From Simplicispira psychrophila DSM 11588 (GTDB lineage: Bacteria; Pseudomonadota; Gammaproteobacteria; Burkholderiales; Burkholderiaceae_C), in contig NZ_JHYS01000010.1 in the NCBI RefSeq assembly GCF_000688255.1, forward strand, positions 1-64,000: a stretch of 64,000 bases of DNA, read 5' to 3'. The position numbers and the translations under genes were made by a program. The notes below the pieces were generated by a model. It did no database searches. It had not been told where the DNA came from and saw only the letters and a program-made list of their open reading frames with translations. Position 1 is the stretch's first letter. Each line of letters starts with the position of its first letter. This document shows positions 1 to 64,000 of the stretch, one piece after another.

Positions 1-1031
1 AGGAAACTCTGCAAAACCTCCTCCGTTGTCTGGCAGGCGTCAGCCTGCCATGGCATCCTCTTTGCCCATGAAGTAATCGAGCCTTGATCTGAACCTGAGC
101 ACCAGAAGAACCCGCAAGCAGGAGTTTCTGGCCCAGATGGAACGCGTGGTCCCCTGGACTGCGCTGGTCGAGCTCATCGCCCCGTACTACCCCGAAGGCA
201 AGAACGGCCGCCCACCCTTTGCGCTGGAGACCATGCTGCGAGTTGCATTTCATGCAGCAATGGTTCAGCTTGTCAGAGTCGGCCATGGAAGAGGCCTTCT
301 TCGATACGCCTTTGTTGCGCGAATTTGCCCAGCTTGACGCCCATGGCCGGCTGCCCGATGAGAGCACCATCCTGCGTTTCCGCCACCGGCTGGAGCGCCA
401 TAAATTGGCCGATCAGCTCCTGGCCACCGTCAATGACCTGCTCGAGCAGCGCGGCCTGCTGCTCAGGGCCGGCACGGCAGTCGATGCCACACTGATCGCC
501 GCACCCCGCTCCACCAAGAACAAAGCCAAGGAGCGCGACCCTGAGATGCATTCGAGCCAGAAAGGCAAGCAGTGGTATTTTGGGATGAAGGCACACATCG
601 GCGTAGATGCTGACTCAGGGCTGGTACACACCGTGCGCGGCACCTCGGGCAATGTGGCCGACGTCACTGAAGGCAACAGCTTGCTGCATGGCGCAGAAAC
701 CGATGTCTACGGTGATGCTGGCTACCAGGGCTCGCACAAGCGAGCTGATGCTAAAGAGGGAGTCACTTGGCATGTGGCGCTGCGCCCGGGTAAGCGCAAA
801 GCGCTGGACAAGGAAAACAATCCCATCGATGCCCTGACTGACTTGCTGGAGAAGGTCTTGGCCGGCATCCGTGCCAAGGTTGAGCATCCGTTCAGAGTGC
901 TCAAGCGCCAAGTTGGCTACGAGAAGGTGCGCTACCGGGGATTGAAGAAGAACACGCTGCAACTCAAGACGCTGTTTGCGCTGTCAAACCTGTGGATGCT
1001 TCGCCATACGTTGATGGCGACGCAGGGGTGA
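1..1031 (+). mobile_element. IS5-family insertion sequence remnant
   Basis: The transposase gene fills most of this stretch. The first bases (2-18, ggaaactctgcaaaacc) look like the left terminal inverted repeat of IS5-group elements, which often contain a TGCAAA core. I find no convincing matching right end downstream of the transposase stop; the nearest candidate, around 1165-1180, shares only a short gagttt stretch. The right boundary is therefore uncertain and may be decayed. The left end could also lie upstream of the window. With its transposase doubly inactivated, the element should be immobile unless helped in trans. Confidence 0.7.
68..1031 (+). pseudogene. IS5-family transposase, inactivated by stop and frameshift
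   Basis: Reading from ATG at 68, codon 3 is TAA where related IS5 transposases have a sense codon (M-K-stop-S-S-L-D-L-N-L-S). The frame then continues cleanly through MERVVPW at 137 to ETMLR at 238. There one extra base near 241 shifts the frame: removing it restores LRLHFMQQW and joins the rest of the protein. The remainder keeps the DDE catalytic set: Asp in AVDAT (about 482), Asp in YGDAGY (about 715) and Glu in KVEHPFR (about 880). Family knowledge: IS5 DDE transposases cut and paste the element between short inverted repeats. A programmed frameshift is unlikely because no slippery run is visible at 241 and the early stop would still block translation. It is probably a decaying copy next to the pigment cluster. 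Confidence 0.88.
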
Positions 1032-1208
1032 GTGCGCCCAAAAACAGGGCGAGGGCTGCGAATGCGGCAGAAACGCTCCCAGCGGGGAGCGAAAAAGCAT
1101 GAATTCATGCCTGCTCAGTGCAATATTGCATCCAGTGAAAAATCCAGTGCCTGTAGCACGCTCAGTTATGAGTTTTTCAGACCATTACTAACTGACTGGC
1201 ATTAGGCC
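1032..1208. other. non-coding, palindrome-rich spacer
   Basis: No gene seen. It holds three short symmetric sequences: a 7-bp stem with 4-base loop at 1074-1091 (cgctccc/gggagcg), a perfect 14-bp palindrome at 1097-1110 (gcatgaattcatgc) and a perfect 12-bp palindrome tgcaatattgca near 1119-1130. A fourth imperfect stem, ggcat/atgcc, lies at about 1198-1215 and reaches into the end of the downstream minus-strand ACP gene; it could help end that transcript but has no T tract. The first three may be IS end sequence or regulatory sites. Confidence 0.4.
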
Positions 1209-1481
1209 TTATGCCGGCTGATGCTGGTGCAAATAATCGGCCAGACTCAGCAGCGAGCTCCAAGCGCGACGCGTATCCTTGCTATCGGGCATACGGACCC
1301 GGTATTTTTTCTGAATCGCCATGGATATCTGCAAGGCATCGAGAGAATCCAAGTCCAGCCGGGACTCAGGACCAAACCACGGCTCATCATCGCGCAGGCC
1401 ACCGGATGGCTCCGTTTTATCTCCGGCTGCCAGAATATGGGCCTTCAGTTCAGCGCGGAACGCCATATCTTTTTCACTCAT
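1209..1481 (-). CDS. acyl carrier protein (pigment cluster, left edge)
   Basis: A 90-residue small acidic protein with the ACP pantetheine-attachment signature: the Ser in LDLDSLDALQIS, about residue 45, is the expected carrier serine. Family role: it holds growing acyl or polyene chains as thioesters on phosphopantetheine. It lies 20 bases downstream of the PAP2-like gene on the same strand, and the two probably form a small divergent unit beside the aryl-polyene cluster. It is one of three ACPs in the cluster and is unlike the other two in sequence. That suggests a dedicated partner, possibly for the PAP2-like enzyme or an acyltransferase; this is inference. No strong ribosome site is visible before the chosen ATG. 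A later ATG at codon 6 is possible. Confidence 0.85.
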   Translation of the reverse strand: MSEKDMAFRAELKAHILAAGDKTEPSGGLRDDEPWFGPESRLDLDSLDALQISMAIQKKYRVRMPDSKDTRRAWSSLLSLADYLHQHQPA

Positions 1482-1501
1482 GGGGATAAATTTTTAACTA
1501 A

Positions 1502-2182
1502 TTAATGGGTGACTTGCCGGAACGACTGGAGCTTCAAATCAAAGACCCTGGAGCCCCAAGCAAATACGATGCCCAAGGCAATGCCGGCCCATACATCCAG
1601 CGACACATGCTGCTTGGTCGCCAGGGTCGAATACACAATGGCCAGTCCCCAAAATATCTGGAAGGACTGCCAACGCCAGCCCATGCGCACATCTGCCATC
1701 AGCCAGTACAGCCAAAAACTCGAATACACCGCAGCTGCCACATGCATCGAAGGGCAAGCATTGCCAGCCGCATCCACTTCTTTCAGAAAAGACACGCCGG
1801 GATACTGCGACCAATCGATAGGGGCCACCGGCACTGCACTGGGTAAATAATAAAAAACAGACAGTGCCAGCAAGCTCATGGCGCCAATCCAAAATCCGAA
1901 ATTGACCAGCCGCAAGCGATCCGGCATCAGCGTCACCGGCAGCGAGCAGTAAATCCAAAGCGATAAATAAGGCACCAGCGCCACGGGCGCAAACCCCACC
2001 CAATCGTCCACCGCCGTGAGCGACATGACCGTCACAGGGTATGCAGGATTTTTAAGAATAAAAAAATACGCCGTAAAAAAAATCGACATGAGCACACTGG
2101 TGCCGATAAATTTAAACCAGAAATCAAACAATAAGATACTGCGCCAATTCATCACAGATGGGGCATTGAAATCAGAAGGCAT
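1502..2182 (-). CDS. PAP2 / Aur1-like membrane lipid phosphotransferase or phosphatase
   Basis: About 226 residues from the chosen ATG at 2182, with several hydrophobic membrane segments. It carries both halves of a PAP2 active site: ACPSMHVA (about residues 142-149) and STLATKQHVSLDVWAG (about 185-200). The second form, with TKQH....D, is closer to the Aur1/inositolphosphoceramide-synthase and PAP2_3 branch than to PgpB. Those enzymes move or remove lipid phosphate head groups in the membrane. The gene reads away from the main pigment operon together with an ACP. A role in finishing the polyene lipid head group is an inference. The open frame continues upstream to 2332, but that part contains a tandem repeat and does not look like protein, so I start at MPSDFN. 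No clear Shine-Dalgarno is visible. Confidence 0.8.
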   Translation of the reverse strand: MPSDFNAPSVMNWRSILLFDFWFKFIGTSVLMSIFFTAYFFILKNPAYPVTVMSLTAVDDWVGFAPVALVPYLSLWIYCSLPVTLMPDRLRLVNFGFWIGAMSLLALSVFYYLPSAVPVAPIDWSQYPGVSFLKEVDAAGNACPSMHVAAAVYSSFWLYWLMADVRMGWRWQSFQIFWGLAIVYSTLATKQHVSLDVWAGIALGIVFAWGSRVFDLKLQSFRQVTH

Positions 2183-2506
2183 ACGGGTGAGGAGAGTCGA
2201 AAAATATCGGTAAAGCACGACAGGTCCAAGCCAATGGATGGCCTGGACCTCGCCCTTGGGCCGCAGCGAAAGGCCCCTTGGGCCGCAGCGAAAGGCCCTG
2301 AGTATCCGGTAAAACCAACGTGCGCCCCGCACCTGCCCATGGCGAGGTCGCTCGGCAAGAGCACCGCCTTAAAATGCAGCCCTGCTACAGATTGCAAGCT
2401 GCGCGCCAGCAAAAATCTGCGCCTAGAAACGCGGCTACCTTTTTCAGGCGGGGGCCCTCTGCAACGACACCGGCCACAACACCGATTTCCCTTGATTTTT
2501 CACACC
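2183..2506. other. divergent intergenic region between PAP2-like gene and ACP operon
   Basis: 324 bases without a supported gene, lying between two divergent units, so it should hold promoters for both. It contains a tandem pair of 22-bp repeats (2254-2297). Beyond that I see an AT-rich taaaat at 2369-2374 that could be a -10 element for the rightward operon, but no convincing -35 box at the right distance. Open frames running through it on both strands are extensions of the flanking genes. Confidence 0.45.
2254..2297. repeat. tandem 22-bp direct repeat, two perfect copies
   Basis: The 22-mer starting ccttgggccgcagcgaaag occurs at 2254-2275 and again immediately at 2276-2297 with no mismatch. 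It lies in the divergent promoter region of the pigment cluster. It could be a duplicated regulator site or a recent slippage duplication. Confidence 0.9.
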
Positions 2507-2794
2507 ATGACCAACCTATCCAATACCGCAGCAATGAATACCGAACTTGAGCGCGAAGTAGCTGCACTCTTGGTTTCGGCGCTGAATCTTGAAGTGGCGC
2601 CAGAAGAGATCGAAGCCGACGCCGATTTGTATGGCGATGGCCTGGGGCTCGATTCGATCGATATTTTGGAAATTGCGCTGGTGGTCTCCAAGCAATATGG
2701 CATTCAGATGAAGACCGAAGGCGATGACAATTTTCAGATCTTCAAGTCGCTGCGCAGCCTGAGTGCCTATATCGCGGACAAGCGCACCAAATGA
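2507..2794 (+). CDS. acyl carrier protein (first gene of main APE operon)
   Basis: Start at ATG 2507 gives 95 residues; a second ATG at 2534 (MNTELERE) is also possible. The pantetheine site is the Ser in LGLDSIDILEIAL, about residue 50. This type of ACP, followed directly by a COG4648 membrane protein, is the usual opening of aryl polyene clusters (ApeE/ApeF-type carriers). It carries the aryl-primed polyene chain during extension. Its stop overlaps the next start by 4 bases (ATGA), so the two are translationally coupled. Confidence 0.88.
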   Translation: MTNLSNTAAMNTELEREVAALLVSALNLEVAPEEIEADADLYGDGLGLDSIDILEIALVVSKQYGIQMKTEGDDNFQIFKSLRSLSAYIADKRTK

Positions 2795-3435
2795 CCCGTC
2801 TCCAGCGACTGTTGATGATGACGACCATCGCGGTCGCAGGCGCTGCGTACCTGACTTTCAACCACCTGCTGACCATCGACACGCATCCCAGCCTGTGGAT
2901 GCTGGCGCTGGGAGTCACTCCGGTGACAGCGATTGCCTTGCTGGCCGCTTGGAACTCCCGCCTGCGCTGGTTTGCGCTGTCTCTTCTGGCGTTGCTGGCG
3001 CTGGCCGTGTGGGTCTATCTGGAAGATTTACGCCACCACGTCAACTGGCTGTATTTCGTCCAACATGCCGGCACCATGCTTTTGTTGGCTATCACCTTTG
3101 GCAGCACCTTGGGACAAGGCGACGCCAACGCGCTGTGCTCACGCGTCACGCGCATGATGCTGCCGGGCCCGCCTGATCTGGCCTATATGCGCTACACATG
3201 GAAAGTCACCGTAGCATGGACGGCGTACTTTGTGATCAGTGCCATCGTGTCGGTAGGCCTGTTTTTTTTCGGCCCGCTGGCCGTGTGGTCGTATTTCGCC
3301 AATCTGCTCACCCCGGTGATCGTCGGGCTGATGTTTGTCATCGAATATGCGGTGCGGGTGCGGGTGCTGCCGGACAGGCCCCACTTCAGCATTACCCAAA
3401 CGATCCAAGCGTATCGAGCGTATGAACAGCGTTAA
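2791..3435 (+). CDS. COG4648-type membrane protein of APE clusters
   Basis: 214 residues with about five to six hydrophobic segments (roughly residues 8-28, 34-53, 56-76, 90-104, 143-165 and 166-190), so an inner-membrane protein. It resembles the conserved COG4648 family (ApeG-like) found between the ACP and the acyl-ligase functions of aryl polyene clusters; its biochemical role is not established. It overlaps the upstream ACP by 4 bases and the downstream LolA-like gene by 14, so it belongs to a tightly packed operon. Basis for the family call: length, topology and neighbours rather than a catalytic motif. Confidence 0.75.
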   Translation: MTRLQRLLMMTTIAVAGAAYLTFNHLLTIDTHPSLWMLALGVTPVTAIALLAAWNSRLRWFALSLLALLALAVWVYLEDLRHHVNWLYFVQHAGTMLLLAITFGSTLGQGDANALCSRVTRMMLPGPPDLAYMRYTWKVTVAWTAYFVISAIVSVGLFFFGPLAVWSYFANLLTPVIVGLMFVIEYAVRVRVLPDRPHFSITQTIQAYRAYEQR

Positions 3436-4036
3436 AAAGGCATGGCCCTCATGGTTTCGCTGGCTGCGGCTGTGTGCCGCATCCCTCGGCTTGGCTCTGT
3501 CTAGCCACAGCTATGCCACAGACTGGACACTGCCCGATTTGATGCATTCGCTGGCGCAGAAAAAACAGGGCAAAGCCCATTTTTTCGAGAAAAAATACAT
3601 CGGCATCCTGGACAAGCCGCTGGAGTCCTCCGGCGAGTTGTCCTTTGAAGCGCCGAATCGCCTGGAAAAACGCACCCTCAAGCCACGCCCTGAGTCCATG
3701 CTGCTGGATGGCGACAAGCTGACGGTCACTTTGTACGAAAAACAACCGCTCTATCTGCGCCTGCAAGACCGCCCGGAGGTGGCGGCCTTGGTCGAAAGCA
3801 TCCGAGCCACGCTCAGCGGCGATCAGGCCACGCTAGAAAAAAACTACACCCTCGAATTTTCTGGCACACAAGGCAAATGGCAGCTCACGCTGACACCGGC
3901 ACCCAAAGCCTTGGCCAAAGTCGTGCGCCAAATTCACATTGGCGGCGCCGATGCCAACATCAAGACCATCGCCTTTGATCAGGCCGATGGTGACCGTGTC
4001 GAAATGACCATCTCCACGGCGGTCGCTGCGCCGTGA
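3422..4036 (+). CDS. LolA-like periplasmic lipid carrier
   Basis: 204 residues. It starts with a basic stretch, a hydrophobic core and a SHSYA-type cleavage region near residue 32, so it is secreted to the periplasm. The mature part (FFEKKYIGILDKPLESSGEL, then beta-rich repeats) matches the LolA-like outer-membrane lipoprotein-carrier proteins of APE clusters. Family knowledge: LolA folds shuttle hydrophobic cargo across the periplasm; here the cargo may be the polyene lipid, working with the MMPL exporter downstream (inference). Start at ATG 3422 is chosen because it gives a complete signal peptide; it overlaps the previous gene by 14 bases. The next gene overlaps its stop by 4. Confidence 0.8.
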   Translation: MNSVKKAWPSWFRWLRLCAASLGLALSSHSYATDWTLPDLMHSLAQKKQGKAHFFEKKYIGILDKPLESSGELSFEAPNRLEKRTLKPRPESMLLDGDKLTVTLYEKQPLYLRLQDRPEVAALVESIRATLSGDQATLEKNYTLEFSGTQGKWQLTLTPAPKALAKVVRQIHIGGADANIKTIAFDQADGDRVEMTISTAVAAP

Positions 4037-4866
4037 TGGGCTCTGCAGTGCCGCCCACGAGGCCGCGCGCATGGCGCCCTGGTTTTTTCTTGCTGTTCCA
4101 ACTGGCACTCCATGCAGCTGCGCTGTGGCTGCTCGTCATCTCTCCGCAAAAATGGGGGATGGCGTTGGCCACCGTTGTGGCCAGTCAGCTGATGCTGATG
4201 GCAGCGGGCTTGTGGCCACGCAGCACCTGCCTGGGCGCGAACCTGGTGCGCCTGCCTGCGGCTGCGGTGCAACGAGGCGAAGTGGCCGTCACCATCGATG
4301 ACGGCCCCGACCCCGAGGTCACCCCGCAGGTGCTGGCCATTCTGGCGCAGCACGGTGTCCACGCTACTTTTTTCTGTATTGGCACGCGCGCTGCAGCGCA
4401 TCCGGAACTGTGCCACTGCATCGTGGCAGCAGGGCACCGCATTGAAAACCACGGTGCACGCCACCCCACGCTGCTATCGCTCTCGGGACCCCCAGGCTGG
4501 CGCCGCGAAATTTCAGAGGGGCAACAGATTTTGCAGCGCATCACCGGCCAGACACCCCGCTTCTATCGCGCTGTTGCAGGTCTGCGCAATCCCTTTCTCG
4601 CTCCAGTACTGCATCACGCAGGCCTACAACTGACCAGTTGGACCCGCCGTGGTTTCGATACGCGGGAGCGGGATCCTGAAAAAGTCTTGCAGCGCTTAAC
4701 CCACTCACTCACCGCGGGGGACATCTTGTTGTTACACGATGGCAATACAGCACGCACATCGGTGGGCGAAGCGGTCATTGTGTCGGTGCTGCCCAAGTTG
4801 CTGGAGGCCATCCGCAGCCGTGGACTGACCCCGATCACGCTAAACGACGCACTACCTGTCAAGTAG
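4033..4866 (+). CDS. polysaccharide deacetylase (NodB/CE4 family)
   Basis: 277 residues. An N-terminal part with two hydrophobic segments (about 18-38 and 43-62) anchors it in the membrane, followed by a NodB domain. CE4 landmarks are present: TIDDGPDP (residues 87-94, catalytic and metal Asp at 89-90), the metal-binding His pair in ENHGARH (His140, His144), and a late HDG motif. Members remove acetyl groups from sugars or related substrates at the cell surface. The RxPYG-like region reads RAVAGLRNP, so that loop is diverged and the substrate may not be a standard glycan. Coupled to the upstream gene by an ATGA overlap. A CE4 protein is not part of the core APE gene set as I know it, so it may tailor the lipid or its glycan part. 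Confidence 0.85.
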   Translation: MMGSAVPPTRPRAWRPGFFLLFQLALHAAALWLLVISPQKWGMALATVVASQLMLMAAGLWPRSTCLGANLVRLPAAAVQRGEVAVTIDDGPDPEVTPQVLAILAQHGVHATFFCIGTRAAAHPELCHCIVAAGHRIENHGARHPTLLSLSGPPGWRREISEGQQILQRITGQTPRFYRAVAGLRNPFLAPVLHHAGLQLTSWTRRGFDTRERDPEKVLQRLTHSLTAGDILLLHDGNTARTSVGEAVIVSVLPKLLEAIRSRGLTPITLNDALPVK

Positions 4867-4896
4867 AATTTCAGCGTTTCGCAATGTGAATTTTCC

Positions 4897-6090
4897 GTGT
4901 CTCCCTTACTAATAAAAACCTTCACAACGACCACTGCATTGGGGCGCGGCATTGCGGGCACGCTGGATGCCCTGCGTGCGCAGCGCAGCGGTCTGCGCGA
5001 ACGCGCATGGGAAACAGTGGATATCACCACCTGTCTGGGCGAAGTGGACAGCTTGGACGACGTGGCTCTGCGCACCGATATGCAGGATTTCGACTGCCGC
5101 AACAACCGCTTGGCCCAACTTGCGCTGGAGCAGGATGATTTCATGCCAAGCGTGCAAGACGCCGCCGAGCGCTATGGCAGAAAACGTATCGGCGTATTTT
5201 TGGGCAGTAGCACCTCCGGCATTCTGAGTTCAGAGCAAGCCTATCGCCAACGCGACCCTATCAGCGGCGCCCTGCCGGCCAACTACAGTTACCAACACAC
5301 CCACAGCATGTTCTCCGTGGCGGATTTCGTGCGCCACTACGCCGATCTGCAAGGCCCGGCGTATGTGGTCTCGACCGCCTGTTCATCCAGCGCCAAAGTC
5401 TTTGGCATCGCCCAGCGCATGATTCACTGCGGGCTGATCGATGCCGCCGTAGTCGGCGGCGTGGACTCCCTGTGCCTGACCACGCTCTACGGCTTCAACT
5501 CACTGCAATTGATCTCCAGCCGCCCCTGTATGCCCTTTGATAGTCAGCGCGACGGCATCTCCATTGGCGAAGGCGCCGCTTTCATCTTGCTGGAACGCGC
5601 CGACCATGCCCAGGTGGATGACATCTTGCTCAGCGGCGTGGGCGAGTCCAGCGACGCCCACCATATGTCAGCACCCCATCCCCAGGGACTGGGGGCGCGC
5701 CTTGCCATGCAGGCTGCTCTGGACATGGCGCGCCTGCAACCAGAATCAATTGGCTATATCAACCTGCACGGCACCGCGACGCCCAGCAACGATGCCGCCG
5801 AAGATACGGGCGTGACCTCGGTCTTTGGTCACACCACGCCTTGCAGCTCCACCAAGGGCCACACGGGCCACACGCTGGGAGCTGCTGGCGGCATAGAGGC
5901 CGTGGTATGCGCCCTAGCGCTGCACCATAATTTTTTGCCCGGCGGCGTTGGCACCGTCACGCTCGATCCGCGCCTACATTGCAATTACCTTCTGGCAAAC
6001 CAGGAACGGGCCATTACCCACGCCCTGAGCAACTCTTTTGGCTTTGGCGGCAGCAATTGCAGTTTGTTGTTCTCCCGGAAAAGGGCGTGA
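4897..6090 (+). CDS. beta-ketoacyl-ACP synthase (APE ketosynthase 1)
   Basis: 397 residues from a GTG start 30 bases after the deacetylase. Thiolase-fold ketosynthase with all three catalytic elements: Cys162 in STACSSSAK, His291 in NLHGTATPSND and His325 in KGHTGHTLGAAGG (Lys320). The C-terminal glycine loop SNSFGFGGSN is intact. Family role: decarboxylative Claisen condensation of malonyl-ACP with the acyl chain. It is more divergent from FabF than the two ketosynthases at 17834 and 19624, and the KS-then-dehydratase order resembles the ApeR/ApeP neighbourhood. The stop overlaps the next start as GTGA. Confidence 0.9.
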   Translation: MSPLLIKTFTTTTALGRGIAGTLDALRAQRSGLRERAWETVDITTCLGEVDSLDDVALRTDMQDFDCRNNRLAQLALEQDDFMPSVQDAAERYGRKRIGVFLGSSTSGILSSEQAYRQRDPISGALPANYSYQHTHSMFSVADFVRHYADLQGPAYVVSTACSSSAKVFGIAQRMIHCGLIDAAVVGGVDSLCLTTLYGFNSLQLISSRPCMPFDSQRDGISIGEGAAFILLERADHAQVDDILLSGVGESSDAHHMSAPHPQGLGARLAMQAALDMARLQPESIGYINLHGTATPSNDAAEDTGVTSVFGHTTPCSSTKGHTGHTLGAAGGIEAVVCALALHHNFLPGGVGTVTLDPRLHCNYLLANQERAITHALSNSFGFGGSNCSLLFSRKRA

Positions 6091-6548
6091 AGATCGACCG
6101 CGCCTGGATTCAGCGCCACATTCCACACCAGGGAAGCATGTGCCTGCTCGAAGCCGTCAGGTACTGGGACGACACCGAAATTCAGTGCTACGCCCACAGC
6201 CACAGAGCGCTCGACAACCCACTGCGCAATGCACACGGCCTGCCCATCAGCGCTGGCATTGAATATGCAGCGCAGGCCATGGCCGTGCATGGCGCCCTGC
6301 TGGCACCGCCCCATCAACTGCCGCAAGTAGGCTATCTCACGAGTGTGCGCAACGTGCAATGGTCGGCGTCCCGGCTGGACGATACAGGGGCCGAAATCAC
6401 CGTGCAGGCCAGCCGCATCTCGGGTAATGAGGTGAGCCTGCTGTACGACTTCCGTGTTCTGTGCCATGAGCGCCTGCTGCTGTGTGGCCGCGCTGGCGTG
6501 ATGACCCAACCTCCGGCAGCCACCAAGATCATCCTTGCTGTGCTATGA
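6087..6548 (+). CDS. hotdog-fold 3-hydroxyacyl-ACP dehydratase (ApeP-like, COG4706)
   Basis: 153 residues starting at GTG 6087, which overlaps the ketosynthase stop by 4 bases; this start gives the normal N-terminus leading into IPHQGSMCLLE (His14, Glu22). That is the compact dehydratase signature of the COG4706 group, lacking the FabZ-type GHFPG loop. Expected role: dehydration of 3-hydroxyacyl-ACP to the trans-2-enoyl form, one double bond per cycle, which then stays unreduced in the polyene. Followed by a 4-base overlap with the ligase gene. It is the first of three hotdog proteins in this cluster. Confidence 0.85.
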   Translation: MKIDRAWIQRHIPHQGSMCLLEAVRYWDDTEIQCYAHSHRALDNPLRNAHGLPISAGIEYAAQAMAVHGALLAPPHQLPQVGYLTSVRNVQWSASRLDDTGAEITVQASRISGNEVSLLYDFRVLCHERLLLCGRAGVMTQPPAATKIILAVL

Positions 6549-7894
6549 AGACGCTCCCTCTTTTACCCGGGGCCCTTACTACCCAGGCCATCGCCTATCG
6601 CCAGCAGCACCCAGTGAGTCAGGCTGAATTTTTAGGCGACATCTTTGCGCTGGCGGCACGCCTGCCCCAGACCGGGCATGTATTCAACCTGTGCAAGGAC
6701 CGCTACTGGTTCTCCGTAGCCTTGTTTGCTGCCATCAGTCGCGGCATGGTGAGCCTGTTGCAAAACTCCACAGCCTCAGAAAACATGACTGCGCTGTTCA
6801 GCGATTTTCCTGATGCCGTCTGCCTGGGCGAGCAGACCACACCGATGCTGGCGCAGATGCCCTACGTGGTGGTTCCGCACGCCACCCTACCGGCAGCGGG
6901 CACAGATCCAGAGATGCCGCAGATCCCCTGCCATCAGCAAATCGTCCGCATCTTCACCTCCGGCTCCACCGGCAAGCCACAAGGCCACAGCATGAGCTTC
7001 GGGCGTATGCACCACTGCGCCATAGCGGAGGCAGAACGCCTGTGGGACGTGGCTGGCGGCCCCTGCTCGGTGCTGGGCACCGTATCACCCCAGCATATGT
7101 TTGGCCTGGAGGCCACCGTGCTGCTGCCGATCTTTGGGGGCGGTCAGTTCAGCGCACGGCAGCCCTTTTTTCCGGCCGATGTGGCCAGTGCTTTGGCAGA
7201 GATGCCCGAGCCCCGTCTGCTGGTTTCGACTCCCTTTCACCTGCGCAAGTTGATGGATGCGCAGATCAGCTTGCCACGTGTCAGCGCCATACTCTCGGCC
7301 ACAGCGCCGCTGTCACAGGAGTTGGCGCAAGAAGTCGAAGCCCAGTTGAATGCGCCTATGGTGGAAATCTACGGCTCTACCGAAACCGGCGCGCTGGCGA
7401 CCCGGCGTCCAGCCCAGGACGCCGAATGGACGACCTATTCCGGCATTGCGCTGGAACAGGATCAAGATCAGCAGACCCAAGCCCATGCCAAGCACTTTGA
7501 TGCGCCACAAACGCTTAACGATGCCGTGGAGCTGCTCAGCCCAACCCGTTTTCGCCTGCAAGGCCGCAACTCCGACATGATCAATATCGTCGGCAAACGC
7601 AACTCGCTGGCTTTTCTCAACCAGCTTTTGCTTAACCTGCCTGGCGTGAAAGACGGCGTTTTTTGCACACACGACATCAGCACGGCTGACGAAACTGCCC
7701 GCCTAGCCGCCTTCATCGTGGCACCAACACGGACGGGCACCGACATCCTGGCGGCCCTGCGCCAGCATGTCGATCCGGTATTTTTGCCCCGCCCGCTGGT
7801 TTTCGTGGAGTCCCTGCCGCGCGACGCCAATGGAAAACTGCCAGCTTCCGCGCTGGCCGCACTGCGCGCCACCCACCTTGCCCCGAGAGTCTGA
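6545..7894 (+). CDS. AMP-forming acyl/aryl ligase (starter activation, ApeH-like)
   Basis: 449 residues of the ANL superfamily. The phosphate-binding loop FTSGSTGKPQG lies near residue 137, the A5 motif YGSTETGA near 275, and the C-terminal catalytic Lys in DANGKLPAS near 431. It is shorter than typical acyl-CoA synthetases. In aryl polyene clusters the equivalent enzyme activates the aromatic starter (4-hydroxybenzoate-type acids) and loads it on an ACP. No chorismate lyase or ammonia lyase is seen in the window, so the starter must come from elsewhere. It overlaps the upstream dehydratase by 4 bases and is separated from the next gene by 1 base. Confidence 0.85.
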   Translation: MKTLPLLPGALTTQAIAYRQQHPVSQAEFLGDIFALAARLPQTGHVFNLCKDRYWFSVALFAAISRGMVSLLQNSTASENMTALFSDFPDAVCLGEQTTPMLAQMPYVVVPHATLPAAGTDPEMPQIPCHQQIVRIFTSGSTGKPQGHSMSFGRMHHCAIAEAERLWDVAGGPCSVLGTVSPQHMFGLEATVLLPIFGGGQFSARQPFFPADVASALAEMPEPRLLVSTPFHLRKLMDAQISLPRVSAILSATAPLSQELAQEVEAQLNAPMVEIYGSTETGALATRRPAQDAEWTTYSGIALEQDQDQQTQAHAKHFDAPQTLNDAVELLSPTRFRLQGRNSDMINIVGKRNSLAFLNQLLLNLPGVKDGVFCTHDISTADETARLAAFIVAPTRTGTDILAALRQHVDPVFLPRPLVFVESLPRDANGKLPASALAALRATHLAPRV

Positions 7895-7895
7895 G

Positions 7896-8195
7896 ATGCC
7901 CGTCGTACACCTGCCCTTTGCAGCAGACCATCCCGTGTTTGCGGGCCATTTTCCGGGGCAGCCGATTGTGCCCGGCGTGCTGTTGCTAGATTGGGCGCAA
8001 GCCGCCATCGAAGCGCAACTGGGTCAATCCGTCGCAGCGCTGTCCGAGGCCAAATTCCACAGCCCAGCGACTCCTGCCGATACGCTGGAACTTGACTTCG
8101 AAATCAGCACCACCGCGGTGCGTTTTGAAATCCGTAGCACCGCACGCAGAATTGCCAGTGGTCGCTTTCCATTGCCTTCCAGTTCGCCCGCATGA
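7896..8195 (+). CDS. short hotdog dehydratase (ApeI/FabZ-like)
   Basis: Only 99 residues, but with the FabZ-type active loop at the N-terminus: VFAGHFPGQPIVPGVLLLDW, His18 being the catalytic candidate. FabZ proteins are about 150 residues and have a helix before this loop carrying another conserved segment; here the protein begins almost at the loop. The short ApeI-type dehydratases of APE clusters share this build. It may work as a heterodimer with the other small hotdog protein encoded at 6087 (inference). One base after the ligase stop; overlaps the acyltransferase start by 4. Confidence 0.85.
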   Translation: MPVVHLPFAADHPVFAGHFPGQPIVPGVLLLDWAQAAIEAQLGQSVAALSEAKFHSPATPADTLELDFEISTTAVRFEIRSTARRIASGRFPLPSSSPA

Positions 8196-9118
8196 GCGAA
8201 TCCAGCAGAACGCAGGCGCTGGACGACAAGCCGCAATGGATGCAGCGCAAGGAGCGCGGCAGTTTTTTCCTGCTCCAGCTGATGCGCCGCATTTCCCTGG
8301 CTTTTGGGCGCCGCCTGTCACGCCCCGTGGTCTATGGCATAGCCCTGTATTTTTTGTTGGCCGCGCCTGCTGTACGCAAGACCTCGCGCAGTTACCTGAA
8401 GCGGGTCTTGCAGCGCCGCGCCACCTGGGGCGATTTGTACCGGCATATCCTGGCGTTTGCCAGCACCATCCATGACCGCTTCTACCTGCTCAACGACCAA
8501 GCGGATCTGTTTAACATCCAAGTATTTGGTGCAGGACCGATCGCGGAGCACCATGAAAAGGGCCAAGGCCTATTGCTGTTTGGTGCGCACATGGGCAGCT
8601 TTGAAGTCTTGCTCGCGCATAGCCGCAACAACCATTTCAACTCCTGCGTAGCGATGTACCCAGAAAATGCCCGCCAACTCAACCGCGCGCTGGCCGCCAT
8701 CAATCCCCAAGCCATCGCCGACATCATCCCCCTGGGCCAGATCGACTCCATGCTTGCCATCCACCACAAACTGAACCACAGCGCCATGGTCGGCGTCCTG
8801 GCCGACCGCGCTGCCGGGCCAGACCAATACCTCAGTCTGCCGTTTTTGGGGGCACCTGCACGTTTCCCGACCGGCCCCTTTCGCATGGCCGCCATGCTGG
8901 GGCAGCCCGTCTATTTCATGACAGGGCGCTATTGCGGTGGCAATCGCTATGAGGTGCACTTTGAGCCGTTGGCCGATTTCACCGGAGTCGCGCGCAGCCA
9001 ACGCGACACAGCGGTGCGTGACGCCTTGCAGCAATACGTCGCCACACTGGAGCGGCACTGCAAGGCAGCGCCCTACAACTGGTTCAATTTTTTCGATTTC
9101 TGGGAACCGGCCACATGA
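8192..9118 (+). CDS. LpxL/HtrB-type lipid acyltransferase (COG4261, ApeB-like)
   Basis: 308 residues. The acyltransferase motif GAHMGSFE gives His133 and Glu138 (the HxxxxD/E pair of the LABLAM family). A hydrophobic segment near residues 44-62 suggests membrane association. Its relatives in APE clusters are thought to join the polyene acid to a lipid or sugar-lipid acceptor. It could in principle be a lipid A acyltransferase, but its embedding between dehydratase and exporter with 4-base overlaps on both sides fixes it to the pigment pathway. Confidence 0.88.
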   Translation: MSESSRTQALDDKPQWMQRKERGSFFLLQLMRRISLAFGRRLSRPVVYGIALYFLLAAPAVRKTSRSYLKRVLQRRATWGDLYRHILAFASTIHDRFYLLNDQADLFNIQVFGAGPIAEHHEKGQGLLLFGAHMGSFEVLLAHSRNNHFNSCVAMYPENARQLNRALAAINPQAIADIIPLGQIDSMLAIHHKLNHSAMVGVLADRAAGPDQYLSLPFLGAPARFPTGPFRMAAMLGQPVYFMTGRYCGGNRYEVHFEPLADFTGVARSQRDTAVRDALQQYVATLERHCKAAPYNWFNFFDFWEPAT

Positions 9119-11469
9119 CCCCAAAACACCGTGCACTGCCGGTGGCCCTCTGGCTTGCCGGCATGCTGGCCTGCCTTTTTGTCATCGTGCAAACCCACTT
9201 TGTGGCGGATTTGTCGGCCTTCATGCCGCGCACGCCCAATGCACGCCAGCAACTGCTGATCGACCAGCTGCACGATGGCGCTGTGGCGCGATTGATGATG
9301 ATGGGCATTGAAGGGGGTGACGCGGCCGAACGCGCGCGCCTGTCCCGCGCTCTGGCCCAAGAGCTGCAAAAAACCGAGCTATTTGTGGCCGTGCAAAACG
9401 GACAAGAAGAAACCCAGGAGCACGACCGGGCCTATTTCTTCGACAACCGCTACCTGCTCAGCCCGGCGGTCACTCCCGAGCACTTTGAAGTACAAGGCCT
9501 GCACGCAGCCATCAGCAGTTCCATCGACGCGCTTTCTGGCGACGCAGGAATGAGCCTCAAGCGCCTGTTTCCACGCGATCCCACCGGCGAAACCCTGAAC
9601 CTGCTGGAGCAGTTTTCTGGCCTGAACCAACCGCAGACGGTGGACGGTGCCTGGGCCTCGCGCGACGGCCAACGCGCCTTGCTGCTGGCCTTTACCCGCG
9701 CGGCCGGGTCGGACACCGACGCACAAGCCCAGGCGGTAGACACAACACGCGCCCTCTTTAACATGCTGCCGGGACGCAGTGCAGATGCCCGTCTGGTACT
9801 GAGCGGCGCGGGCGTGTCCTCGGCAGCCTCGCGCAGCACCATTCAAAAAGAAGTCGGGCGCCTTGCCACCACCAGCTTGGTGCTGGTGGTCTGCCTGCTG
9901 CTAGCGGTGTACCGCTCACCGACGCTATTGGTGTTGAGTCTGCTACCCGTGCTGGCGGGGGTGGCGGTCGGCATTGCCGCCGTGAGCCTGGCCTTTGGTC
10001 AGGTACACGGCCTGACGCTGGGCTTTGGCACCACCTTGATCGGTGAAGCGGTGGATTTCTCCATCTACTTCTTCATCAACCGCAGCACCCAGCAGGCTTC
10101 CAGCAACTTTTGGCGCACCATCTGGCTGGGCGTGCTGACCTCCATTGCCGGCTTTGCGGCCCTCTTGAGCTCCAGCTTTCCCGGCCTGGCCCAGTTGGGT
10201 CTGTATTCCATCAGCGGCCTGATCGCCGCCGTACTCGTCACCCGCTACGTGCTGCCGGCGCTGACGCCGCAGCGCTTGACCCTGCGTGATCTCAGCCAGA
10301 TGGCTACCCAACTGGACGATGGCATCGGACGCGCCGCCACGCTGCGCTGGCCGGCAGCGGTGCTGGCGCTGGCGGCTTGCGGCTCGGTGCTGCTACACAA
10401 CGGCAGCATCTGGAACAGCCAGCTCTCTGGCCTCAATCCCATTCCGAAGTCTGAACAACAAGCAGACGAGCAACTGCGCGCCGATCTGGGCGGGGCCGAT
10501 ACGCGCTACATCATGGCGCTAACAGCGCCGGATCAGGAGGCCGCACTGCAACAAGCCGAGCGCGCTGGCGCCGTGCTGCAAGAGTTGGTGAAACAGAAAA
10601 TGCTCGCCGGGTTCAACTCACCCGCCACGGTGCTGCCCAGCATGGCGCTGCAACGTGCCAGACAAGCCGCCTTGCCCGACGTGGCACAGGCACCTGTTCG
10701 ATTACAGCAAGCCCTGCACGGCTTGCCCGTCCGGGCCGAGCGCCTGGATGGGTTTCTGACCGACCTCCAAACGGCACGCCAACGCCCGCCGTTACTGCGC
10801 AAGGATCTGGACGGCACCTCCGCCGTGCTGATGGTGGACGCCATGCTGATTCCACGCGCGGCTGACTACCTGGTGCTGATGCCCTTGCGCCCCATGGCCA
10901 ATGGCCCGTGGGCAGACCACATTCCGCTAGACGTAGTGCATGGCGCACTGCGCGCCAAGGGTCTGAGCAATGCCGTAGTGATCGACATGCTGGAAGAATC
11001 CAGCAGCCTGTTTGATGGTTACCGCCATGAAGCCCTGTGGCTTGCGGGCTTGGGCTGTCTGTGCATTCTGGCGCTGTTGATGGTGTCGCTCCGCTCCTGG
11101 CTGCGCACCCTCCGGGTGGTTGCGCCAGTGGCTTGTGCCGTGGTGTGCGTGACGGCAGCCCTCCTGCTCCAAGGCACCCAACTCACCATCCTGCATCTGG
11201 TGGGCTTGCTGCTGGTGGTGGCCGTCGGGTCCAACTACGCCCTGTTCTTTGACCGGGGCGCACAAACCGGCAGTATCCACTACCGCCAGCAGACACAAGT
11301 TTCTCTGGTCGTTGCGAACCTGACTTCCGTGGGCAGTTTTGGCGTCCTGGGTCTGTCCAAAGTCCCAGTGCTGGCTGCCATCGGCAGCACCGTGGCACCG
11401 GGTGCCTTTCTGGCCTTGGTCTTTGCAGCCATCTTCACGCGGGAGCATGTGGATGCGCACACGCACTGA
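9115..11469 (+). CDS. MMPL/RND-family exporter (COG4258, ApeM-like)
   Basis: 784 residues, with one N-terminal membrane segment, a large periplasmic loop, a block of about five segments (roughly residues 245-385), a second large loop, and a final block (roughly 640-780): the duplicated RND/MMPL layout. Members move lipids across the inner membrane using the proton gradient. As the only transporter in the cluster it is the expected exporter of the polyene lipid, perhaps handing it to the LolA-like protein. It overlaps its upstream neighbour by 4 bases and the downstream hydrolase by 17. Confidence 0.88.
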   Translation: MTPKHRALPVALWLAGMLACLFVIVQTHFVADLSAFMPRTPNARQQLLIDQLHDGAVARLMMMGIEGGDAAERARLSRALAQELQKTELFVAVQNGQEETQEHDRAYFFDNRYLLSPAVTPEHFEVQGLHAAISSSIDALSGDAGMSLKRLFPRDPTGETLNLLEQFSGLNQPQTVDGAWASRDGQRALLLAFTRAAGSDTDAQAQAVDTTRALFNMLPGRSADARLVLSGAGVSSAASRSTIQKEVGRLATTSLVLVVCLLLAVYRSPTLLVLSLLPVLAGVAVGIAAVSLAFGQVHGLTLGFGTTLIGEAVDFSIYFFINRSTQQASSNFWRTIWLGVLTSIAGFAALLSSSFPGLAQLGLYSISGLIAAVLVTRYVLPALTPQRLTLRDLSQMATQLDDGIGRAATLRWPAAVLALAACGSVLLHNGSIWNSQLSGLNPIPKSEQQADEQLRADLGGADTRYIMALTAPDQEAALQQAERAGAVLQELVKQKMLAGFNSPATVLPSMALQRARQAALPDVAQAPVRLQQALHGLPVRAERLDGFLTDLQTARQRPPLLRKDLDGTSAVLMVDAMLIPRAADYLVLMPLRPMANGPWADHIPLDVVHGALRAKGLSNAVVIDMLEESSSLFDGYRHEALWLAGLGCLCILALLMVSLRSWLRTLRVVAPVACAVVCVTAALLLQGTQLTILHLVGLLLVVAVGSNYALFFDRGAQTGSIHYRQQTQVSLVVANLTSVGSFGVLGLSKVPVLAAIGSTVAPGAFLALVFAAIFTREHVDAHTH

Positions 11470-12175
11470 TCTGTACGCCGTCCCCCAGCGCAGCGAGACG
11501 CTGTTGGTGCTGCTGCCCCCCGCTTTATCCAGCATTGACGACTTTGACGCGCAAGGTTTTGTCAGCGCCGTACGCCAGCGCGATCTACCGGTGGATCTGC
11601 TGCTGGCAGATGTCACGGCGCAGCAGGTGCTCAACAGCAGCGTGGTGTCTAAGCTTCATTCCGAGGTTTTACAACCCGCACGCGCCAACGGCTACCGCGC
11701 GATCTGGCTGGCCGGCATTTCCCTAGGTGCCTTCAATGCCCTGTACTGCGCCGCCAGCCACGCAGACCAGCTGGCCGGCCTTTATTTGATGGCCCCTTAC
11801 ACCGGCACCGGGGATGTGCTGGCGGAGATTAGGGCCGCCGGCGGCGCAGCCCAGTGGTGTCAAAAGCAGCCATCGCACCAGGATGAACGTACCTGGTGGC
11901 AATGGCTGGGCCAGGAGTCGCTGAAAGCACAGTGGCCCACCCCGGTGTATTTCGCTACGGGCGATACGGACCGATTTCTGAGCGGTCAGCGTCTGCTCGC
12001 AGATTTACTGCCCCCAGAGCGCGTTCGCCTACTTCCTGGCAGCCACCAATGGCCGACTTGGAAGACGCTGTGGGAAGACTGGCTCGATAACGGCCCACTG
12101 GCCTGCAGACCGCAACCAAGACGGTTCAGGACACTGCCGGACCAGCCAGATGACTTACAGCAACCCCTACAATAA
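11453..12175 (+). CDS. alpha/beta hydrolase of the APE operon
   Basis: 240 residues from ATG 11453, which lies inside the end of the exporter gene. The nucleophile elbow is GISLGAF (Ser about residue 87), a GxSxG site. A later Asp in TGDTDRF and the His in LPGSHQWPTW complete a plausible triad. No signal peptide is visible, so it is probably cytoplasmic. Standard APE clusters carry a hotdog thioesterase (ApeK); I find none here, so this hydrolase may release or edit acyl-ACPs instead (inference). The N-terminus is the least certain part. Confidence 0.75.
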   Translation: MRTRTDLYAVPQRSETLLVLLPPALSSIDDFDAQGFVSAVRQRDLPVDLLLADVTAQQVLNSSVVSKLHSEVLQPARANGYRAIWLAGISLGAFNALYCAASHADQLAGLYLMAPYTGTGDVLAEIRAAGGAAQWCQKQPSHQDERTWWQWLGQESLKAQWPTPVYFATGDTDRFLSGQRLLADLLPPERVRLLPGSHQWPTWKTLWEDWLDNGPLACRPQPRRFRTLPDQPDDLQQPLQ

Positions 12176-12208
12176 TTAACAAAACCCATCAACAAAGAGA
12201 AGACAAAA

Positions 12209-12685
12209 ATGTCCATGGCCCACACACACAGACAATGGTTGATCGGCTTGTTGCTGGGCGCCTGCGCAATGGCGTCTGCAGTAGCGGCAGACGAAATGGA
12301 TAGCCCTGTCTACAGCTGCCTGAAAGCCTGGGGCAAGCATCCTTTTGGCAAAAATCCGGAATACAAAACACTGTCCACCTCGGTCAAGGTGTTTGGCATC
12401 GGCCATGACACTGTCGATGCTGAGCCGACAAACAGTCCCGCCTTGGTACTGGTCAATCCCAGCGTCAACGTCGCAGGGGGCTCGGAGATTCAGGTGCTCA
12501 ACCCTTATGGCTGGTACTGTTTTCGCACCACGGTCAGCGTGATGGGTGGCTTGACCATCAAAGCGCATTGCAAATCGCACTTGGCAACGACTTCAGGTGA
12601 CGTGCTGGAGGTCGGCAATGGCGAAGGCGACAAGGGTGTCACGGTCATGGGATCGACGCAAGTGGAACGCGTTGGGTGTGATTAA
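12209..12685 (+). CDS. secreted small protein of unknown function in APE operon
   Basis: 158 residues with a clear signal peptide: basic start, hydrophobic core LIGLLLGACAMASA, and cleavage after an AVA-A-type site near residue 27. The mature part has four Cys (in YSCLKAW, WYCFRTT, AHCKSH and the C-terminal VGCD), enough for two disulfides. A possible SD (gaagagaag-like, 12196-12203) precedes the ATG. I do not recognise a domain. It sits where APE clusters sometimes carry an outer-membrane lipoprotein, but there is no lipobox here. Only 6 bases separate it from the next gene. Confidence 0.75.
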   Translation: MSMAHTHRQWLIGLLLGACAMASAVAADEMDSPVYSCLKAWGKHPFGKNPEYKTLSTSVKVFGIGHDTVDAEPTNSPALVLVNPSVNVAGGSEIQVLNPYGWYCFRTTVSVMGGLTIKAHCKSHLATTSGDVLEVGNGEGDKGVTVMGSTQVERVGCD

Positions 12686-12691
12686 TCCTGC

Positions 12692-13492
12692 ATGACAACG
12701 CAAAACATCTACTTGGACGGCGTAGGCCTGTGGGGGCCCGGCCTGACGGGCTGGGAGCAGTCCTGTGACGTGTTGACAGGGCGCCAGCCTTATGTGGCCG
12801 CGCCGACAACACTGCCTACCGTAGAAAAACTCCCCCCCGCCGAACGCCGGCGGGTGGGTGTTCCGGTAAAGCTGTCCCTGGCTATCGGCTGGGAGGCGGC
12901 ACGCCATGCAGGAGCTGATTTGGCTCACTTGGCCACCGTGTTCTCCTCAACGGAAGGGGACTGTGACAACGCCCATGCCATTCTGGAAACCCTGGCATCC
13001 GACAACCGTGCCTTGTCTCCGACGCGCTTTCACAATTCGGTGCACAACGCAGCGTCCGGTTATTGGGGCATTGCCACCGGCAGCATGCAGCCCAGCACCA
13101 GCCTGAGCGCCTACGACGCCACCTTTGCTGCCGGCCTGCTGGAAGCAGTCACCCAAGCCCGCAGCAGCGGTCAACCTTGTCTTCTGCTGGCCTATGACAC
13201 CGCGTTTCCGCAGCCCCTGCAAAGCCTGCGCCCCATCCCTGCCGCCATGGGCGTGGCCTTGGTCATCAACCCACACCAGACTCCGTCCACCCGTGCACTG
13301 CTCAAACTGACCCTGAGCGATGCGCCCGCAACGCACATGCCACAGGATGACTTGGAGCAATTGCGCCAAAGCATTCCAGCGGCACGCAGCCTGCCTTTGC
13401 TGGCGCTGCTGGCGCAAGCGCGCAGTGGATCGGTGGTACTGGAGTATCTGGACAAGCTACGACTGAACATCGAAGTTTGCAGCGTCACCTGA
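12692..13492 (+). CDS. ketosynthase-like chain length factor, catalytic Cys absent (ApeC-like)
   Basis: 266 residues, related to the N-terminal ketosynthase half (Ketoacyl-synt_2). The normal nucleophile position reads LSAYDATFA, with Asp142 where an active ketosynthase has Cys, and the C-terminal half with the catalytic His residues is missing. Such inactive partners act as chain-length factors in heterodimers with an active KS; in aryl polyene clusters ApeC pairs with ApeO. The most likely partners here are the KS proteins at 17834 or 19624 (inference). It is followed 14 bases later by the ketoreductase. Confidence 0.82.
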   Translation: MTTQNIYLDGVGLWGPGLTGWEQSCDVLTGRQPYVAAPTTLPTVEKLPPAERRRVGVPVKLSLAIGWEAARHAGADLAHLATVFSSTEGDCDNAHAILETLASDNRALSPTRFHNSVHNAASGYWGIATGSMQPSTSLSAYDATFAAGLLEAVTQARSSGQPCLLLAYDTAFPQPLQSLRPIPAAMGVALVINPHQTPSTRALLKLTLSDAPATHMPQDDLEQLRQSIPAARSLPLLALLAQARSGSVVLEYLDKLRLNIEVCSVT

Positions 13493-13506
13493 CATTTGAA
13501 ATAACC

Positions 13507-14232
13507 ATGCAGATGAAACGCGCCTTGGTCACCGGTGGCAGTGGCGCCATCGGGGCTGCCATCTGCCGCCGCCTCGCCGCCGATGGCCTGCATGTGGTGA
13601 TCCACGCCCACCACAATCTGGCCAGCGCCCAAAATCTGTGCGCCGAATTGCGTGACAGCGGTGGCTCGGCAGAGGCGATTCAGTTTGACGTAGCCGATGG
13701 CGACGCCACCCAGATCGCACTGGAGGCGCTGCTGGAAAGCGGGCCGATCCAGGTGCTGGTAAACAACGCTGGCATCCACGATGACGCCGTTTTTCCGGGC
13801 ATGCAGCGCCAGCAATGGCGCCGCGTGATCGACGTGTCTCTGCATGGATTTTTTAACGTCACGCAGCCGCTATCGATGCCCATGATCCGTACCCGCTGGG
13901 GGCGCATCATCAGCGTGTCTTCGGTTGCTGGCATCACCGGCAACCGGGGCCAGACCAACTACGCCGCCGCCAAAGGCGCGCTGCACGCGGCCAGCAAGTC
14001 GCTGGCTTTGGAGCTGGCCACACGCGGCGTGACCGTGAATGTGGTCGCTCCCGGCGTCATCAGCTCAGACATGACCAAAGCTCTCTTTGACAAGGATGCC
14101 ATTGCCAATTTGGTGCCGATGAAACGCGCTGGCAAGCCAGAAGAAGTGGCCGCGCTGGTGGGGTTTCTGGCCTCGGACAACGCGGCTTACATCACCGGCC
14201 AGGTCATCTCCGTCAATGGCGGCATGGCCTAA
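13507..14232 (+). CDS. 3-ketoacyl-ACP reductase (FabG-like, ApeQ)
   Basis: 241-residue short-chain dehydrogenase. The NADPH loop is TGGSGAIG (residues 9-16), NNAG at 86-89, catalytic Ser in SVSSVAG (138-139), and Tyr152 with Lys156 in NYAAAKGAL. The C-terminal SVNGGMA end is typical of FabG. It reduces the 3-ketoacyl-ACP made by the ketosynthases before dehydration. ATG 13507 is chosen; ATG 13513 is nearly as good. It overlaps the following acyltransferase gene if that one starts at 14216. Confidence 0.93.
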   Translation: MQMKRALVTGGSGAIGAAICRRLAADGLHVVIHAHHNLASAQNLCAELRDSGGSAEAIQFDVADGDATQIALEALLESGPIQVLVNNAGIHDDAVFPGMQRQQWRRVIDVSLHGFFNVTQPLSMPMIRTRWGRIISVSSVAGITGNRGQTNYAAAKGALHAASKSLALELATRGVTVNVVAPGVISSDMTKALFDKDAIANLVPMKRAGKPEEVAALVGFLASDNAAYITGQVISVNGGMA

Positions 14233-15415
14233 CCTGCCCTCTTTTCCTCTTTGCATGTTGCCTCCGCACCTGAACCGCACACACCTGCGTACCGTCGATC
14301 ACCCCTCTGAATTTGCCGACTGTCGTGACCAGTTTTTGACCACTCCACTGGCCAACAGTCTGTTGCGCTGGTGCTTTCCGGGCCTTTCCCGACAGGCTGT
14401 CATCGCACAGACGAAGAAACTGCTACGCACGGAAGACTTCCAGTTCGACTATGTCCAGCCGATGTTGCAGCGCGTGCTGCACGAAACCTCGCAGGGTTTG
14501 AGCATTTCCGGCCTGGACCAGCTCCCCACCGACCGTAAATTTTTATTCATCTCCAACCACCGCTGCATCGTCACCGACGCTGCGCTGGTCGCACTGAAGC
14601 TGCTGTCCAGCGGCCGAGGCACCTGCAAAGTGTGTGTGGGCGACAACCTGATGAGCACTGCCGGCGTGTCAGAACTCATGCTGCTGCTCAATGGCGTGGT
14701 GATCAAGCGCAGCGGCACCCGCCGCGATGTCTACGCCAGCGCCAAGCAGGTGTCTGCCTACTTGGCTCAGCAGATTGAAGAACAGCGTTACTCCATCTGG
14801 CTGTCGCAAAGCCCCGGACGCACCAAAAATGGCAACGACCGCACCGACCCGGCCATCATCAAGATGCTGGGCTTGGCGGGCACCGGCAACCATGCTGATT
14901 TTGAAAAACTGCACATCGTTCCTGTCGCCATTTCCTACGAATTTGAGCCCTGCGCCACCTACAAGGGGCGCGAGACGCTACTAAAACAAGAGCATGGGGC
15001 CTACCACAAGGCCCCTGGGGAAGATCTGGCACAAATCCACAGCAGCCTGACCGCCGATAAGGGCCGTGTTCACCTGGCCTTCGGCGAAGAAATCCGCCTG
15101 AATGGCTCTGCAGGGGAAGACGCCGTGCAAGAAGTCGCAGACCAAGTCGATGCGCAAATCTGGCGCCTCTATCGCTCCTGGGAAAGCAACCAGATAGCCC
15201 ACGCCTTGCTGACCCCGGGCAGCCACGATCTAGACACGCCCTACGCCAAATTCTTCTTGGAAATGATCGCAAGCCAAGTTGCCGAATTGACTGCCATGGG
15301 CCTGCCCAGCGCCCCAGCGCGCGAGGCGCTGCTGCAGCTGTATGCGCAACCGGTCTTCAACGCACAGCGTGCAGCCGCACTTCAGCCGGCCTCCAGATCG
15401 CAGGGCAAGGCGTAG
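14216..15415 (+). CDS. PlsC-like glycerol acyltransferase (APE cluster)
   Basis: 399 residues from 14216, or 386 from ATG 14255, which may be the true start since the first 13 residues look non-conserved. The acyltransferase site is SNHRCIVTD (His115 and Asp121, a five-residue spacing found in this branch), with a further block SPGRTKNGNDRTDP near residue 205. Expected to acylate a glycerol- or sugar-linked acceptor in the membrane. It is the third acyltransferase of the cluster. Its 3' end overlaps the converging methyltransferase gene by 34 bases. Confidence 0.8.
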   Translation: MAAWPNLPSFPLCMLPPHLNRTHLRTVDHPSEFADCRDQFLTTPLANSLLRWCFPGLSRQAVIAQTKKLLRTEDFQFDYVQPMLQRVLHETSQGLSISGLDQLPTDRKFLFISNHRCIVTDAALVALKLLSSGRGTCKVCVGDNLMSTAGVSELMLLLNGVVIKRSGTRRDVYASAKQVSAYLAQQIEEQRYSIWLSQSPGRTKNGNDRTDPAIIKMLGLAGTGNHADFEKLHIVPVAISYEFEPCATYKGRETLLKQEHGAYHKAPGEDLAQIHSSLTADKGRVHLAFGEEIRLNGSAGEDAVQEVADQVDAQIWRLYRSWESNQIAHALLTPGSHDLDTPYAKFFLEMIASQVAELTAMGLPSAPAREALLQLYAQPVFNAQRAAALQPASRSQGKA

Positions 15416-16257
15416 CCACTGAGCCTGAACCACTGCGCCAGACCACGAAAATCATCTTGCTGCTTGGCTGAAAGGCTGGCGAACGCAACCTTGGCGCGCA
15501 GCAACGCCTGCCGATCCACCGAGCGTCGAAACGCCGTCCTAAACACCACCATCAACGGCGCCAGCACTGTCGCATGGCGCTGTACGTCCGGCCCCAGCAA
15601 GGCCACGGCAGCAGTTAACTCCTCCACGCTGAATGCAGCTTGGAGGGAGTTGAAGTAATCCTCGGTAAATTGCACTGATTGCTGTAGATCATGGGCGAAG
15701 AAATGCTGGGTGCTGCGCAACTTGAGCCTCCCAAAATCCACCAGATAAAGGCGACCCTGCGGCTTCAAAACACGGCGAATCTCCTGCAGGGCGGCGCGCA
15801 AAGCAGCCTGATCCGGCAAATGGTGCAAAGACATGGTGCACATCACGCAGTCCATGCTGCCATCGGTCTGCCCCACCAAGCGTGTCATATCTCCCTGCAC
15901 CAGCGCCACGTTTTCAACCTGGGCACGCGCCAAATTTTGTTGCGCACACGCCAGCATGGCAGCAGAGGCATCCACACCGATAAATTGCACGCCAAGATTA
16001 AGACTGGCAATTTGCGCCAGCTGATGGGCTGGCCCACAGGCCAGATCCAGCACGCTATCGCCCGGCTGTAGCAGAGAGGTGATCTGCAAGGCGTTGTACA
16101 AATAGAGAAATGCCAAGGCCCCGTTCGTTTCTCCCGCCGCAGAAAAAGACGTGGTTTGCGCCACGCTTTCCATGACCAAATCCGGCTCCGGCACCCTGGG
16201 CTGTGAGTGCCACGCCAATCGCTCACGCAGAAGATGGATCAGAACGGGAACAGACAT
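15382..16257 (-). CDS. SAM-dependent methyltransferase (class I)
   Basis: 291 residues with the SAM-binding loop VLDLACGPAHQ (about 69-79), the acidic end of beta-2 in FIGVDAS, and MSLHHLPD as the motif IV/post-IV region. APE clusters commonly encode one methyltransferase that O- or C-methylates the aryl ring; that is the best guess for this one. It is on the minus strand with the glycosyltransferase, acyltransferase and a ketosynthase, and is last in that run. Its end overlaps the plus-strand acyltransferase by 34 bases (15382-15415). Confidence 0.87.
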   Translation of the reverse strand: MSVPVLIHLLRERLAWHSQPRVPEPDLVMESVAQTTSFSAAGETNGALAFLYLYNALQITSLLQPGDSVLDLACGPAHQLAQIASLNLGVQFIGVDASAAMLACAQQNLARAQVENVALVQGDMTRLVGQTDGSMDCVMCTMSLHHLPDQAALRAALQEIRRVLKPQGRLYLVDFGRLKLRSTQHFFAHDLQQSVQFTEDYFNSLQAAFSVEELTAAVALLGPDVQRHATVLAPLMVVFRTAFRRSVDRQALLRAKVAFASLSAKQQDDFRGLAQWFRLSGYALPCDLEAG

Positions 16258-16281
16258 AAACCTCGGTGCACTCGGGTCGAT

Positions 16282-17061
16282 TCAGATGCTTTTTTTTCTC
16301 ATCATGAGCGCCGGCAGGCGCCACAAGAACCCCAGCATCAAGCGGATATGCATCCAGGTCAGCAACAGGTTGTCGCGGCGGTAGTTGAAATGCGAGACGC
16401 CCCCTTCATGCGCTTGCAGGTACTTCACCGGCGCTGGCAAATTGATGGGCGGCACGCCCTCCCAGCACAGGCGCACCGCGGCCTCGGGGTCAAAATCGAA
16501 GCGGCGCATCCAGCGCTGGCCCTGCATCACGCGGCGCAGCGGCTCTACCGGATAGACGCGAAAACCATACAGCGAGTCACCAATCCCAGCCCATAAAGTT
16601 TCCAGATGGGCCCACCCATTCGACACCTTGCGGCCCCAGACCCGTAGCGCAGGGGCGCTGGCATCGAAGACCGGCACGCCCAGCACCATGGCCGCAGGCG
16701 TCGCCGCAGAGCACTGCATGAAGGACTCGATCAGGTTCGCCGGGTGCTGACCGTCGGAGTCCATGCACAAGGCATGGGTGAAGCCCTGCTGCGCCGCCTG
16801 ATCCAGCCCATGCAGCACGGCGGCGCCTTTACCCTGGTTCTGCGGTAGCACCCACACCCGCAAACCGTCATCGCGGGCGGCCATGTCCTGTAACACGGCA
16901 GTGGTGCCATCGGTACTGCCATCCACCACCACCCACACCGGATTCCAATGCGCGCGGGCCTGGGCTACGGTCTCATAGACCTTGGCGCCGGAGTTGTAGC
17001 TGGGAATCAGCACCAGATGGTTGGTGGAAGGCAAGGTGCGTTCAATGTGCTGGATATGCAT
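16282..17061 (-). CDS. family 2 glycosyltransferase
   Basis: 259 residues, GT-A fold. The nucleotide-sugar site starts LVLIPSYNSG, and the metal motif is CMDSDGQHP (Asp-x-Asp type, about residues 97-105) as in dolichyl-phosphate mannose synthase relatives. A WMRRFDFDPEAAVR stretch lies in the acceptor region. A hydrophobic, basic C-terminus (LMLGFLWRLPALMMRKKS) may sit on the membrane. In APE clusters the equivalent enzyme is thought to add a sugar to the polyene lipid. Its first codon overlaps the last base of the upstream acyltransferase gene. Confidence 0.86.
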   Translation of the reverse strand: MHIQHIERTLPSTNHLVLIPSYNSGAKVYETVAQARAHWNPVWVVVDGSTDGTTAVLQDMAARDDGLRVWVLPQNQGKGAAVLHGLDQAAQQGFTHALCMDSDGQHPANLIESFMQCSAATPAAMVLGVPVFDASAPALRVWGRKVSNGWAHLETLWAGIGDSLYGFRVYPVEPLRRVMQGQRWMRRFDFDPEAAVRLCWEGVPPINLPAPVKYLQAHEGGVSHFNYRRDNLLLTWMHIRLMLGFLWRLPALMMRKKSI

Positions 17062-17810
17062 CAGTCAGGTCCGCCCGAGAGAGGGGCAATCTCGCTCTTG
17101 AAGTAGTCATGCAAGGTCAACGTGAAAGCCTTGGGGTTGGTCGGCGGATCAAAGCGCTGACCCAGGCGAATGCGAAAGTGCATCGGCATATCCGGGCGCT
17201 TGAGCCACGGCCAGCCCTTGCCCAAAAAGCGGCTGTCTTGCTCGATGATGAGGGTCTGGATCGGAACGCCCGAGCGATACGACACATACGCCGCACCAAT
17301 CTGAAACTCACCCAAGGGCATCGGATCGCTGCGCGTTCCCTCAGGAAACAACAAGAGCTGGCTACCGTGGTGCAACTCGTCCACCGCCAGATTGACGGCC
17401 CCGAGAAACAGGTCATTGCGAATGTAGCCAGCCAGACGGGCGCCCGCGCCCCACAACGGGTTGCGCATCAGCGAGGCCTTGAAAATGCAGGTCACATTCG
17501 GCAAGCGGGACAACACCATCAACGCGTCCAGCAGGCCCGGATGGTTGACGGCCAAGATCAAGGGGCCGGCGCCGCGCAGGGCATCCAGCGCCGTGATGTC
17601 AAAGCGCCCCAAGCCAATGGCACCCAAGAGCCAGATATAAGCCCGAAACCCGAGCGTGGCCATCCAGCGCCCCAGCCACTGGCCCCAACGGCGCGGCAAG
17701 ACCAGTCCCAGCGGCAAGGCCAGCACCGTCCACAACAAACACCCGACGCCCAGCACCACCAGCGCAAAGCGCAGCCGTGCGGCCGCAAACAGATGGCGAA
17801 AAAACAGCAT
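17061..17810 (-). CDS. 1-acylglycerol-3-phosphate acyltransferase-like (PlsC family)
   Basis: 249 residues with an N-terminal membrane segment (about 14-38), the catalytic NHPGLLD motif (His90, Asp95) and the substrate motif LLFPEGTRS (about 153-161). Cellular PlsC makes phosphatidic acid; this copy lies inside the pigment cluster between a ketosynthase and a glycosyltransferase, so it probably helps build the lipid anchor of the polyene (inference). It ends in a one-base overlap with the glycosyltransferase gene and begins 23 bases after the ketosynthase. Confidence 0.87.
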   Translation of the reverse strand: MLFFRHLFAAARLRFALVVLGVGCLLWTVLALPLGLVLPRRWGQWLGRWMATLGFRAYIWLLGAIGLGRFDITALDALRGAGPLILAVNHPGLLDALMVLSRLPNVTCIFKASLMRNPLWGAGARLAGYIRNDLFLGAVNLAVDELHHGSQLLLFPEGTRSDPMPLGEFQIGAAYVSYRSGVPIQTLIIEQDSRFLGKGWPWLKRPDMPMHFRIRLGQRFDPPTNPKAFTLTLHDYFKSEIAPLSGGPD

Positions 17811-17833
17811 CAGGCAATACTTTTCAAGCAGCG

Positions 17834-19093
17834 TTAGGCAGCGCTGCCAGCACGAAAGGCCAGCACCGCGTTGCTGCCGCCAAAGGCAAAAGAGTTGCTG
17901 AGGGCGGCCTGCAACGGCACATCGCGCAATCCCTCGCCCATCACATGGCGCACGCCCAGGCAGTCCTCCGCCACCTGCTCCAGATGGGCCGTGGGGGGAA
18001 TTTGCTGCTTGGCCAGTGCCAGCACCGTGATCAAGGCCTCCATCGCACCGACCGCGCCCAGCGAATGGCCATGCATCGATTTGGTAGCACTCACTGCCAG
18101 CTGCGCTGCATCGGCACCGAACACCTGCCGCAGCGCACTGATTTCAATCGGATCGCCCTCCACCGTCGCTGTGCCATGGGCATTCACATAGCCGACCTGT
18201 GCTGGCACGAGTTGCGCTTCACGCAGTGCCGCCCCCATGGCGCGGGCTTGGCCTTGGGCATCCGGTCGCACCAAGTGCGCGTGGTCGCAGCTTTGCCCAA
18301 ACCCGGCCAGCTCACAGTAGATGCGGGCACCACGCTGCTGCGCATGTTCCCAATCTTCGAGCACCAGCGCCGCAGCGCCCTCGCCCAACACCAAACCTTT
18401 GCGCCCTTCTTGAAAAGGCCGACAAGCGCGATAGGCCGTGTGTTCATCGCCGGACGCCACCACCCGCATGGCCTCCCAGGCGCGCATGATGGTGAACGCC
18501 AGCGGCGACTCGGAGCCGCCGGCAACGATCAAGGGCGACTCACCGCGCTGAATGCGCCGAAACGCCTCGCCAATGGAAATGGTGGAAGATGCACAGGCCA
18601 CCGAATAGGTCAGGCAGGCACTGCCCAGTCCCAGGGCCATGGCGATATGGGACGCTGCAGCATTGTTCATCGCCATCGGCACCGACAACGGCGAGACACG
18701 CTGCTTGCCCAGCAGATAGATGTCGCCATAGCCCTTTTCATAGGTCAACATGCCGCCGGTGCCGGTGCCCCAGGACACGCCATAGTCGTCAGAACCCGCA
18801 TCCTCGCGCGTTAGGCCGGCATCGTCCCAGGCCGAAAATGCCGCCGCCACCCCCAACTGGCTGTAGCGATCCGTCACATGCGTCATCGCAGGGCCAATCG
18901 CTTTTTTAGCATCAAACGCGGCACAGGTCACCGCCGGCTGCACTAGGCGCGAGGGCGAGGCAGGGTGCTCATACAGGCGGATGGCGGATTCGCCGCGCAT
19001 GATGCGGGCAAAAAAATCGTCTGTATCGCCACCAAAGGGGCTCACCGTTCCGAGTCCTGTGACAGCGACTCTGCGGCCAAACGTCTTGCTCAT
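17834..19093 (-). CDS. beta-ketoacyl-ACP synthase II-like (APE ketosynthase 2)
   Basis: 419 residues, FabF-like. Catalytic Cys167 in SVACASSTIS, His306 in NAHGTATVEGD and His343 in KSMHGHSLGA (Lys338) are all present, with SNSFAFGGSN at the C-terminus. It leads the minus-strand run (KS, acyltransferase, glycosyltransferase, methyltransferase) and starts from the divergent region shared with the ACP gene at 19347. It is close in layout to the KS at 19624, suggesting a duplicated ketosynthase pair facing opposite ways. Likely role: chain extension, probably with the chain-length factor at 12692. Confidence 0.92.
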   Translation of the reverse strand: MSKTFGRRVAVTGLGTVSPFGGDTDDFFARIMRGESAIRLYEHPASPSRLVQPAVTCAAFDAKKAIGPAMTHVTDRYSQLGVAAAFSAWDDAGLTREDAGSDDYGVSWGTGTGGMLTYEKGYGDIYLLGKQRVSPLSVPMAMNNAAASHIAMALGLGSACLTYSVACASSTISIGEAFRRIQRGESPLIVAGGSESPLAFTIMRAWEAMRVVASGDEHTAYRACRPFQEGRKGLVLGEGAAALVLEDWEHAQQRGARIYCELAGFGQSCDHAHLVRPDAQGQARAMGAALREAQLVPAQVGYVNAHGTATVEGDPIEISALRQVFGADAAQLAVSATKSMHGHSLGAVGAMEALITVLALAKQQIPPTAHLEQVAEDCLGVRHVMGEGLRDVPLQAALSNSFAFGGSNAVLAFRAGSAA

Positions 19094-19181
19094 GAATTAC
19101 GGCGACTTCAATCAATTGGTTATTATTTCCAGCGTGACCATAATCCAGACGACGTATGGAATCTGCACACCGGAACACAAA

Positions 19182-19256
19182 GGCAGTGGATTCTAAGGCA
19201 CACAAAATCCCGGAAAACCACTGCCAATTCCCCTGGCTGGTAGCGCATGCCAGGGG
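19182..19256. promoter_or_regulatory. two adjacent inverted repeats in divergent promoter region
   Basis: Between the divergent ketosynthase and ACP genes there are two 8-bp perfect dyads: ggcagtgg (19182-19189) with ccactgcc (19218-19225), spacer 28; and cccctggc (19230-19237) with gccagggg (19249-19256), spacer 11. They lie upstream of the proposed rightward promoter. Operator sites for a cluster regulator are possible; the second could also fold as a short hairpin. No regulator gene is seen in the cluster. Confidence 0.4.
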
Positions 19257-19287
19257 CGGGCAGCCCTTGCTGCGCAAGGTGCTGTTC

Positions 19288-19317
19288 ATGACGGCGGCCA
19301 ACCGGCTCCGATACAAT
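19288..19317 (+). promoter_or_regulatory. candidate sigma-70 promoter for ACP-KS-dehydratase operon
   Basis: A good -10 element, tacaat at 19312-19317, is preceded at 18 bases by atgacg (19288-19293), a four-of-six match to TTGACA. It lies 30 bases before the ACP start codon at 19347 and would drive the rightward unit ACP, ketosynthase, dehydratase. It also argues against the alternative TTG start at 19317, which would overlap the -10 box. Confidence 0.45.
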
Positions 19318-19346
19318 TGACTACCAACGTTAATCCGGCAGCCAGC

Positions 19347-19613
19347 ATGTTATTTGACCAAATCAAGAATTATTTAGTGGAAACGGCAGGTGTTGATCCG
19401 CAAAAATTCGAGAACCCGGAATTGAAAGTGGCAGATCTGGAGCTGGACTCTCTGGGCTTGGTCGAAATGCTGTTTGAAATCGAAGATAAATACGGTTTTC
19501 AGATACCAGACCCCATGATTTTCCTGCCCATGAGCTTTGCCGAGATGGTGGCGTCGATCAACACCACAGTCCAAGAACACACCGCATCCCAGCTCCCGGT
19601 GGCCAGCCACTAA
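19347..19613 (+). CDS. acyl carrier protein (right part of APE cluster)
   Basis: 88 residues from ATG 19347. The pantetheine Ser is in ADLELDSLGLVEML, about residue 36. An in-frame TTG at 19317 is the only earlier start, but it overlaps the likely -10 promoter box. It is the third ACP of the cluster and is followed 10 bases later by a ketosynthase and then a FabZ-like dehydratase, so it may be the carrier of a separate elongation set. Confidence 0.87.
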   Translation: MLFDQIKNYLVETAGVDPQKFENPELKVADLELDSLGLVEMLFEIEDKYGFQIPDPMIFLPMSFAEMVASINTTVQEHTASQLPVASH

Positions 19614-19623
19614 CTGACCTTTT

Positions 19624-20886
19624 GTGTATAAGGTTGTTGTCACCGGCTCCGGCATCATTTGCCCTCTCGGCGCCGACAAAGCCAGCGCCTTTGCTGCGGC
19701 CCTGCAAGCGCGCAGCGGCATAGCCCCCTGCCCCCCCGATATAGCAGCCAGACTCCCGCACCTCGTGCTGGCCCAGGCCAGCGCAGACCCACACACCTTG
19801 CTGGGACGTGCTGACCAAGGGCTGGACCGCGCCACGCAGTTCGCACTGGTGGCTGCCGCACAAGCCCTTGCCGACGCTGATTTTTCTTGCCCACCCACCG
19901 ACGCACGGCGTGTGGGCGTCTTCGTCGGCATTGGCTTTGGCGGCTCACAAACCAGTGACAGCCTGTACGCGCGCTTTTACAACACGTTGTCCGACCCGAC
20001 CCTGCAGCACAAAGACCCCACCGTCATGCACCCGCTGACGGTGCCGCGCATCATGGCCAATGCCGCTGCGGCTGCCATCACCATGCGGTACGGGTTGCTG
20101 GGGCCGAGCAATACCTATTCAGTCGCCTGTGCCTCTTCGGCCATTGCCATCGGCGAAGCCTATCGGTCTATCCGCCATGGTTATCTGGATGCGGCGGTGG
20201 TGATAGGCACCGAAGCCATGCTCAACCCCGGCGCCATGCTGGGCTGGAATGCCTTGCGCGTCATGGCAAAAGCCGATACCCACGACCCATCGCGCAGCTG
20301 CCGCCCGTTCTCCCGTGACCGCAGCGGCTTTGTGATTGGTGAAGGCGCCGCCGCGCTGGTACTGGAAAGCGCCGCGCGCAGCACGCAGCGCGGTGCCCGG
20401 GCGCTGGCCGAACTGGCCGGCTACGGCTGCAGCAGTGATGCCCAACACCTGACCGCACCCAGTATCGACGGCCAAGCCGATGCCATGCAGCAGGCGCTGC
20501 AAGAAGCTGATCTGGCGCCTGAACAGATCCAGTACCTCAATGCCCATGGCACCGCCACAGATGCCGGCGACGTGATCGAAACGCAATCCATTCACCTGGC
20601 CTTTGGCAGCGCCGCCCGGCAGCTGGCGGTCAGCTCCACCAAGTCCATGCACGGCCACCTGATTGGCGCCACCGGTGCCTTGGAACTGGCGCTGAGCATC
20701 GAGGCGCTGAACAGCGGATCTCTGCCACCGACGGCCCACCTGGACCAGCCCGATCCCCGCTGTGATCTGGACTACATCCCGCTGCAAGCACGCCACGGCT
20801 GCCACGTAGAGGCGGTGATGTCCAACTCCTTCGCCTTCGGCGGCAGCAATGTATCACTGATAGCACGCCGATTTACCGCCCCATGA
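19624..20886 (+). CDS. beta-ketoacyl-ACP synthase II-like (APE ketosynthase 3)
   Basis: 420 residues from a GTG start. FabF-type with Cys169 in SVACASSAIA, His308 in NAHGTATDAGD and His345 in KSMHGHLIGA (Lys340), ending in SNSFAFGGSN. It condenses malonyl-ACP with the growing chain. The ACP, KS and dehydratase in this short operon form a compact elongation set that lacks its own reductase and would have to share the ketoreductase at 13507. Overlaps the dehydratase gene by 4 bases. Confidence 0.92.
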   Translation: MYKVVVTGSGIICPLGADKASAFAAALQARSGIAPCPPDIAARLPHLVLAQASADPHTLLGRADQGLDRATQFALVAAAQALADADFSCPPTDARRVGVFVGIGFGGSQTSDSLYARFYNTLSDPTLQHKDPTVMHPLTVPRIMANAAAAAITMRYGLLGPSNTYSVACASSAIAIGEAYRSIRHGYLDAAVVIGTEAMLNPGAMLGWNALRVMAKADTHDPSRSCRPFSRDRSGFVIGEGAAALVLESAARSTQRGARALAELAGYGCSSDAQHLTAPSIDGQADAMQQALQEADLAPEQIQYLNAHGTATDAGDVIETQSIHLAFGSAARQLAVSSTKSMHGHLIGATGALELALSIEALNSGSLPPTAHLDQPDPRCDLDYIPLQARHGCHVEAVMSNSFAFGGSNVSLIARRFTAP

Positions 20887-21383
20887 CGCCAACCATTCCA
20901 GCGTTTCCTTTCACCCTGGATCGCCAGGCGATTGAACAATTGCTGCCCCATCGGGGGCCCATATTTGCCTGCCAGCAACTGATTGCCCAGGGCCCGCGCC
21001 GCTACACTGCCACCGCCCACTGGCCGCTGGACAACGCCCTGATTCAAGGGCATTTCCCCGGCTACCCGCTGGTGCCTGGCGTGATGTTGATTGAAGCGGT
21101 GACCCAGCTGGCCGGTGCCGGATTGCTGAGTGCCGATGCCTACGTGCAGTCCTTGCCCGGCGAACGCATCGGTGTGCTGGCGTCGGTGCGGCGCTGTGCC
21201 TTCAAACACCCGGTGCTGCCAGAGCAGGACGTTGTTTTTGAAATTACCTGCCGCCAGATCGGTACGGAGGCGGTACAGGTCAGCGCCCAGGCGCTGGTAG
21301 ACGGCATCGAAGTGGCGCAGCTGGAAACCCTGGTGGCCTACGTCGATAGAAACCAGCTGCCCGGCGCGCCTACAGCGGTTTAG
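20883..21383 (+). CDS. FabZ-like 3-hydroxyacyl-ACP dehydratase
   Basis: 166 residues, full-length FabZ build: LLPHRGPIF (residues 20-28), then GHFPGYPLVPGVMLIEA with catalytic His57 and Glu71. It is the only hotdog protein of this cluster with the complete FabZ catalytic pair. ATGA overlap with the ketosynthase. It may serve a saturated or partly reduced side chain, or complement the two short dehydratases (inference). Its stop codon TAG (21381-21383) overlaps the stop of the converging lldD-like gene. Confidence 0.92.
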   Translation: MTPTIPAFPFTLDRQAIEQLLPHRGPIFACQQLIAQGPRRYTATAHWPLDNALIQGHFPGYPLVPGVMLIEAVTQLAGAGLLSADAYVQSLPGERIGVLASVRRCAFKHPVLPEQDVVFEITCRQIGTEAVQVSAQALVDGIEVAQLETLVAYVDRNQLPGAPTAV

Positions 21384-22543
21384 GGCAACGGGTAAGTGCC
21401 AGGCATCAGGATCGACCGATCCACCGTCTGAATGTCGGTGTGGCCGCAGAACGCCATGGTGACGTCCAGCTCCTTGTGGATCATCTCCAGTGCCTTGGTC
21501 ACGCCGACCTCGCCGTAGGCGCCCAGGCCATAGACCATGGCGCGGCCAATCATGGTGCCGCGTGCGCCCAGCGCCCACGCCTTGAGCACGTCCTGTCCCG
21601 AGCGGATACCGCCGTCCATCCACACCTCGATCTGCTCGCCCACCGCCGCCACGATGGCTGGCAGTGCGCTGATGCTCGACGGCGCACCGTCCAGCTGGCG
21701 GCCGCCGTGGTTGCTGACGACGATGGCGTCGGCACCGCTGTGCACCGCCAGCCGGGCATCTTCCACGTCCTGGATGCCCTTCAAAATCAGCTTGCCACCC
21801 CACTGCGCTTTGACCCAGGCCACGTCGGCCCACGACAGCGTCGGATCGAACTGCTCGTTGGTCCACGACGCCAGCGACTTCATGTCGCTGACCCCCTTGA
21901 CGTGACCGACCAGGTTGCGAAACGTATGCCGGCGCGTACCCAACATGCCTAAGCACCAGCGCGGCTTGGTCGCCATGTCCAGCAGATTGCCCAGCGACGG
22001 GATGACCGAGGCGCGCATGTTGTTCTTGATGTCCTTGTGACGCTGGCCAATCACCTGCAGATCCAGCGTCAGCACCAGCGCGCTGCAGCCGGCGCTGCGG
22101 GCGCGCTCGATCATGGCCGCCATCGCGCTGCGATCGCGCATCATGTACAGCTGAAACCAGAACGGCACGGTGGTGTGCGCGGCCACGTCCTCGATCGAGC
22201 AGATGCTCATGGTGGACAAGGTGAACGGGATGCCAAATTTTTCTGCCGCGCGGGCCGCCTTGATCTCGCCGTCGGCGCTCTGCATACCGGTCAGGCCGAC
22301 GGGCGCAATGCACACCGGCATCTTCACGTCCACACCCACCATTTTGGTCCCGGTGCTGCGGCCCTGCATGTTCACCGCCACGCGCTGGCGCAGCTTGATG
22401 CGCTGGAAGTCGTCCGAATTGGCGCGGTAGGTGCTTTCGGTCCACGAACCGGAGTCGGCGTAGTCGTAAAACATGCGCGGCACGCGGCGCTGGGCGATCA
22501 CGCGCAAATCTTCAATGCAGGTTATTTTGGACAAATCGGTCAT
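21380..22543 (-). CDS. lldD: FMN-dependent alpha-hydroxy-acid (L-lactate) dehydrogenase
   Basis: 387 residues. Family signatures: the FMN/active-site stretch VVSNHGGRQLDG (His and Arg binding the substrate carboxylate), WMDGGIRSG, and the N-terminal RVPRMFYDYADSGSW. Oxidises L-lactate or a related 2-hydroxy acid to the 2-keto acid, passing electrons to quinones at the inner membrane. Mandelate or glycolate oxidase activity cannot be excluded from the sequence. It stands alone, converging on the pigment cluster; its stop codon lies within a 4-base overlap with the dehydratase gene. The symbol is given for the family, not for proven substrate. Confidence 0.85.
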   Translation of the reverse strand: MTDLSKITCIEDLRVIAQRRVPRMFYDYADSGSWTESTYRANSDDFQRIKLRQRVAVNMQGRSTGTKMVGVDVKMPVCIAPVGLTGMQSADGEIKAARAAEKFGIPFTLSTMSICSIEDVAAHTTVPFWFQLYMMRDRSAMAAMIERARSAGCSALVLTLDLQVIGQRHKDIKNNMRASVIPSLGNLLDMATKPRWCLGMLGTRRHTFRNLVGHVKGVSDMKSLASWTNEQFDPTLSWADVAWVKAQWGGKLILKGIQDVEDARLAVHSGADAIVVSNHGGRQLDGAPSSISALPAIVAAVGEQIEVWMDGGIRSGQDVLKAWALGARGTMIGRAMVYGLGAYGEVGVTKALEMIHKELDVTMAFCGHTDIQTVDRSILMPGTYPLP

Positions 22544-22623
22544 GCGGGGGCTCCTGGTATGGCGGCGGGTGCGTGCATGTTAGGGGCGGCGCAGGCTGCT
22601 GCCCAGAGCGAAAAAACGCAGCG

Positions 22624-24897
22624 TCAGGCGGCGTCAGCAACCCGCTGGGGTGCCATCCCTTCGCCCACAAACAGGCGAAACTGCATCCGGCCGGCCCGCT
22701 TGGCGGCGTACATGGCTTCATCGGCATTGCGCGCCAGTTCTTCGAAGGTCTCGCCGTGCTGCGGGAACATGGCAATGCCCCCACTCACACCGATGCGCAG
22801 CGCGCACTCGTGCACTTGCAGCGACTGCGCGCAGATGGCCAAAATTTTGCGCGCCACCACACAGGCCTGCTCCACGCTCTCCAGTCCCGGCAACAGCACG
22901 ACAAATTCATCACCGCCCTGGCGACAAACGCTGTCGGACTGGCGCACCACGGCGCCCAGGCGCTGGGCAAACTCGATCAGCAACAGGTCGCCCACCTCAT
23001 GGCCCAGCGTGTCGTTGATCTGCTTGAAGCCATCCAGATCCAAATACAGCACCGCCACCTGCTGGCCGGCGCGCCGCGCCAGCGCCAGTGCCTGGGCAGC
23101 ACGGTCTTGCAACAGCACACGGTTGGGTAAATCGGTCAAAGCGTCGTAGTGCGCTAGGCGGGCCAGCCGCGCCGCCATGGCCACGGACTCGGTGACATCG
23201 TGCAGCACCATCACGGCGCCGGTCACCTGGCCGTGGCGATCGGTGATCGGGCTGGCCGATTCTTCGACATCAAACTGCTGGCCGTCGGCACGCTGCAGCA
23301 CCACCCCGGGCGTCGGCCCGACCGTGCGCGCATGTGCCAGCGCCTGGCACAGCGGGCTGGCATCGCTCGCCCCACTGCCGGCCACGCACAGCGGCGCCAC
23401 CTTGTCAATGTGCTGGCCGGCCGCAGCAAAAGCCCGCCAGCCGGTCATGCGCTCGGCCACGGGGTTGATGTAGGTCACGCAGGCGTTGGCATCGGTACAC
23501 AACACGGCATCGCCAATCGACTGCAGCGTCAGGCGCATCAGCTCTTTTTCTTCAAACAGCTCGTTCTCCATGCGCTTGCGCTCGGTGATGTCGGTGATCT
23601 GGACAAACACGCCGCGCACCGCCGCCGCACCCGGGGGGAGAGCGCTGTCCATATCGGGCACATAAGAGACGATGGTGAAGCGCTCAACGCCCTGGGCATC
23701 GCGCATGGTGCGCTCAAACAATTGCCGTTGGCCCTGCAGTGCCCGCTCGATATACGGCTCTGTGTGGGCGTAGGCCACCGCACCCAACACGGCGCTGATG
23801 TGCTTATTGCGCAGCGCCTCGGCAGTCACGCCAAACCAGTGCTGATAGGCCTGATTGGCAAAGCGATTGCACTGATCGCAATCCCAATACGACACCATCG
23901 AGGGCAAGTTGTCCAGAATGGTGCGCACATCGTGCTCAGCCCGCTGCAGTTGTGCACTGACCCGCTGGCGCTGCCCCAGCTCGCGCACAAACAGCACCGA
24001 CAGACCAACGCAGGCAGCCATCAGTACCAGCGCAAAACTGCCCAACAACCAGGCGTTGCGCCCCCAATCCGCCAGGATGGTGTCGGTCGCTTGTGCCGTA
24101 TTGACGATCAAGGGATAGGCGCCGACGTGCTGGAAGGAGTAGAGACGCCGCACGCCATCGAGCGTGGCGGTGCCGATAAATGTCCCCCGGGTACTGGCCT
24201 GCAACTGCAGCATGTTCGGCGTACCGGCAATGCTGCGCCCGACATCGGCGCCCTTGTACGGATAGCGCGCCAGCACCAGGCCATCGCTGCGAAACAAATT
24301 GGCGCCGCTCTGGGGCCCCAGATCCAGCGCGCGTAATAAGTCATTGAAGTAGCTCAGCCGCACCGCTACCACCACCACTCCGGCGAACGCGCCGTGGCGA
24401 TCAAAATAGGCCCGGCTCAGGGGCAACGCAAACTCCTCGCTCAGGTGCGTGCTCTGGGGCTTGCCGATATACAGGCCCTCTTGTGCGCCGCTGCTGTGCG
24501 CGACGAAATAATCCTTCGCAGCAATGTTCACCTGCCCGGGCAGGGCGCCATTACCGCGCAGCACGATGTTGCCGTGCGCATCGCTGACGCTCACCGCCGC
24601 CACCTCCGGCGAGCGCAGTGAGTGGTCAAACAGCACCAGGGCGCGCAAATCGGGCGCCAGCGCCATGACATCAGGCCGGTTGATCGCAGCGGCCATCCCG
24701 ACCATCGAGCGGTCCAGGCTGTCCAGCGTGCGCGCCACGCTTTTCTCCAAGGCCTGTACCAGATTGCTATTGGTGGTGCGAGCGTAATTCCACTCATCGT
24801 CCCGAATGGTCAGGATGGCGCGCGCAAACAGCGCACCAATCCCCAGCGACAGCAGTAAAGCCAGCACGATCAGGCGACGAGAAAGAGACAAGCGCAT
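22624..24897 (-). CDS. membrane diguanylate cyclase with cache-like sensor and PAS domains
   Basis: 757 residues from ATG 24897, which has a good tctggagcgt ribosome site; open frame further upstream is not protein-like. Order: membrane segment (about 8-30), a periplasmic cache-like sensor (about 35-275), second membrane segment (about 285-310), two PAS-like regions (about 330-440 and 455-580), and a GGDEF domain whose core is CRQGGDEFVVLLPG. The inhibitory I-site RQSD stands exactly five residues before GGDEF. It makes cyclic-di-GMP from two GTP in response to an extracellular signal and should be product-inhibited. No EAL domain follows. c-di-GMP commonly controls surface attachment; any link to the nearby pigment genes is only positional. 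Confidence 0.92.
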   Translation of the reverse strand: MRLSLSRRLIVLALLLSLGIGALFARAILTIRDDEWNYARTTNSNLVQALEKSVARTLDSLDRSMVGMAAAINRPDVMALAPDLRALVLFDHSLRSPEVAAVSVSDAHGNIVLRGNGALPGQVNIAAKDYFVAHSSGAQEGLYIGKPQSTHLSEEFALPLSRAYFDRHGAFAGVVVVAVRLSYFNDLLRALDLGPQSGANLFRSDGLVLARYPYKGADVGRSIAGTPNMLQLQASTRGTFIGTATLDGVRRLYSFQHVGAYPLIVNTAQATDTILADWGRNAWLLGSFALVLMAACVGLSVLFVRELGQRQRVSAQLQRAEHDVRTILDNLPSMVSYWDCDQCNRFANQAYQHWFGVTAEALRNKHISAVLGAVAYAHTEPYIERALQGQRQLFERTMRDAQGVERFTIVSYVPDMDSALPPGAAAVRGVFVQITDITERKRMENELFEEKELMRLTLQSIGDAVLCTDANACVTYINPVAERMTGWRAFAAAGQHIDKVAPLCVAGSGASDASPLCQALAHARTVGPTPGVVLQRADGQQFDVEESASPITDRHGQVTGAVMVLHDVTESVAMAARLARLAHYDALTDLPNRVLLQDRAAQALALARRAGQQVAVLYLDLDGFKQINDTLGHEVGDLLLIEFAQRLGAVVRQSDSVCRQGGDEFVVLLPGLESVEQACVVARKILAICAQSLQVHECALRIGVSGGIAMFPQHGETFEELARNADEAMYAAKRAGRMQFRLFVGEGMAPQRVADAA

Positions 24898-24989
24898 ACG
24901 CTCCAGAAAAATTGAAAACCAAAAATTGTAAAAGGTTGTGGTTTTTTGCGTTGACGCACTGCAAAGGCCCCATGGACGTGCCTGCGATT

Positions 24990-27329
24990 TCAGTGCACCC
25001 GCACGCCAGCACCGCGCACTTCCAGGCGAATTTCGTCCAGCACTTGCCCCTTGCCATCGGTCAGCTGCAGCGTGTGGCGTCCCGGCCAAGGGGGCCACGC
25101 GCGCTGCGCGCCCTCGCCCAGCAACTTGCCGTCTAGGCGCCAGCGCAGGCGTGCACCGGCCGGCGCCGGCGACGCTACCAGATGCACACGCTGGTGCGCC
25201 GGCGGAATGTCCGGATCCAGCGCCACGATGGCGCCGCTGACCGGCTGGGCAATGCGCACCGCCGTCAAATCAGCGTCAGAAACAGCCGCCATCGCCTTCG
25301 ATTTATGGTCTTTTGGGCCTCTAGCGCTTACAGTTAGTGCGGTATTAGCTCTGTTTTCAATAGCAAATAACGCCTGCTGTGTGCCCGGCAGAAACCATTC
25401 TTGGCGCGCTGCTTCCAACGGCACCGACGGTTCTGCCTGGCCCGGCGCCGCCCCAAAGTGCACTGGCGCCGACACCAGCCCACGCGGCGCTGCCGGCGCG
25501 CGGCTGGTCTGCTGCGCGTGCAAATAGGCCATGACAGCGGCCCACACCGGCGCGGCGCCGCTGCTACCGCTGACATCGTGCATGGCCGCGCCGCTGGCAT
25601 TGCCGACCCACACGCCGACGGTGTAGCGCTGCGACCAACCGACGGCCCAGTTGTCGCGCATGTCTTTGCTGGTGCCGGTTTTCACCGCCGTCCAAAAGCG
25701 CGTCGCCAGCACGCTGTCGGTGCCAAAAGTGCGGGCGCGGGCGTTCGGGTCGGACAGGATATCGCCGACGATGAAAGCGGCGTTTTCGTCCAGCGCGCGC
25801 TGGAAGACCACCGGCGCAGCCCGCGCCGGCAACAACGCCGGCGCCACCGGGCTAAAGCGCCCGCCATTGGCCAAGGTGCGAAAGGCGTTGCCCAGCTGCA
25901 GCAACTGCACCTCGCTGCTGCCCAGCGCCAGGCTGTAGCCAAAGTAGCCACCACTCTCGCGCAGCGGCAGCCCGACGGCCTGCAGTTGCCGAAAGAAGGC
26001 ATCGGGCGACACCATCACCAGCGCGCGCACCGCCGGCACGTTCAGCGACGACGCCAGCGCGGTGCGCAGCGACACCCATCCTTTGAACTGGCGGTCGTAA
26101 TTTTGCGGAATGTAGAGCCCGCTGCTGGTCGGAATGTGCGCCGGCGCGTCGTCGATCAGCGAGGCGGCCGTCAACCGGCGTTCGGCGATGGCCTGTGCAT
26201 ACAAGAAGGGTTTCAGCGTGGAGCCGGGTTGGCGCAGCGCCAGCACGGCATCGACTTCCGCCGCTTGGCTCAACGACCCCGACGAGCCGACCCAGGCCAG
26301 CACCTCGCCGCTGGCGTTGTCCAGCACCAGCACGGCGCCATCTTCCACATGGGCGCCGCGCAGTTCGCGCAACTGCTGCGCCAGCGTCTGCACGGCAAAG
26401 CGCTGCAGGGGTGCGCGCAGCGTCGAGGTCAAACGCAGGGCCGAGGGTGATTTTTTATCTGCCGCCGCCTGCGCCGCTTGCACCAACAGGCGCCGGGCAA
26501 AGTGTGGCGCCACGCCCTCGCTGGCGGCGTAATCACGGCGCTGCAGCGCGCCGGTAGTCAACAAATCCAGTGCCTCGCAATCGGGCTTGGCCACCGTTCC
26601 GCCAGGCGCCGCCATCTCGCGCAGCACTGCACAGGCGCGCTGCGCCACCAGCGCCGCGCGGGCATTGGGCGCACGCACCAGCGCGGCGGCGACGGCGGCC
26701 TCGCGTGCGTCCAGCCCGTGCGCCGCCTTGCCAAACAAGGTGCGACTGAGCGCATCAATACCCACCAGTTCACCGCGAAACGGCACCAGATTCAGGTAGG
26801 CCTCCAGAATTTGCAGCTTGCTCCAACGCCGGTCCAGCACCTGCGCCACCACCGTCTGGCCGAGCTTTTGCACCACACCGCGCCCGCCGGGGCGCTGGCG
26901 CAAGTCCAGCAGCTGCGGGCCATCGAGCAAGCCGGCCAACTGCATGGTGATGGTGCTGGCGCCGCGGGTGCGCTGGTTCCACAGATTGCCCCACGCCGCT
27001 GCGGACACCGCCTGCCAGTCCACGCCGCTGTGGGCGTAAAAACGCTTGTCCTCGCTCAGCACCAGCGCGGTGCGCAGGGCGGGTGAGACATCGGCCAGCG
27101 CCACCCACTGGCCTCGGCGCACGCTGGCATCGGTGCGCACACGCTGCAGCACCTCGCCCTCGCGCGACAGCACCAGCGTATCGGAGGGTCGAAAACCGCT
27201 CTTTATCTCATCAAAAGTGGCTACAGCCCAGGCAGGAAAAGCGCTATATGCTATTAAAACAAGAGTAAAAAAACGCCCCGACCGGAGGCGGCTTCGCATC
27301 GACAAGAAAGAACAAATACAGGCAAACAT
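24990..27329 (-). CDS. pbpC: penicillin-binding protein 1C (bifunctional peptidoglycan synthase)
   Basis: 779 residues from ATG 27329 (27299 is the other candidate). Short membrane anchor, then a GT51 glycosyltransferase (SEDKRFYAHSGVDW and RGASTITMQLAGLL), then a transpeptidase with the SxxK site GSTLKPF, and KTGTSKDMRDNWAVGW; a PBP1C-type C-terminal beta domain ends the protein. It polymerises and crosslinks glycan strands at the periplasmic face. pbpC is often next to a large alpha-2-macroglobulin gene (yfhM), which is absent here. Two copies of the dispersed repeat fall inside the frame, one over the anchor (about residues 21-40) and one between transpeptidase and C-terminal domain (about 653-675); neither breaks the frame. 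Confidence 0.93.
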   Translation of the reverse strand: MFACICSFLSMRSRLRSGRFFTLVLIAYSAFPAWAVATFDEIKSGFRPSDTLVLSREGEVLQRVRTDASVRRGQWVALADVSPALRTALVLSEDKRFYAHSGVDWQAVSAAAWGNLWNQRTRGASTITMQLAGLLDGPQLLDLRQRPGGRGVVQKLGQTVVAQVLDRRWSKLQILEAYLNLVPFRGELVGIDALSRTLFGKAAHGLDAREAAVAAALVRAPNARAALVAQRACAVLREMAAPGGTVAKPDCEALDLLTTGALQRRDYAASEGVAPHFARRLLVQAAQAAADKKSPSALRLTSTLRAPLQRFAVQTLAQQLRELRGAHVEDGAVLVLDNASGEVLAWVGSSGSLSQAAEVDAVLALRQPGSTLKPFLYAQAIAERRLTAASLIDDAPAHIPTSSGLYIPQNYDRQFKGWVSLRTALASSLNVPAVRALVMVSPDAFFRQLQAVGLPLRESGGYFGYSLALGSSEVQLLQLGNAFRTLANGGRFSPVAPALLPARAAPVVFQRALDENAAFIVGDILSDPNARARTFGTDSVLATRFWTAVKTGTSKDMRDNWAVGWSQRYTVGVWVGNASGAAMHDVSGSSGAAPVWAAVMAYLHAQQTSRAPAAPRGLVSAPVHFGAAPGQAEPSVPLEAARQEWFLPGTQQALFAIENRANTALTVSARGPKDHKSKAMAAVSDADLTAVRIAQPVSGAIVALDPDIPPAHQRVHLVASPAPAGARLRWRLDGKLLGEGAQRAWPPWPGRHTLQLTDGKGQVLDEIRLEVRGAGVRVH
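25307..25372 (-). repeat. dispersed ~60-bp repeat, copy inside pbpC
   Basis: Read on the minus strand it contains gctattgaaaacagagctaa, then gtaagcgctagaggcccaaa, the two ends of the repeat family seen at 40879 and 46943. It is translated in frame as part of the pbpC linker (segment ANTALTVSARGPKDHKS). Confidence 0.75.
27213..27267 (-). repeat. dispersed ~60-bp repeat, copy at 5' end of pbpC
   Basis: Minus-strand reading begins tactcttgttttaatagc, the same 18 bases found in the hemD copy, followed by the agcgcttt core. It encodes the hydrophobic signal-anchor stretch of PbpC (TLVLIAYSAFPAWAVATF), so the repeat supplies part of the membrane segment. Confidence 0.65.
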
Positions 27330-27345
27330 CACCCGATAATGCCCC

Positions 27346-27864
27346 ATGGCATTATTTGCGGAAGGCATCCTGAAACTGCACTGGGACCAGTCGGTACCGG
27401 TGAATCTGGCACGCATTGCCAAAAAAATGGGGGTTACCGTCGCCCTGAGCGACACGCTAGAGCCCTGCGTCTGCATTGATATCAGTGCCAGCAACCACGC
27501 CCGCATCACCATTGGCACGCGCCACCCGCTGCTGCTGCAGCGCTACGGCGTTGCCCAAGCCCTGGGCCACCGGGCGCTGCACCACCTGCGCCCCGGCACC
27601 GGGCTGCTGCTGCACATCCCCGACGACTTCCGGGTCGATCACCGCCAGCGCATCCACAGCGAGGCGCACCAGTTCGCGCTGGCGCTGATGATTCCGGCCT
27701 CGGTGCTGGCCTACAGCGTGTGCGATATGCGCGTCGGCGATCTGCAGGCACTGGCGCACCTGTTTCACGTGCCGCCCAGTTTGATCAAGCAGCGCCTGGC
27801 TGACCTGGATTTGCGCCTGGCCAAGCCGCTGACCTTGCAGGTCAACCGGCTGCTGCTGGAATAA
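27346..27864 (+). CDS. ImmA/IrrE-like protein with degenerate metalloprotease site
   Basis: 172 residues. The layout follows COG2856/DUF955 peptidases: a start with ARIAKKMGV, a beta region ending in GTRHPLLLQRYGVAQALGHRALHH, a downstream SEAHQFALALMIP helix, and a C-terminal part that reads like a helix-turn-helix (VGDLQALAHLFHVPPSLIKQRL). Functional members have HExxH in the first helix; here the motif reads Q-A-L-G-H, so the first His and catalytic Glu are lost while the second His and the EAH...A...MP helix remain. It is therefore probably not an active protease and may act as a DNA-binding or adaptor protein. It reads away from pbpC, 16 bases apart at their starts. Short overall, but the frame is intact. 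Confidence 0.7.
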   Translation: MALFAEGILKLHWDQSVPVNLARIAKKMGVTVALSDTLEPCVCIDISASNHARITIGTRHPLLLQRYGVAQALGHRALHHLRPGTGLLLHIPDDFRVDHRQRIHSEAHQFALALMIPASVLAYSVCDMRVGDLQALAHLFHVPPSLIKQRLADLDLRLAKPLTLQVNRLLLE

Positions 27865-27887
27865 ACAACAGCCCAGGCGCGGCAACC

Positions 27888-30731
27888 TCAACCGGTATTG
27901 CGCAAACCGGCCGCAATGCCGTTGATGGTGATGTGGATGCCCAACTGCACCCGGTCATCGCCCTCGCCGTTGCGCCAGCGGCGTACCAACTCCACTTGCA
28001 AATGGTGCAGCGGGTCGATGTACGGAAAACGGTGGCGAATCGAACGCGCCAGCGCGGTGTTGTGCGTCAGGCGCTGCTTGTCACCGGTGATGCGCGTCAG
28101 GGCATCGGCGGTGCGGTGCCATTCGGCCTCGATGGCGCCAAACACCTTTTTGCGCAGACGCGCATCGGTGACCAGTTCGCTGTAGCGGGACGCCAGTGCC
28201 AGGTCGCTCTTGGCCAGCACCATGTCCATGTTCGACAGCAGCGTGCTGAAAAACGGCCACTGGCGGTACATCTTGCGCAGCAGCGCCAGCTGGGCTTTGG
28301 GGTCTTTGCCGGGGGTATTGAGAAACGCCTCAAAGGCCGCACCAAAGCCGTACCAACCGGGCAGGGTCAGGCGGCACTGGCCCCAGCTAAAACCCCAGGG
28401 AATAGCGCGCAGGTCTTCAATTTTTTGCGACGGCTTGCGCGACGCGGGGCGCGAGCCGATATTCAGTTCGGCAATCTCGCGGATGGGGGTGGCGCTGAAG
28501 AAGTAGTCGGTAAAACCGGGCGTTTCATAGACCAGCTCACGGTAAGCGCCCATGCTGGCGGTGGACAACTGCGCAGCGGCCTCCAAAAAGGCCGGCGTGG
28601 CCGATTTGGTTGGCTGCAGCAGCGTGGCTTCGAGGGTGGCGGCGACCAAGGTTTCGAGGTTGCGCCGGCCAATCTCGGGGTTGGCGTATTTGGAAGCAAT
28701 CACCTCGCCCTGCTCGGTCAGGCGGATTTGGCCGCGTACCGTGCCGGGCGGTTGCGCCAAGATGGCTTGGTAGCTCGGGCCACCGCCGCGCCCGACGGTG
28801 CCGCCTCGGCCATGGAACATCCGCAGCCGAATGGGGGTGGCACCGACACCGTTCACACCGCTGGACAGTTCATCAAACAGCGTGACCAGCGCAATCTCGG
28901 CGCGGTACAGCTCCCAGTTGCTGGTGAAAATGCCGCCGTCCTTGTTGCTGTCGGAGTAGCCCAGCATGATGTCCTGCTCGGCGCCGCCGCGCACCACCAG
29001 CGCGGCGATGCCGGCCAGCGCATAGAACTCGCGCATGATCGGCGCGGCGTTGCGCAGGTCTTCAATGGTTTCAAACAGCGGCACCACAATCAAATCCGCC
29101 TGCGCTTGGCCGTCCAGCGTGCCGCGCATCAAGCCGACTTCTTTTTGCAGCAACAGCACTTCCAGCAAGTCGCTGACGGTTTCGGTGTGGCTGATGATGT
29201 AGTGGCGAATGGCGTCCGCGCCGTAGCGCTGGCGCATCTGCCGCGCCGTGTCGAAAATCGCCAACTCTGATTGGGTGTGTTCGCTGTAATCGACGCTGTG
29301 CACGCGCAGTGGGCGCGCGTCTTGCAACAGGCGCATCAGCACGGCACGTTTACCGTCTTCGGTCAGGGCACTGTAGTCCGGCTCGATGCGGGCGACCGCC
29401 AACAGTTCGGCGACGACGCGCTCGTGCTGGTCGGAGCTTTGGCGCAAATCCACTGTCGCCAGATGGAAACCAAACACCTGCACCGCGCGTATCAGCGGCT
29501 GCAAGCGCTCCAGCGCCAGCGCCGCGCCGTGGTGCGCTTGCAGCGAGGCTTCGATGGTGCGCAGTTGCAGCAAAAATTCGCCTGCATTGGCATAAGCGTT
29601 TTGCGGCATCACGGCATGGAGCGCCGATTCGCCACCGCTCAAATCGCGCAACGTGGCCGCCAAACGCGCGTAAATGCCGGTCAACGCACGGCGGTAGGGC
29701 TCGTCTTGGCGGTGCTGGTTGGTGTCGGGTGAGCTGTCGGCCAACTGCTGCATTTCGCGCGTGACTTCGACCAAGTGGTCTGACAGCGACAGCTCACCGC
29801 CCAGCAAATGCACTTCGGTCAGGTAGTGGCGCAGCGCGACTTCGCTTTGGCGCTGCAGCGCTTGCACCAAGGTAGCGGCGCTGACGTTGGGGTTGCCGTC
29901 GCGGTCGCCGCCAATCCACTGGCCCATGCGCAAAAAGCTATGCACCTTGTCTTGGCCCAAATCACGCTCTAGGTTGGCGTAAATCTTTGGAATTTCACGC
30001 AAGAACGTCGCTTCGTAATAGCTCAGGGCGTTTTCAATTTCATCGGCCACCGTCAATTTGCTGTAGCGCAGCAGCCGCGTTTGCCACAGCTGCGCCACGC
30101 GGGCGCTCAGTTGCGCCTCGTTGGCGGCCAGCGCGCGCGGCGTCAGGGCGTCGCGGGCGGCGTTGTAGAGCTGGGCGCGCTCGGTGATGTCGCCGCGCTC
30201 GGCCAGCAGCCGGGCAATGTCGCGCTCGGCATCCAAAATGCTTTTGCGCTGCACTTCGGTCGGATGCGCCGTCAGCACCGGCGAAACGTAGCTTTCGGCC
30301 AGTGTCTGTGCAATTTGCTGCGGCGCAATGCCGGCCCAGCGCAGGCGCGACAGCGCCACTTCGATACTGCCTTCTTGCGTATCCCCGGCGCGCTCGCGGA
30401 TGGTGCGGCGGCGGATATGGTGGCGGTCTTCGGCCAAGTTGGCCAGATGTGAAAAATAGGTGAAAGCACGGATGACGCTGACGGTTTGATCGGCGCTCAG
30501 GCCTTTGAGCAGCTTTTTCAGCGCCTTGTCGGCCTGCGCGTCGGCGTCGCGCCGAAACGCTACCGACAGCTGGCGCACCTGCTCAATCAAATCAAATGCG
30601 GCCACGCCGTCTTGAGCGCGGATCACGTCGCCCAGAATGCGCCCCAGCAGGCGAATGTCTTGGATCAGCGGCAAGTCCTTGTCACTCTTGCGGGCAGCGG
30701 GGGTGTCTGGAGGCAGTGGGGGCGTAGTCAT
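27888..30731 (-). CDS. ppc: phosphoenolpyruvate carboxylase
   Basis: 947 residues from ATG 30731. Diagnostic motifs: [11 protein letters not shown] with the catalytic His, [24 protein letters not shown] (the glycine-rich loop) and the C-terminal RNTG that binds allosteric effectors. It carboxylates PEP to oxaloacetate in the cytoplasm to refill the TCA cycle. The frame stays open upstream to 30950, but that would overlap hemC antisense; 30731 gives the usual N-terminus leading into [20 protein letters not shown]. It is divergent from hemC with 82 bases between starts, an arrangement I associate with Comamonadaceae. Confidence 0.96.
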
Positions 30732-30813
30732 GCGAGGGCGGCGGCTGGGGGCAACCAGAGGGGTTTTTGCAGCTGGCCATGCTAGCATCCCCAGCTCCTT
30801 TCCTTGACCTGCG

Positions 30814-31737
30814 GTGACGTCTGTGAATCCCTCTCTCCCCCCCATCGTGATCGCCACACGCGAAAGCCGTCTGGCCCTGTGGCAGGCCGAGCATGTGCAA
30901 ACCCTGCTGCGCGCACGCGGCCATGATGTCTCGCTGCTGGGCATGACCACGCTGGGCGATCAAATTCTCGATCGCTCGCTGAGCAAAGTTGGCGGCAAAG
31001 GCCTGTTTGTCAAAGAGCTGGAAACCGCGCTACAAGACGGCAGTGCCGACATCGCCGTGCATTCGCTCAAAGACGTGCCAATGGAACTGCCCGACGGCTT
31101 TGCCTTGGCCTGCGTGATGGAGCGCGAAGACGCGCGCGATGCCTTTGTCTCGCCGCAATACGCCAGCTTGCAAGATTTGCCGCACGGCGCGGTGGTCGGC
31201 ACATCGAGCCTGCGCCGCCAAGTGCTGCTGCAGGCGCTGCGCCCCGACCTGAAGATTGAGCCGCTGCGTGGCAACTTGGACACGCGCCTGCGCAAGCTGG
31301 ACGAAGGCCAATACGATGCCATCGTGCTGGCCGCCGCGGGCCTCAAACGCCTGGGACTGCACGCGCGCGTCCGCCACGAATTTGCGCCTACCGAGATGCT
31401 GCCCGCCGCAGGCCAAGGGGCGCTGGGCATTGAAGTGCGCAGCAGCCGCCAAGACCTGATCGAAGCGCTGGCGCCACTGGCACACCTGCCGACGTGGATT
31501 CGCGTCACCGCTGAGCGCGCCGTCAGTCGCTGCATGGGTGGCAGTTGCTCGATGCCACTGGCCGCCTACGCGCGTCTGGAAGGCGCGGTACTGCATTTGG
31601 ACGCCGCCTGGGGCGACCCGCAAGGCCGCACGCCGCTGGTACGCGCCAGCGGTAGTTCCCATGCCATCACACTGGAGCAGGCCAACCATCTGGGTGAAGG
31701 CGTAGCGGCGCAGCTGCGCGCCGGTGGTGCCGGTTAA
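30814..31737 (+). CDS. hemC: hydroxymethylbilane synthase (porphobilinogen deaminase)
   Basis: 307 residues from GTG 30814 (a second GTG at 30823 is possible). Motifs: [12 protein letters not shown] at the N-terminus, [40 protein letters not shown], and the cofactor-attachment Cys in [12 protein letters not shown]. It polymerises four porphobilinogen units to hydroxymethylbilane. First gene of the hemC-hemD-hemX-hemY run; hemD starts 18 bases later. Confidence 0.97.
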
Positions 31738-31755
31738 ACAAGCTGCTACGCACAC

Positions 31756-32577
31756 ATGACCACCCCGAGCGTCATCGTCACCCGCCCGCTGCACGAAGCG
31801 CAGCAGTGGGTGACTGCGTTGCAGCAGCGCAACATTGAAGCGCTGGCGCTGCCCTTGATCACCATTGGCCCGGCGCCCGATGGGCCGGCGCTGCAGGCGG
31901 TGCGCGAGCGCGTCACCGACTACCGCGCCATCATGCTGGTCAGTGGCAACGCAGCGCAGTATTTTTTTGATGAAAATACGGCCTTAACCCTTGCTGGTCA
32001 AGCGCTATTAGCTATTAAAACAAGAGTATGGTCGCCCGGCCCCGGGACTGCGCAAACGCTGCAGCGGCTGGGCATTCCAGCCGCGCAGATTGACTGTCCG
32101 GCGCACGACGCGGTGCAGTTTGATTCTGAAGCACTGTGGGCGCAAGTACACAGCCAAATCATCCCCGGCGACCGCGTGCTGATCGTGCGCGGCGCTGAAG
32201 CCGACGCACCGCCGCAGGGCACCGGGCGCGATTGGCTGGCGCAGCAGATCCAAGCCGCTGGGGGACAGGTCGAATTTGTCGTGGCCTACACGCGCAGCGC
32301 GCCCCGCTTCACGCCAGCGCAAATCACCCAGGCCCAGGACGGCGCGCGCAGCGGCGCGCTGTGGCTGCTCAGCAGCTCGCAGGCACTGGCGCATTTGCGC
32401 GCTGCCTTGCCCGGCCAAGACTGGCGCAGCGCCTGCGCGTTGGCCACGCACCCGCGCATTGCCCAGGCGGCACGAGCCGCCGGCTTCGGCGCGGTACACG
32501 AATGCCGCCCCGCGCTGGAAGACGTCGCCGCGGCCATCGAAGCCGGCTGCACTGTGGGCGCGCCCCGAGCCTCCTAA
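31756..32577 (+). CDS. hemD: uroporphyrinogen-III synthase
   Basis: 273 residues. This family is poorly conserved, but the start VIVTRPLHEAQQWV, the segment MLVSGNAAQYFF, the GPGTAQTL loop, and the later VVAYTR and LLSSSQALAHL are typical. It closes and inverts ring D of hydroxymethylbilane. A copy of the dispersed repeat (31972-32030) is translated in frame as residues about 73-92, at a variable loop just before the GPGT motif, so the fold is probably unharmed. Located between hemC and hemX, 10 bases before the latter. Confidence 0.92.
   Translation: MTTPSVIVTRPLHEAQQWVTALQQRNIEALALPLITIGPAPDGPALQAVRERVTDYRAIMLVSGNAAQYFFDENTALTLAGQALLAIKTRVWSPGPGTAQTLQRLGIPAAQIDCPAHDAVQFDSEALWAQVHSQIIPGDRVLIVRGAEADAPPQGTGRDWLAQQIQAAGGQVEFVVAYTRSAPRFTPAQITQAQDGARSGALWLLSSSQALAHLRAALPGQDWRSACALATHPRIAQAARAAGFGAVHECRPALEDVAAAIEAGCTVGAPRAS
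31972..32030 (-). repeat. dispersed ~60-bp repeat, copy inside hemD
   Basis: On the minus strand it reads tactcttgttttaatagc, then taatagcgcttgaccagc and aagggttaaggccgtatttt, matching the intergenic copy at 46943 over both ends. It adds an in-frame peptide (ENTALTLAGQALLAIKTRVW) to HemD. Confidence 0.75.
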
Positions 32578-32587
32578 AATCGCGCCC

Positions 32588-33655
32588 ATGAGTTCTGCGC
32601 CCACCCCCGACCTGCCCCCACCCGCCGTGCCCACCAGCGCCCGCCGGGCCGGGCTGTATTTCGCCAGCGCAGTGGCCCTGGCGGCCTTGGTCAGCAGCAG
32701 CCTGCTGTGGCAAAAACTCGGTGTCATCCAAGAGCAACTGGCACGGCAAAGTGCCGACACCGGCACCCAGGCGATCGAAGCACGCACCATCGCACGCCAA
32801 GCGCAAGAGCAGGTCATTGAAGCCTCAGCCCGCCTGACGGTGGCCGAAACCCGCCTGAATGAAGTGACGCTGCAGCGGCGCCAACTGGAAGATCTGATGC
32901 AAAGTTTGTCGCGCTCGCGCGACGAAAATCTGGTGATCGATCTTGAATCGGCGATCCGCGTGGCGCAGCAGCAAGCCCAGCTCACCGGCAGCCTCGAACC
33001 CCTGGTAGCGGCCCTCAAAAGCGCCCAACAGCGCATCGAACGCGCCGCGCAACCGCGCTTGGCACCGGTGCTGCGCGCCATCGGGCATGACCTGGAGCAC
33101 CTGAACAGCACCCGCGTGAATGACACCACCGGCTTGCTGGCGCAGATCGACGAATTGGTGCGCCAAGTAGATGATCTACCGGTGCTCAACGCCGTCGCCC
33201 AAGCAGCCTCCGCCCGGCGCATGAACGCGCGTATGCAGACCGACGACAGCGCCGACACCAGCGCTGCAGCGGCAGACGCCCCCTGGTGGCGCACCACCCT
33301 GGAGCGCAGCTGGGAAGTGCTGCGCGACGAGGCCCGGGGTCTGGTGCGCGTGAGCCGCATTGACCAGCCCGAGGCCGTCCTGCTGGCACCCGATCAAATC
33401 TTCTTCCTGCGTGAAAACCTCAAGCTCAAGCTGCTCAACGCCCGCCTAGGCCTCCTGGCACGCCAATACGACTCGGCGCGCAGCGACTTGGCCAGCGCCA
33501 CCAATGCGCTGAACAAATACTTTGACCCGGCTTCACGCCGCACGCAAAGCGCCGCCACCGTGCTGCAACAAGCCCAGGCCCACCTGAAGGCCGCCGAACT
33601 GCCACGCCTGGATGAAACCCTGTCCGCCCTGGCCACTGCGGCCGCCGGGCGCTAA
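32588..33655 (+). CDS. hemX: HemX-like membrane protein
   Basis: 355 residues. A short Pro-rich start, one membrane segment (about residues 21-42), then a long alpha-helical, coiled-coil-prone region (QARQSADTG... to LEDLMQSLSR) and a conserved C-terminal part with WWRTTLERSWEVLRDEARGL and FFLRENLKLKLLNARLGLLARQ, the HemX family core. Often annotated as uroporphyrinogen-III methyltransferase, but no SAM-binding motif is visible; the function is unsettled. The gene order hemD-hemX-hemY supports the name. Confidence 0.9.
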   Translation: MSSAPTPDLPPPAVPTSARRAGLYFASAVALAALVSSSLLWQKLGVIQEQLARQSADTGTQAIEARTIARQAQEQVIEASARLTVAETRLNEVTLQRRQLEDLMQSLSRSRDENLVIDLESAIRVAQQQAQLTGSLEPLVAALKSAQQRIERAAQPRLAPVLRAIGHDLEHLNSTRVNDTTGLLAQIDELVRQVDDLPVLNAVAQAASARRMNARMQTDDSADTSAAAADAPWWRTTLERSWEVLRDEARGLVRVSRIDQPEAVLLAPDQIFFLRENLKLKLLNARLGLLARQYDSARSDLASATNALNKYFDPASRRTQSAATVLQQAQAHLKAAELPRLDETLSALATAAAGR

Positions 33656-33675
33656 GCACGCCAGGAATCACCCCC

Positions 33676-34959
33676 ATGCGCGCTGCTCTCTGGTTTCTGG
33701 CTCTGTTTGGCGTGGCCGTGGCCTCGGCCCTGTTTGCCGGCAACAACCAGGGCACCGTCACGCTGTTCTGGCCGCCCCACCGCATCGACCTCTCGCTCAA
33801 CTTGGTGCTGCTGCTGCTGACGCTGGGCTTTGTCACGCTGTACGCCGCCCTGCGGGCGCTGGCCACGCTGTTGGCCCTGCCGCGGCGCGCACGCCGCTGG
33901 CGTCTGCACCAGAAAGAGCGGGCCATGCACGGCGCCATGCTCGACGCCGTGGCGCTGTTCATGGCCGGGCGCTTTCTGCGCTCGCGCAAAACCGCCATGG
34001 AAGCGCTGAGCCAGGAAGTCACACTGGCCCAGGCCGACGCCCACGTGCCGCACGCACACCAATTGCGCGCCCTGGCCCACCTGGTATCGGCCGAAGCCTC
34101 GCAGGCATTGCAAGACCAGCCCCAGCGCGACCACCATTTGCAGCAGGCGCTGCTGCACGCCCCCGACAACGGCACGCAGCACGAACGTGAACTGCGCGAA
34201 GGCATCCAGATGCGCGCCGCCCACTGGGCCCTGGCCAACCGCGAGCCGCAGGCCGCCCTGGACTGGCTGACCAGCTTGCCGCAAGGCGCCGCACGGCGCA
34301 CCCTGGCGCTGCGCCTCAAACTCAAGGCCGCCCGCCGCGCCCGCCACACCCAAAGCGCCCTGGACACCGCTCGCCTGCTGAGCAAACACCGTGCCTTTTC
34401 TGCCGAGGCCGGCGAAAGCATCGTGCGCGGCTTGGCCATCGAACTGATCAACGACGCCCACGACCCGGCGCAACTGCAACACACCTGGCAAACGCTCGAA
34501 GCCGCCGAGCGCGCCATGCCCGAGCTGGTCATCCACGCCGCGCAGCGGTTGGTCGCTCTGGGCGGTACGCCGGCCACGGTGCGCCAGTGGCTGTTGCCGG
34601 TATGGCAAAAAATGGTCGATGCGCCTAGCGCCCTGCCCGAGCACCACGCCACCCGGCTGGTGCGCACGCTGGAATCTGCCCTCGACGCCGTGGACAGCAA
34701 CTGGCTGGCGCGCATCGAAGCGGCCGCGCAAGCCAACCCGCGCGACACCCGCCTGCAATACCTGGCCGGCATGGCCTGTCTTAAGCGCCAACTCTGGGGC
34801 AAGGCTCAACAACTGCTGACGCAAGCGGCGCAGCAACTGCCCGACGCCAGCCTACGCCGCAGCGCCTGGCAGCACTTGGCCGAGCTGTCGGAACGGCGCG
34901 GCGACCACACCGCCGCCGCCCAGGCCTGGAAATCAGCCGCCTTAGCATCGGCCGATTGA
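33676..34959 (+). CDS. hemY: HemY-like TPR membrane protein
   Basis: 427 residues. Two N-terminal membrane segments (about 4-20 and 38-60) with the conserved GNNQGTVTLFWPPHRIDLS loop between them, then a long helical region with TPR-like repeats (for example QAEALSQEVTLAQADAH-type helices and the C-terminal LAELSERRGDHTAAAQAW). This is the proteobacterial HemY of unknown biochemical role, not the Bacillus protoporphyrinogen oxidase of the same name. It ends the hem run; 161 bases separate it from the next supported start, with no clear terminator. Confidence 0.92.
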   Translation: MRAALWFLALFGVAVASALFAGNNQGTVTLFWPPHRIDLSLNLVLLLLTLGFVTLYAALRALATLLALPRRARRWRLHQKERAMHGAMLDAVALFMAGRFLRSRKTAMEALSQEVTLAQADAHVPHAHQLRALAHLVSAEASQALQDQPQRDHHLQQALLHAPDNGTQHERELREGIQMRAAHWALANREPQAALDWLTSLPQGAARRTLALRLKLKAARRARHTQSALDTARLLSKHRAFSAEAGESIVRGLAIELINDAHDPAQLQHTWQTLEAAERAMPELVIHAAQRLVALGGTPATVRQWLLPVWQKMVDAPSALPEHHATRLVRTLESALDAVDSNWLARIEAAAQANPRDTRLQYLAGMACLKRQLWGKAQQLLTQAAQQLPDASLRRSAWQHLAELSERRGDHTAAAQAWKSAALASAD

Positions 34960-35120
34960 GCCCAGCTGCACCGCCGGCCCACATCCGCCTGTGCGGGGCC
35001 GCTGTGAAAGGGCGTCGGAGCGCGTCAATTCAATTTATTTGAAACAAGGCAACAATTCCATTGAAACTTGGAGAAGCATCAGCTTTCTACACTGCGCCTT
35101 CGACTCTTTTTTGTTGTATC

Positions 35121-35699
35121 TTGAATATTTCCACACCCCCCGATTTCGCCGCCAACGCTCCTGCCCGCTACAGCTCCACTGCCATCGTCCTGCACTGGTT
35201 GCTGGCACTGGCCCTGGCAGGAATGCTGGGCATGGGTCTGTATATGACCGGGCTGCCGTTTTCGCCCCAGCGCCTCAAACTCTACAACTGGCATAAATGG
35301 GCGGGGGTGGCGGTATTGGCGTTGTCGCTGCTGCGCCTGCTGTGGCGCCTGACGCACCGCCCACCCGCCTTGCCCGTCGCCATGGCACAAACCATGCCCG
35401 GCTGGCAAAAAGCCGCCCACCATGGCATGCACCACCTGCTGTATGTGCTGTTCTTCGCCGTACCGCTGATCGGCTGGGCCTACAGCTCGGCAGCGGGTTT
35501 TCCCATCGTTTTTCTGGGCCTGTGGCAACTGCCTGACTTTGTGCCGGTGAGCAAGGCACTGGCGGCCTCCCTCAAGCCCTGGCACCAGATCAGCGCCTAC
35601 ACCCTGGCCGCCCTGGCGCTGTTGCATGTCGCCGCCGCTCTGAAACACCAGTGGATCGACCGCGATGGCCTGCTGACCCGCATGTCGCTGCGCAACTGA
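35121..35699 (+). CDS. cytochrome b561
   Basis: About 192 residues from TTG 35121; no ATG is available before the conserved region, and TTG 35061 is an alternative. Four membrane segments with haem-ligand histidines: IVLHWLLA, YNWHKWAGV, MHHLLYVLF and ALLHVAAALKHQW. Cytochromes b561 of this type pass electrons between quinones and periplasmic acceptors. The two following genes encode YceI proteins, a frequent partner family that binds isoprenoid quinones or lipids in the periplasm, so these three probably form one unit. Confidence 0.85.
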   Translation: MNISTPPDFAANAPARYSSTAIVLHWLLALALAGMLGMGLYMTGLPFSPQRLKLYNWHKWAGVAVLALSLLRLLWRLTHRPPALPVAMAQTMPGWQKAAHHGMHHLLYVLFFAVPLIGWAYSSAAGFPIVFLGLWQLPDFVPVSKALAASLKPWHQISAYTLAALALLHVAAALKHQWIDRDGLLTRMSLRN

Positions 35700-35764
35700 A
35701 TCGCCACTGAACCTCTGGCGCACTGCCACACTCTGATCTGCCTTGTCCGTTTTTGAAAGCCTCC

Positions 35765-36340
35765 ATGCAAATTTCCTCTATCGTCTCTGCCCTGCTGCTA
35801 ACCAGCGCCTCCTTGCTAGCCGTCCAGCCCGCCCTGGCGCAACAAAAACTGGCGCCAGCCGACAGCCAGATCGGTTTCACCACGCGCCAGATGGGTGTGC
35901 CGCTGGAAGGACACTTCAAAAAATTTGATGCGCAGGTCACCTTCAACCCTGCGCAACTGGCCAGCAGTCACATCACCGTTACTGTGGACACCGCCAGCGC
36001 CACGCTGGGCGCGCCCGAGTCCGACGCCGAAATGCCCAAGGCCACCTGGTTCAACGTGCCACAGTTTCCGCAAGCCACCTTCCAGTCCAGCAGCATCAAG
36101 GCGCTGGGTGGCGGCAAATTCGAAGTGGCCGGCAAACTCAGCATCAAAGGCATCGCGCGCGACGTGGTGGCACCCGTCACGCTGGTGCAAAACGGCGCGA
36201 ACACGACAGCGACTGGCACACTCACCCTTCAGCGCCTGACCTACAAGATCGGTGAAAACGAGTGGGCTGACACCTCAATGGTGGCCAACGACGTGCAGGT
36301 CAAATTCAAGCTGGTACTGACCGGCATCGCCAAACTCTGA
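35765..36340 (+). CDS. YceI-family periplasmic lipid-binding protein 1
   Basis: 191 residues from ATG 35765 (an upstream TTG at 35753 would add four). Signal peptide with core ALLLTSASLLA and a cleavage site before QQKLAPADSQ. The YceI lipocalin-like barrel is recognised by IGFTTRQMGVPLEGHFKKFD, MPKATWFNVPQFPQATF and a GKLSIKGIARDVVAPV stretch. Family members bind long isoprenoid chains in the periplasm. It lies between cytochrome b561 and a second YceI gene. Confidence 0.9.
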   Translation: MQISSIVSALLLTSASLLAVQPALAQQKLAPADSQIGFTTRQMGVPLEGHFKKFDAQVTFNPAQLASSHITVTVDTASATLGAPESDAEMPKATWFNVPQFPQATFQSSSIKALGGGKFEVAGKLSIKGIARDVVAPVTLVQNGANTTATGTLTLQRLTYKIGENEWADTSMVANDVQVKFKLVLTGIAKL

Positions 36341-36402
36341 CGCTGCGGCCTCGTTTTTCATTTCTCTTTTTTTTCACCACCCTTTTGCAGGAGCCCCTTG
36401 CC

Positions 36403-36975
36403 ATGCGCAAAACCTTTTTCGCCCTCGCCGCCGCCACGTTGCTGGCCGGTGCCGCCCACGCCGCACCCAGCGAATACGCCATCGACCCCGCCCACACCTT
36501 TGTGACCTTCGAGATCAGCCACTTTGGCGCCTCGGTCAACCGCGGCCGCTTCGACAAAAAGCAAGGCACGGTGGAATTTGACAAAGCGGGCAAGAGCGGC
36601 AAAGTGGACATCAGCTTCGATAGCAACTCGATCAACACCGGCACCCCCTCCTTTGACAAGCACCTGCAAAGCGCCGACCTGTTCAACGCCGCGCAGTTCC
36701 CGACCATCCATTTCGTCTCGGACAAATTCCACTTCAATGGCGACAAGGTCAGCGAAGTCACCGGCCAGCTGACGCTGTTGGGTAAAACTGCGCCCGTCAC
36801 CTTCAAGGCCAACCAGTTCAACTGCTACCAAAGCCCGATGCTGAAACGCGAAGTGTGCGGCGGCGACTTTGAAGCCACCATCGACCGCACCCAGTGGGGC
36901 ATGAACTACGGCATCGACTGGGGCTTTGCCAAGAACGTGCGCTTGGTGGTGCAGATCGAAGCTATCAAGCAGTAA
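36403..36975 (+). CDS. YceI-family periplasmic lipid-binding protein 2
   Basis: 190 residues; ATG 36403 has a caggag ribosome site nine bases upstream. Signal peptide ending LLAGAAHA. Core YceI motifs: YAIDPAHTFVTFEISHFG, LQSADLFNAAQFPTIHF, GQLTLLGKTAPVTF and C-terminal TQWGMNYGIDWG. The sequence is clearly different from the neighbour YceI, so this is an old duplication rather than a recent copy. A rho-independent terminator follows at 37020. Confidence 0.92.
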   Translation: MRKTFFALAAATLLAGAAHAAPSEYAIDPAHTFVTFEISHFGASVNRGRFDKKQGTVEFDKAGKSGKVDISFDSNSINTGTPSFDKHLQSADLFNAAQFPTIHFVSDKFHFNGDKVSEVTGQLTLLGKTAPVTFKANQFNCYQSPMLKREVCGGDFEATIDRTQWGMNYGIDWGFAKNVRLVVQIEAIKQ

Positions 36976-37019
36976 ACACCGCCCGCTAAAATCGGCGCAT
37001 CCCGCCTTCGTCTAACACT

Positions 37020-37046
37020 ACGGCATCCTTTTGGGATGCCGTTTTC
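37020..37046 (+). terminator. rho-independent terminator after yceI gene
   Basis: Perfect 9-bp stem acggcatcc (37020-37028) and ggatgccgt (37034-37042) with a 5-base loop, followed by ttt. It ends the cytochrome b561-YceI transcript about 45 bases after the last stop and 25 bases before valS. Confidence 0.8.
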
Positions 37047-37066
37047 ATTTGCACTGCCCTAATCCG

Positions 37067-39943
37067 ATGAGCCCCATGAGCGATACCCCTGCCCAACCCG
37101 GCCTTGCCAGCCTGTCCAAATCGTTTGAGCCCGCTGCGTTGGAGGCCCATTGGGGGCCAGAGTGGGAAAAACGCGGCTACGGCGCTGCGGGTGTGCGCGG
37201 CACCGGCGTAGCACAGGCAGACGCCGCCTCGTTCGCCATCCAGCTGCCACCGCCTAACGTGACAGGCACGCTGCACATGGGGCACGCGTTCAACCAAACC
37301 ATCATGGACAGCCTGACGCGCTACCACCGGATGCGCGGCGACAACACCGTCTGGGTGCCCGGCACCGACCACGCGGGTATTGCCACGCAAATCGTCGTCG
37401 AGCGCCAGTTGCAAGAGCAGGGCATCAGCCGCCACGACATGGGCCCGACACCGCCCGAGGCGCGTAAAAACTTCGTCTCCAAAGTGTGGGAATGGAAAGA
37501 GCAGTCTGGTAACACGATTACCACGCAAATGCGCCGCATGGGCGACAGCGTCGATTGGAGCCGCGAATATTTCACCATGGACGACAAACTGTCCAGCGTT
37601 GTCACCGACACCTTCGTCAAGCTGTACCAGCAGGGCCTGATTTACCGTGGCAAGCGCTTGGTGAATTGGGATCCAAAACTGCAATCTGCTGTGTCCGACC
37701 TCGAAGTCGAAAGCGAAGAAAAAGACGGCTCGCTGTGGCACATCGCCTATCCGCTGGCCGATGGCTCGGGTCAACTGGTCGTAGCCACGACGCGCCCTGA
37801 GACCATGTTGGGCGACGTAGCGGTGATGGTGCATCCCGAAGACGAGCGCTACGCCCACCTGATTGGCCAAATGGTCACGCTGCCGCTGTGCGACCGCCAA
37901 ATCCCGGTGATTGCCGACGACTACGTCGATAAAGCCTTTGGTACCGGCGTGGTCAAAGTCACGCCCGCGCACGACCAGAACGACTATGCCGTCGGCCAGC
38001 GCCATAAGCTGCCGATGATTTGCATATTGACGCTGCAAGCCACCATCAACGACGCAGCGCCAGAAAAGTACCGGGGCATGGATCGCTTTGTGGCGCGCAA
38101 AGCGGTGGTCGCCGACTTGGAAGCCGCTGGCCTGATGGTCGAAATCAAAAAGCACAAGCTGATAGTGCCGATTTGCACCCGCACCGGCCAAGTGGTCGAG
38201 CCGATGCTGACCGACCAGTGGTTTGTCGCCATGACCAAGGTCAGCGACCAAGACCCGACCGGCAAGAGCATTGCGCAAAAAGCCATCGACGCGGTGGCTT
38301 CGGGCCAAGTCGAGTTTGTGCCGGAGAACTGGGTCAACACCTACAACCAGTGGATGAACAACATCCAAGACTGGTGCATCTCACGCCAGCTGTGGTGGGG
38401 CCACCAAATTCCGGCGTGGTACGACGAAGATGGCAAGGTCTACGTGGCAAAAAGCGAAGCCGAGGCCCAAGTCCAAGCGCCGGGCAAAACCCTGCGCCGC
38501 GATGACGACGTGCTCGACACTTGGTACTCGTCTGCGCTGGTGCCGTTCAGCACCATGGGCTGGCCTGACCAAGGCGACAGCGCTACCGACGACTACAACC
38601 TGTACCTGCCCAGCAGCGTGCTGGTGACCGGTTACGACATCATCTTTTTCTGGGTCGCCAGAATGATCATGATGACCACGCACTTCACCGGTCGCGTGCC
38701 GTTCAAGCATGTGTACATCCACGGCTTGGTGCGCGATGCGCAGGGCAAGAAGATGAGCAAGTCCGAGGGCAACGTGCTCGACCCGGTGGACTTGATCGAC
38801 GGCATTTCGCTGGCCCCGCTGCTGGACAAACGCACCACCGGCCTGCGCAAACCCGAGACCGCGCCCCGGGTGCGCAAGGACACGCAAAAAGAATTCCCCG
38901 ACGGTATCCCCGCTTATGGCGCCGATGCACTGCGCTTCACCTTCGCGGCCTTGGCCAGTCTGGGCCGCAGCATCAATTTTGATAGCAAGCGCTGCGAGGG
39001 CTACCGCAACTTCTGCAACAAGCTGTGGAACGCCAGCCGCTTTGTGCTGATGAACTGCGAAGGCCAGGACTGCGGTGTCACAGCCACCGACTGCAGCACC
39101 ATGGAGTTCAGCCAGTGCGACCGCTGGATCACCTCGCAACTGCAAAAAACCGAGGCCGAAGTCGCCAAAGGCTTTGCCGAGTACCGCCTCGACAACGTCG
39201 CCAACACGGTGTACGACTTTGTCTGGAACGAGTTTTGCGACTGGTACTTAGAAATCGCCAAGGTGCAAATCCAGACGGGCAACGCTGCCCAGCAACGCGC
39301 CACGCGCCGCACGCTGATCCGTGTACTCGAAGCCATCTTGCGTTTGGCGCACCCGATCATTCCGTTCATCACCGAAGAGCTGTGGCAAAAGGTCGCGCCG
39401 GTGGCCGGCTTGGCGGGCGAATCGGTCAGCATCGCGCATTACCCCGAAGCACGGCCTGAAAAAATCGACGAAGACGCTATTGCCTACGTCGCCCGTCTGA
39501 AAGGCCTGGTCGATGCCTGCCGCACGCTGCGTGGTGAGATGAGCGTTTCGCCCTCGACGCGCCTGCCGATGTTTGCCGTGGGTGACAGCATGTTCTTGCG
39601 CGGTGCCACGCCGGTGCTGCAAGCGCTGGCCAAGCTGAGCGAAGTCAAGGTGTTTGACGACGAAACCGCCTGGCAAGCCGCCGCACAAGCCGCCCCCGTG
39701 GCCGTGGTCGGCGAAGCACGCGTGTGCCTGCACATGGAAATCGACGTAGCCGCTGAAAAGCTCCGTCTGGGCAAAGAAATCACCCGTCTGGACGGCGAGA
39801 TCACCAAGGCCCATGCCAAGCTGGGCAACGAAGCCTTTGTCGCCAAAGCCCCGCCCGCCGTTCTCGCCCAAGAGCAGAAACGTGTGGCAGACTTTGTCGC
39901 CACCATCGAACGCCTGCGCGACCAATTGGCCCGTCTGGGCTGA
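37067..39943 (+). CDS. valS: valyl-tRNA synthetase
   Basis: 958 residues from ATG 37067 (ATG 37076 is also possible). Class I synthetase: HIGH-type motif [15 protein letters not shown] near the N-terminus, KMSKS in [14 protein letters not shown], the editing domain between them ([14 protein letters not shown]), the anticodon-binding region ([13 protein letters not shown]) and a C-terminal coiled coil ([21 protein letters not shown]). It charges tRNA-Val and hydrolyses mischarged Thr-tRNA. Housekeeping gene following a terminator. Confidence 0.97.
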
Positions 39944-39984
39944 GCCCCAGGCACCTCCTCCACCGTCCCCACTCCGATCACACC

Positions 39985-40878
39985 ATGACCCTTCACACCA
40001 ACGCTCCCGTTCGTAAAGCCGTGTTCCCTGTGGCCGGCTTGGGCACGCGCTTCTTGCCCGCTACCAAAGCCTCGCCCAAAGAGATGCTGCCGGTGGTAGA
40101 CAAACCGCTGATCCAGTACGCCGTCGAAGAAGCCTACACCGCTGGCGTGCGCCACATGGTCTTTGTCACCGGCCGCAGCAAGCGCGCCATCGAGGACCAT
40201 TTCGACACCGCCTACGAACTGGAAAGCGAACTGGAGGCCGCCGGCAAGCACGCGCTGCTGGAGCTGGTGCGCTCGCTGATGCCGGACGACATGCACTGCT
40301 CGTTCGTGCGCCAGCCGCGCTCGCTCGGCCTGGGCCATGCCGTGCTGTGCGCCGAACCGCTGGTCGGCAACGAGCCGTTTGCCGTACTGCTGGCCGACGA
40401 CCTGATGGTCGGTCCGGTGGGCGGCGAATCGGTGCTGGCACAAATGGTGGCGGCCTTTCGCCAGCAAGGCCGCTCGATGCTGGCGGTGCAGGAAGTACCG
40501 CAAGACCAAGTCAATCGCTACGGCATCGTCGCCGGCGAGCCGGCCGGTGGCGCACTGATGCGCATCCAGCGCATCGTCGAAAAACCGGCCGTCAAGGATG
40601 CCCCCTCGCGCATGGGCGTGGCCGGGCGCTACATCCTGACACCGGCGATTTTTGAGCAGCTGCGCACCCAACCTAAAGGCGCCGGCGGCGAAATCCAGCT
40701 CACCGACGCCATCGCCCGCCTGATGGCGCACGAAGCGGTGTACGCCTTCCAGTACGCCGGCAAGCGCTACGACTGCGGTAGCAAGGAAGGTTTCTTAGAA
40801 GCCACGGTGGAGTTGGCGCTGCAACACCCGCAGGTGGGCGAAGCGTTTCGTGAGTACCTGAAGACGTTAGAACTCTGA
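39985..40878 (+). CDS. galU: UTP-glucose-1-phosphate uridylyltransferase
   Basis: 297 residues. Nucleotidyltransferase signature [17 protein letters not shown] with the conserved Arg and Lys, [18 protein letters not shown], the metal Asp in LLADDLMV, and late [12 protein letters not shown] and [10 protein letters not shown]. Makes UDP-glucose for cell-envelope sugars. It starts 41 bases after valS and is followed by a dispersed repeat. UDP-sugars made here could feed the glycosyltransferase of the pigment cluster, but no direct link is shown. Confidence 0.96.
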
Positions 40879-40934
40879 TATTGATAGCTGTTAGCGCACG
40901 TATCTAAAGGGCTAGCGGCTGTTTTGACTATTAA
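40879..40934 (+). repeat. dispersed ~60-bp repeat, galU-sirtuin intergenic copy
   Basis: Begins in the galU stop and runs attgatagctgttagcgca ... tctaaagggctagcggct ... ttttgac. Closest to the copy at 46943 with the shared block agctgttagcgca and atctaaagggctag. Confidence 0.85.
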
Positions 40935-40969
40935 AGTGGCATAGTAACCAACAGAATCAGGACAGCCGC

Positions 40970-41893
40970 ATGACCGCAGACCCGCAATTGGAAGAAAAGC
41001 TCGCGCTGGCCGCTGAATGGATTCGCCGCGCCTCTGGCATGGTGGTGGCAGCGGGTGCGGGCATGGGCATCGACTCGGGCATGCCGGACTTTCGCGGTGA
41101 CAACGGCTTTTGGCGCGCCTACCCGGCGCTGGGGGCCAGTGGGCTGCACTTTGAAGACATCGCCTCGCCGCGCGCCTTTGACGAGCAGCCGCGCACCGCT
41201 TGGGGCTTTTACGGCCACCGCCTGCGCCTGTACCGCGCCACCCAGCCACACGCTGGCTTTGAGCTGCTCCACCAGTGGAGCCAGCGCATGGCGCAAGGCG
41301 CCTTCGTCTTCACCAGCAACGTCGATGGGCATTTTCGCAAAGCCGGCTTTGCGCCGGCGCGCATCTACGAATACCACGGCTCCATCCACCGGCTGCAATG
41401 CACGGCCAACTGCAACGGCCATATCTGGGACGCCGCCGCCATCCACCCCCAGGTGGACGAAGCCGCCTGCCAAATGCTCGGTGATTTGCCCCGCTGCCCG
41501 GATTGCGGCGCACTGGCGCGACCGAATATCTTGATGTTTGGTGATGGCGACTGGAACAGCATGCGCAGCGACACGCAGCAAACGCGGCTGGCGCAGTGGT
41601 TAAGTAGCGCCCCAACGCCGCCGCTGGTGATAGAGATTGGCGCCGGCCGCGCCATTGCCACCGTGCGCCACTTCAGCCGGCAGATGCAGCAGCGCGGCAG
41701 CCAGCTGGTACGCATCAACCTGCACGAATCGAATATCGACAACCCCGATGCCATCGAGATTGCACTGGGGGCTAAAGAGGCGTTGCAGCGGATTCAGCAG
41801 CATTTGACAGATTGGGAATATGTGCTGCCCCCTGTGGTGTCGCGGCCGCTGCTGCCGCTGGAGTCAGTGATGACGCCGAAGCAATTGGAGTAG
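40970..41893 (+). CDS. Sir2-family NAD-dependent protein deacylase
   Basis: 307 residues. NAD-binding motif AAGAGMGIDSGMPDFRG (about 27-43), TSNVDGHF (115-122), catalytic His136 in YEYHGSIH, and a zinc module from Cys144, Cys148, Cys176 and Cys179. The first zinc pair is spaced CxxxC, not the usual CxxC, and the usual GAGIS and NIDGLH have changed to GAGMG and NVDGHF. It is longer than CobB (about 240 residues). Probably a cytoplasmic lysine deacylase. Base composition matches the flanking housekeeping genes (42 of 60 G/C at 41041-41100), so it does not seem to belong to the AT-richer DUF262 pair that starts 112 bases downstream. Confidence 0.88.
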   Translation: MTADPQLEEKLALAAEWIRRASGMVVAAGAGMGIDSGMPDFRGDNGFWRAYPALGASGLHFEDIASPRAFDEQPRTAWGFYGHRLRLYRATQPHAGFELLHQWSQRMAQGAFVFTSNVDGHFRKAGFAPARIYEYHGSIHRLQCTANCNGHIWDAAAIHPQVDEAACQMLGDLPRCPDCGALARPNILMFGDGDWNSMRSDTQQTRLAQWLSSAPTPPLVIEIGAGRAIATVRHFSRQMQQRGSQLVRINLHESNIDNPDAIEIALGAKEALQRIQQHLTDWEYVLPPVVSRPLLPLESVMTPKQLE

Positions 41894-42005
41894 CTGCCCA
41901 GATGTGTTGGCCATCGCCGCCGTCTGAATTGGTGGGTTACGCAGGGGGCGATGAATAAATCAGCTAAGCGTGCAAGATTTTTTAAATACCAAAGAGCAGC
42001 AAAAG

Positions 42006-43712
42006 ATGGACTACAAACTGGAACACAGAACCATAGGTTTTGGTATCGACTCTGTCAGTAGGAGGCCAACCACGGGCATCGAGGGGGTTTTTTTCATTCC
42101 TGCTTACCAGCGCGGCTACCGCTGGACTGAAGACGAAATCAAAAAACTGCTTGACGATATCTGGGAAACCGAAGGCAAGCCCTATAGCTTGCAACCGGTC
42201 GTTGTTAAAAAGCGGGAAGATGGTGCTTGGGAGCTGATTGACGGCCAGCAGCGGCTCACAACTCTCTGGTTGATTCTGCGTTTTATGCAGAAAGGAGATG
42301 CGCGCTATACCCTCGAATACGCAACTCGTACTGGCAGCCAGTCATATCTGGCAAGTTTGGATCCGGCGCAGGCGGACAGCAATATTGACTACTTCCACCT
42401 CCATAGAGCCCACACCACTATTGCCGACTGGTTTGAAAATAAACTGGGCGCGCAATACAAGCAATTCTTAATCGATGAAATTTTCCGGTTTCTATGCACC
42501 TCAGTGCGCGTCATCTGGTACGAGGTGCCAGCCAGCGAAAAGCCCATTCCTCTGTTTACCCGTCTAAATCAGGGGCGTATCCCTTTGACAGATGCCGAAC
42601 TCCTCAAGGCAGTGTTGCTGTCAAGCGTTGCTAAAAGCAAACCCGGACGTGAAACCGAAATCGCTGCGCAATGGGACGGCATGGAGCGCGATTTGCAGCG
42701 CACTGAGATATGGGCCTTCGTTGCGGGAAACGTACAAGACGATGATCGCTATGGCACACGCATCAGCTTGTTGTTAGACACATTGGCGCAGCAGAAAAAT
42801 CCTGTCAGCGGCACAGCACCTCGCTATCACACCTTCGATACATTACGCGAGCGAGCGGAGAGCGATAGCCTACTATTCTGGCGAGAAGTGGAGACACTGC
42901 ACGCCCAGATTCTTGGTTGGTTTGAGGATTCACGCGCATATAACAAAATCGGTTTTCTGGTGACGTGTGGCATGTCTATTGGACACATCCAGCGCTGCGC
43001 CTTAGAGAGAAATAAAAGCGCTTTTGATGTGTGGCTGATCGAGCAGATCAAAAATATGCTGAAAGTCAGTGCCGACAATCTGGATGAAGGCCTGCGCTAC
43101 GAAGGCGCCAAGGGCGACTCCAGCGCACTGCAGCAAATACTGCTGCTGTTCAACGTACAAGTCTGTCGTGAACGATTTCCGTTTGAAAAGCATGTGGGGC
43201 AAGACTGGACGTTAGAACACATCCACGCGCAGAACGCGCAAAGCCTGAACCGTGCTGAGGAGTGGAACACTTGGCTGATTGAACACCGCAAAGCTCTGGT
43301 AGCTATTCAGACGGTCAACAATGCGTCTGATATCCCGTCTTTGATCAACGAGATCGACGATGCTCTCCCAGATATTCATAACTCCCGTTTTGGTGAGCGT
43401 TTTCACGCCTTAGCGGCGCGGATACAAAAAATTCTGACTCTTGACGATGAAGGTGCTGACCACACCATCGCTAACTTGGCCTTGCTATCCCGTGGAGACA
43501 ATGCCGCTCTGAGCAACTCGGTATTCGAGGTCAAGCGGCAAAAAATATTGGCGATGGACAAGGACGGTTATTACATCCCAGCGGCAACCCGTAATGTATT
43601 CCTGAAGTACTACACCCAAGCAGATGGTCTGCACCCTCATTTTTGGGGCAGTGCGGATAAGGCGGAATATTTGCAGGAAATAAAAACTCAACTGGCTCCC
43701 TACCTGCAATGA
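42006..43712 (+). CDS. DUF262 + DUF1524 (HNH-like) protein, GmrSD-type
   Basis: 568 residues from ATG 42006 (a GTG at 41970 would add 12). N-terminal DUF262: FIPAYQRGYRWTEDEI (about 30-45) and the NTP-handling motif DGQQRLTTLW (79-88). C-terminal DUF1524: LEHIHAQNAQ (about 403), NLALLSRGDN and LSNSVFEVKR (about 484-505), the pattern of the HNH-like nuclease. Proteins of this build include the GmrSD restriction enzyme, which cleaves modified phage DNA, and the SspE family. The gene is AT-richer than its surroundings (24 of 60 G/C at 42421-42480) and is coupled to a second DUF262 gene by an ATGA overlap. I infer an acquired anti-phage pair; the target is unknown. Confidence 0.88.
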   Translation: MDYKLEHRTIGFGIDSVSRRPTTGIEGVFFIPAYQRGYRWTEDEIKKLLDDIWETEGKPYSLQPVVVKKREDGAWELIDGQQRLTTLWLILRFMQKGDARYTLEYATRTGSQSYLASLDPAQADSNIDYFHLHRAHTTIADWFENKLGAQYKQFLIDEIFRFLCTSVRVIWYEVPASEKPIPLFTRLNQGRIPLTDAELLKAVLLSSVAKSKPGRETEIAAQWDGMERDLQRTEIWAFVAGNVQDDDRYGTRISLLLDTLAQQKNPVSGTAPRYHTFDTLRERAESDSLLFWREVETLHAQILGWFEDSRAYNKIGFLVTCGMSIGHIQRCALERNKSAFDVWLIEQIKNMLKVSADNLDEGLRYEGAKGDSSALQQILLLFNVQVCRERFPFEKHVGQDWTLEHIHAQNAQSLNRAEEWNTWLIEHRKALVAIQTVNNASDIPSLINEIDDALPDIHNSRFGERFHALAARIQKILTLDDEGADHTIANLALLSRGDNAALSNSVFEVKRQKILAMDKDGYYIPAATRNVFLKYYTQADGLHPHFWGSADKAEYLQEIKTQLAPYLQ

Positions 43713-46102
43713 ATGCTCCTGCCATGACGATAGCCGCCTCGACCTCCAACGCCCCTTCGTTTCATACCAGTCTGGCCCAGCTGTTTGAACAGGCTCAAAT
43801 TCGGGCTATAGAAATCCCGCTTATCCAGCGCGACTACGCCCAAGGACGCCACAGCGTGCAGGTGGAGGAAATCCGCAAGCGTTTCATCGATAGCATGTAT
43901 GCCGCACTAGAGAGCCAAAACGGTATTGACTTGGATTTTGTATTTGGCGATGTGGTGGACGGCACTCTGTACCCTCTGGATGGCCAGCAACGCCTAACCA
44001 CCCTCTTTTTGCTGCACTGCTATCTGGCGTGGCACATCCCCGAAACCAAGAATATCAAGCAGTCTTGGCACGCCTTTAGCTACTCCACCCGCCCCGGCGG
44101 ACGGGAGTTCTGCCAGTTTCTGACCAATTGCCGTCCCGACATGGAGCAAACCACAATATCTGAGTGGCTGAAAGACCAGACCCGCTATCTGAAAGACCAG
44201 ACTCGCTATTTGCCCACTTGGAAGCACGACCCCACCATCCAAGGCATGCTGGTGATGTTGGACGCATTGCACCAGCGCTACAGCAATTCACCACCGGAAA
44301 GGCGGTACGCACACTGGGAGCGGCTGATCCATCCCACCCACGCCGCAATTCGCTTTCACTTGCTACCCGTTCAGGCGCAAAGCCAAGACACCACCCTGTA
44401 CGTGAAGATGAACTCACGGGGCAGGCCGCTGACTGATTTTGAAAACTTCAAAGCCGAACTGGAAGCACTGATGCGCGCCAATCCAGCTATCCCCAAGGAG
44501 ATGCAGGTCGGTTTTTCGCACAAAATCGACACCGATTGGACGGATCTTTTCTGGTCTTATCGAGGAAAAAGCCAAGCGATAGACGAAAAATTTATGCGCT
44601 ACTTTCGCTTTCTTGCTGAAGTGCTGGCGTGGAAAGCAGGCTGCGACATTGATCAGTCAAAAACTGACCGACAAGCGCTGACCGACTTGGCTGAATACCT
44701 CTTGAGTAACAAGGCTGCACAGGCCAGTACGCATACAGACTGGATGGTGCAAGCACTGGATATTTGGATAGAAGCTGATGCCAGCGGAATTAACCGTCGC
44801 CGCGCTATCGAGCCTATGTTCAAGCAGCTCTTTAGTCGTGCTGAGGCATCTGCTACTCAACCCTTGCGCGTTTTCAATTTCAAAGATTTTGATGAGTCTC
44901 GCATTGGTGTGGATATGCTGCACGCCTGCTGCGAGATGTATGGCACCCGCACCTGGACTCTGGCGCACACCTTGCTTTTTTACGGTGTGCTGTGCGGCTA
45001 CATAGCATCAATGCCTACGGAGGATTTCCAGCAGCGTCTGCGTCTACTGCGCAATCTGACGGAGGCATCACGGGCCGAAATTCGTGCTGGTTGGCCCAAT
45101 AACATGCCAAGTTTGCTTGCTGAAGTGGAAAGCGTCATGGCTGGAGGGCTGCTCGATGACATCAAGACCTTCAACCAAGTGCAGGTGGCTAACGAGCAGA
45201 TAAAGTGTCGCTTTTTGGCTGCCCACCCTGCACTGCAAGAAACTTTGCACCAACTGGAAGACCATGATCTGCTACGTGGCGGACTGACCGTCTTTGATTT
45301 GGATCCAGGGCAGGCAGGTACCATCTTTGAGCGCCGCGCTACACAATTCCCCCTGCTTTTCGCATCACCCTACAGCCAAGTCACCGCCGCACTGCTAACC
45401 AAAGGCCACGAAGGCCGTGGCCGGTCGCGCAATGCTGGCTATCGTCTTGCCTACTTGGGTGCTCCTCAGCAACGAGACCCATGGGAAAACCTATTTCGTG
45501 CCAGAAAAGGGGAGGATCATCCAACCTGCGCGCCTTTAATGGCTTTGCTGGACGACTTGGCTTTTGGAAAGACGCTGGAATTTGTCATAAACGATTTTTT
45601 AAACAACCTAGCCGTACCAAAAGACTGGCGCTACTACATGGTGAAGTACGAAGCGATGCGCCAAGGCTATTTAGGCAATCACGTCATCGGCCCTGGTGCT
45701 GGTTATGCAATGTGCATGCTCCAAGGTACTTCCTGTGATTTGCGTGGTTACCACTTTGATAGCTACCTTTTGGTCTTGACTGAGTTGGCAGGCCTGACTG
45801 CAGAGCAGATTGGCAATGACGATTGGCCTCGCTGTTTTACTGGCGATGGAACTGATGCACGCCACCTTAAGTTGCGCAAAAGTGGGATCAAGATTCAGTG
45901 CGTGGACGCCGGATGGCAGTTCAGTAACCTCCCGGCAGATGCCCAACAACGCCTAGTATTTGAGAGCGTAGTAAGTAAGCACCCCGGCTATCAAATTCAA
46001 AATTTGCTACACGCTGTACAGCAAAAAAATGGCATTGACACTGAAGACCGACTTGCGCTGGGTGCGCAACTGCTGCGAGAGCTGACAGTAGCAGGGCTCT
46101 AA
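43709..46102 (+). CDS. DUF262 partner protein without HNH end
   Basis: 797 residues. N-terminal DUF262 with IPLIQRDYAQGR (36-47) and DGQQRLTTLF (91-100); later VKMNSRGRPLTDFENFKAEL, the second conserved block of DUF262 proteins. The long C-terminal part shows no EHI..Q / N..LSN HNH pattern, so the nuclease function would be supplied by the upstream gene; this protein could be the sensor or NTPase half. It overlaps that gene by 4 bases. A 21-bp tandem duplication encodes KDQTRYL twice (residues 155-168). AT-rich like its partner. It ends 24 bases before a converging housekeeping gene. Confidence 0.85.
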   Translation: MNAPAMTIAASTSNAPSFHTSLAQLFEQAQIRAIEIPLIQRDYAQGRHSVQVEEIRKRFIDSMYAALESQNGIDLDFVFGDVVDGTLYPLDGQQRLTTLFLLHCYLAWHIPETKNIKQSWHAFSYSTRPGGREFCQFLTNCRPDMEQTTISEWLKDQTRYLKDQTRYLPTWKHDPTIQGMLVMLDALHQRYSNSPPERRYAHWERLIHPTHAAIRFHLLPVQAQSQDTTLYVKMNSRGRPLTDFENFKAELEALMRANPAIPKEMQVGFSHKIDTDWTDLFWSYRGKSQAIDEKFMRYFRFLAEVLAWKAGCDIDQSKTDRQALTDLAEYLLSNKAAQASTHTDWMVQALDIWIEADASGINRRRAIEPMFKQLFSRAEASATQPLRVFNFKDFDESRIGVDMLHACCEMYGTRTWTLAHTLLFYGVLCGYIASMPTEDFQQRLRLLRNLTEASRAEIRAGWPNNMPSLLAEVESVMAGGLLDDIKTFNQVQVANEQIKCRFLAAHPALQETLHQLEDHDLLRGGLTVFDLDPGQAGTIFERRATQFPLLFASPYSQVTAALLTKGHEGRGRSRNAGYRLAYLGAPQQRDPWENLFRARKGEDHPTCAPLMALLDDLAFGKTLEFVINDFLNNLAVPKDWRYYMVKYEAMRQGYLGNHVIGPGAGYAMCMLQGTSCDLRGYHFDSYLLVLTELAGLTAEQIGNDDWPRCFTGDGTDARHLKLRKSGIKIQCVDAGWQFSNLPADAQQRLVFESVVSKHPGYQIQNLLHAVQQKNGIDTEDRLALGAQLLRELTVAGL
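44168..44209 (+). repeat. in-frame 21-bp tandem duplication in DUF262 gene
   Basis: Two 21-base units (44168-44188 and 44189-44209) differ at one base (acc versus act) and encode KDQTRYL-type heptads back to back. Being a multiple of three it leaves the frame intact and may vary in copy number between strains. Confidence 0.92.
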
Positions 46103-46126
46103 TTTTGATTTTTAGCAGCATTGCCC

Positions 46127-46354
46127 TCAGCGCCGGCGCAGGATGTGGATGAACTCCTTGCCCACCGTCTGCTGCTCCACCAGCTCGTTGCCGGTCTGTT
46201 TGGCAAACGCCTGAAAATCGCGCAGCGAGCCGTTATCGGTCGCCACCACCTTGAGCAACTGGCCGCTCTCCATGCCGGCCAGCGCTTTTTTGGCTTTCAA
46301 AATAGGCAGCGGGCAGTTCAGCCCGCGCGTGTCAACTTCGGTGTGGATGTCCAT
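46127..46354 (-). CDS. TusA-family sulfur carrier
   Basis: 75 residues. The family signature is the persulfide Cys in TRGLNCPLPILKAKKAL (CPxP, about residue 14), with the two-layer fold seen in GQLLKVVATDNGSLRDFQAFAKQTGN. TusA-like proteins pass sulfur for tRNA thiolation, molybdenum cofactor or oxidation pathways. No other sulfur-relay gene is next to it apart from cysM about 700 bases upstream on the same strand. 17 bases separate it from the NUDIX gene, so they may be co-transcribed. Confidence 0.9.
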   Translation of the reverse strand: MDIHTEVDTRGLNCPLPILKAKKALAGMESGQLLKVVATDNGSLRDFQAFAKQTGNELVEQQTVGKEFIHILRRR

Positions 46355-46371
46355 GGGGTGTTCTTCAATCT

Positions 46372-46938
46372 TCAGTCTTTAAGGTCTGCATTCTCGGTGC
46401 GGAAAAAATCCACAAACTCTGGCTCAATGCCGCGTCCGCGCAACCAATCGGCCAGCGCGTAGCCGGTGCCCGCCGGCCAGCATTGCAAGCGCTCGGGCCG
46501 CACCAAGCGGTAATCGACCAGCTCGGGCGACAGCTGCACGGTGCCGCGGGCCAACGTGTGGAAGGCAATGATGACTTGGTTCATGCGCTGGAAGTCGTAG
46601 ACGCCAATCAGTTGCAGCGCGCTGATGTCCACGTCCAGGCTGGTTTCTTCCTTGATCTCGCGCGCAATGCCCTCTTGCGGCGTTTCGCCCGCTTCCATGA
46701 AGCCGGTGATCAGGCCAAACGCTGGCATCTTCCAAGCGGCATTGCGCGCCAGCAGAATGCGCCCGTCCAACTCGACCACCGCCGCCAGCACCGGCGTCGG
46801 GTTGTTCCAGTGCGTCCAACCACAGGCCGGGCAGCGCAGGCGCTCGACATCGCCGCTGTCCTCGGCCTGCGTGATCAGCGCCAACGGCGTGGCGCAGTGG
46901 GTGCAAAAGCGGGTTTGGTAAGCTAAAGCGTCATTCAT
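46372..46938 (-). CDS. NUDIX hydrolase with N-terminal zinc ribbon
   Basis: 188 residues. A zinc ribbon comes first (FCTHCATPL and RCPACGW, two CxxC pairs), then the NUDIX box GFMEAGETPQEGIAREIKEE, which is complete except that Ser replaces the usual Gly near its end (EETSLD). The zinc ribbon plus NUDIX order recalls NudC-type NAD(H)/NAD-cap pyrophosphatases, but the protein is shorter and lacks the N-terminal domain of NudC, so the substrate is open. A dispersed repeat begins five bases upstream of its start codon. Confidence 0.88.
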   Translation of the reverse strand: MNDALAYQTRFCTHCATPLALITQAEDSGDVERLRCPACGWTHWNNPTPVLAAVVELDGRILLARNAAWKMPAFGLITGFMEAGETPQEGIAREIKEETSLDVDISALQLIGVYDFQRMNQVIIAFHTLARGTVQLSPELVDYRLVRPERLQCWPAGTGYALADWLRGRGIEPEFVDFFRTENADLKD

Positions 46939-46942
46939 ATAC

Positions 46943-47001
46943 TATGAATTTAATAGCTGTTAGCGCATATATCTAAAGGGCTAGAGGCATATTTGGCCAT
47001 T
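46943..47001 (+). repeat. dispersed ~60-bp repeat, NUDIX-cysM intergenic copy
   Basis: Reads tatgaatttaatagctgtta, then gcgcatatatctaaagggct and agaggcatatttggcc. This is the best-preserved copy and resembles a repeat I recall from Comamonadaceae genomes. It fills almost the whole gap between the NUDIX start and the cysM stop, so cysM to NUDIX read-through would transcribe it. Confidence 0.85.
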
Positions 47002-47012
47002 ATTTATCCGTT

Positions 47013-47915
47013 TTACATCGGAAACACGCCAGTAGACAAATACCGGTCACCCCGGTCGCAAACCACAAACACAATGTGCGCATCGTGCTCGCGCAGCGCA
47101 ATCTGCTGCGCCACCCAGCAGGCGCCGGCGGCCGAAATGCCGGCAAAAATCCCTTCCTCGCGCGCCAGACGCCGGCACATGTCCTCGGCGTCGTCTTGGC
47201 TGACCAGCATCAGCTCATCGACCGCGCGCGGGTCGTAAATCGCCGGCATATACGCCTCGGGCCACTTTCGGATGCCCGGAATGCGCGAGCCCTCTTGCGG
47301 CTGCGCGCCAATGATCAGCACGTTGGGGTTCTTCTCTTTCAGGTAGCGCGACACGCCGGTGATGGTGCCGGTGGTGCCCATCGCCGAGACAAAGTGCGTG
47401 ATGCGCCCGCCAGTCTGCTCCCACAATTCGGGGCCGGTGGTCTCGTAATGGATGCGCGGGTTGTCGGGGTTGGCAAACTGGTCGAGCACCCGGCCCTTGC
47501 CCTGCTTGACCATGCTCAGCGCCAAGTCACGCGCGTATTCCATACCGCCGCTTTTGGGTGTCAGCACCAGCTCGGCACCAAACGCCTTCATGGTCTGCGC
47601 GCGCTCGATGGACAAGTCCTCCGGCATCACCAGCACCATGCGATAGCCCTTGATGGCGGCGGCCATCGCCAGCGCAATGCCGGTGTTGCCAGACGTCGCT
47701 TCGATCAGCGTGTCGCCGGGGGCAATTTCGCCGCGCTCCTCGGCGCGGCGGATCATCGCCAGCGCCGGACGGTCTTTGACCGAGCCCGCCGGATTGTTGC
47801 CCTCCAGCTTGCCCAAAATCACATTGCCACGCGCCGCGTTGTCTTGCGCACCAATGCGTTGCAGCGCCACCAAGGGCGTGGCACCGACAGTATCTTCAAT
47901 CGTCTGATATTTCAT
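47013..47915 (-). CDS. cysM: cysteine synthase B (O-acetylserine sulfhydrylase)
   Basis: 300 residues. PLP-dependent fold II: Lys47 in NPAGSVKDRP binds PLP, TSGNTGIALAM (about 79-89) holds the cofactor phosphate and substrate, and SAMGTTGTITG is the glycine-rich loop. Length and the ending FVVCDRGDRYLSTGVFP match CysM rather than CysK. It makes cysteine from O-acetylserine and sulfide or thiosulfate. It reads away from the tRNA-Leu gene located 38 bases from its start. Confidence 0.95.
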   Translation of the reverse strand: MKYQTIEDTVGATPLVALQRIGAQDNAARGNVILGKLEGNNPAGSVKDRPALAMIRRAEERGEIAPGDTLIEATSGNTGIALAMAAAIKGYRMVLVMPEDLSIERAQTMKAFGAELVLTPKSGGMEYARDLALSMVKQGKGRVLDQFANPDNPRIHYETTGPELWEQTGGRITHFVSAMGTTGTITGVSRYLKEKNPNVLIIGAQPQEGSRIPGIRKWPEAYMPAIYDPRAVDELMLVSQDDAEDMCRRLAREEGIFAGISAAGACWVAQQIALREHDAHIVFVVCDRGDRYLSTGVFPM

Positions 47916-47953
47916 GCGCGTACTGTGCCATAATTCGCGTCTTCACAAATACC

Positions 47954-48038
47954 GCCCGGGTGGTGAAATTGGTAGACGCAGGGGACTCAAAATCCCCCTC
48001 CGAAAGGAGTGCCGGTTCGATTCCGGCCCCGGGCACCA
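47954..48038 (+). tRNA. tRNA-Leu (anticodon CAA)
   Basis: 85 bases including the encoded CCA end. Acceptor stem gcccggg/cccgggc, D-arm with tggtgaaattggtagacgca, anticodon stem gggga/tccc c with loop ctcaaaa, so the anticodon is CAA (decodes UUG). A long variable arm (ctccgaaaggagtg) confirms the leucine type II structure, and gttcgattc is the T loop. A terminator follows. The 3' ends of leucine tRNA genes are common integration sites; see the findings. Confidence 0.97.
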
Positions 48039-48070
48039 TCTGATACTCCCAGATAGCATCAAGACGGATC

Positions 48071-48108
48071 AAACCCGCTACATCTCATAGGTGTAGCGGG
48101 TTTTTCTT
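48071..48108 (+). terminator. rho-independent terminator after tRNA-Leu
   Basis: Stem aaacccgctaca (48071-48082) pairs with tgtagcgggttt (48092-48103) around a 9-base loop and is followed by a run of T with one C (tttttctttg). Placed 33 bases after the tRNA 3' end. Confidence 0.9.
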
Positions 48109-48212
48109 TGTCTCACGTCACCTCACTTCCCCTCACCTCGTACCATGACATACCGGCAAAGGGATCGTGATGGTCCCTCAAGTCCAAATGTTTTCCACAC
48201 TAAAGTCTTCTT

Positions 48213-48473
48213 ATGGCTACTAAAACGACGCAATCTAAAGACGCAGCAATTTCCGATGTGCTCAATCAGAACATCGAAGCTGCCGAGCAGATCAAATCTT
48301 CTGCCAACGAGTTGGTAGTAGTTCATGCCGTGCTGTCCACGAAAGTGGCAAAGCAGGGAGACGAGGTTGACTTACAGGCTGCAGTGAAGCGCACAGCAGA
48401 GATTGAGCAGCAACTGAGCCAGACCGCAGAAGCCTTAGATAGCTCGAACCAGCGACTGAGTGAGATTGATTAA
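48213..48473 (+). CDS. small helical protein of unknown function
   Basis: 86 residues, acidic, free of Trp and Cys, no signal peptide or membrane segment. Almost wholly helical with heptad-like spacing (IEAAEQIKSSANELVVVH, then AVKRTAEIEQQLSQTAEAL), so it probably forms a coiled coil. I recognise no domain; similar short helical proteins of Burkholderiales with a VVHAVL segment come to mind but I cannot confirm the match. It stands alone between the tRNA terminator and an intergenic region. Moderate confidence that it is a real gene, from coding-like composition and an ATG after a spaced agtctt stretch rather than a strong ribosome site. Confidence 0.6.
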   Translation: MATKTTQSKDAAISDVLNQNIEAAEQIKSSANELVVVHAVLSTKVAKQGDEVDLQAAVKRTAEIEQQLSQTAEALDSSNQRLSEID

Positions 48474-48736
48474 AACAAGACCACAGGGATTCTCACTAAG
48501 CAAGAAATAACAGATCAGCTCAATTGATTTTGATCTGGAGGCAACGCGGGTAGCACCCGGTTTATCTCATTCGTCAGGTGGCCGCGATCTACGACATCCG
48601 CAATTCCAATCCAGTCGTGGTCTGGAAGCCAATCAACTCACGCCCCCGCGCCATCACTCAAGATGGGCGGCGCCAGGGGTGTTTTCAAAATAAGAACCAT
48701 CGTTTTTGAATTGAAAACGTATTGGGTATAAAACAG
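48474..48736. other. non-coding region between small gene and helicase
   Basis: 263 bases, AT-richer than the flanks. I find no gene with support. A short plus-strand frame (48580-48650: VAAIYDIRNSNPVVVWKP) reads like protein but has no start or continuation and may be a gene remnant. No terminator hairpin is evident. Confidence 0.4.
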
Positions 48737-51700
48737 CTATGCCCCGCGCAACACGCTGAACTCCCGAAACCGCCGCGCGGGCAGCGGGGTTGTCAACTGC
48801 CAGACGATATTCATCGGACGGGCACCAGTGCTCTCCACCAAGTGCACCGGTCCGCAGGCAATGAACGGCGATTTGCGGTCGGCGCGGACAAATAGCTGGA
48901 AGCGCCAGCCGTTGCCGGGGCTGTTCAGGTATTGCTGACCGATGTGCGTTTCTGGCGCAGCGCTGTTCTGGCTTTGCCAGTGAAAGCGCGATGGGCTCAT
49001 GGCGTAGTCGTGATAGTTCACCGTCTCGTGGTAGCCGCTGCTTTTATCCAGCGTGACAAACATCAGTTCAATGCGCTGGGCTTTCAGGCGCAGCACGCCT
49101 TCGCGCGCGGCGGGTCGGGCGACATCCGTCAGCCAGCCGACGGCGGTTTGAATTTCGCGTGAGCTGTATTGGCCATGCAACAGCAGCGGTGTGGCTTCCA
49201 ACCCCGGCAGCGGCACCGATGGCAGGGTGCTGCGCACTTCCAACACGTCGGCGAGTTCGCGCAGTTCGGTGATGGCGTTCGGATTGCTTCCCAGGCGCGT
49301 CAGAAATGGCACGGGGCCGCCGACTTGGCTGCTGGTGCCGTCCACTTGGTAGGCCAGCATTTGCACCAGAGCGGCGTCATGGGAGCTCAAAGACGTATGG
49401 GGTGCAGCGGCGCGTTCAGCACCCAGGCGCAGGGCGTCAATCTGGTTTGGTGCGTCGCGGTGGCACAGGCTGGCAAAGCGCCGAGAAAAATAGGCTTCCT
49501 CGGGCCCTGGCTCAGACACCAGCAGGCCCGCATCGCGGCGCAGTGCGGACCAACCTGCGCGCCCGCTATCGCGGTAGATGTCGGATAGCTCCAGCCCTTG
49601 CTCGTGCAGAAATTCCGCCAAAACCGGCGGCTTACCTTGCAGCGCAGTCAGGGCCTGCAATTCGCGTTGCAGGTTGCGCCAGCCTTGGTTCACATGGCTT
49701 TTCAGATGGGCCAGCACGCGCTGGCGTACTTGGTGCTGTAGCTGGATATGGCAGCCGGCAGGCAGGGCCGAAAACTCGTGCTCCAGGCTGTCAATCAACA
49801 CGCGCCGCGATTGCCCGGTGATGCTGGAGAGCAACCGGTCGTAGCGAAATGCGGCGTTGTGCTGGCCGACAAAATCCAGCACCAAACAGCTTTCTTTGTT
49901 CGCGCTCAAGCGCAGCCCGCGGCCCAGTTGCTGCTGGAACAGCAGGGCGCTTTGCGTTGGGCGCAGCAGCAGCAAGGTGTCTACCGTCGGCAGGTCAATA
50001 CCTTCATTGAACAAATCCACGGTGACCAGCGCACACAGTTCGCCCGACTCCAGCCGCTGGCGCGTACGGGTGCGCTCGTCGCTGGCGGTGTTGCCGTGCA
50101 CGCACGCGGCGGGCAGGCCAGCGCGGCACAGAAAGTCGGCCATGAAAAGGGCGTGCTCCACCGACACGCAAAACACCAGCGCCCGGCTGGCGCGCGGGTT
50201 GGCGCTCAGGCGCGCCCATTCGCGCAGCACCAGCTTGGCACGCACATCGTTGTTGCTGACCAAGTTGGCGACGGCCTGCTGCTCGCCGACGCGGTTCCAC
50301 GGCACGGCAGAAAAGTCGGTCGCGTCGTCGCAGGCGTAGTACTCAAACGGTGCCAGCAGTTGCAAATCCAGCGCATCCCACAGGCGCAGTTCGACTGCCG
50401 GGCTACCGTCGGGCCGTTGGTTGAAATAGCGGTGGATCGGCTGGCCGTCGGTGCGCTCGGGCGTGGCGGTCAGGCCCAGCAAAATCGTTGGCTGGATCGC
50501 CGTGGCAAGGGCGTCGAAGCGGTGGCTGGCAATGCGGTGGCATTCGTCCATCACCACTGTGTGCCAGTAGTCCGCGCCCAAAGTGTCCAGCAGCCGGCGC
50601 GTGCTCAGCGTGTCAATAGTGGCGAAAAGGTGGTTGTGGTTGTCGGCTTGGTGGTGGCCGCTGAGCAGCTGGCCGAAGCTGCCGTCGCGCAGCACTTCGC
50701 GGTAGGTGCGCAGGGCTTGTTGCAGGATTTCGATGCGGTGCGCTACGAACAGCAGGCGCGGCGGGTGTCCCAGTTGTTGGCAGCTTCGGCGGTAGTCGAA
50801 GGCGGCCACCACGGTTTTGCCGGTGCCGGTCGCGGCCACCAGCAGGTTGCGCATGCGGCCATGGGCGCGCTCGTTGGCCAGTTGCTCCAGCATGTCTTGC
50901 TGGTAGGTTTTGGGCTGGAGCTCAAAGAACGACGTCAGGCTGCTGGACTGCCCCAACTGTCCCGACTCGCGGCCCAAGGCTTGCTCCAGCGCGGTGCGGT
51001 GCTCGGTATTGGCTGGGTCGTAATGCTCAAATTCCGGGTCTTCCCACAAGGTGTCGAAGTGCGCAATGGCGCGGGTGTAGAGCTCGCCTTGCGTGCGTTC
51101 GGTGAATTTCACCGTCCATTCCAGGCCACCGGCCAGCGCTGCGCCGGTCAGGTTGGCACTGCCGACATAAGCTGAACCAAACCCCGTAGCGCGCCGGAAT
51201 ATCCAAGCTTTGGCGTGCAACCGCGTGCGGCGTCCATCGAGTGACACACGCACTTCGCAGCCGGGCAGGCTGGCGAGTTCATGGACTGCGGCGGCGTCGG
51301 TCGCACCGATGTAGGTGGTGGTCAGCACGCGCAGCCGTACCGGTGGTTTGCCGTCAGCCCCCACAGCGGTGATGCGCGTGAGCACGTCGCGCAGCTTGCG
51401 CACGCCCGACACGGTGATGAAGCTGACCAAAATATCCACCTGCCCGACGGCGCTCAGCTCGCGGCGCAGTTCGCTCAGCAGCGACGGCGTGCCTTTGCCG
51501 GCCGTGAACAGCCACGGCGTCGCCAAGCCGGTCTGCGGCGCCTCGGGGTGTACGCCGTGGTGCAACACCGATGTCAACACGCGCGGCGGGACAGCAATCA
51601 GGTCCAGCACTTCGGCCGACTCAGGCGCCAGCCGGCGGCGCAACTCGGTCAGCAGGCCATTGACCAGCGCCAGCTGCGGCTCTATCTGGCCGCCATCTGC

Positions 51701-51865
51701 CAAGTCATTGAGCACACCGGCCAGCTGGCGGTGCAGCACTTCGGCCAAGCGTGCGCTGTCGGCAATACCAAGAGGGTGAACTTGGCTGGCCGCTGCATCC
51801 AGCGCTGTGTGCGCGCGCTCAGTGAGCAAAAGGTCATAGAAGCCCGAAGGCAGTGCACTGGTCAA
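48737..51865 (-). CDS. PLD nuclease-DEAH helicase fusion protein
   Basis: 1042 residues. Order: an N-terminal helical part, a PLD-type nuclease half-site (HAKAW about residue 217 and GSANLTGAAL about 235: HxK...N), then an SF2 helicase with Walker A ATGTGKTVVA (about 345), VMDECHRIASH, GLTATPERTDG and the motif VI block QQQLGRGLRLS, and a long C-terminal region resembling DUF3427 of similar fusions. Such PLD-helicase proteins are widespread in defence islands and beside restriction genes; the specific function is not established. Base composition is like the host genes, unlike the DUF262 pair. It reads towards the tRNA-Leu side and is not in an operon with a methylase. Confidence 0.87.
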   Translation of the reverse strand: MTSALPSGFYDLLLTERAHTALDAAASQVHPLGIADSARLAEVLHRQLAGVLNDLADGGQIEPQLALVNGLLTELRRRLAPESAEVLDLIAVPPRVLTSVLHHGVHPEAPQTGLATPWLFTAGKGTPSLLSELRRELSAVGQVDILVSFITVSGVRKLRDVLTRITAVGADGKPPVRLRVLTTTYIGATDAAAVHELASLPGCEVRVSLDGRRTRLHAKAWIFRRATGFGSAYVGSANLTGAALAGGLEWTVKFTERTQGELYTRAIAHFDTLWEDPEFEHYDPANTEHRTALEQALGRESGQLGQSSSLTSFFELQPKTYQQDMLEQLANERAHGRMRNLLVAATGTGKTVVAAFDYRRSCQQLGHPPRLLFVAHRIEILQQALRTYREVLRDGSFGQLLSGHHQADNHNHLFATIDTLSTRRLLDTLGADYWHTVVMDECHRIASHRFDALATAIQPTILLGLTATPERTDGQPIHRYFNQRPDGSPAVELRLWDALDLQLLAPFEYYACDDATDFSAVPWNRVGEQQAVANLVSNNDVRAKLVLREWARLSANPRASRALVFCVSVEHALFMADFLCRAGLPAACVHGNTASDERTRTRQRLESGELCALVTVDLFNEGIDLPTVDTLLLLRPTQSALLFQQQLGRGLRLSANKESCLVLDFVGQHNAAFRYDRLLSSITGQSRRVLIDSLEHEFSALPAGCHIQLQHQVRQRVLAHLKSHVNQGWRNLQRELQALTALQGKPPVLAEFLHEQGLELSDIYRDSGRAGWSALRRDAGLLVSEPGPEEAYFSRRFASLCHRDAPNQIDALRLGAERAAAPHTSLSSHDAALVQMLAYQVDGTSSQVGGPVPFLTRLGSNPNAITELRELADVLEVRSTLPSVPLPGLEATPLLLHGQYSSREIQTAVGWLTDVARPAAREGVLRLKAQRIELMFVTLDKSSGYHETVNYHDYAMSPSRFHWQSQNSAAPETHIGQQYLNSPGNGWRFQLFVRADRKSPFIACGPVHLVESTGARPMNIVWQLTTPLPARRFREFSVLRGA

Positions 51866-52151
51866 TCTCTACTCCTGCGGGCGATGGGGGTTACGGATGT
51901 TACGCAGTCCCTTCAATCATCTGCATTGGCGGCAGAACAAAATATGGGTCAAATCAGCCTCTAAGCCATACCCAACTTGCGCTCATAGCTATCAAATACA
52001 AAGTAAACACAGCCTCTCTGATTACGCCTTGCCAGCGCCGCGAGGGGCGGCGTTGTCCTACCCGGTTTCGGCTCCTTGGGTAGAAGACTGGCGGCGCACT
52101 GGGGCGTAGCGTGGAGAACCCTCCCCGCTTGCACGCTGTGCGCTCCACGCC
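51866..52151. other. intergenic region with dispersed repeat
   Basis: 286 bases between the divergent helicase and GH94 genes, so it must hold a promoter for each, though I cannot point to clear boxes. It contains a dispersed repeat copy at 51946-52003. A short imperfect symmetric stretch lies around 52035-52070. No gene is supported. Confidence 0.45.
51946..52003 (-). repeat. dispersed ~60-bp repeat, helicase-GH94 intergenic copy
   Basis: On the plus strand it reads gggtcaaatcagcctctaag, then ccatacccaacttgcgctca and tagctatcaaatacaaag, the reverse orientation of the copies at 40879 and 46943. Confidence 0.8.
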
Positions 52152-55100
52152 ATGCCTGATCCTGCTGTGTTGCTTCTCTCCAATGGCCGCTACCACGCCT
52201 TGCTGACCGACAGCGGCAGTGGCTATAGCGCGTGGAATGGGCTGGCGCTGACCCGCTGGCAAGAAGATGCGGTGCGCGACCCATGGGGCGCGTTTTGCTA
52301 TCTGCGCGACAACGCCAGCGGCGTTGTGTGGTCGTCTACCGTGCAGCCGACCTTGCACCGCCCGGAGGCTTGTCAAAGCACTCTGGGGGCCGGGACGGCG
52401 CAGTTTTTGCGCGAGGACGATGGCATCCAGGTGCGCAGCACGGTGGTGGTGTCGCCGGACGATGACGTGGAGTTGCGTCGGGTGTGCATTCGCAATCTGT
52501 CCGACCGCCCGCGCTTACTCAGCGCCACCAGTTTTGCCGAGATCGTGCTGGCGCCGGCGGCGACCGATGCGGCGCATCTGGCGTTCAGCAAGCTGTTTGT
52601 GGAGACGCGCATTGACCCAGCGCTGCACACCATTTTTGCCACCCGGCGCCCGAGTACGCCGCAGGAGACGCGGTGCTGGTGGTTTCACCGGGTGCTGGTC
52701 GATCAGGCCGGCGCCAGCGATGCGGCACAGGTAACGCTCGGCGAGGTGTCGTATGAGACCAACCGGATGCGCTTCATCGGTCGGGGGCGCTCTGCCCGTG
52801 ACCCGCTGGCATTGCAAAGCGATGCACCCTTATCGGGCAGCGACGGCCCGGTGCTGGATGCGGTGGCTGCCATTCGCGTGCCCTTCACGCTGGCGCCCGG
52901 CGCGTCCATCACCCTGCACTGGCTGACCGGTGCGGCGCCGTCGCAGGAGGCCTGCACGGCGCTGGCGCAAAAATACGCCACTGCCAGCGCTGTGCAACCG
53001 ATGCAAGAACACGCCACGGCGTACCGTCAGACCACGCTGGCGCAGTGGGGCGCCAGCGAAGCCGATGCGAAGCTGTACGAGCGTGCCGCCGCCGCCATCG
53101 TGTATGCCAACTCGGCTCTGCGCGCGGACGCTGCCACGATTGCCAGCAATCACCGTGGCCAGTCGGATTTGTGGGGGTTTGGCATTTCTGGCGATGTGCC
53201 GATCGTGCTGCTCCAGCTCAGTGCCGCCACGCCGGCGCCGGTGTTGCAGCAGGTGGTGCAGGCGCAGGCGTATTGGCGTGCGTTTGGCATTCGGACGGAG
53301 TTGGCGCTGCTGTGCGCGCCCCCGCTTTTTGCGCAGGTGCAAGAACTGCTCGGTGCCGGCGCCCATGCCGCGTGGCTGGGCAAACCGGGTGGTATTTTTG
53401 TGCTGGACAACGCGCGGTTGGATGACGGTGACCTCACCCTGCTGCAAAGCGTCGCACGACTGGTTTTAAGCGATGCGCGCGGCACGTTGGCTGAGCAGTT
53501 GGCGCACGGCGTGGGCGCCGATAACGGCCTGGGCAGTTTTAGCGCGGACGCACGCGAGTACGTCATCACGGTTTCGCCAGCGCAGATGACGCCCGCGCCT
53601 TGGGTGAATGTACTGGCCAATCCGGGCTTTGGCACGCTGGTGTCCGAAAGCGGCAGCGCCACCAGCTGGAGCGAAAACGCGCACGAGTTTCGCCTGACGC
53701 CGTGGTCAAACGATCCGGTCAGCGATGCCAATACCGAGGCGTTTTATATCCGCGACGATGCCAGCGGGCGCTTTTGGTCGCCCACGCTGCTGCCCACGCG
53801 CAGCAGCACTGCGCCCTACACCACGCGCCATGGTTTTGGCTACAGCGTGTTTGAGCACTGCGAGGAGGGCATTGCGTCGCACCTGTGCATGTACGTGGCC
53901 ATCGACGCGCCAGTCAAATTTGTTGTGCTCAAGCTGCACAACCAGTCCGAGCAGCAGCGGGAGTTGTCGGTCACCGGTTATCTGGATTGGGTGCTGGGCG
54001 ATGAACGTGTCAAAACGCTGATGCACGTCGTGACGGAACTGGACGCCGGCACCGGCGCGCTGCTGGCGCGCAACAGCTACAACACCGACTTTGCTAGCCG
54101 CACGGCGTTTTTTGATGTGGATGCGGGCGCGGCTTCAGTGTGCGCCGACCGGGGTGATTTTTTAGGGCGCTACGGCACGCTGGCAGCGCCAGCGGCCTTG
54201 GCACAAGCGCAGTTGTCGGGCCGGGTCGGCGCCGCGCTAGATCCGTGCGCGGCGCTGCGCGTGGCCTTCACGCTGGCGCCGGGGCAGGAGCGCAGCACCA
54301 TCTTTCGTCTGGGCTGTGGCACCTCAGCGCGAGAAGCGCAGGCGCTGGTGCAGCGCTGGCGCGGAGCCGAGGCCGCCGACGCCGCGCTGGCCGCTGTACA
54401 CGATTATTGGCAGCGCACCCTGGGCGCGCTGCAAGTGCAAACCCCTGACGCAGACCTGAATGCACTGGCCAATGGCTGGCTGCTGTACCAGGTGATCGCC
54501 GCACGCTTGTGGGGGCGCACCGCGTTTTATCAGTCCAGCGGGGCGTGTGGGTTTCGTGACCAGTTGCAGGATGTCATGGCGCTGACGCACGCCCAGCCCG
54601 CCTTGGTACGCGAACATTTGCTGCGCGCCGCCGCCCGCCAGTTCATCGAAGGCGATGTGCAGCACTGGTGGCACCCGCCGTCGGGCAAAGGGGTGCGCAC
54701 ACGCTGCTCTGACGACTATTTGTGGCTGGTGCTGGTGACCTGCCGCTACGTCGATGCCACCGGGGATACCGGCGTGCTGGACGAGTCCTGTCACTTTCTG
54801 GAAGGCAGCGCCTTGAAGGAGGGGCAAGCCTCGAATTACGAGCTGCCCCGTACCGCAGCACAAAGCGCCAGTCTTTACGAGCATTGCGTACGCGCCGTGC
54901 GCCGGGGTCTGCGCTATGGCGCGCATGGCTTGCCGCTGATGGGCACGGGCGACTGGAACGACGGCATGAACCTGGTCGGCGCAGAAGGCAAAGGGGAAAG
55001 TGTCTGGCTGGGATTTTTTCTCGTCACTGTGCTGGGCCGTTTTGCACCGCTGGCGCGCCAGCACGGCGACGGGGAATTTGCCGACCTCTGCGAGCGCGAA

Positions 55101-55949
55101 GCCAGCGCGCTAGTGCAGCGTATCGAGGCCGTGGCCTGGGACGGCGACTGGTACCAGCGCGCCTGGTTTGACGATGGCTCACCGCTGGGCACGGCGGCCA
55201 ACACCGAATGCCGCATCGACTCGATTGCGCAAAGCTGGTCAGTACTGTCCGGCGCTGCCAGCACGCAGCGCGGCCGGGCGGCGATGGAGGCCGTGAACCA
55301 GCAACTGGTGCAACGCGATGCGCAGTTGATTAAGTTGCTCCAGCCGCCGTTTGATACCTCCCATCCCAGCCCCGGCTACATCCAGGGATATGTGCCGGGT
55401 GTGCGGGAAAACGGTGGCCAATACACCCACGCCGCCGTCTGGGTGGCCATGGCTTTTGCCGCTCTGGGCGATGCCGAACGCGCCTGGGAGATGCTGAGCT
55501 TGCTCAACCCGGCACACCACGGCGACAGCGCCGCCGCAGTGGCGCGCTACAAGGTGGAGCCTTATGTGGTGACCGGCGATGTCTATGCCCTGCCTCCGCA
55601 CACTGGGCGCGGCGGCTGGTCTTGGTACACCGGCTCGGCGGGGTGGATGTACCAGCTGCTGACCGAATCGCTGCTGGGCCTGCGGTGCAGCGGCAACACG
55701 CTGCGCGTCAGCCCTCTCCTACCCGCGCACTGGAATGCGCTTGACATCCAGTACCACTTTGGTGAAACACACTACGACATTCACTGCTGCCGCAGCCCCG
55801 ATGGCACCGCCGCCGTGGTGCTGGACGGACAGGTGCTGCAAGGCGACCGCATTGCGCTGGTAGACGACGGTTTGTCCCACACCGTCCAGGTTACGGTGCG
55901 TAAGCAACCCCAGAGTCAGACGGAGACACCGCCATGCACATCGGAATGA
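52152..55949 (+). CDS. GH94-family glycoside phosphorylase (large, two supersandwich domains)
   Basis: 1265 residues, no signal peptide. Two copies of the GH94 beta-supersandwich region are recognisable from similar openings ([19 protein letters not shown] near 40, and [20 protein letters not shown] near 527). The (alpha/alpha)6 catalytic part follows ([38 protein letters not shown] with Asp934 and Asp937, [15 protein letters not shown]). The DWND Asp is the general acid in cellobiose phosphorylases. The double-supersandwich layout is that of 1,2-beta-oligoglucan phosphorylases and of the C-terminal part of cyclic beta-1,2-glucan synthases, but the GT84 synthase half is absent. A soluble enzyme releasing glucose 1-phosphate is likely. 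Its end overlaps the 6-phosphogluconate dehydrogenase start by 16 bases. Confidence 0.88.
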
Positions 55950-56971
55950 TCGGATTGGGACGTATGGGCTCACGCATGGTGAGTCGGTTGCTGGAAAAGG
56001 GACAACATTGTGTGGTGCATGACCCGCAAGCGGACGCGGTAAGTCGCTTGGTCGCCCAAGGCGCCGTGGGCACCGCCACACCGGCCGAACTGCTGGCCCA
56101 ACTGGAGGCGCCGCGCGCCATTTGGCTGATGGTGCCGGCCGCCATCGTCGATTCGGTGCTGGACACGCTGGTACCACTGCTCCAGCCCGGTGACACCGTG
56201 ATCGACGGCGGCAACTCTTACTACCGCGACGACATTCGACGCGCCGCCACTTTGCAAAAATCTGGCATCCATTACGTGGATGTGGGCACCAGCGGCGGCG
56301 TGGCCGGGCTGGAGCGCGGCTACTGTCAGATGATTGGCGGCGAGGACGCCGTGGTGCGCCGGCTCACGCCGATCTTCACGGCGCTGGCACCGGGCGTGGA
56401 GGCCGACACGCCTACGCCCGGGCGCACCGCCGGCAGCAGCAGTGCCGAGCAAGGCTTTTTGCATTGCGGCACGCACGGCGCTGGGCACTTTGTGAAGATG
56501 GTGCACAACGGCATCGAATACGGAATGATGCAGGCTTATGCCGAGGGTCTGAACATCCTGCACCACGCCAACGTCGGCCAATCCAGTCACACCAACGAGA
56601 TCAGCGACGCCGAAACCACGCCGCTGCGCCACCCCGAGTTTTATCAATACGACCTGGATCTGCCCAACATCACCGAGGTCTGGCGGCGCGGCAGCGTGAT
56701 TGCCTCGTGGCTGCTGGATTTAACGGCCGCAGCGCTGGCGCAAGACCCGCAACTTAAGGCCTACGGCGGCCGGGTATCTGACTCGGGCGAGGGGCGCTGG
56801 ACGCTGGCCGCAGCCATCGACGAAGCCGTGCCGGCGCCGGTGCTCAGTGCAGCCTTGTATGCCCGCTTTGCGTCGCGCGGCGAGGCCGGGTTTGCCGACC
56901 AGATCTTGTCTGCCATGCGCCACGGCTTTGGTGGCCACCTGGAGAAAACGCCAGACAAGGAGGCGCCGTAA
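55934..56971 (+). CDS. gnd: 6-phosphogluconate dehydrogenase, short NAD-type, decarboxylating
   Basis: 345 residues, shorter than the 468-residue NADP enzyme of E. coli, hence the GndA/YqeC-type class that usually prefers NAD. Rossmann loop [23 protein letters not shown] (catalytic region), [13 protein letters not shown], and [19 protein letters not shown] with the catalytic Lys. It converts 6-phosphogluconate to ribulose 5-phosphate and CO2. The start lies 16 bases inside the GH94 gene; three bases separate its stop from zwf. Confidence 0.93.
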
Positions 56972-56974
56972 GCC

Positions 56975-58426
56975 ATGGCAGAGCACAGCCCCCACAGCCC
57001 CCCAGCGCACTCAGACGCCTTGGTGATCTTTGGCATCAGCGGTGATCTGGCGTTCAAAAAAATCTTTCCAGCGCTGTATGCCATGGTCAAAAACGGCGCT
57101 TTGTCGGTGCCGGTGATTGGCGTGGCCGCAAGCGACTGGACGCGCGAGCAACTGCACCAGCAGGCGCGCAAAAGTCTGCAAGAAGAAACCGGCATGGACG
57201 ACCCGGCCGTGTGCGAGCGCCTGCTGGCCCTGCTTTTTTATGTGCACGGCGACTACCGCGCGGCAGAGACTTTTTCAGCGATCAAAGCGGCGCTGAAAAA
57301 TGCCCAGCGACCCGCGTATTACCTGGCCATTCCGCCCTCGCTGTTCACCGTCGTCATCCAGGGACTCCAGAGCGCGGGTCTGACAGAGCAGGCCCGCATC
57401 ATTGTCGAAAAGCCGTTTGGCCGCGATCTGGCGTCGGCGCAAGAACTCAGCCGTATCGCGCAATCGGCTTTTGCAGAAAACGCCATCTTCCGCATTGACC
57501 ACTACCTGGGCAAAGAGGCGTTGATGAACCTCCTCTACTTTCGCTTTGCCAACTCCTTTTTTGAGCCGCTGTGGAACCGCGACAACATTGCCAGTGTCGA
57601 GATCACGTTGGCCGAGAGTTTCGGTATTGAGGAGCGCGGCGCCTTCTATGAAACCGCTGGCTGCCTGCGTGACGTGGTGGAAAACCACATGCTGCAAATC
57701 GTCGCGCTGCTGGCCATGGAGCCCCCGGCATTCCAAGGCTTCAAGGCGGTGCAACAGGCCAAGGCGAATGTCTTTTATGCCATGCGGGCGCTGGTGCCGG
57801 GTGACTTGGTGCGCGGCCAATACATCGGCTACCGCAACGAGCCGCATGTGGCCAGCGACTCGGACGTGGAAACTTTTTGCGCGCTCAGGCTGTGGATTGA
57901 CTCCTGGCGCTGGCATGGCGTGCCCTGGTTTTTGCGCTCGGGCAAGAAGCTGGCCAACACGGCAGCCGAAGTGCGCGTGCACCTGAAACCACCGCCGCAG
58001 CGTCTGTTTGACGATGCCGATGCGCACAGGACGCAGGCGAACTATGTGCGTTTCCGGCTCTCGCCCGACCCGGCGATTGCCCTGGCCACCCGCGTCAAAT
58101 GCGCTGGCGAGTCGTTTGTCGGCCAGCAGCGCGAGCTGTATCTGAGCGAAATTTCACTGGGACACGATCTGCCTTATGAACGCCTGCTGGGCGACGCCAT
58201 GGAGGGCGACGCCACGCTGTTCAGCAACCAAGAAGCGGTGGAAGCCGCTTGGGCCGTGGTCAATCCGGTCTTGACCGACCACGCGCCGGCATTGCCTTAT
58301 CCGCCGGGCAGCTGGGGCCCGCCCGAGGCCGATGCCCTGATAGCCGCCTGCGGCGGTTGGCACAACCCTGAAGCACCCGCACCAGCACCAGCACCAGCAC
58401 CACCACCACCGAGGGCCACCCCATGA
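56975..58426 (+). CDS. zwf: glucose-6-phosphate 1-dehydrogenase
   Basis: 483 residues. N-terminal nucleotide loop IFGISGDLAFKKIFPAL, the active-site block RIDHYLGKEALMNLLYFRF, and EKPFGRDLASAQ are typical. Oxidises glucose 6-phosphate to 6-phosphogluconolactone. No 6-phosphogluconolactonase gene follows as might be expected; it may be past the window. The last 15 residues are a Pro-Ala tail ([14 protein letters not shown]) encoded by a hexanucleotide repeat, not part of the normal fold. Overlaps the HAD gene by 4 bases. Confidence 0.95.
   Translation: MAEHSPHSPPAHSDALVIFGISGDLAFKKIFPALYAMVKNGALSVPVIGVAASDWTREQLHQQARKSLQEETGMDDPAVCERLLALLFYVHGDYRAAETFSAIKAALKNAQRPAYYLAIPPSLFTVVIQGLQSAGLTEQARIIVEKPFGRDLASAQELSRIAQSAFAENAIFRIDHYLGKEALMNLLYFRFANSFFEPLWNRDNIASVEITLAESFGIEERGAFYETAGCLRDVVENHMLQIVALLAMEPPAFQGFKAVQQAKANVFYAMRALVPGDLVRGQYIGYRNEPHVASDSDVETFCALRLWIDSWRWHGVPWFLRSGKKLANTAAEVRVHLKPPPQRLFDDADAHRTQANYVRFRLSPDPAIALATRVKCAGESFVGQQRELYLSEISLGHDLPYERLLGDAMEGDATLFSNQEAVEAAWAVVNPVLTDHAPALPYPPGSWGPPEADALIAACGGWHNPEAPAPAPAPAPPPPRATP
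58373..58410 (+). repeat. hexanucleotide microsatellite at zwf 3' end
   Basis: Repeats of the unit caccag (about four clear copies) followed by three cac-type triplets encode Pro-Ala and Pro codons. The six-base unit keeps the frame if copies are gained or lost. Confidence 0.8.
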
Positions 58427-59124
58427 ATGACATGAACGAGATGAATGACATCGTGTTTTTGCTCGACGTGGACAACACGCTGCTCGATAACGACCAGATC
58501 ACCACCGACCTGCACGGGCACCTGGAGCGCCAATTCGGTGCGGCCAGCGCACAGCGTTATTGGGTGATTTTTGAGCACCTGCGCCAAGAGCGCGGCTATG
58601 CCGATTATTTGGGCGCCTTGCAGCGCTACCGCCTAGAAGCGGAACAGGACATTGAAGACGATGCACGCCTGCTGCAAATGTCCAGTTTCCTAATCGACTA
58701 CCCGTTTGCCAATCGGCTCTATCCGCAGGCACTGGAGGTGGTCAAACACCTCAGCACCTTGGGGCCCACGGTCATCTTGTCGGATGGTGATGTGGTGTTT
58801 CAGCCGCACAAGGTACTGCGCTCGGGCCTGTGGGCGGCCGTCGAGGGGCGGGTGCTGATCTACATCCACAAAGAGCAGCGGCTGGACGCCGTGCAGCGGC
58901 ATTTTCCGGCGCGGCACTACGTGGTGGTGGATGACAAGCTGCGCCTGCTGGCGGAGATGAAAAGCATTTTGCAAGAGCGGCTGACCAGCGTGTTCCCGCG
59001 CCAGGGGCACTACGCAATGGACAGCACCCAGGCAGAGCGCTACCCGCCCGCGGATATCAGCGTCGAGCACATTGGCGACCTGATGCAGTTCCAGGCGGCA
59101 GATTTTCTGGAGAAAAAACTATGA
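58423..59124 (+). CDS. HAD-superfamily hydrolase in pentose-phosphate operon
   Basis: 233 residues. HAD motif I is LLDVDNTLLDND (Asp15, Asp17), motif II VILSDGD (Ser), then a Lys-containing region and VVVDDKLRLL as the acidic motif IV. A helical cap lies between motifs I and II. Most such proteins are phosphatases for sugar phosphates or nucleotides; the substrate cannot be read from the sequence. Its position, coupled on both sides by ATGA overlaps to zwf and tal, points to a pentose- or hexose-phosphate. The start repeats MND three times over (MNDMNEMND), so ATG 58435 or 58444 are alternative starts. Confidence 0.83.
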   Translation: MNDMNEMNDIVFLLDVDNTLLDNDQITTDLHGHLERQFGAASAQRYWVIFEHLRQERGYADYLGALQRYRLEAEQDIEDDARLLQMSSFLIDYPFANRLYPQALEVVKHLSTLGPTVILSDGDVVFQPHKVLRSGLWAAVEGRVLIYIHKEQRLDAVQRHFPARHYVVVDDKLRLLAEMKSILQERLTSVFPRQGHYAMDSTQAERYPPADISVEHIGDLMQFQAADFLEKKL

Positions 59125-60212
59125 CCCCCACTGAAAAACTCCATGCCATGGGGCAATCGCTCTGGCTGGACAACATCTCGCGCAGCTTGCTGACCAGTGG
59201 CGAGTTGGCACGCTACATCAGCGATTTTTCTGTCACCGGGTTGACCTCCAATCCGACCATTTTTGAGCACGCCATCGGCCAAGGCGATGCCTACGATTCG
59301 GCAATTCACCAGCTGACAGCGTCCGGCCTGTCGGGCGAAGCGCTGTTCTTTGAGCTGGCGCTGGAAGATCTGCGCCAAGCGGCCGATCTGTTTCAGGACA
59401 TCCACCAAGCCACCGGGGGCGTCGATGGCTGGGTGTCGCTGGAGTTATCGCCCCTGCTGGCCAGCGATACAGCGGGCAGCATCCAGGCCGCTGCGCAGCA
59501 GCACGCACAGGCCAAACGACCGAATCTGTTCATCAAGATTCCGGGCACACCGCAAGGTATCGGGGCCATTGAAGAGTCGATTTTTGCCGGCGTACCGATC
59601 AACGTCACGCTGCTGTTTTCACGCGCCCAGTATCTGGCTGCGGCAGAGGCCTACCTGCGCGGCATCGAGCGGCGGCTTGAGGCCGGGCTCAGCCCCGAGG
59701 TGGCTTCGGTGGCCTCGCTGTTTGTCAGTCGCTGGGATGTGGCGGTGCAGGATGCCGTGCCCGCCGCGCTGCACAACCGCCTGGGCATTGCCGTGGCCCA
59801 GCAGACCTATCAGGCGTACCGCGAACTGCTGGCCTCACCGCGCTGGCAAAAACTGGCGGCGGCCGGCGCTCGTCCGCAGCGCCTGTTGTGGGCCAGTACC
59901 GGCACTAAAGACCCCGCTGCTTCCGACACGCTGTACCTAGATGCACTGGCGGCGCCCGACACCATCAACACCATCCCAGAAAAAACCCTGCACGCCTTTG
60001 CCGACCATGGCCAAACCGGCACTGCTATGCCGCTGAACGGCGGCGACGCCGAGGCAGTGCTGGCGTCCTTTCGCCAGGCTGGTGTGGACGATACGGCGCT
60101 GGCCACGCAGTTGCAGGAGGAAGGCACAGCGGCCTTCTCCAAGTCGTGGAAGGCCTTGCTGGACAGCATTCAAAAAAAGAGCGCGGCATTGCTCGCCAAG
60201 GAAAACCCATGA
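59121..60212 (+). CDS. tal: transaldolase
   Basis: 363 residues, longer than E. coli TalB (317) and close to the longer transaldolases of actinobacteria and cyanobacteria. The Schiff-base Lys is Lys139 in [29 protein letters not shown] at the start and [14 protein letters not shown] are further signatures. It interconverts sedoheptulose 7-phosphate + glyceraldehyde 3-phosphate with erythrose 4-phosphate + fructose 6-phosphate. ATGA overlaps on both sides (HAD and pgi). Confidence 0.95.
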
Positions 60213-61924
60213 ACACGGTCTCCACGCCCACCGCTGTACCCGCCACCCGCCCCCTGACGCTGACGGAACGGCCCGCTTGGAAGGCGCTGGCCGCACACCA
60301 CGCCCGCATCGGCACGGTGCATCTGCGCCAGCTGTTTGCCCAAGACCCGCAGCGCGGCAAGCGCTTTGCCGCAGAAGGCGCCGGTCTGTATCTGGATTAC
60401 TCCAAAAACCGCATCACCGACGAGACGCTGCACTGCCTGCTGGCGCTGGCGCTGGAATGCAATCTGCCGCAGCGCCGTGACGCCATGTTCCGCGGCGATA
60501 CCGCCAACAGCACGGAAAACCGCGCTGCATTGCACACGGCGCTGCGCGCGCCGGCGGGCGAAAAAATCATGGTCGATGGCGAAGACGTGGTGGGCCCGGT
60601 GCACGAAACGCTGGCGCACATGGGCCGCTTTGCCGACGCGGTGCGCTGCGGCGCCTGGAAAGGCAGCACCGGCCGGCGCATCCGCAACGTCATCAACATC
60701 GGTATTGGCGGCTCAGACCTGGGCCCGGTGATGGCCTATGAGGCGCTGCGCCACTACAGCCAGCGCGAGCTGACGCTGCGCTTTGTCTCCAACATCGATC
60801 CTGCTGCCCTGTTGGAAGCCACGCGCGACCTGGACGCCGCTGAAACGCTGTTCATCGTCTGCTCCAAGACCTTCACCACCTTGGAGACCATGACCAACGC
60901 CCATGCCGCACGCGCCTGGGTGGTGCAGGCGCTGGGGGATGACGCTACTCTGGCGCAGCATTTTGTGGCGGTGTCGGCCAATCCCGAGGAAGTGGCGAAA
61001 TTTGGCATTGCACCGGACAACCGGTTTCACTTCAGCGATTGGGTCGGCGGGCGCTACTCGATGGATTCGGCGATTGGCCTGTCCACCATGGTGGCCATCG
61101 GCCCAGAAAATTTTCAGCAGATGCTGTCGGGCTTTCGCGCAATGGACGAGCATTTTTTGCACACACCACTGGAGAAAAATCTGCCAGTGCTGATGGGCTT
61201 GATCGCCGTCTGGAACAACAATTTTCTGGGTGCCCGCACGCTGGCGGTGCTGCCTTACAGCCAATACCTGCATCGCTTTCCGGCGTATTTGCAGCAACTG
61301 ACGATGGAGAGCAATGGCAAGCATGTGACGCTCGACGGCCAGCGCGTGGCCTATGACACGGCGCCGATCTGCTGGGGCGAGCCGGGCACCAATGGTCAGC
61401 ATTCGTTCTACCAGTTGCTGCACCAGGGCACACGGCTGGTGCCGTGTGATTTCATCGGTTTTTGCCGCAGCCTGGCGCCGCTGGGTGAGCAGCAAAACCT
61501 GCTGATGGCCAGTTTTTTTGCCCAGTCCGAGGCGCTGGCTTTTGGCAAGACGGCCAGCGAAGTCGCCGCCGACGGCTGCCCCAACTGGTTAGTGCCGCAC
61601 CGCACGCTGGAAGGCAACCGCCCCAGCAACACCGTGCTGGCCGAGCAACTCACCCCCGCCAGCTTGGGGGCGCTGGTGGCGCTGTACGAGCACAGCGTAT
61701 TCACGCAAGGCGTCATCTGGAACATCGACTCGTTTGACCAATGGGGCGTCGAGCTGGGCAAGGTTTTGGCGCAGCGCACTGCAGTAGCGCTGGAAAGCCC
61801 CGCCGAGCCAGCACCAGCACCAGCACCGGCACCGGCACAGCCGCAGCCGCAGCCGCAGGTGCATGACAGCTCCACCCACACGCTGATGCAGCGCTATCGC
61901 CGTCTGCGCAAGGAATCACCATGA
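60209..61924 (+). CDS. pgi: glucose-6-phosphate isomerase with Pro-Ala/Gln C-terminal tail
   Basis: 571 residues from ATG 60209; an earlier in-frame ATG at 60146 lies inside tal and is rejected. PGI signatures: [20 protein letters not shown] (start of the sugar-phosphate loop) and [20 protein letters not shown], with catalytic His in the latter. Converts glucose 6-phosphate and fructose 6-phosphate. After the normal fold ends near residue 531 there is a linker ([19 protein letters not shown]) and a short basic end ([12 protein letters not shown]). The linker is encoded by a hexanucleotide repeat like that of zwf. Overlaps the next gene by 4 bases. Confidence 0.95.
61807..61858 (+). repeat. 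hexanucleotide microsatellite at pgi 3' end
   Basis: Runs of ccagca then ccggca and ccgcag units encode Pro-Ala and Pro-Gln pairs. The six-base unit keeps the reading frame. It mirrors the zwf tail 3.4 kb upstream. Confidence 0.8.
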
Positions 61925-62904
61925 CCACGGCAACGATCAAACCGCTCTATCTGCTGCCCTTTGACCACCGGCACTCTTACATCAAGGGCATGTTCCACTT
62001 TGACCCGCCTTTGAGTGACACACAGCACGACCACGTGGCGGCCAGCAAGCAACTGATCTACGACGGCTTCAAGGCAGCGGTAGGCACGGGCTTGGCACAA
62101 GCCGATGCCGGCATTCTGGTGGACGAAGAGTTTGGCGCCGCCCTGCTCCGCGACGCGCAGGCACGGGGTTTTGTGACCGCCGTGTCGGTCGAGAAAAGCG
62201 GTCAGGATGACTTTCAATTTGAATATGGCAACGACTTTGCCGCCCACATTGAAGCCTTCCATCCGACCTACGCCAAAGTACTGGTGCGCTACAACCCGGC
62301 CGGCGATGCCGCAGTGAATGCCGCCCAGCGCGAGCACCTGAAAAAGCTTTCGGACTATTGCCAGCGCAGCAGCTGCGGCTTCATGTTTGAGCTGTTGGTG
62401 CCGGCCACCGCCGCCCAACTGGCCAGCGTGCAAGGCGACAAGAAAGCCTACGACGTGGAGTTGCGTTGCGATCTGATGCTGCAAGCCATCGGCCAGTTGC
62501 AGGATGCCGACATAGAGCCGACGCTCTGGAAAATCGAGGGACTGGACCAACGCGCAGACTGCGAGCGCATCGTCGCGCAAGTGCAGCGCGGCGGGCGCCA
62601 CCACACGCACTGCATCGTGCTCGGACGGGGTGCCGACATCGCACAAGTCGAGCACTGGCTGAGTACGGCGGCCAGCGTGCCCGGGTTTATCGGCTTTGCC
62701 GTTGGTCGCACCACGTTCTGGGATGCCGTAGCCGATGTTGAAGCGCAAAAAATAACGCGCTTGCAAGGCGTGGCCCACGTTGCCGAACGCTATCGCCGAT
62801 GGATCACCATTTTTGAACAGGGTCTTCGGGCCAGAAACGATGCCGAAAGGGTACCGGCAATACCGGCGGCATCCGCCGTGCACTCTGCAGGAGCATCGAC
62901 ATGA
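61921..62904 (+). CDS. DUF2090 aldolase-like protein in pentose-phosphate operon
   Basis: 327 residues. Opens [17 protein letters not shown], a TIM-barrel aldolase-like start shared with the DUF2090 domain that forms the C-terminal half of some IolC fusions (2-deoxy-5-keto-gluconate 6-phosphate aldolase region). Candidate catalytic or Schiff-base residues include Lys in [10 protein letters not shown] (about 120) and in LWKIEGLD (about 202), and the segment [13 protein letters not shown] near 258 looks like a phosphate-binding barrel strand. Standalone DUF2090 in a pentose-phosphate operon suggests a sugar-phosphate aldolase; the reaction is unknown. ATGA overlaps with pgi and tkt. Confidence 0.8.
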
Positions 62905-64000
62905 GCAAAACCGCCTCTCTGGATGCGCTGTGTATCACCACGCTGCGCACGCTGTCCATCGATGCCGTGCAAAAGGCGCAATCCGGTCATCCGGGCACGC
63001 CCATGGGTGCAGCGCCCACCGCCTACGTGTTGTGGCAACGCTTCCTGACTTATGACCCCGCCCAGCCCGAGTGGCCCAACCGCGACCGTTTTGTGCTGTC
63101 AGCCGGCCACGCCTCGGTGCTGCTCTACAGCCTGTTGTTCTTGTGCGACGTGCAGTCCACCGGGCCGCGCACTGGCCAGTCCGCTGGTCCGGCTGTCACC
63201 CTGGACGATCTGAAAACCTTTCGCCAAGTGGGTAGCCGCTGTACCGGCCACCCGGAGTACGGCTGGACTGGTGGCGTGGAAACCACCACCGGGCCGCTGG
63301 GCCAGGGCGCTGCCACCAGCGTTGGCATGGCGATTGCACAAGAGTGGAAGGCCGCCACGTACCACCGTCCTGGCTTTGCCTTGTTCAACCACAAAACCTA
63401 CGCACTGTGCAGCGACGGCGACATGATGGAAGGCGTGGCCAGCGAAGCCGCTTCGCTGGCTGGACACTTGCAACTCTCCCATTTGTGCTGGATTTACGAC
63501 GCCAACCAGATCAGCATCGAGGGCTCTACCGACATCACCTTCACGGAAAACGTCGGCGCGCGCTTTACCGCTTATGGCTGGAGCGTGCTAGAGGTGGCCG
63601 ACGCCAATGACCTGGAGGCTTTGACAGACGCCTATCTGTACTTTCACATCACCAAAGACAGACCCACCCTGATCATCGTCCACAGCCACATCGGCTACGG
63701 CGCGCCCCACAAGCACGACTCACGCGAAGCGCACGGCGAACCCCTGGGCACGGAAGAGGTGCGTTTGGCAAAGCAGTTTTATGGTGCCGATCCGGACGTG
63801 CAATTTGATGTCCCAGAGGGCGTGCAGGCCCATTTCAGCGCGCTGTTCGGCAAAAACGGGAGCGCGGCGCGCCAGGCCTGGGAGCGGCAATTTGCGGCCT
63901 ACCGCGAGCAATACCCCGATCTGGCCGACCAGATCGAGCGGATGGAGCGGGGCGATCTACCCGAGGACTGGGCGCAGCATTTGCCGGCCTTCCCGACCGA
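62901..64000 (+). CDS. tkt: transketolase, N-terminal part (cut by window end)
   Basis: The first 366 codons of a protein normally about 660-690 residues. Thiamine diphosphate motifs: SGHPGTPMGAAPTAYVL (about 28-44), and CSDGDMMEGVASEAA, the GDGxxxEG-type metal/ThDP loop, read here as SDGDMMEG (about residue 173). The N-terminal ThDP domain is intact as far as it runs; no stop appears before 64000. Moves two-carbon units between ketose and aldose phosphates. Start overlaps the DUF2090 stop by 4 bases, closing a chain of five ATGA overlaps. Confidence 0.95.
   Translation, partial: MSKTASLDALCITTLRTLSIDAVQKAQSGHPGTPMGAAPTAYVLWQRFLTYDPAQPEWPNRDRFVLSAGHASVLLYSLLFLCDVQSTGPRTGQSAGPAVTLDDLKTFRQVGSRCTGHPEYGWTGGVETTTGPLGQGAATSVGMAIAQEWKAATYHRPGFALFNHKTYALCSDGDMMEGVASEAASLAGHLQLSHLCWIYDANQISIEGSTDITFTENVGARFTAYGWSVLEVADANDLEALTDAYLYFHITKDRPTLIIVHSHIGYGAPHKHDSREAHGEPLGTEEVRLAKQFYGADPDVQFDVPEGVQAHFSALFGKNGSAARQAWERQFAAYREQYPDLADQIERMERGDLPEDWAQHLPAFPT

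Follow-up and report, generated by a model that had tools for sequence, protein, structure and literature searches.

Two-protein DUF262 systems in which only one partner carries the nuclease have been described and tested against phages, namely TgvAB (PMC11411939), GrwAB (PMC12137116) and GmrS1/GmrSD2 (PMC12373910). GrwAB from V. cholerae VSP-II (loci VC_00274-75 of strain A1552), a modification-dependent (Type IV) restriction system, was named and tested in 2025 (PMC12137116). It is active on phages with hypermodified bases, requires both proteins, and loses activity upon changes of R81, H431, N521 or N530 in GrwA or of R86 in GrwB, while phages escape it through changes in DpdA (PMC12137116). 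It furthermore works in E. coli without phosphorothioation or methylation genes being supplied (PMC12137116). TgvAB acts on Tevenvirinae (PMC11411939), and TgvA and GrwB are described as unlike each other outside the DUF262 part.

The window analyzed here, a stretch of 64,000 nucleotides from Simplicispira psychrophila DSM 11588, harbors two genes, A and B, which very probably encode a GrwAB-like, two-protein Type IV restriction system, judged by their features and by the published residue numbers. An anti-phage nuclease role of the pair, as predicted from sequence, is well supported, in agreement with the preliminary description of this DNA, which had named the pair a candidate anti-phage system. 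That description had also suggested that the nuclease could be uncharacterised, a view that we do not share, since GrwAB, TgvAB and GmrS1/GmrSD2 have been published and phage-tested; naming and characterization apply to the kind of system, not to this copy. The idea of a wholly new system was rejected, because the published GrwAB fits.

An intact pair of unlike DUF262 proteins

The features of the locus are collected in the table. Gene A is taken to start at its ATG; with the alternative GTG at 41970, its product would be longer by 12 residues. Both reading frames are open and full length, and together with the shared ATGA this confirms the intact coupled pair that had been described at 42006-46102. 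The four-base overlap, which is the commonest arrangement (46/100 loci, window included), suggests that the two genes are translationally coupled.

Table. Features of the locus in window coordinates
Feature	Position	Strand	Remarks
Block with SIR2, grwA-like and grwB-like genes	40870..46123, ends approximate	.	BLAST boundaries; absent from eight congeners
SIR2-family gene, probably outside the system	40970..41893	+	Pfam SIR2, E 5e-21
Gene A, GrwA-like	42006..43712	+	568 aa; DUF262/GmrSD_N, helical linker, C-terminal DUF1524 His-Me nuclease
ATGA overlap, stop of A and start of B	43709..43712	+	Sequence; 4 bases common to both genes
Gene B, GrwB-like	43709..46102	+	797 aa; DUF262/GmrSD_N and long C-terminal part without nuclease domain

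Pfam agrees with the earlier assignment of A as DUF262 plus DUF1524 and of B as DUF262 without a nuclease. In protein A, residues 27-204 match GmrSD_N (PF03235; E 9e-31), and of GmrSD_C (PF07510) just a stretch of 30 residues is recognised, at 485-514 (E 1e-5; 25.7 bits, threshold 23). In protein B, GmrSD_N lies at 22-251 (E 5e-20), a nuclease domain is absent, and the C-terminal part yields just a DUF6388 match that stays below the threshold (16.6 bits, with 25 required). A profile comparison confines the similarity of A and B to the DUF262 part, which bears out the view of two separate, unlike DUF262 proteins forming one unit. Neither protein has a match near the cut-off in NCBIfam; in PHROGs, B has no match and A matches four families of unknown function. 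In a PADLOC search, as the preliminary description had suggested, A gave partial, DUF262-centred scores and B very weak ones (PADLOC 2023). PADLOC was also run on 10 of 50 flanking frames from seven relatives.

Protein A contains Q35 R36, DGQQR at 79-83, F184xxxN188, E404-H405, N490 and N499, and protein B contains QR at 40-41 and DGQQR at 91-95, though the conservation of these two motifs in B is partly circular because the scan patterns contain both. For each protein, the 91 loci L010-L100 were filtered by length and by absence of stops, which left 80; we aligned the copies from 78 of these with that of the window, after manual removal of L093 and of L049, whose score is nearly that of L048. 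Loci with split or cut genes are excluded. In A, the nuclease residues, H405, N490 and N499 among them, are invariant in 79/79 proteins, as is R83. At the place of FxxxN, B has YxxxN (Y231, N235), with tyrosine in 78 of 79 relatives and phenylalanine in one.

How do these positions relate to the published ones? In GrwA the spacings are 350 (R-H), 90 (H-N) and 9 (N-N), and the GrwB arginine is at 86 (PMC12137116). Among the 79 aligned A proteins, the R-to-H spacing ranges from 316 to 364 (median 330; 340-360 in 9/79) and the H-to-N spacing from 75 to 92 (exactly 90 in 10/79), while the N-to-N spacing is 9 in all, so that the published values fall inside these ranges. The exact published combination occurs in no copy, the nearest being L040 with 348/90 against 350/90. 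The arginine of B, R95 here, is found at 74-101 among relatives. Judged by motifs and spacing, R83, H405, N490 and N499 of A are the likely counterparts of R81, H431, N521 and N530 of GrwA, and R95 of B is that of R86 of GrwB.

The AlphaFold2 models of A and B, each computed as a single chain, reach a pLDDT of 92.3 and 91.0, respectively. In the PDB, the modeled protein A resembles DndI and SspE best and BrxU weakly, with low TM-scores of 0.20-0.28, and the sole PDB matches of B under E 0.001 in Foldseek are SspE chains. A Foldseek search of BFVD yielded two DUF262 proteins below E 0.001 and no further hits. The PDB matches would suit a two-protein relative of GmrSD whose target is something other than hypermodified phage bases, for example phosphorothioate in host DNA or a different self mark, as is the case for SspE and DndI. 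We consider this very unlikely, because no phosphorothioation or methylation gene turned up when neighbouring products (the SIR2 gene, the 48737 gene and ten downstream products) were run through Pfam, and because the published GrwAB is active in E. coli although no such genes are supplied with it. The earlier remark that no methylase or phosphorothioate gene lies nearby is correct as far as the Pfam runs reach, which include or imply 13 other products but do not span all genes of the window. A PLD/ResIII/DUF3427 gene lies 2.6 kb downstream, and its PADLOC score is that of a Type IV restriction enzyme.

A laterally acquired pair in a variable insertion spot

The base composition sets the pair apart from its surroundings. 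The G/C counts quoted previously, 24/60 at 42421-42480 and 42/60 at 41041-41100, are exact. The GC content is 50.8% in A and 52.9% in B as opposed to 64.1% in the SIR2 gene and 64.5% in galU, and third-position GC is 57-58% in the pair versus 79-80% in the latter two. The 1-kb blocks of 42001-46000 are the four lowest in GC among the 64 of the window (block 48001 ties with the fourth to three digits), and blocks outside 41001-47000 average 62.3%. The designation AT-rich is therefore apt as a relative term only (51-53% versus about 62%), and the proposed lateral acquisition of the pair is supported.

Genomic context points in the same direction. We refer to galU, tusA, valS and cysM by the names that we take their translations to indicate. 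At the galU-tusA/NUDIX junction the block is missing in eight congeners, where the gap from galU to NUDIX is 310-480 bp versus 5499 bp here, and the pair is found in 0/23 congeners. The pair thus sits in a variable insertion spot. Since congeners carry non-defence genes at this spot as well, the site alone does not prove a defence function.

Foreign composition and absence from congeners would also be expected of an island remnant that has decayed or fallen silent and no longer functions, and some relatives are indeed broken: an IS3 gene lies between A and B in L004, and gene A is in two frames in L002, L044, L059 and L072. For the copy in the window this reading is extremely improbable, given that both frames are full length and that the key GrwAB residues appear to have counterparts.

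The SIR2 gene ends 112 bp 5′ of the ATG of A, on the same strand and in the same block, and relatives of it (57% and 65%) also follow galU in two congeners, such that a three-gene system with a SIR2 effector triggered by the DUF262 pair comes to mind. However, the next gene in these congeners differs, being another, single DUF262 gene at the same spot in one (G010) and a DUF2779 gene in the other (G412), and the GC content of the SIR2 gene is host-like, which that of the pair is not. A SIR2-containing system was rejected as highly improbable, since among 100 loci with the pair only one has a SIR2 relative nearby.

The preliminary description had proposed a survey of genomes for the same gene pair, and A was found beside B at all loci examined: A is upstream of B in 100/100 loci, window included, all of them located through B, and directly upstream on the same strand at 80 genome, 11 viral-contig and 8 plasmid loci from several phyla (8 of the 15 plasmid records with a match were fetched). 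A tblastn search of B against 50,697 phage records gave no match at E 1e-5, and we thereby ruled out that the pair is cargo of sequenced phages, although 11 IMG/VR contigs carry it. Among 369 sampled genomes from the class of a Pseudomonas relative, 7 had a match at E 0.001, three of them strong (G040, G084, G241), and none was recognisable as the GrwAB reference.

Proposed mechanism and comparison with described systems

For this copy, we infer complex formation, a recognised modification, cleavage and protection. A and B would be produced together and act as a complex, in which the DGQQR-bearing DUF262 domains may bind and hydrolyse nucleotide and sense hypermodified phage bases, for instance glucosylated hydroxymethylcytosine or 7-deazaguanine. 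Sensing would release or position the C-terminal His-Me nuclease of A, which could then cut the phage DNA. B itself lacks a nuclease domain; its contribution most likely lies in recognition, in assembly or in resistance to phage inhibitors.

Beyond DUF262, confident matches to B are lacking in Pfam, PADLOC, PHROGs and among PDB sequences and folds, yet D274, W277, D292, R445, N449, E496, K499, E517 and G524 are invariant in 79/79 proteins from several phyla. For this reason, we tentatively entertain the possibility, to which we would give less than even chances, that its C-terminal two thirds (about 260-797) form an undescribed module, either a base-modification reader or a second catalytic centre. 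If true, the pair would be a two-key enzyme with recognition and cutting in different proteins. The locus adds a well-preserved example and an insertion site to the emerging two-protein Type IV restriction family; the alignments show the pair kept together across several phyla and name candidate test residues in B, and with this copy it could be addressed why GmrSD-like nucleases form obligate pairs.

GmrSD, BrxU (HEC-05), HEC-06, SspE and DndI share the plan of DUF262 plus His-Me nuclease, and the predicted fold of A resembles those of DndI, SspE and BrxU. However, they are described as single-protein nucleases, whereas A is accompanied by B in all loci examined, which were located through B; SspE and DndI are moreover tied to phosphorothioate, none of whose genes is among the Pfam-run neighbours here.

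TgvAB of V. cholerae VPI-2 likewise consists of two DUF262 proteins, one with DUF1524, and both are needed (PMC11411939). In contrast to the pair described here, its nuclease protein TgvB is apparently encoded second, to go by locus numbers, and TgvAB is located within a Type I R-M operon (PMC11411939). H571 and N602 of TgvB, the latter being one or the other of the motif asparagines, are 31 apart, and its partner is described as not having the C-terminal extension seen in GrwB, while the partner here has 797 aa. A TgvAB-type pair was rejected on order, spacing and partner. GmrS1/GmrSD2 of E. coli ECOR17 is a GmrS/GmrSD doublet of which both members are needed against T-even phages (PMC12373910), but its nuclease protein, with active-site E582-H583, is apparently encoded second, and its partner is described with a ParB_n domain only (PMC12373910).

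With GrwAB, the pair shares the gene order, a first protein with DUF262 and DUF1524 (by Pfam and fold) that carries QR, DGQQR, FxxxN and the His-Me nuclease H, N and N, and a second protein with DUF262, QR, DGQQR and a long C-terminal stretch that has unassigned domains and no nuclease. It differs in its host and in its galU-tusA spot, the published copy lying beside a Shedu gene, and GrwB is described with FxxxN (PMC12137116), such that the YxxxN of B counts against a full match to the GrwAB motifs.

The gene pair and its conserved residues

The two DUF262 genes, grwA-like (A) and grwB-like (B), are both complete and have four bases in common at 43709-43712, which bears out the ATGA overlap read in the preliminary description. 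Pfam finds GmrSD_N in both proteins, with GmrSD_C (DUF1524) confined to the end of A, the domain layout already proposed there; the GmrSD_C piece is short, but lies above the Pfam cut-off. The two proteins had also been called unlike each other, and rightly so, because profile-profile comparison of the two families gives similarity over the DUF262 part only. The base counts quoted for the pair and its neighbours (24/60 G/C at 42421-42480 versus 42/60 at 41041-41100) were exact on recount, and the pair is the lowest-GC stretch of the window.

Features of the gene pair and its surroundings
Feature	Coordinates	Strand	Remarks
SIR2-family gene	40970-41893	+	host-like GC; directly upstream of the pair
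A	42006-43712	+	complete gene, 568 aa
B	43709-46102	+	complete gene, 797 aa
tRNA-Leu	47954-48038		DUF3427 gene lies just beyond
PLD + ResIII helicase + DUF3427 gene	48737-51865	-	1042 aa; domains by Pfam; PADLOC mREase_IV PDLC03659, E 3e-191

Seven residues of A (R83, F184, N188, E404, H405, N490, N499) are invariant in 79/79 aligned proteins, as are Q35 and R36 in all 76 that have letters at that place. Under strict patterns, all three motifs occur together in 86 of 104 A-scoring frames, most of the other 18 being fragments. The strict EHI[HT] string is missing from five long frames (L017, L094, L098, L099, L100), and the strict asparagine string from one more (L025); the proteins of L017, L025, L094, L098 and L100 are present in the A alignment, where the single residues are kept. 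For B, QR and DGQQR are kept in 79/79 aligned proteins, partly through selection, because the scan patterns contain both motifs. Outside the scan's selection, D274, W277, D292, R445, N449, E496, K499, E517 and G524 are invariant in its C-terminal part. At the expected FxxxN place B has YxxxN instead, with Y in 78 of 79 proteins.

The AlphaFold2 models are confident (pLDDT 92.3 for A, 91.0 for B). In the PDB, the A model best matches DndI (E 7e-8), followed by SspE with three entries at E 1.5e-5 to 7e-5 and then by BrxU at E 4e-3; matches ranked below BrxU look like chance. Since the TM-scores are low (0.20-0.28), the whole chains superpose poorly. The C-terminal part of B has no meaningful fold match in the PDB when searched with its model, because the three SspE chains found at E < 0.001 have TM < 0.25 and an rmsd of 17-22 A. 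A sequence search of the PDB aligns the DUF262 part of A with SspE and further DUF262 proteins, and gives a single weak match (E 0.0013) for B.

Distribution and neighbourhood of the pair

GTDB genomes were scanned with an alignment (A1) of B and seven plasmid relatives, which gave at least 592 stretches with a pattern match, at least 570 of them encoding a relative. The best 80 of these at least 570, the window's own locus, 8 plasmid loci and 11 viral loci from an IMG/VR scan for B relatives make up 100 loci. All 100 were found through B, and all carry an A-like gene upstream on the same strand. A is cut by a contig end in L019, L041, L083 and L084; A is split into frames in L002, L044, L059 and L072, and B in L004 and L097. 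The nearest B start lies at most 30 bases from the A stop in 98/100 loci, a choice of start that biases toward small gaps, and the commonest junction is a 4-base overlap (46/100).

According to record titles, hosts among the GTDB matches listed include Polaromonas, Rhodocyclus, Pseudomonas, Corallococcus, Rhodococcus, Prevotella and Butyrivibrio, which belong to several phyla. The closest relatives among these matches are from a Polaromonas MAG, Extensimonas and Rhodocyclus (58-62% identity for A, 53-55% for B). In a sample of the order, 5/399 genomes match at E 1e-30, own genome included, and among 40 genomes, own and 23 congeners among them, only the own genome has a match. On a Paenarthrobacter plasmid, an IS3 transposase gene (L004:3659-4678) interrupts the pair between its two genes; on a second such plasmid (H6), one lies inside the B match by annotation only.

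The PLD/ResIII/DUF3427 protein of the window is probably an additional restriction enzyme, separate from the pair. At the Rhodocyclus locus L011, relatives of its gene flank the pair, two on one side and a weaker-scoring one opposite. Upstream of the pair, a WYL-domain regulator gene is annotated in L006 and L009 and recognised by PADLOC (WYL) in L017, the last also having an IetA-like gene nearby. No PADLOC match at 1e-10 was obtained for 5 of 10 flanking proteins run from near relatives' loci.

A variable insertion spot

The pair lies between genes that we take to be galU and tusA, with tusA between galU and a NUDIX gene identified by Pfam. The galU-NUDIX distance is 5499 bp in the window and 310-480 bp in eight congeners (G001, G006, G011, G012, G013, G016, G017, G021); BLAST places the window's extra block at about 40870-46123. 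Other inserts measure 861-1645 bp in three congeners (G003, G018, G019) and 4.8 kb in G009, the G009 insert holding two chemotaxis receptor genes. G023 and G022 have inserts of about 12 and 13 kb, respectively, whose contents include an AMP-binding enzyme and a LuxR-type regulator.

SIR2 relatives above 50% identity occur in just two of 25 congeners, G010 (57%) and G412 (65%); both genes adjoin galU, and the remaining SIR2 matches are near 30%. The next gene differs, a DUF262 gene in G010 and a DUF2779 gene in G412, and the far side of the spot is past the contig end in both. The G010 DUF262 gene scores best in PADLOC with HEC-05, over the DUF262 part; PMC11411939 equates HEC-05 with BrxU. Across species (the window's block and L184-L199), the spot holds chemotaxis, metabolic, SIR2 and restriction-like genes. 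Since inserts differ among congeners, the galU-tusA/NUDIX junction is a general, variable insertion spot in the genus, sometimes taken by restriction-like genes.

Comparison with published two-protein systems

The features of the pair, together with the published residue numbers of the Vibrio cholerae proteins, make it very probable that it is a system of the GrwAB kind. In GrwAB both proteins are required, and GrwA R81A, H431A, N521A or N530A or GrwB R86A abolishes activity; it restricts Queuovirinae, Tevenvirinae and some Markadamsvirinae, escapers of phage Bas24 have changes in DpdA, and about 1% of examined genomes (471 hits) carry it (PMC12137116). R83, H405, N490, N499 and R95 in the window, and the family spacings, fit these residue numbers, the published GrwA R-to-H distance falling toward the high end of the values in the window's A family.

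The enrichment of DUF262 genes beside GmrSD genes had been noticed before (PMC4619093). GrwB is set apart from TgvA by its extended C-terminus, as PMC12409362 also states. The nuclease is apparently in the second gene in TgvAB (PMC11411939) and in the E. coli ECOR17 doublet (PMC12373910). The own genome has a second DUF262 pair (G000:C1:299851-301664; loci L102, L104), with a first protein of 488 aa (DUF262 + DUF7834) and a second gene (DUF262/GmrSD_C) that lies in pieces across different frames and looks broken or misassembled. Its gene order, nuclease second, recalls either TgvAB or the ECOR17 doublet.
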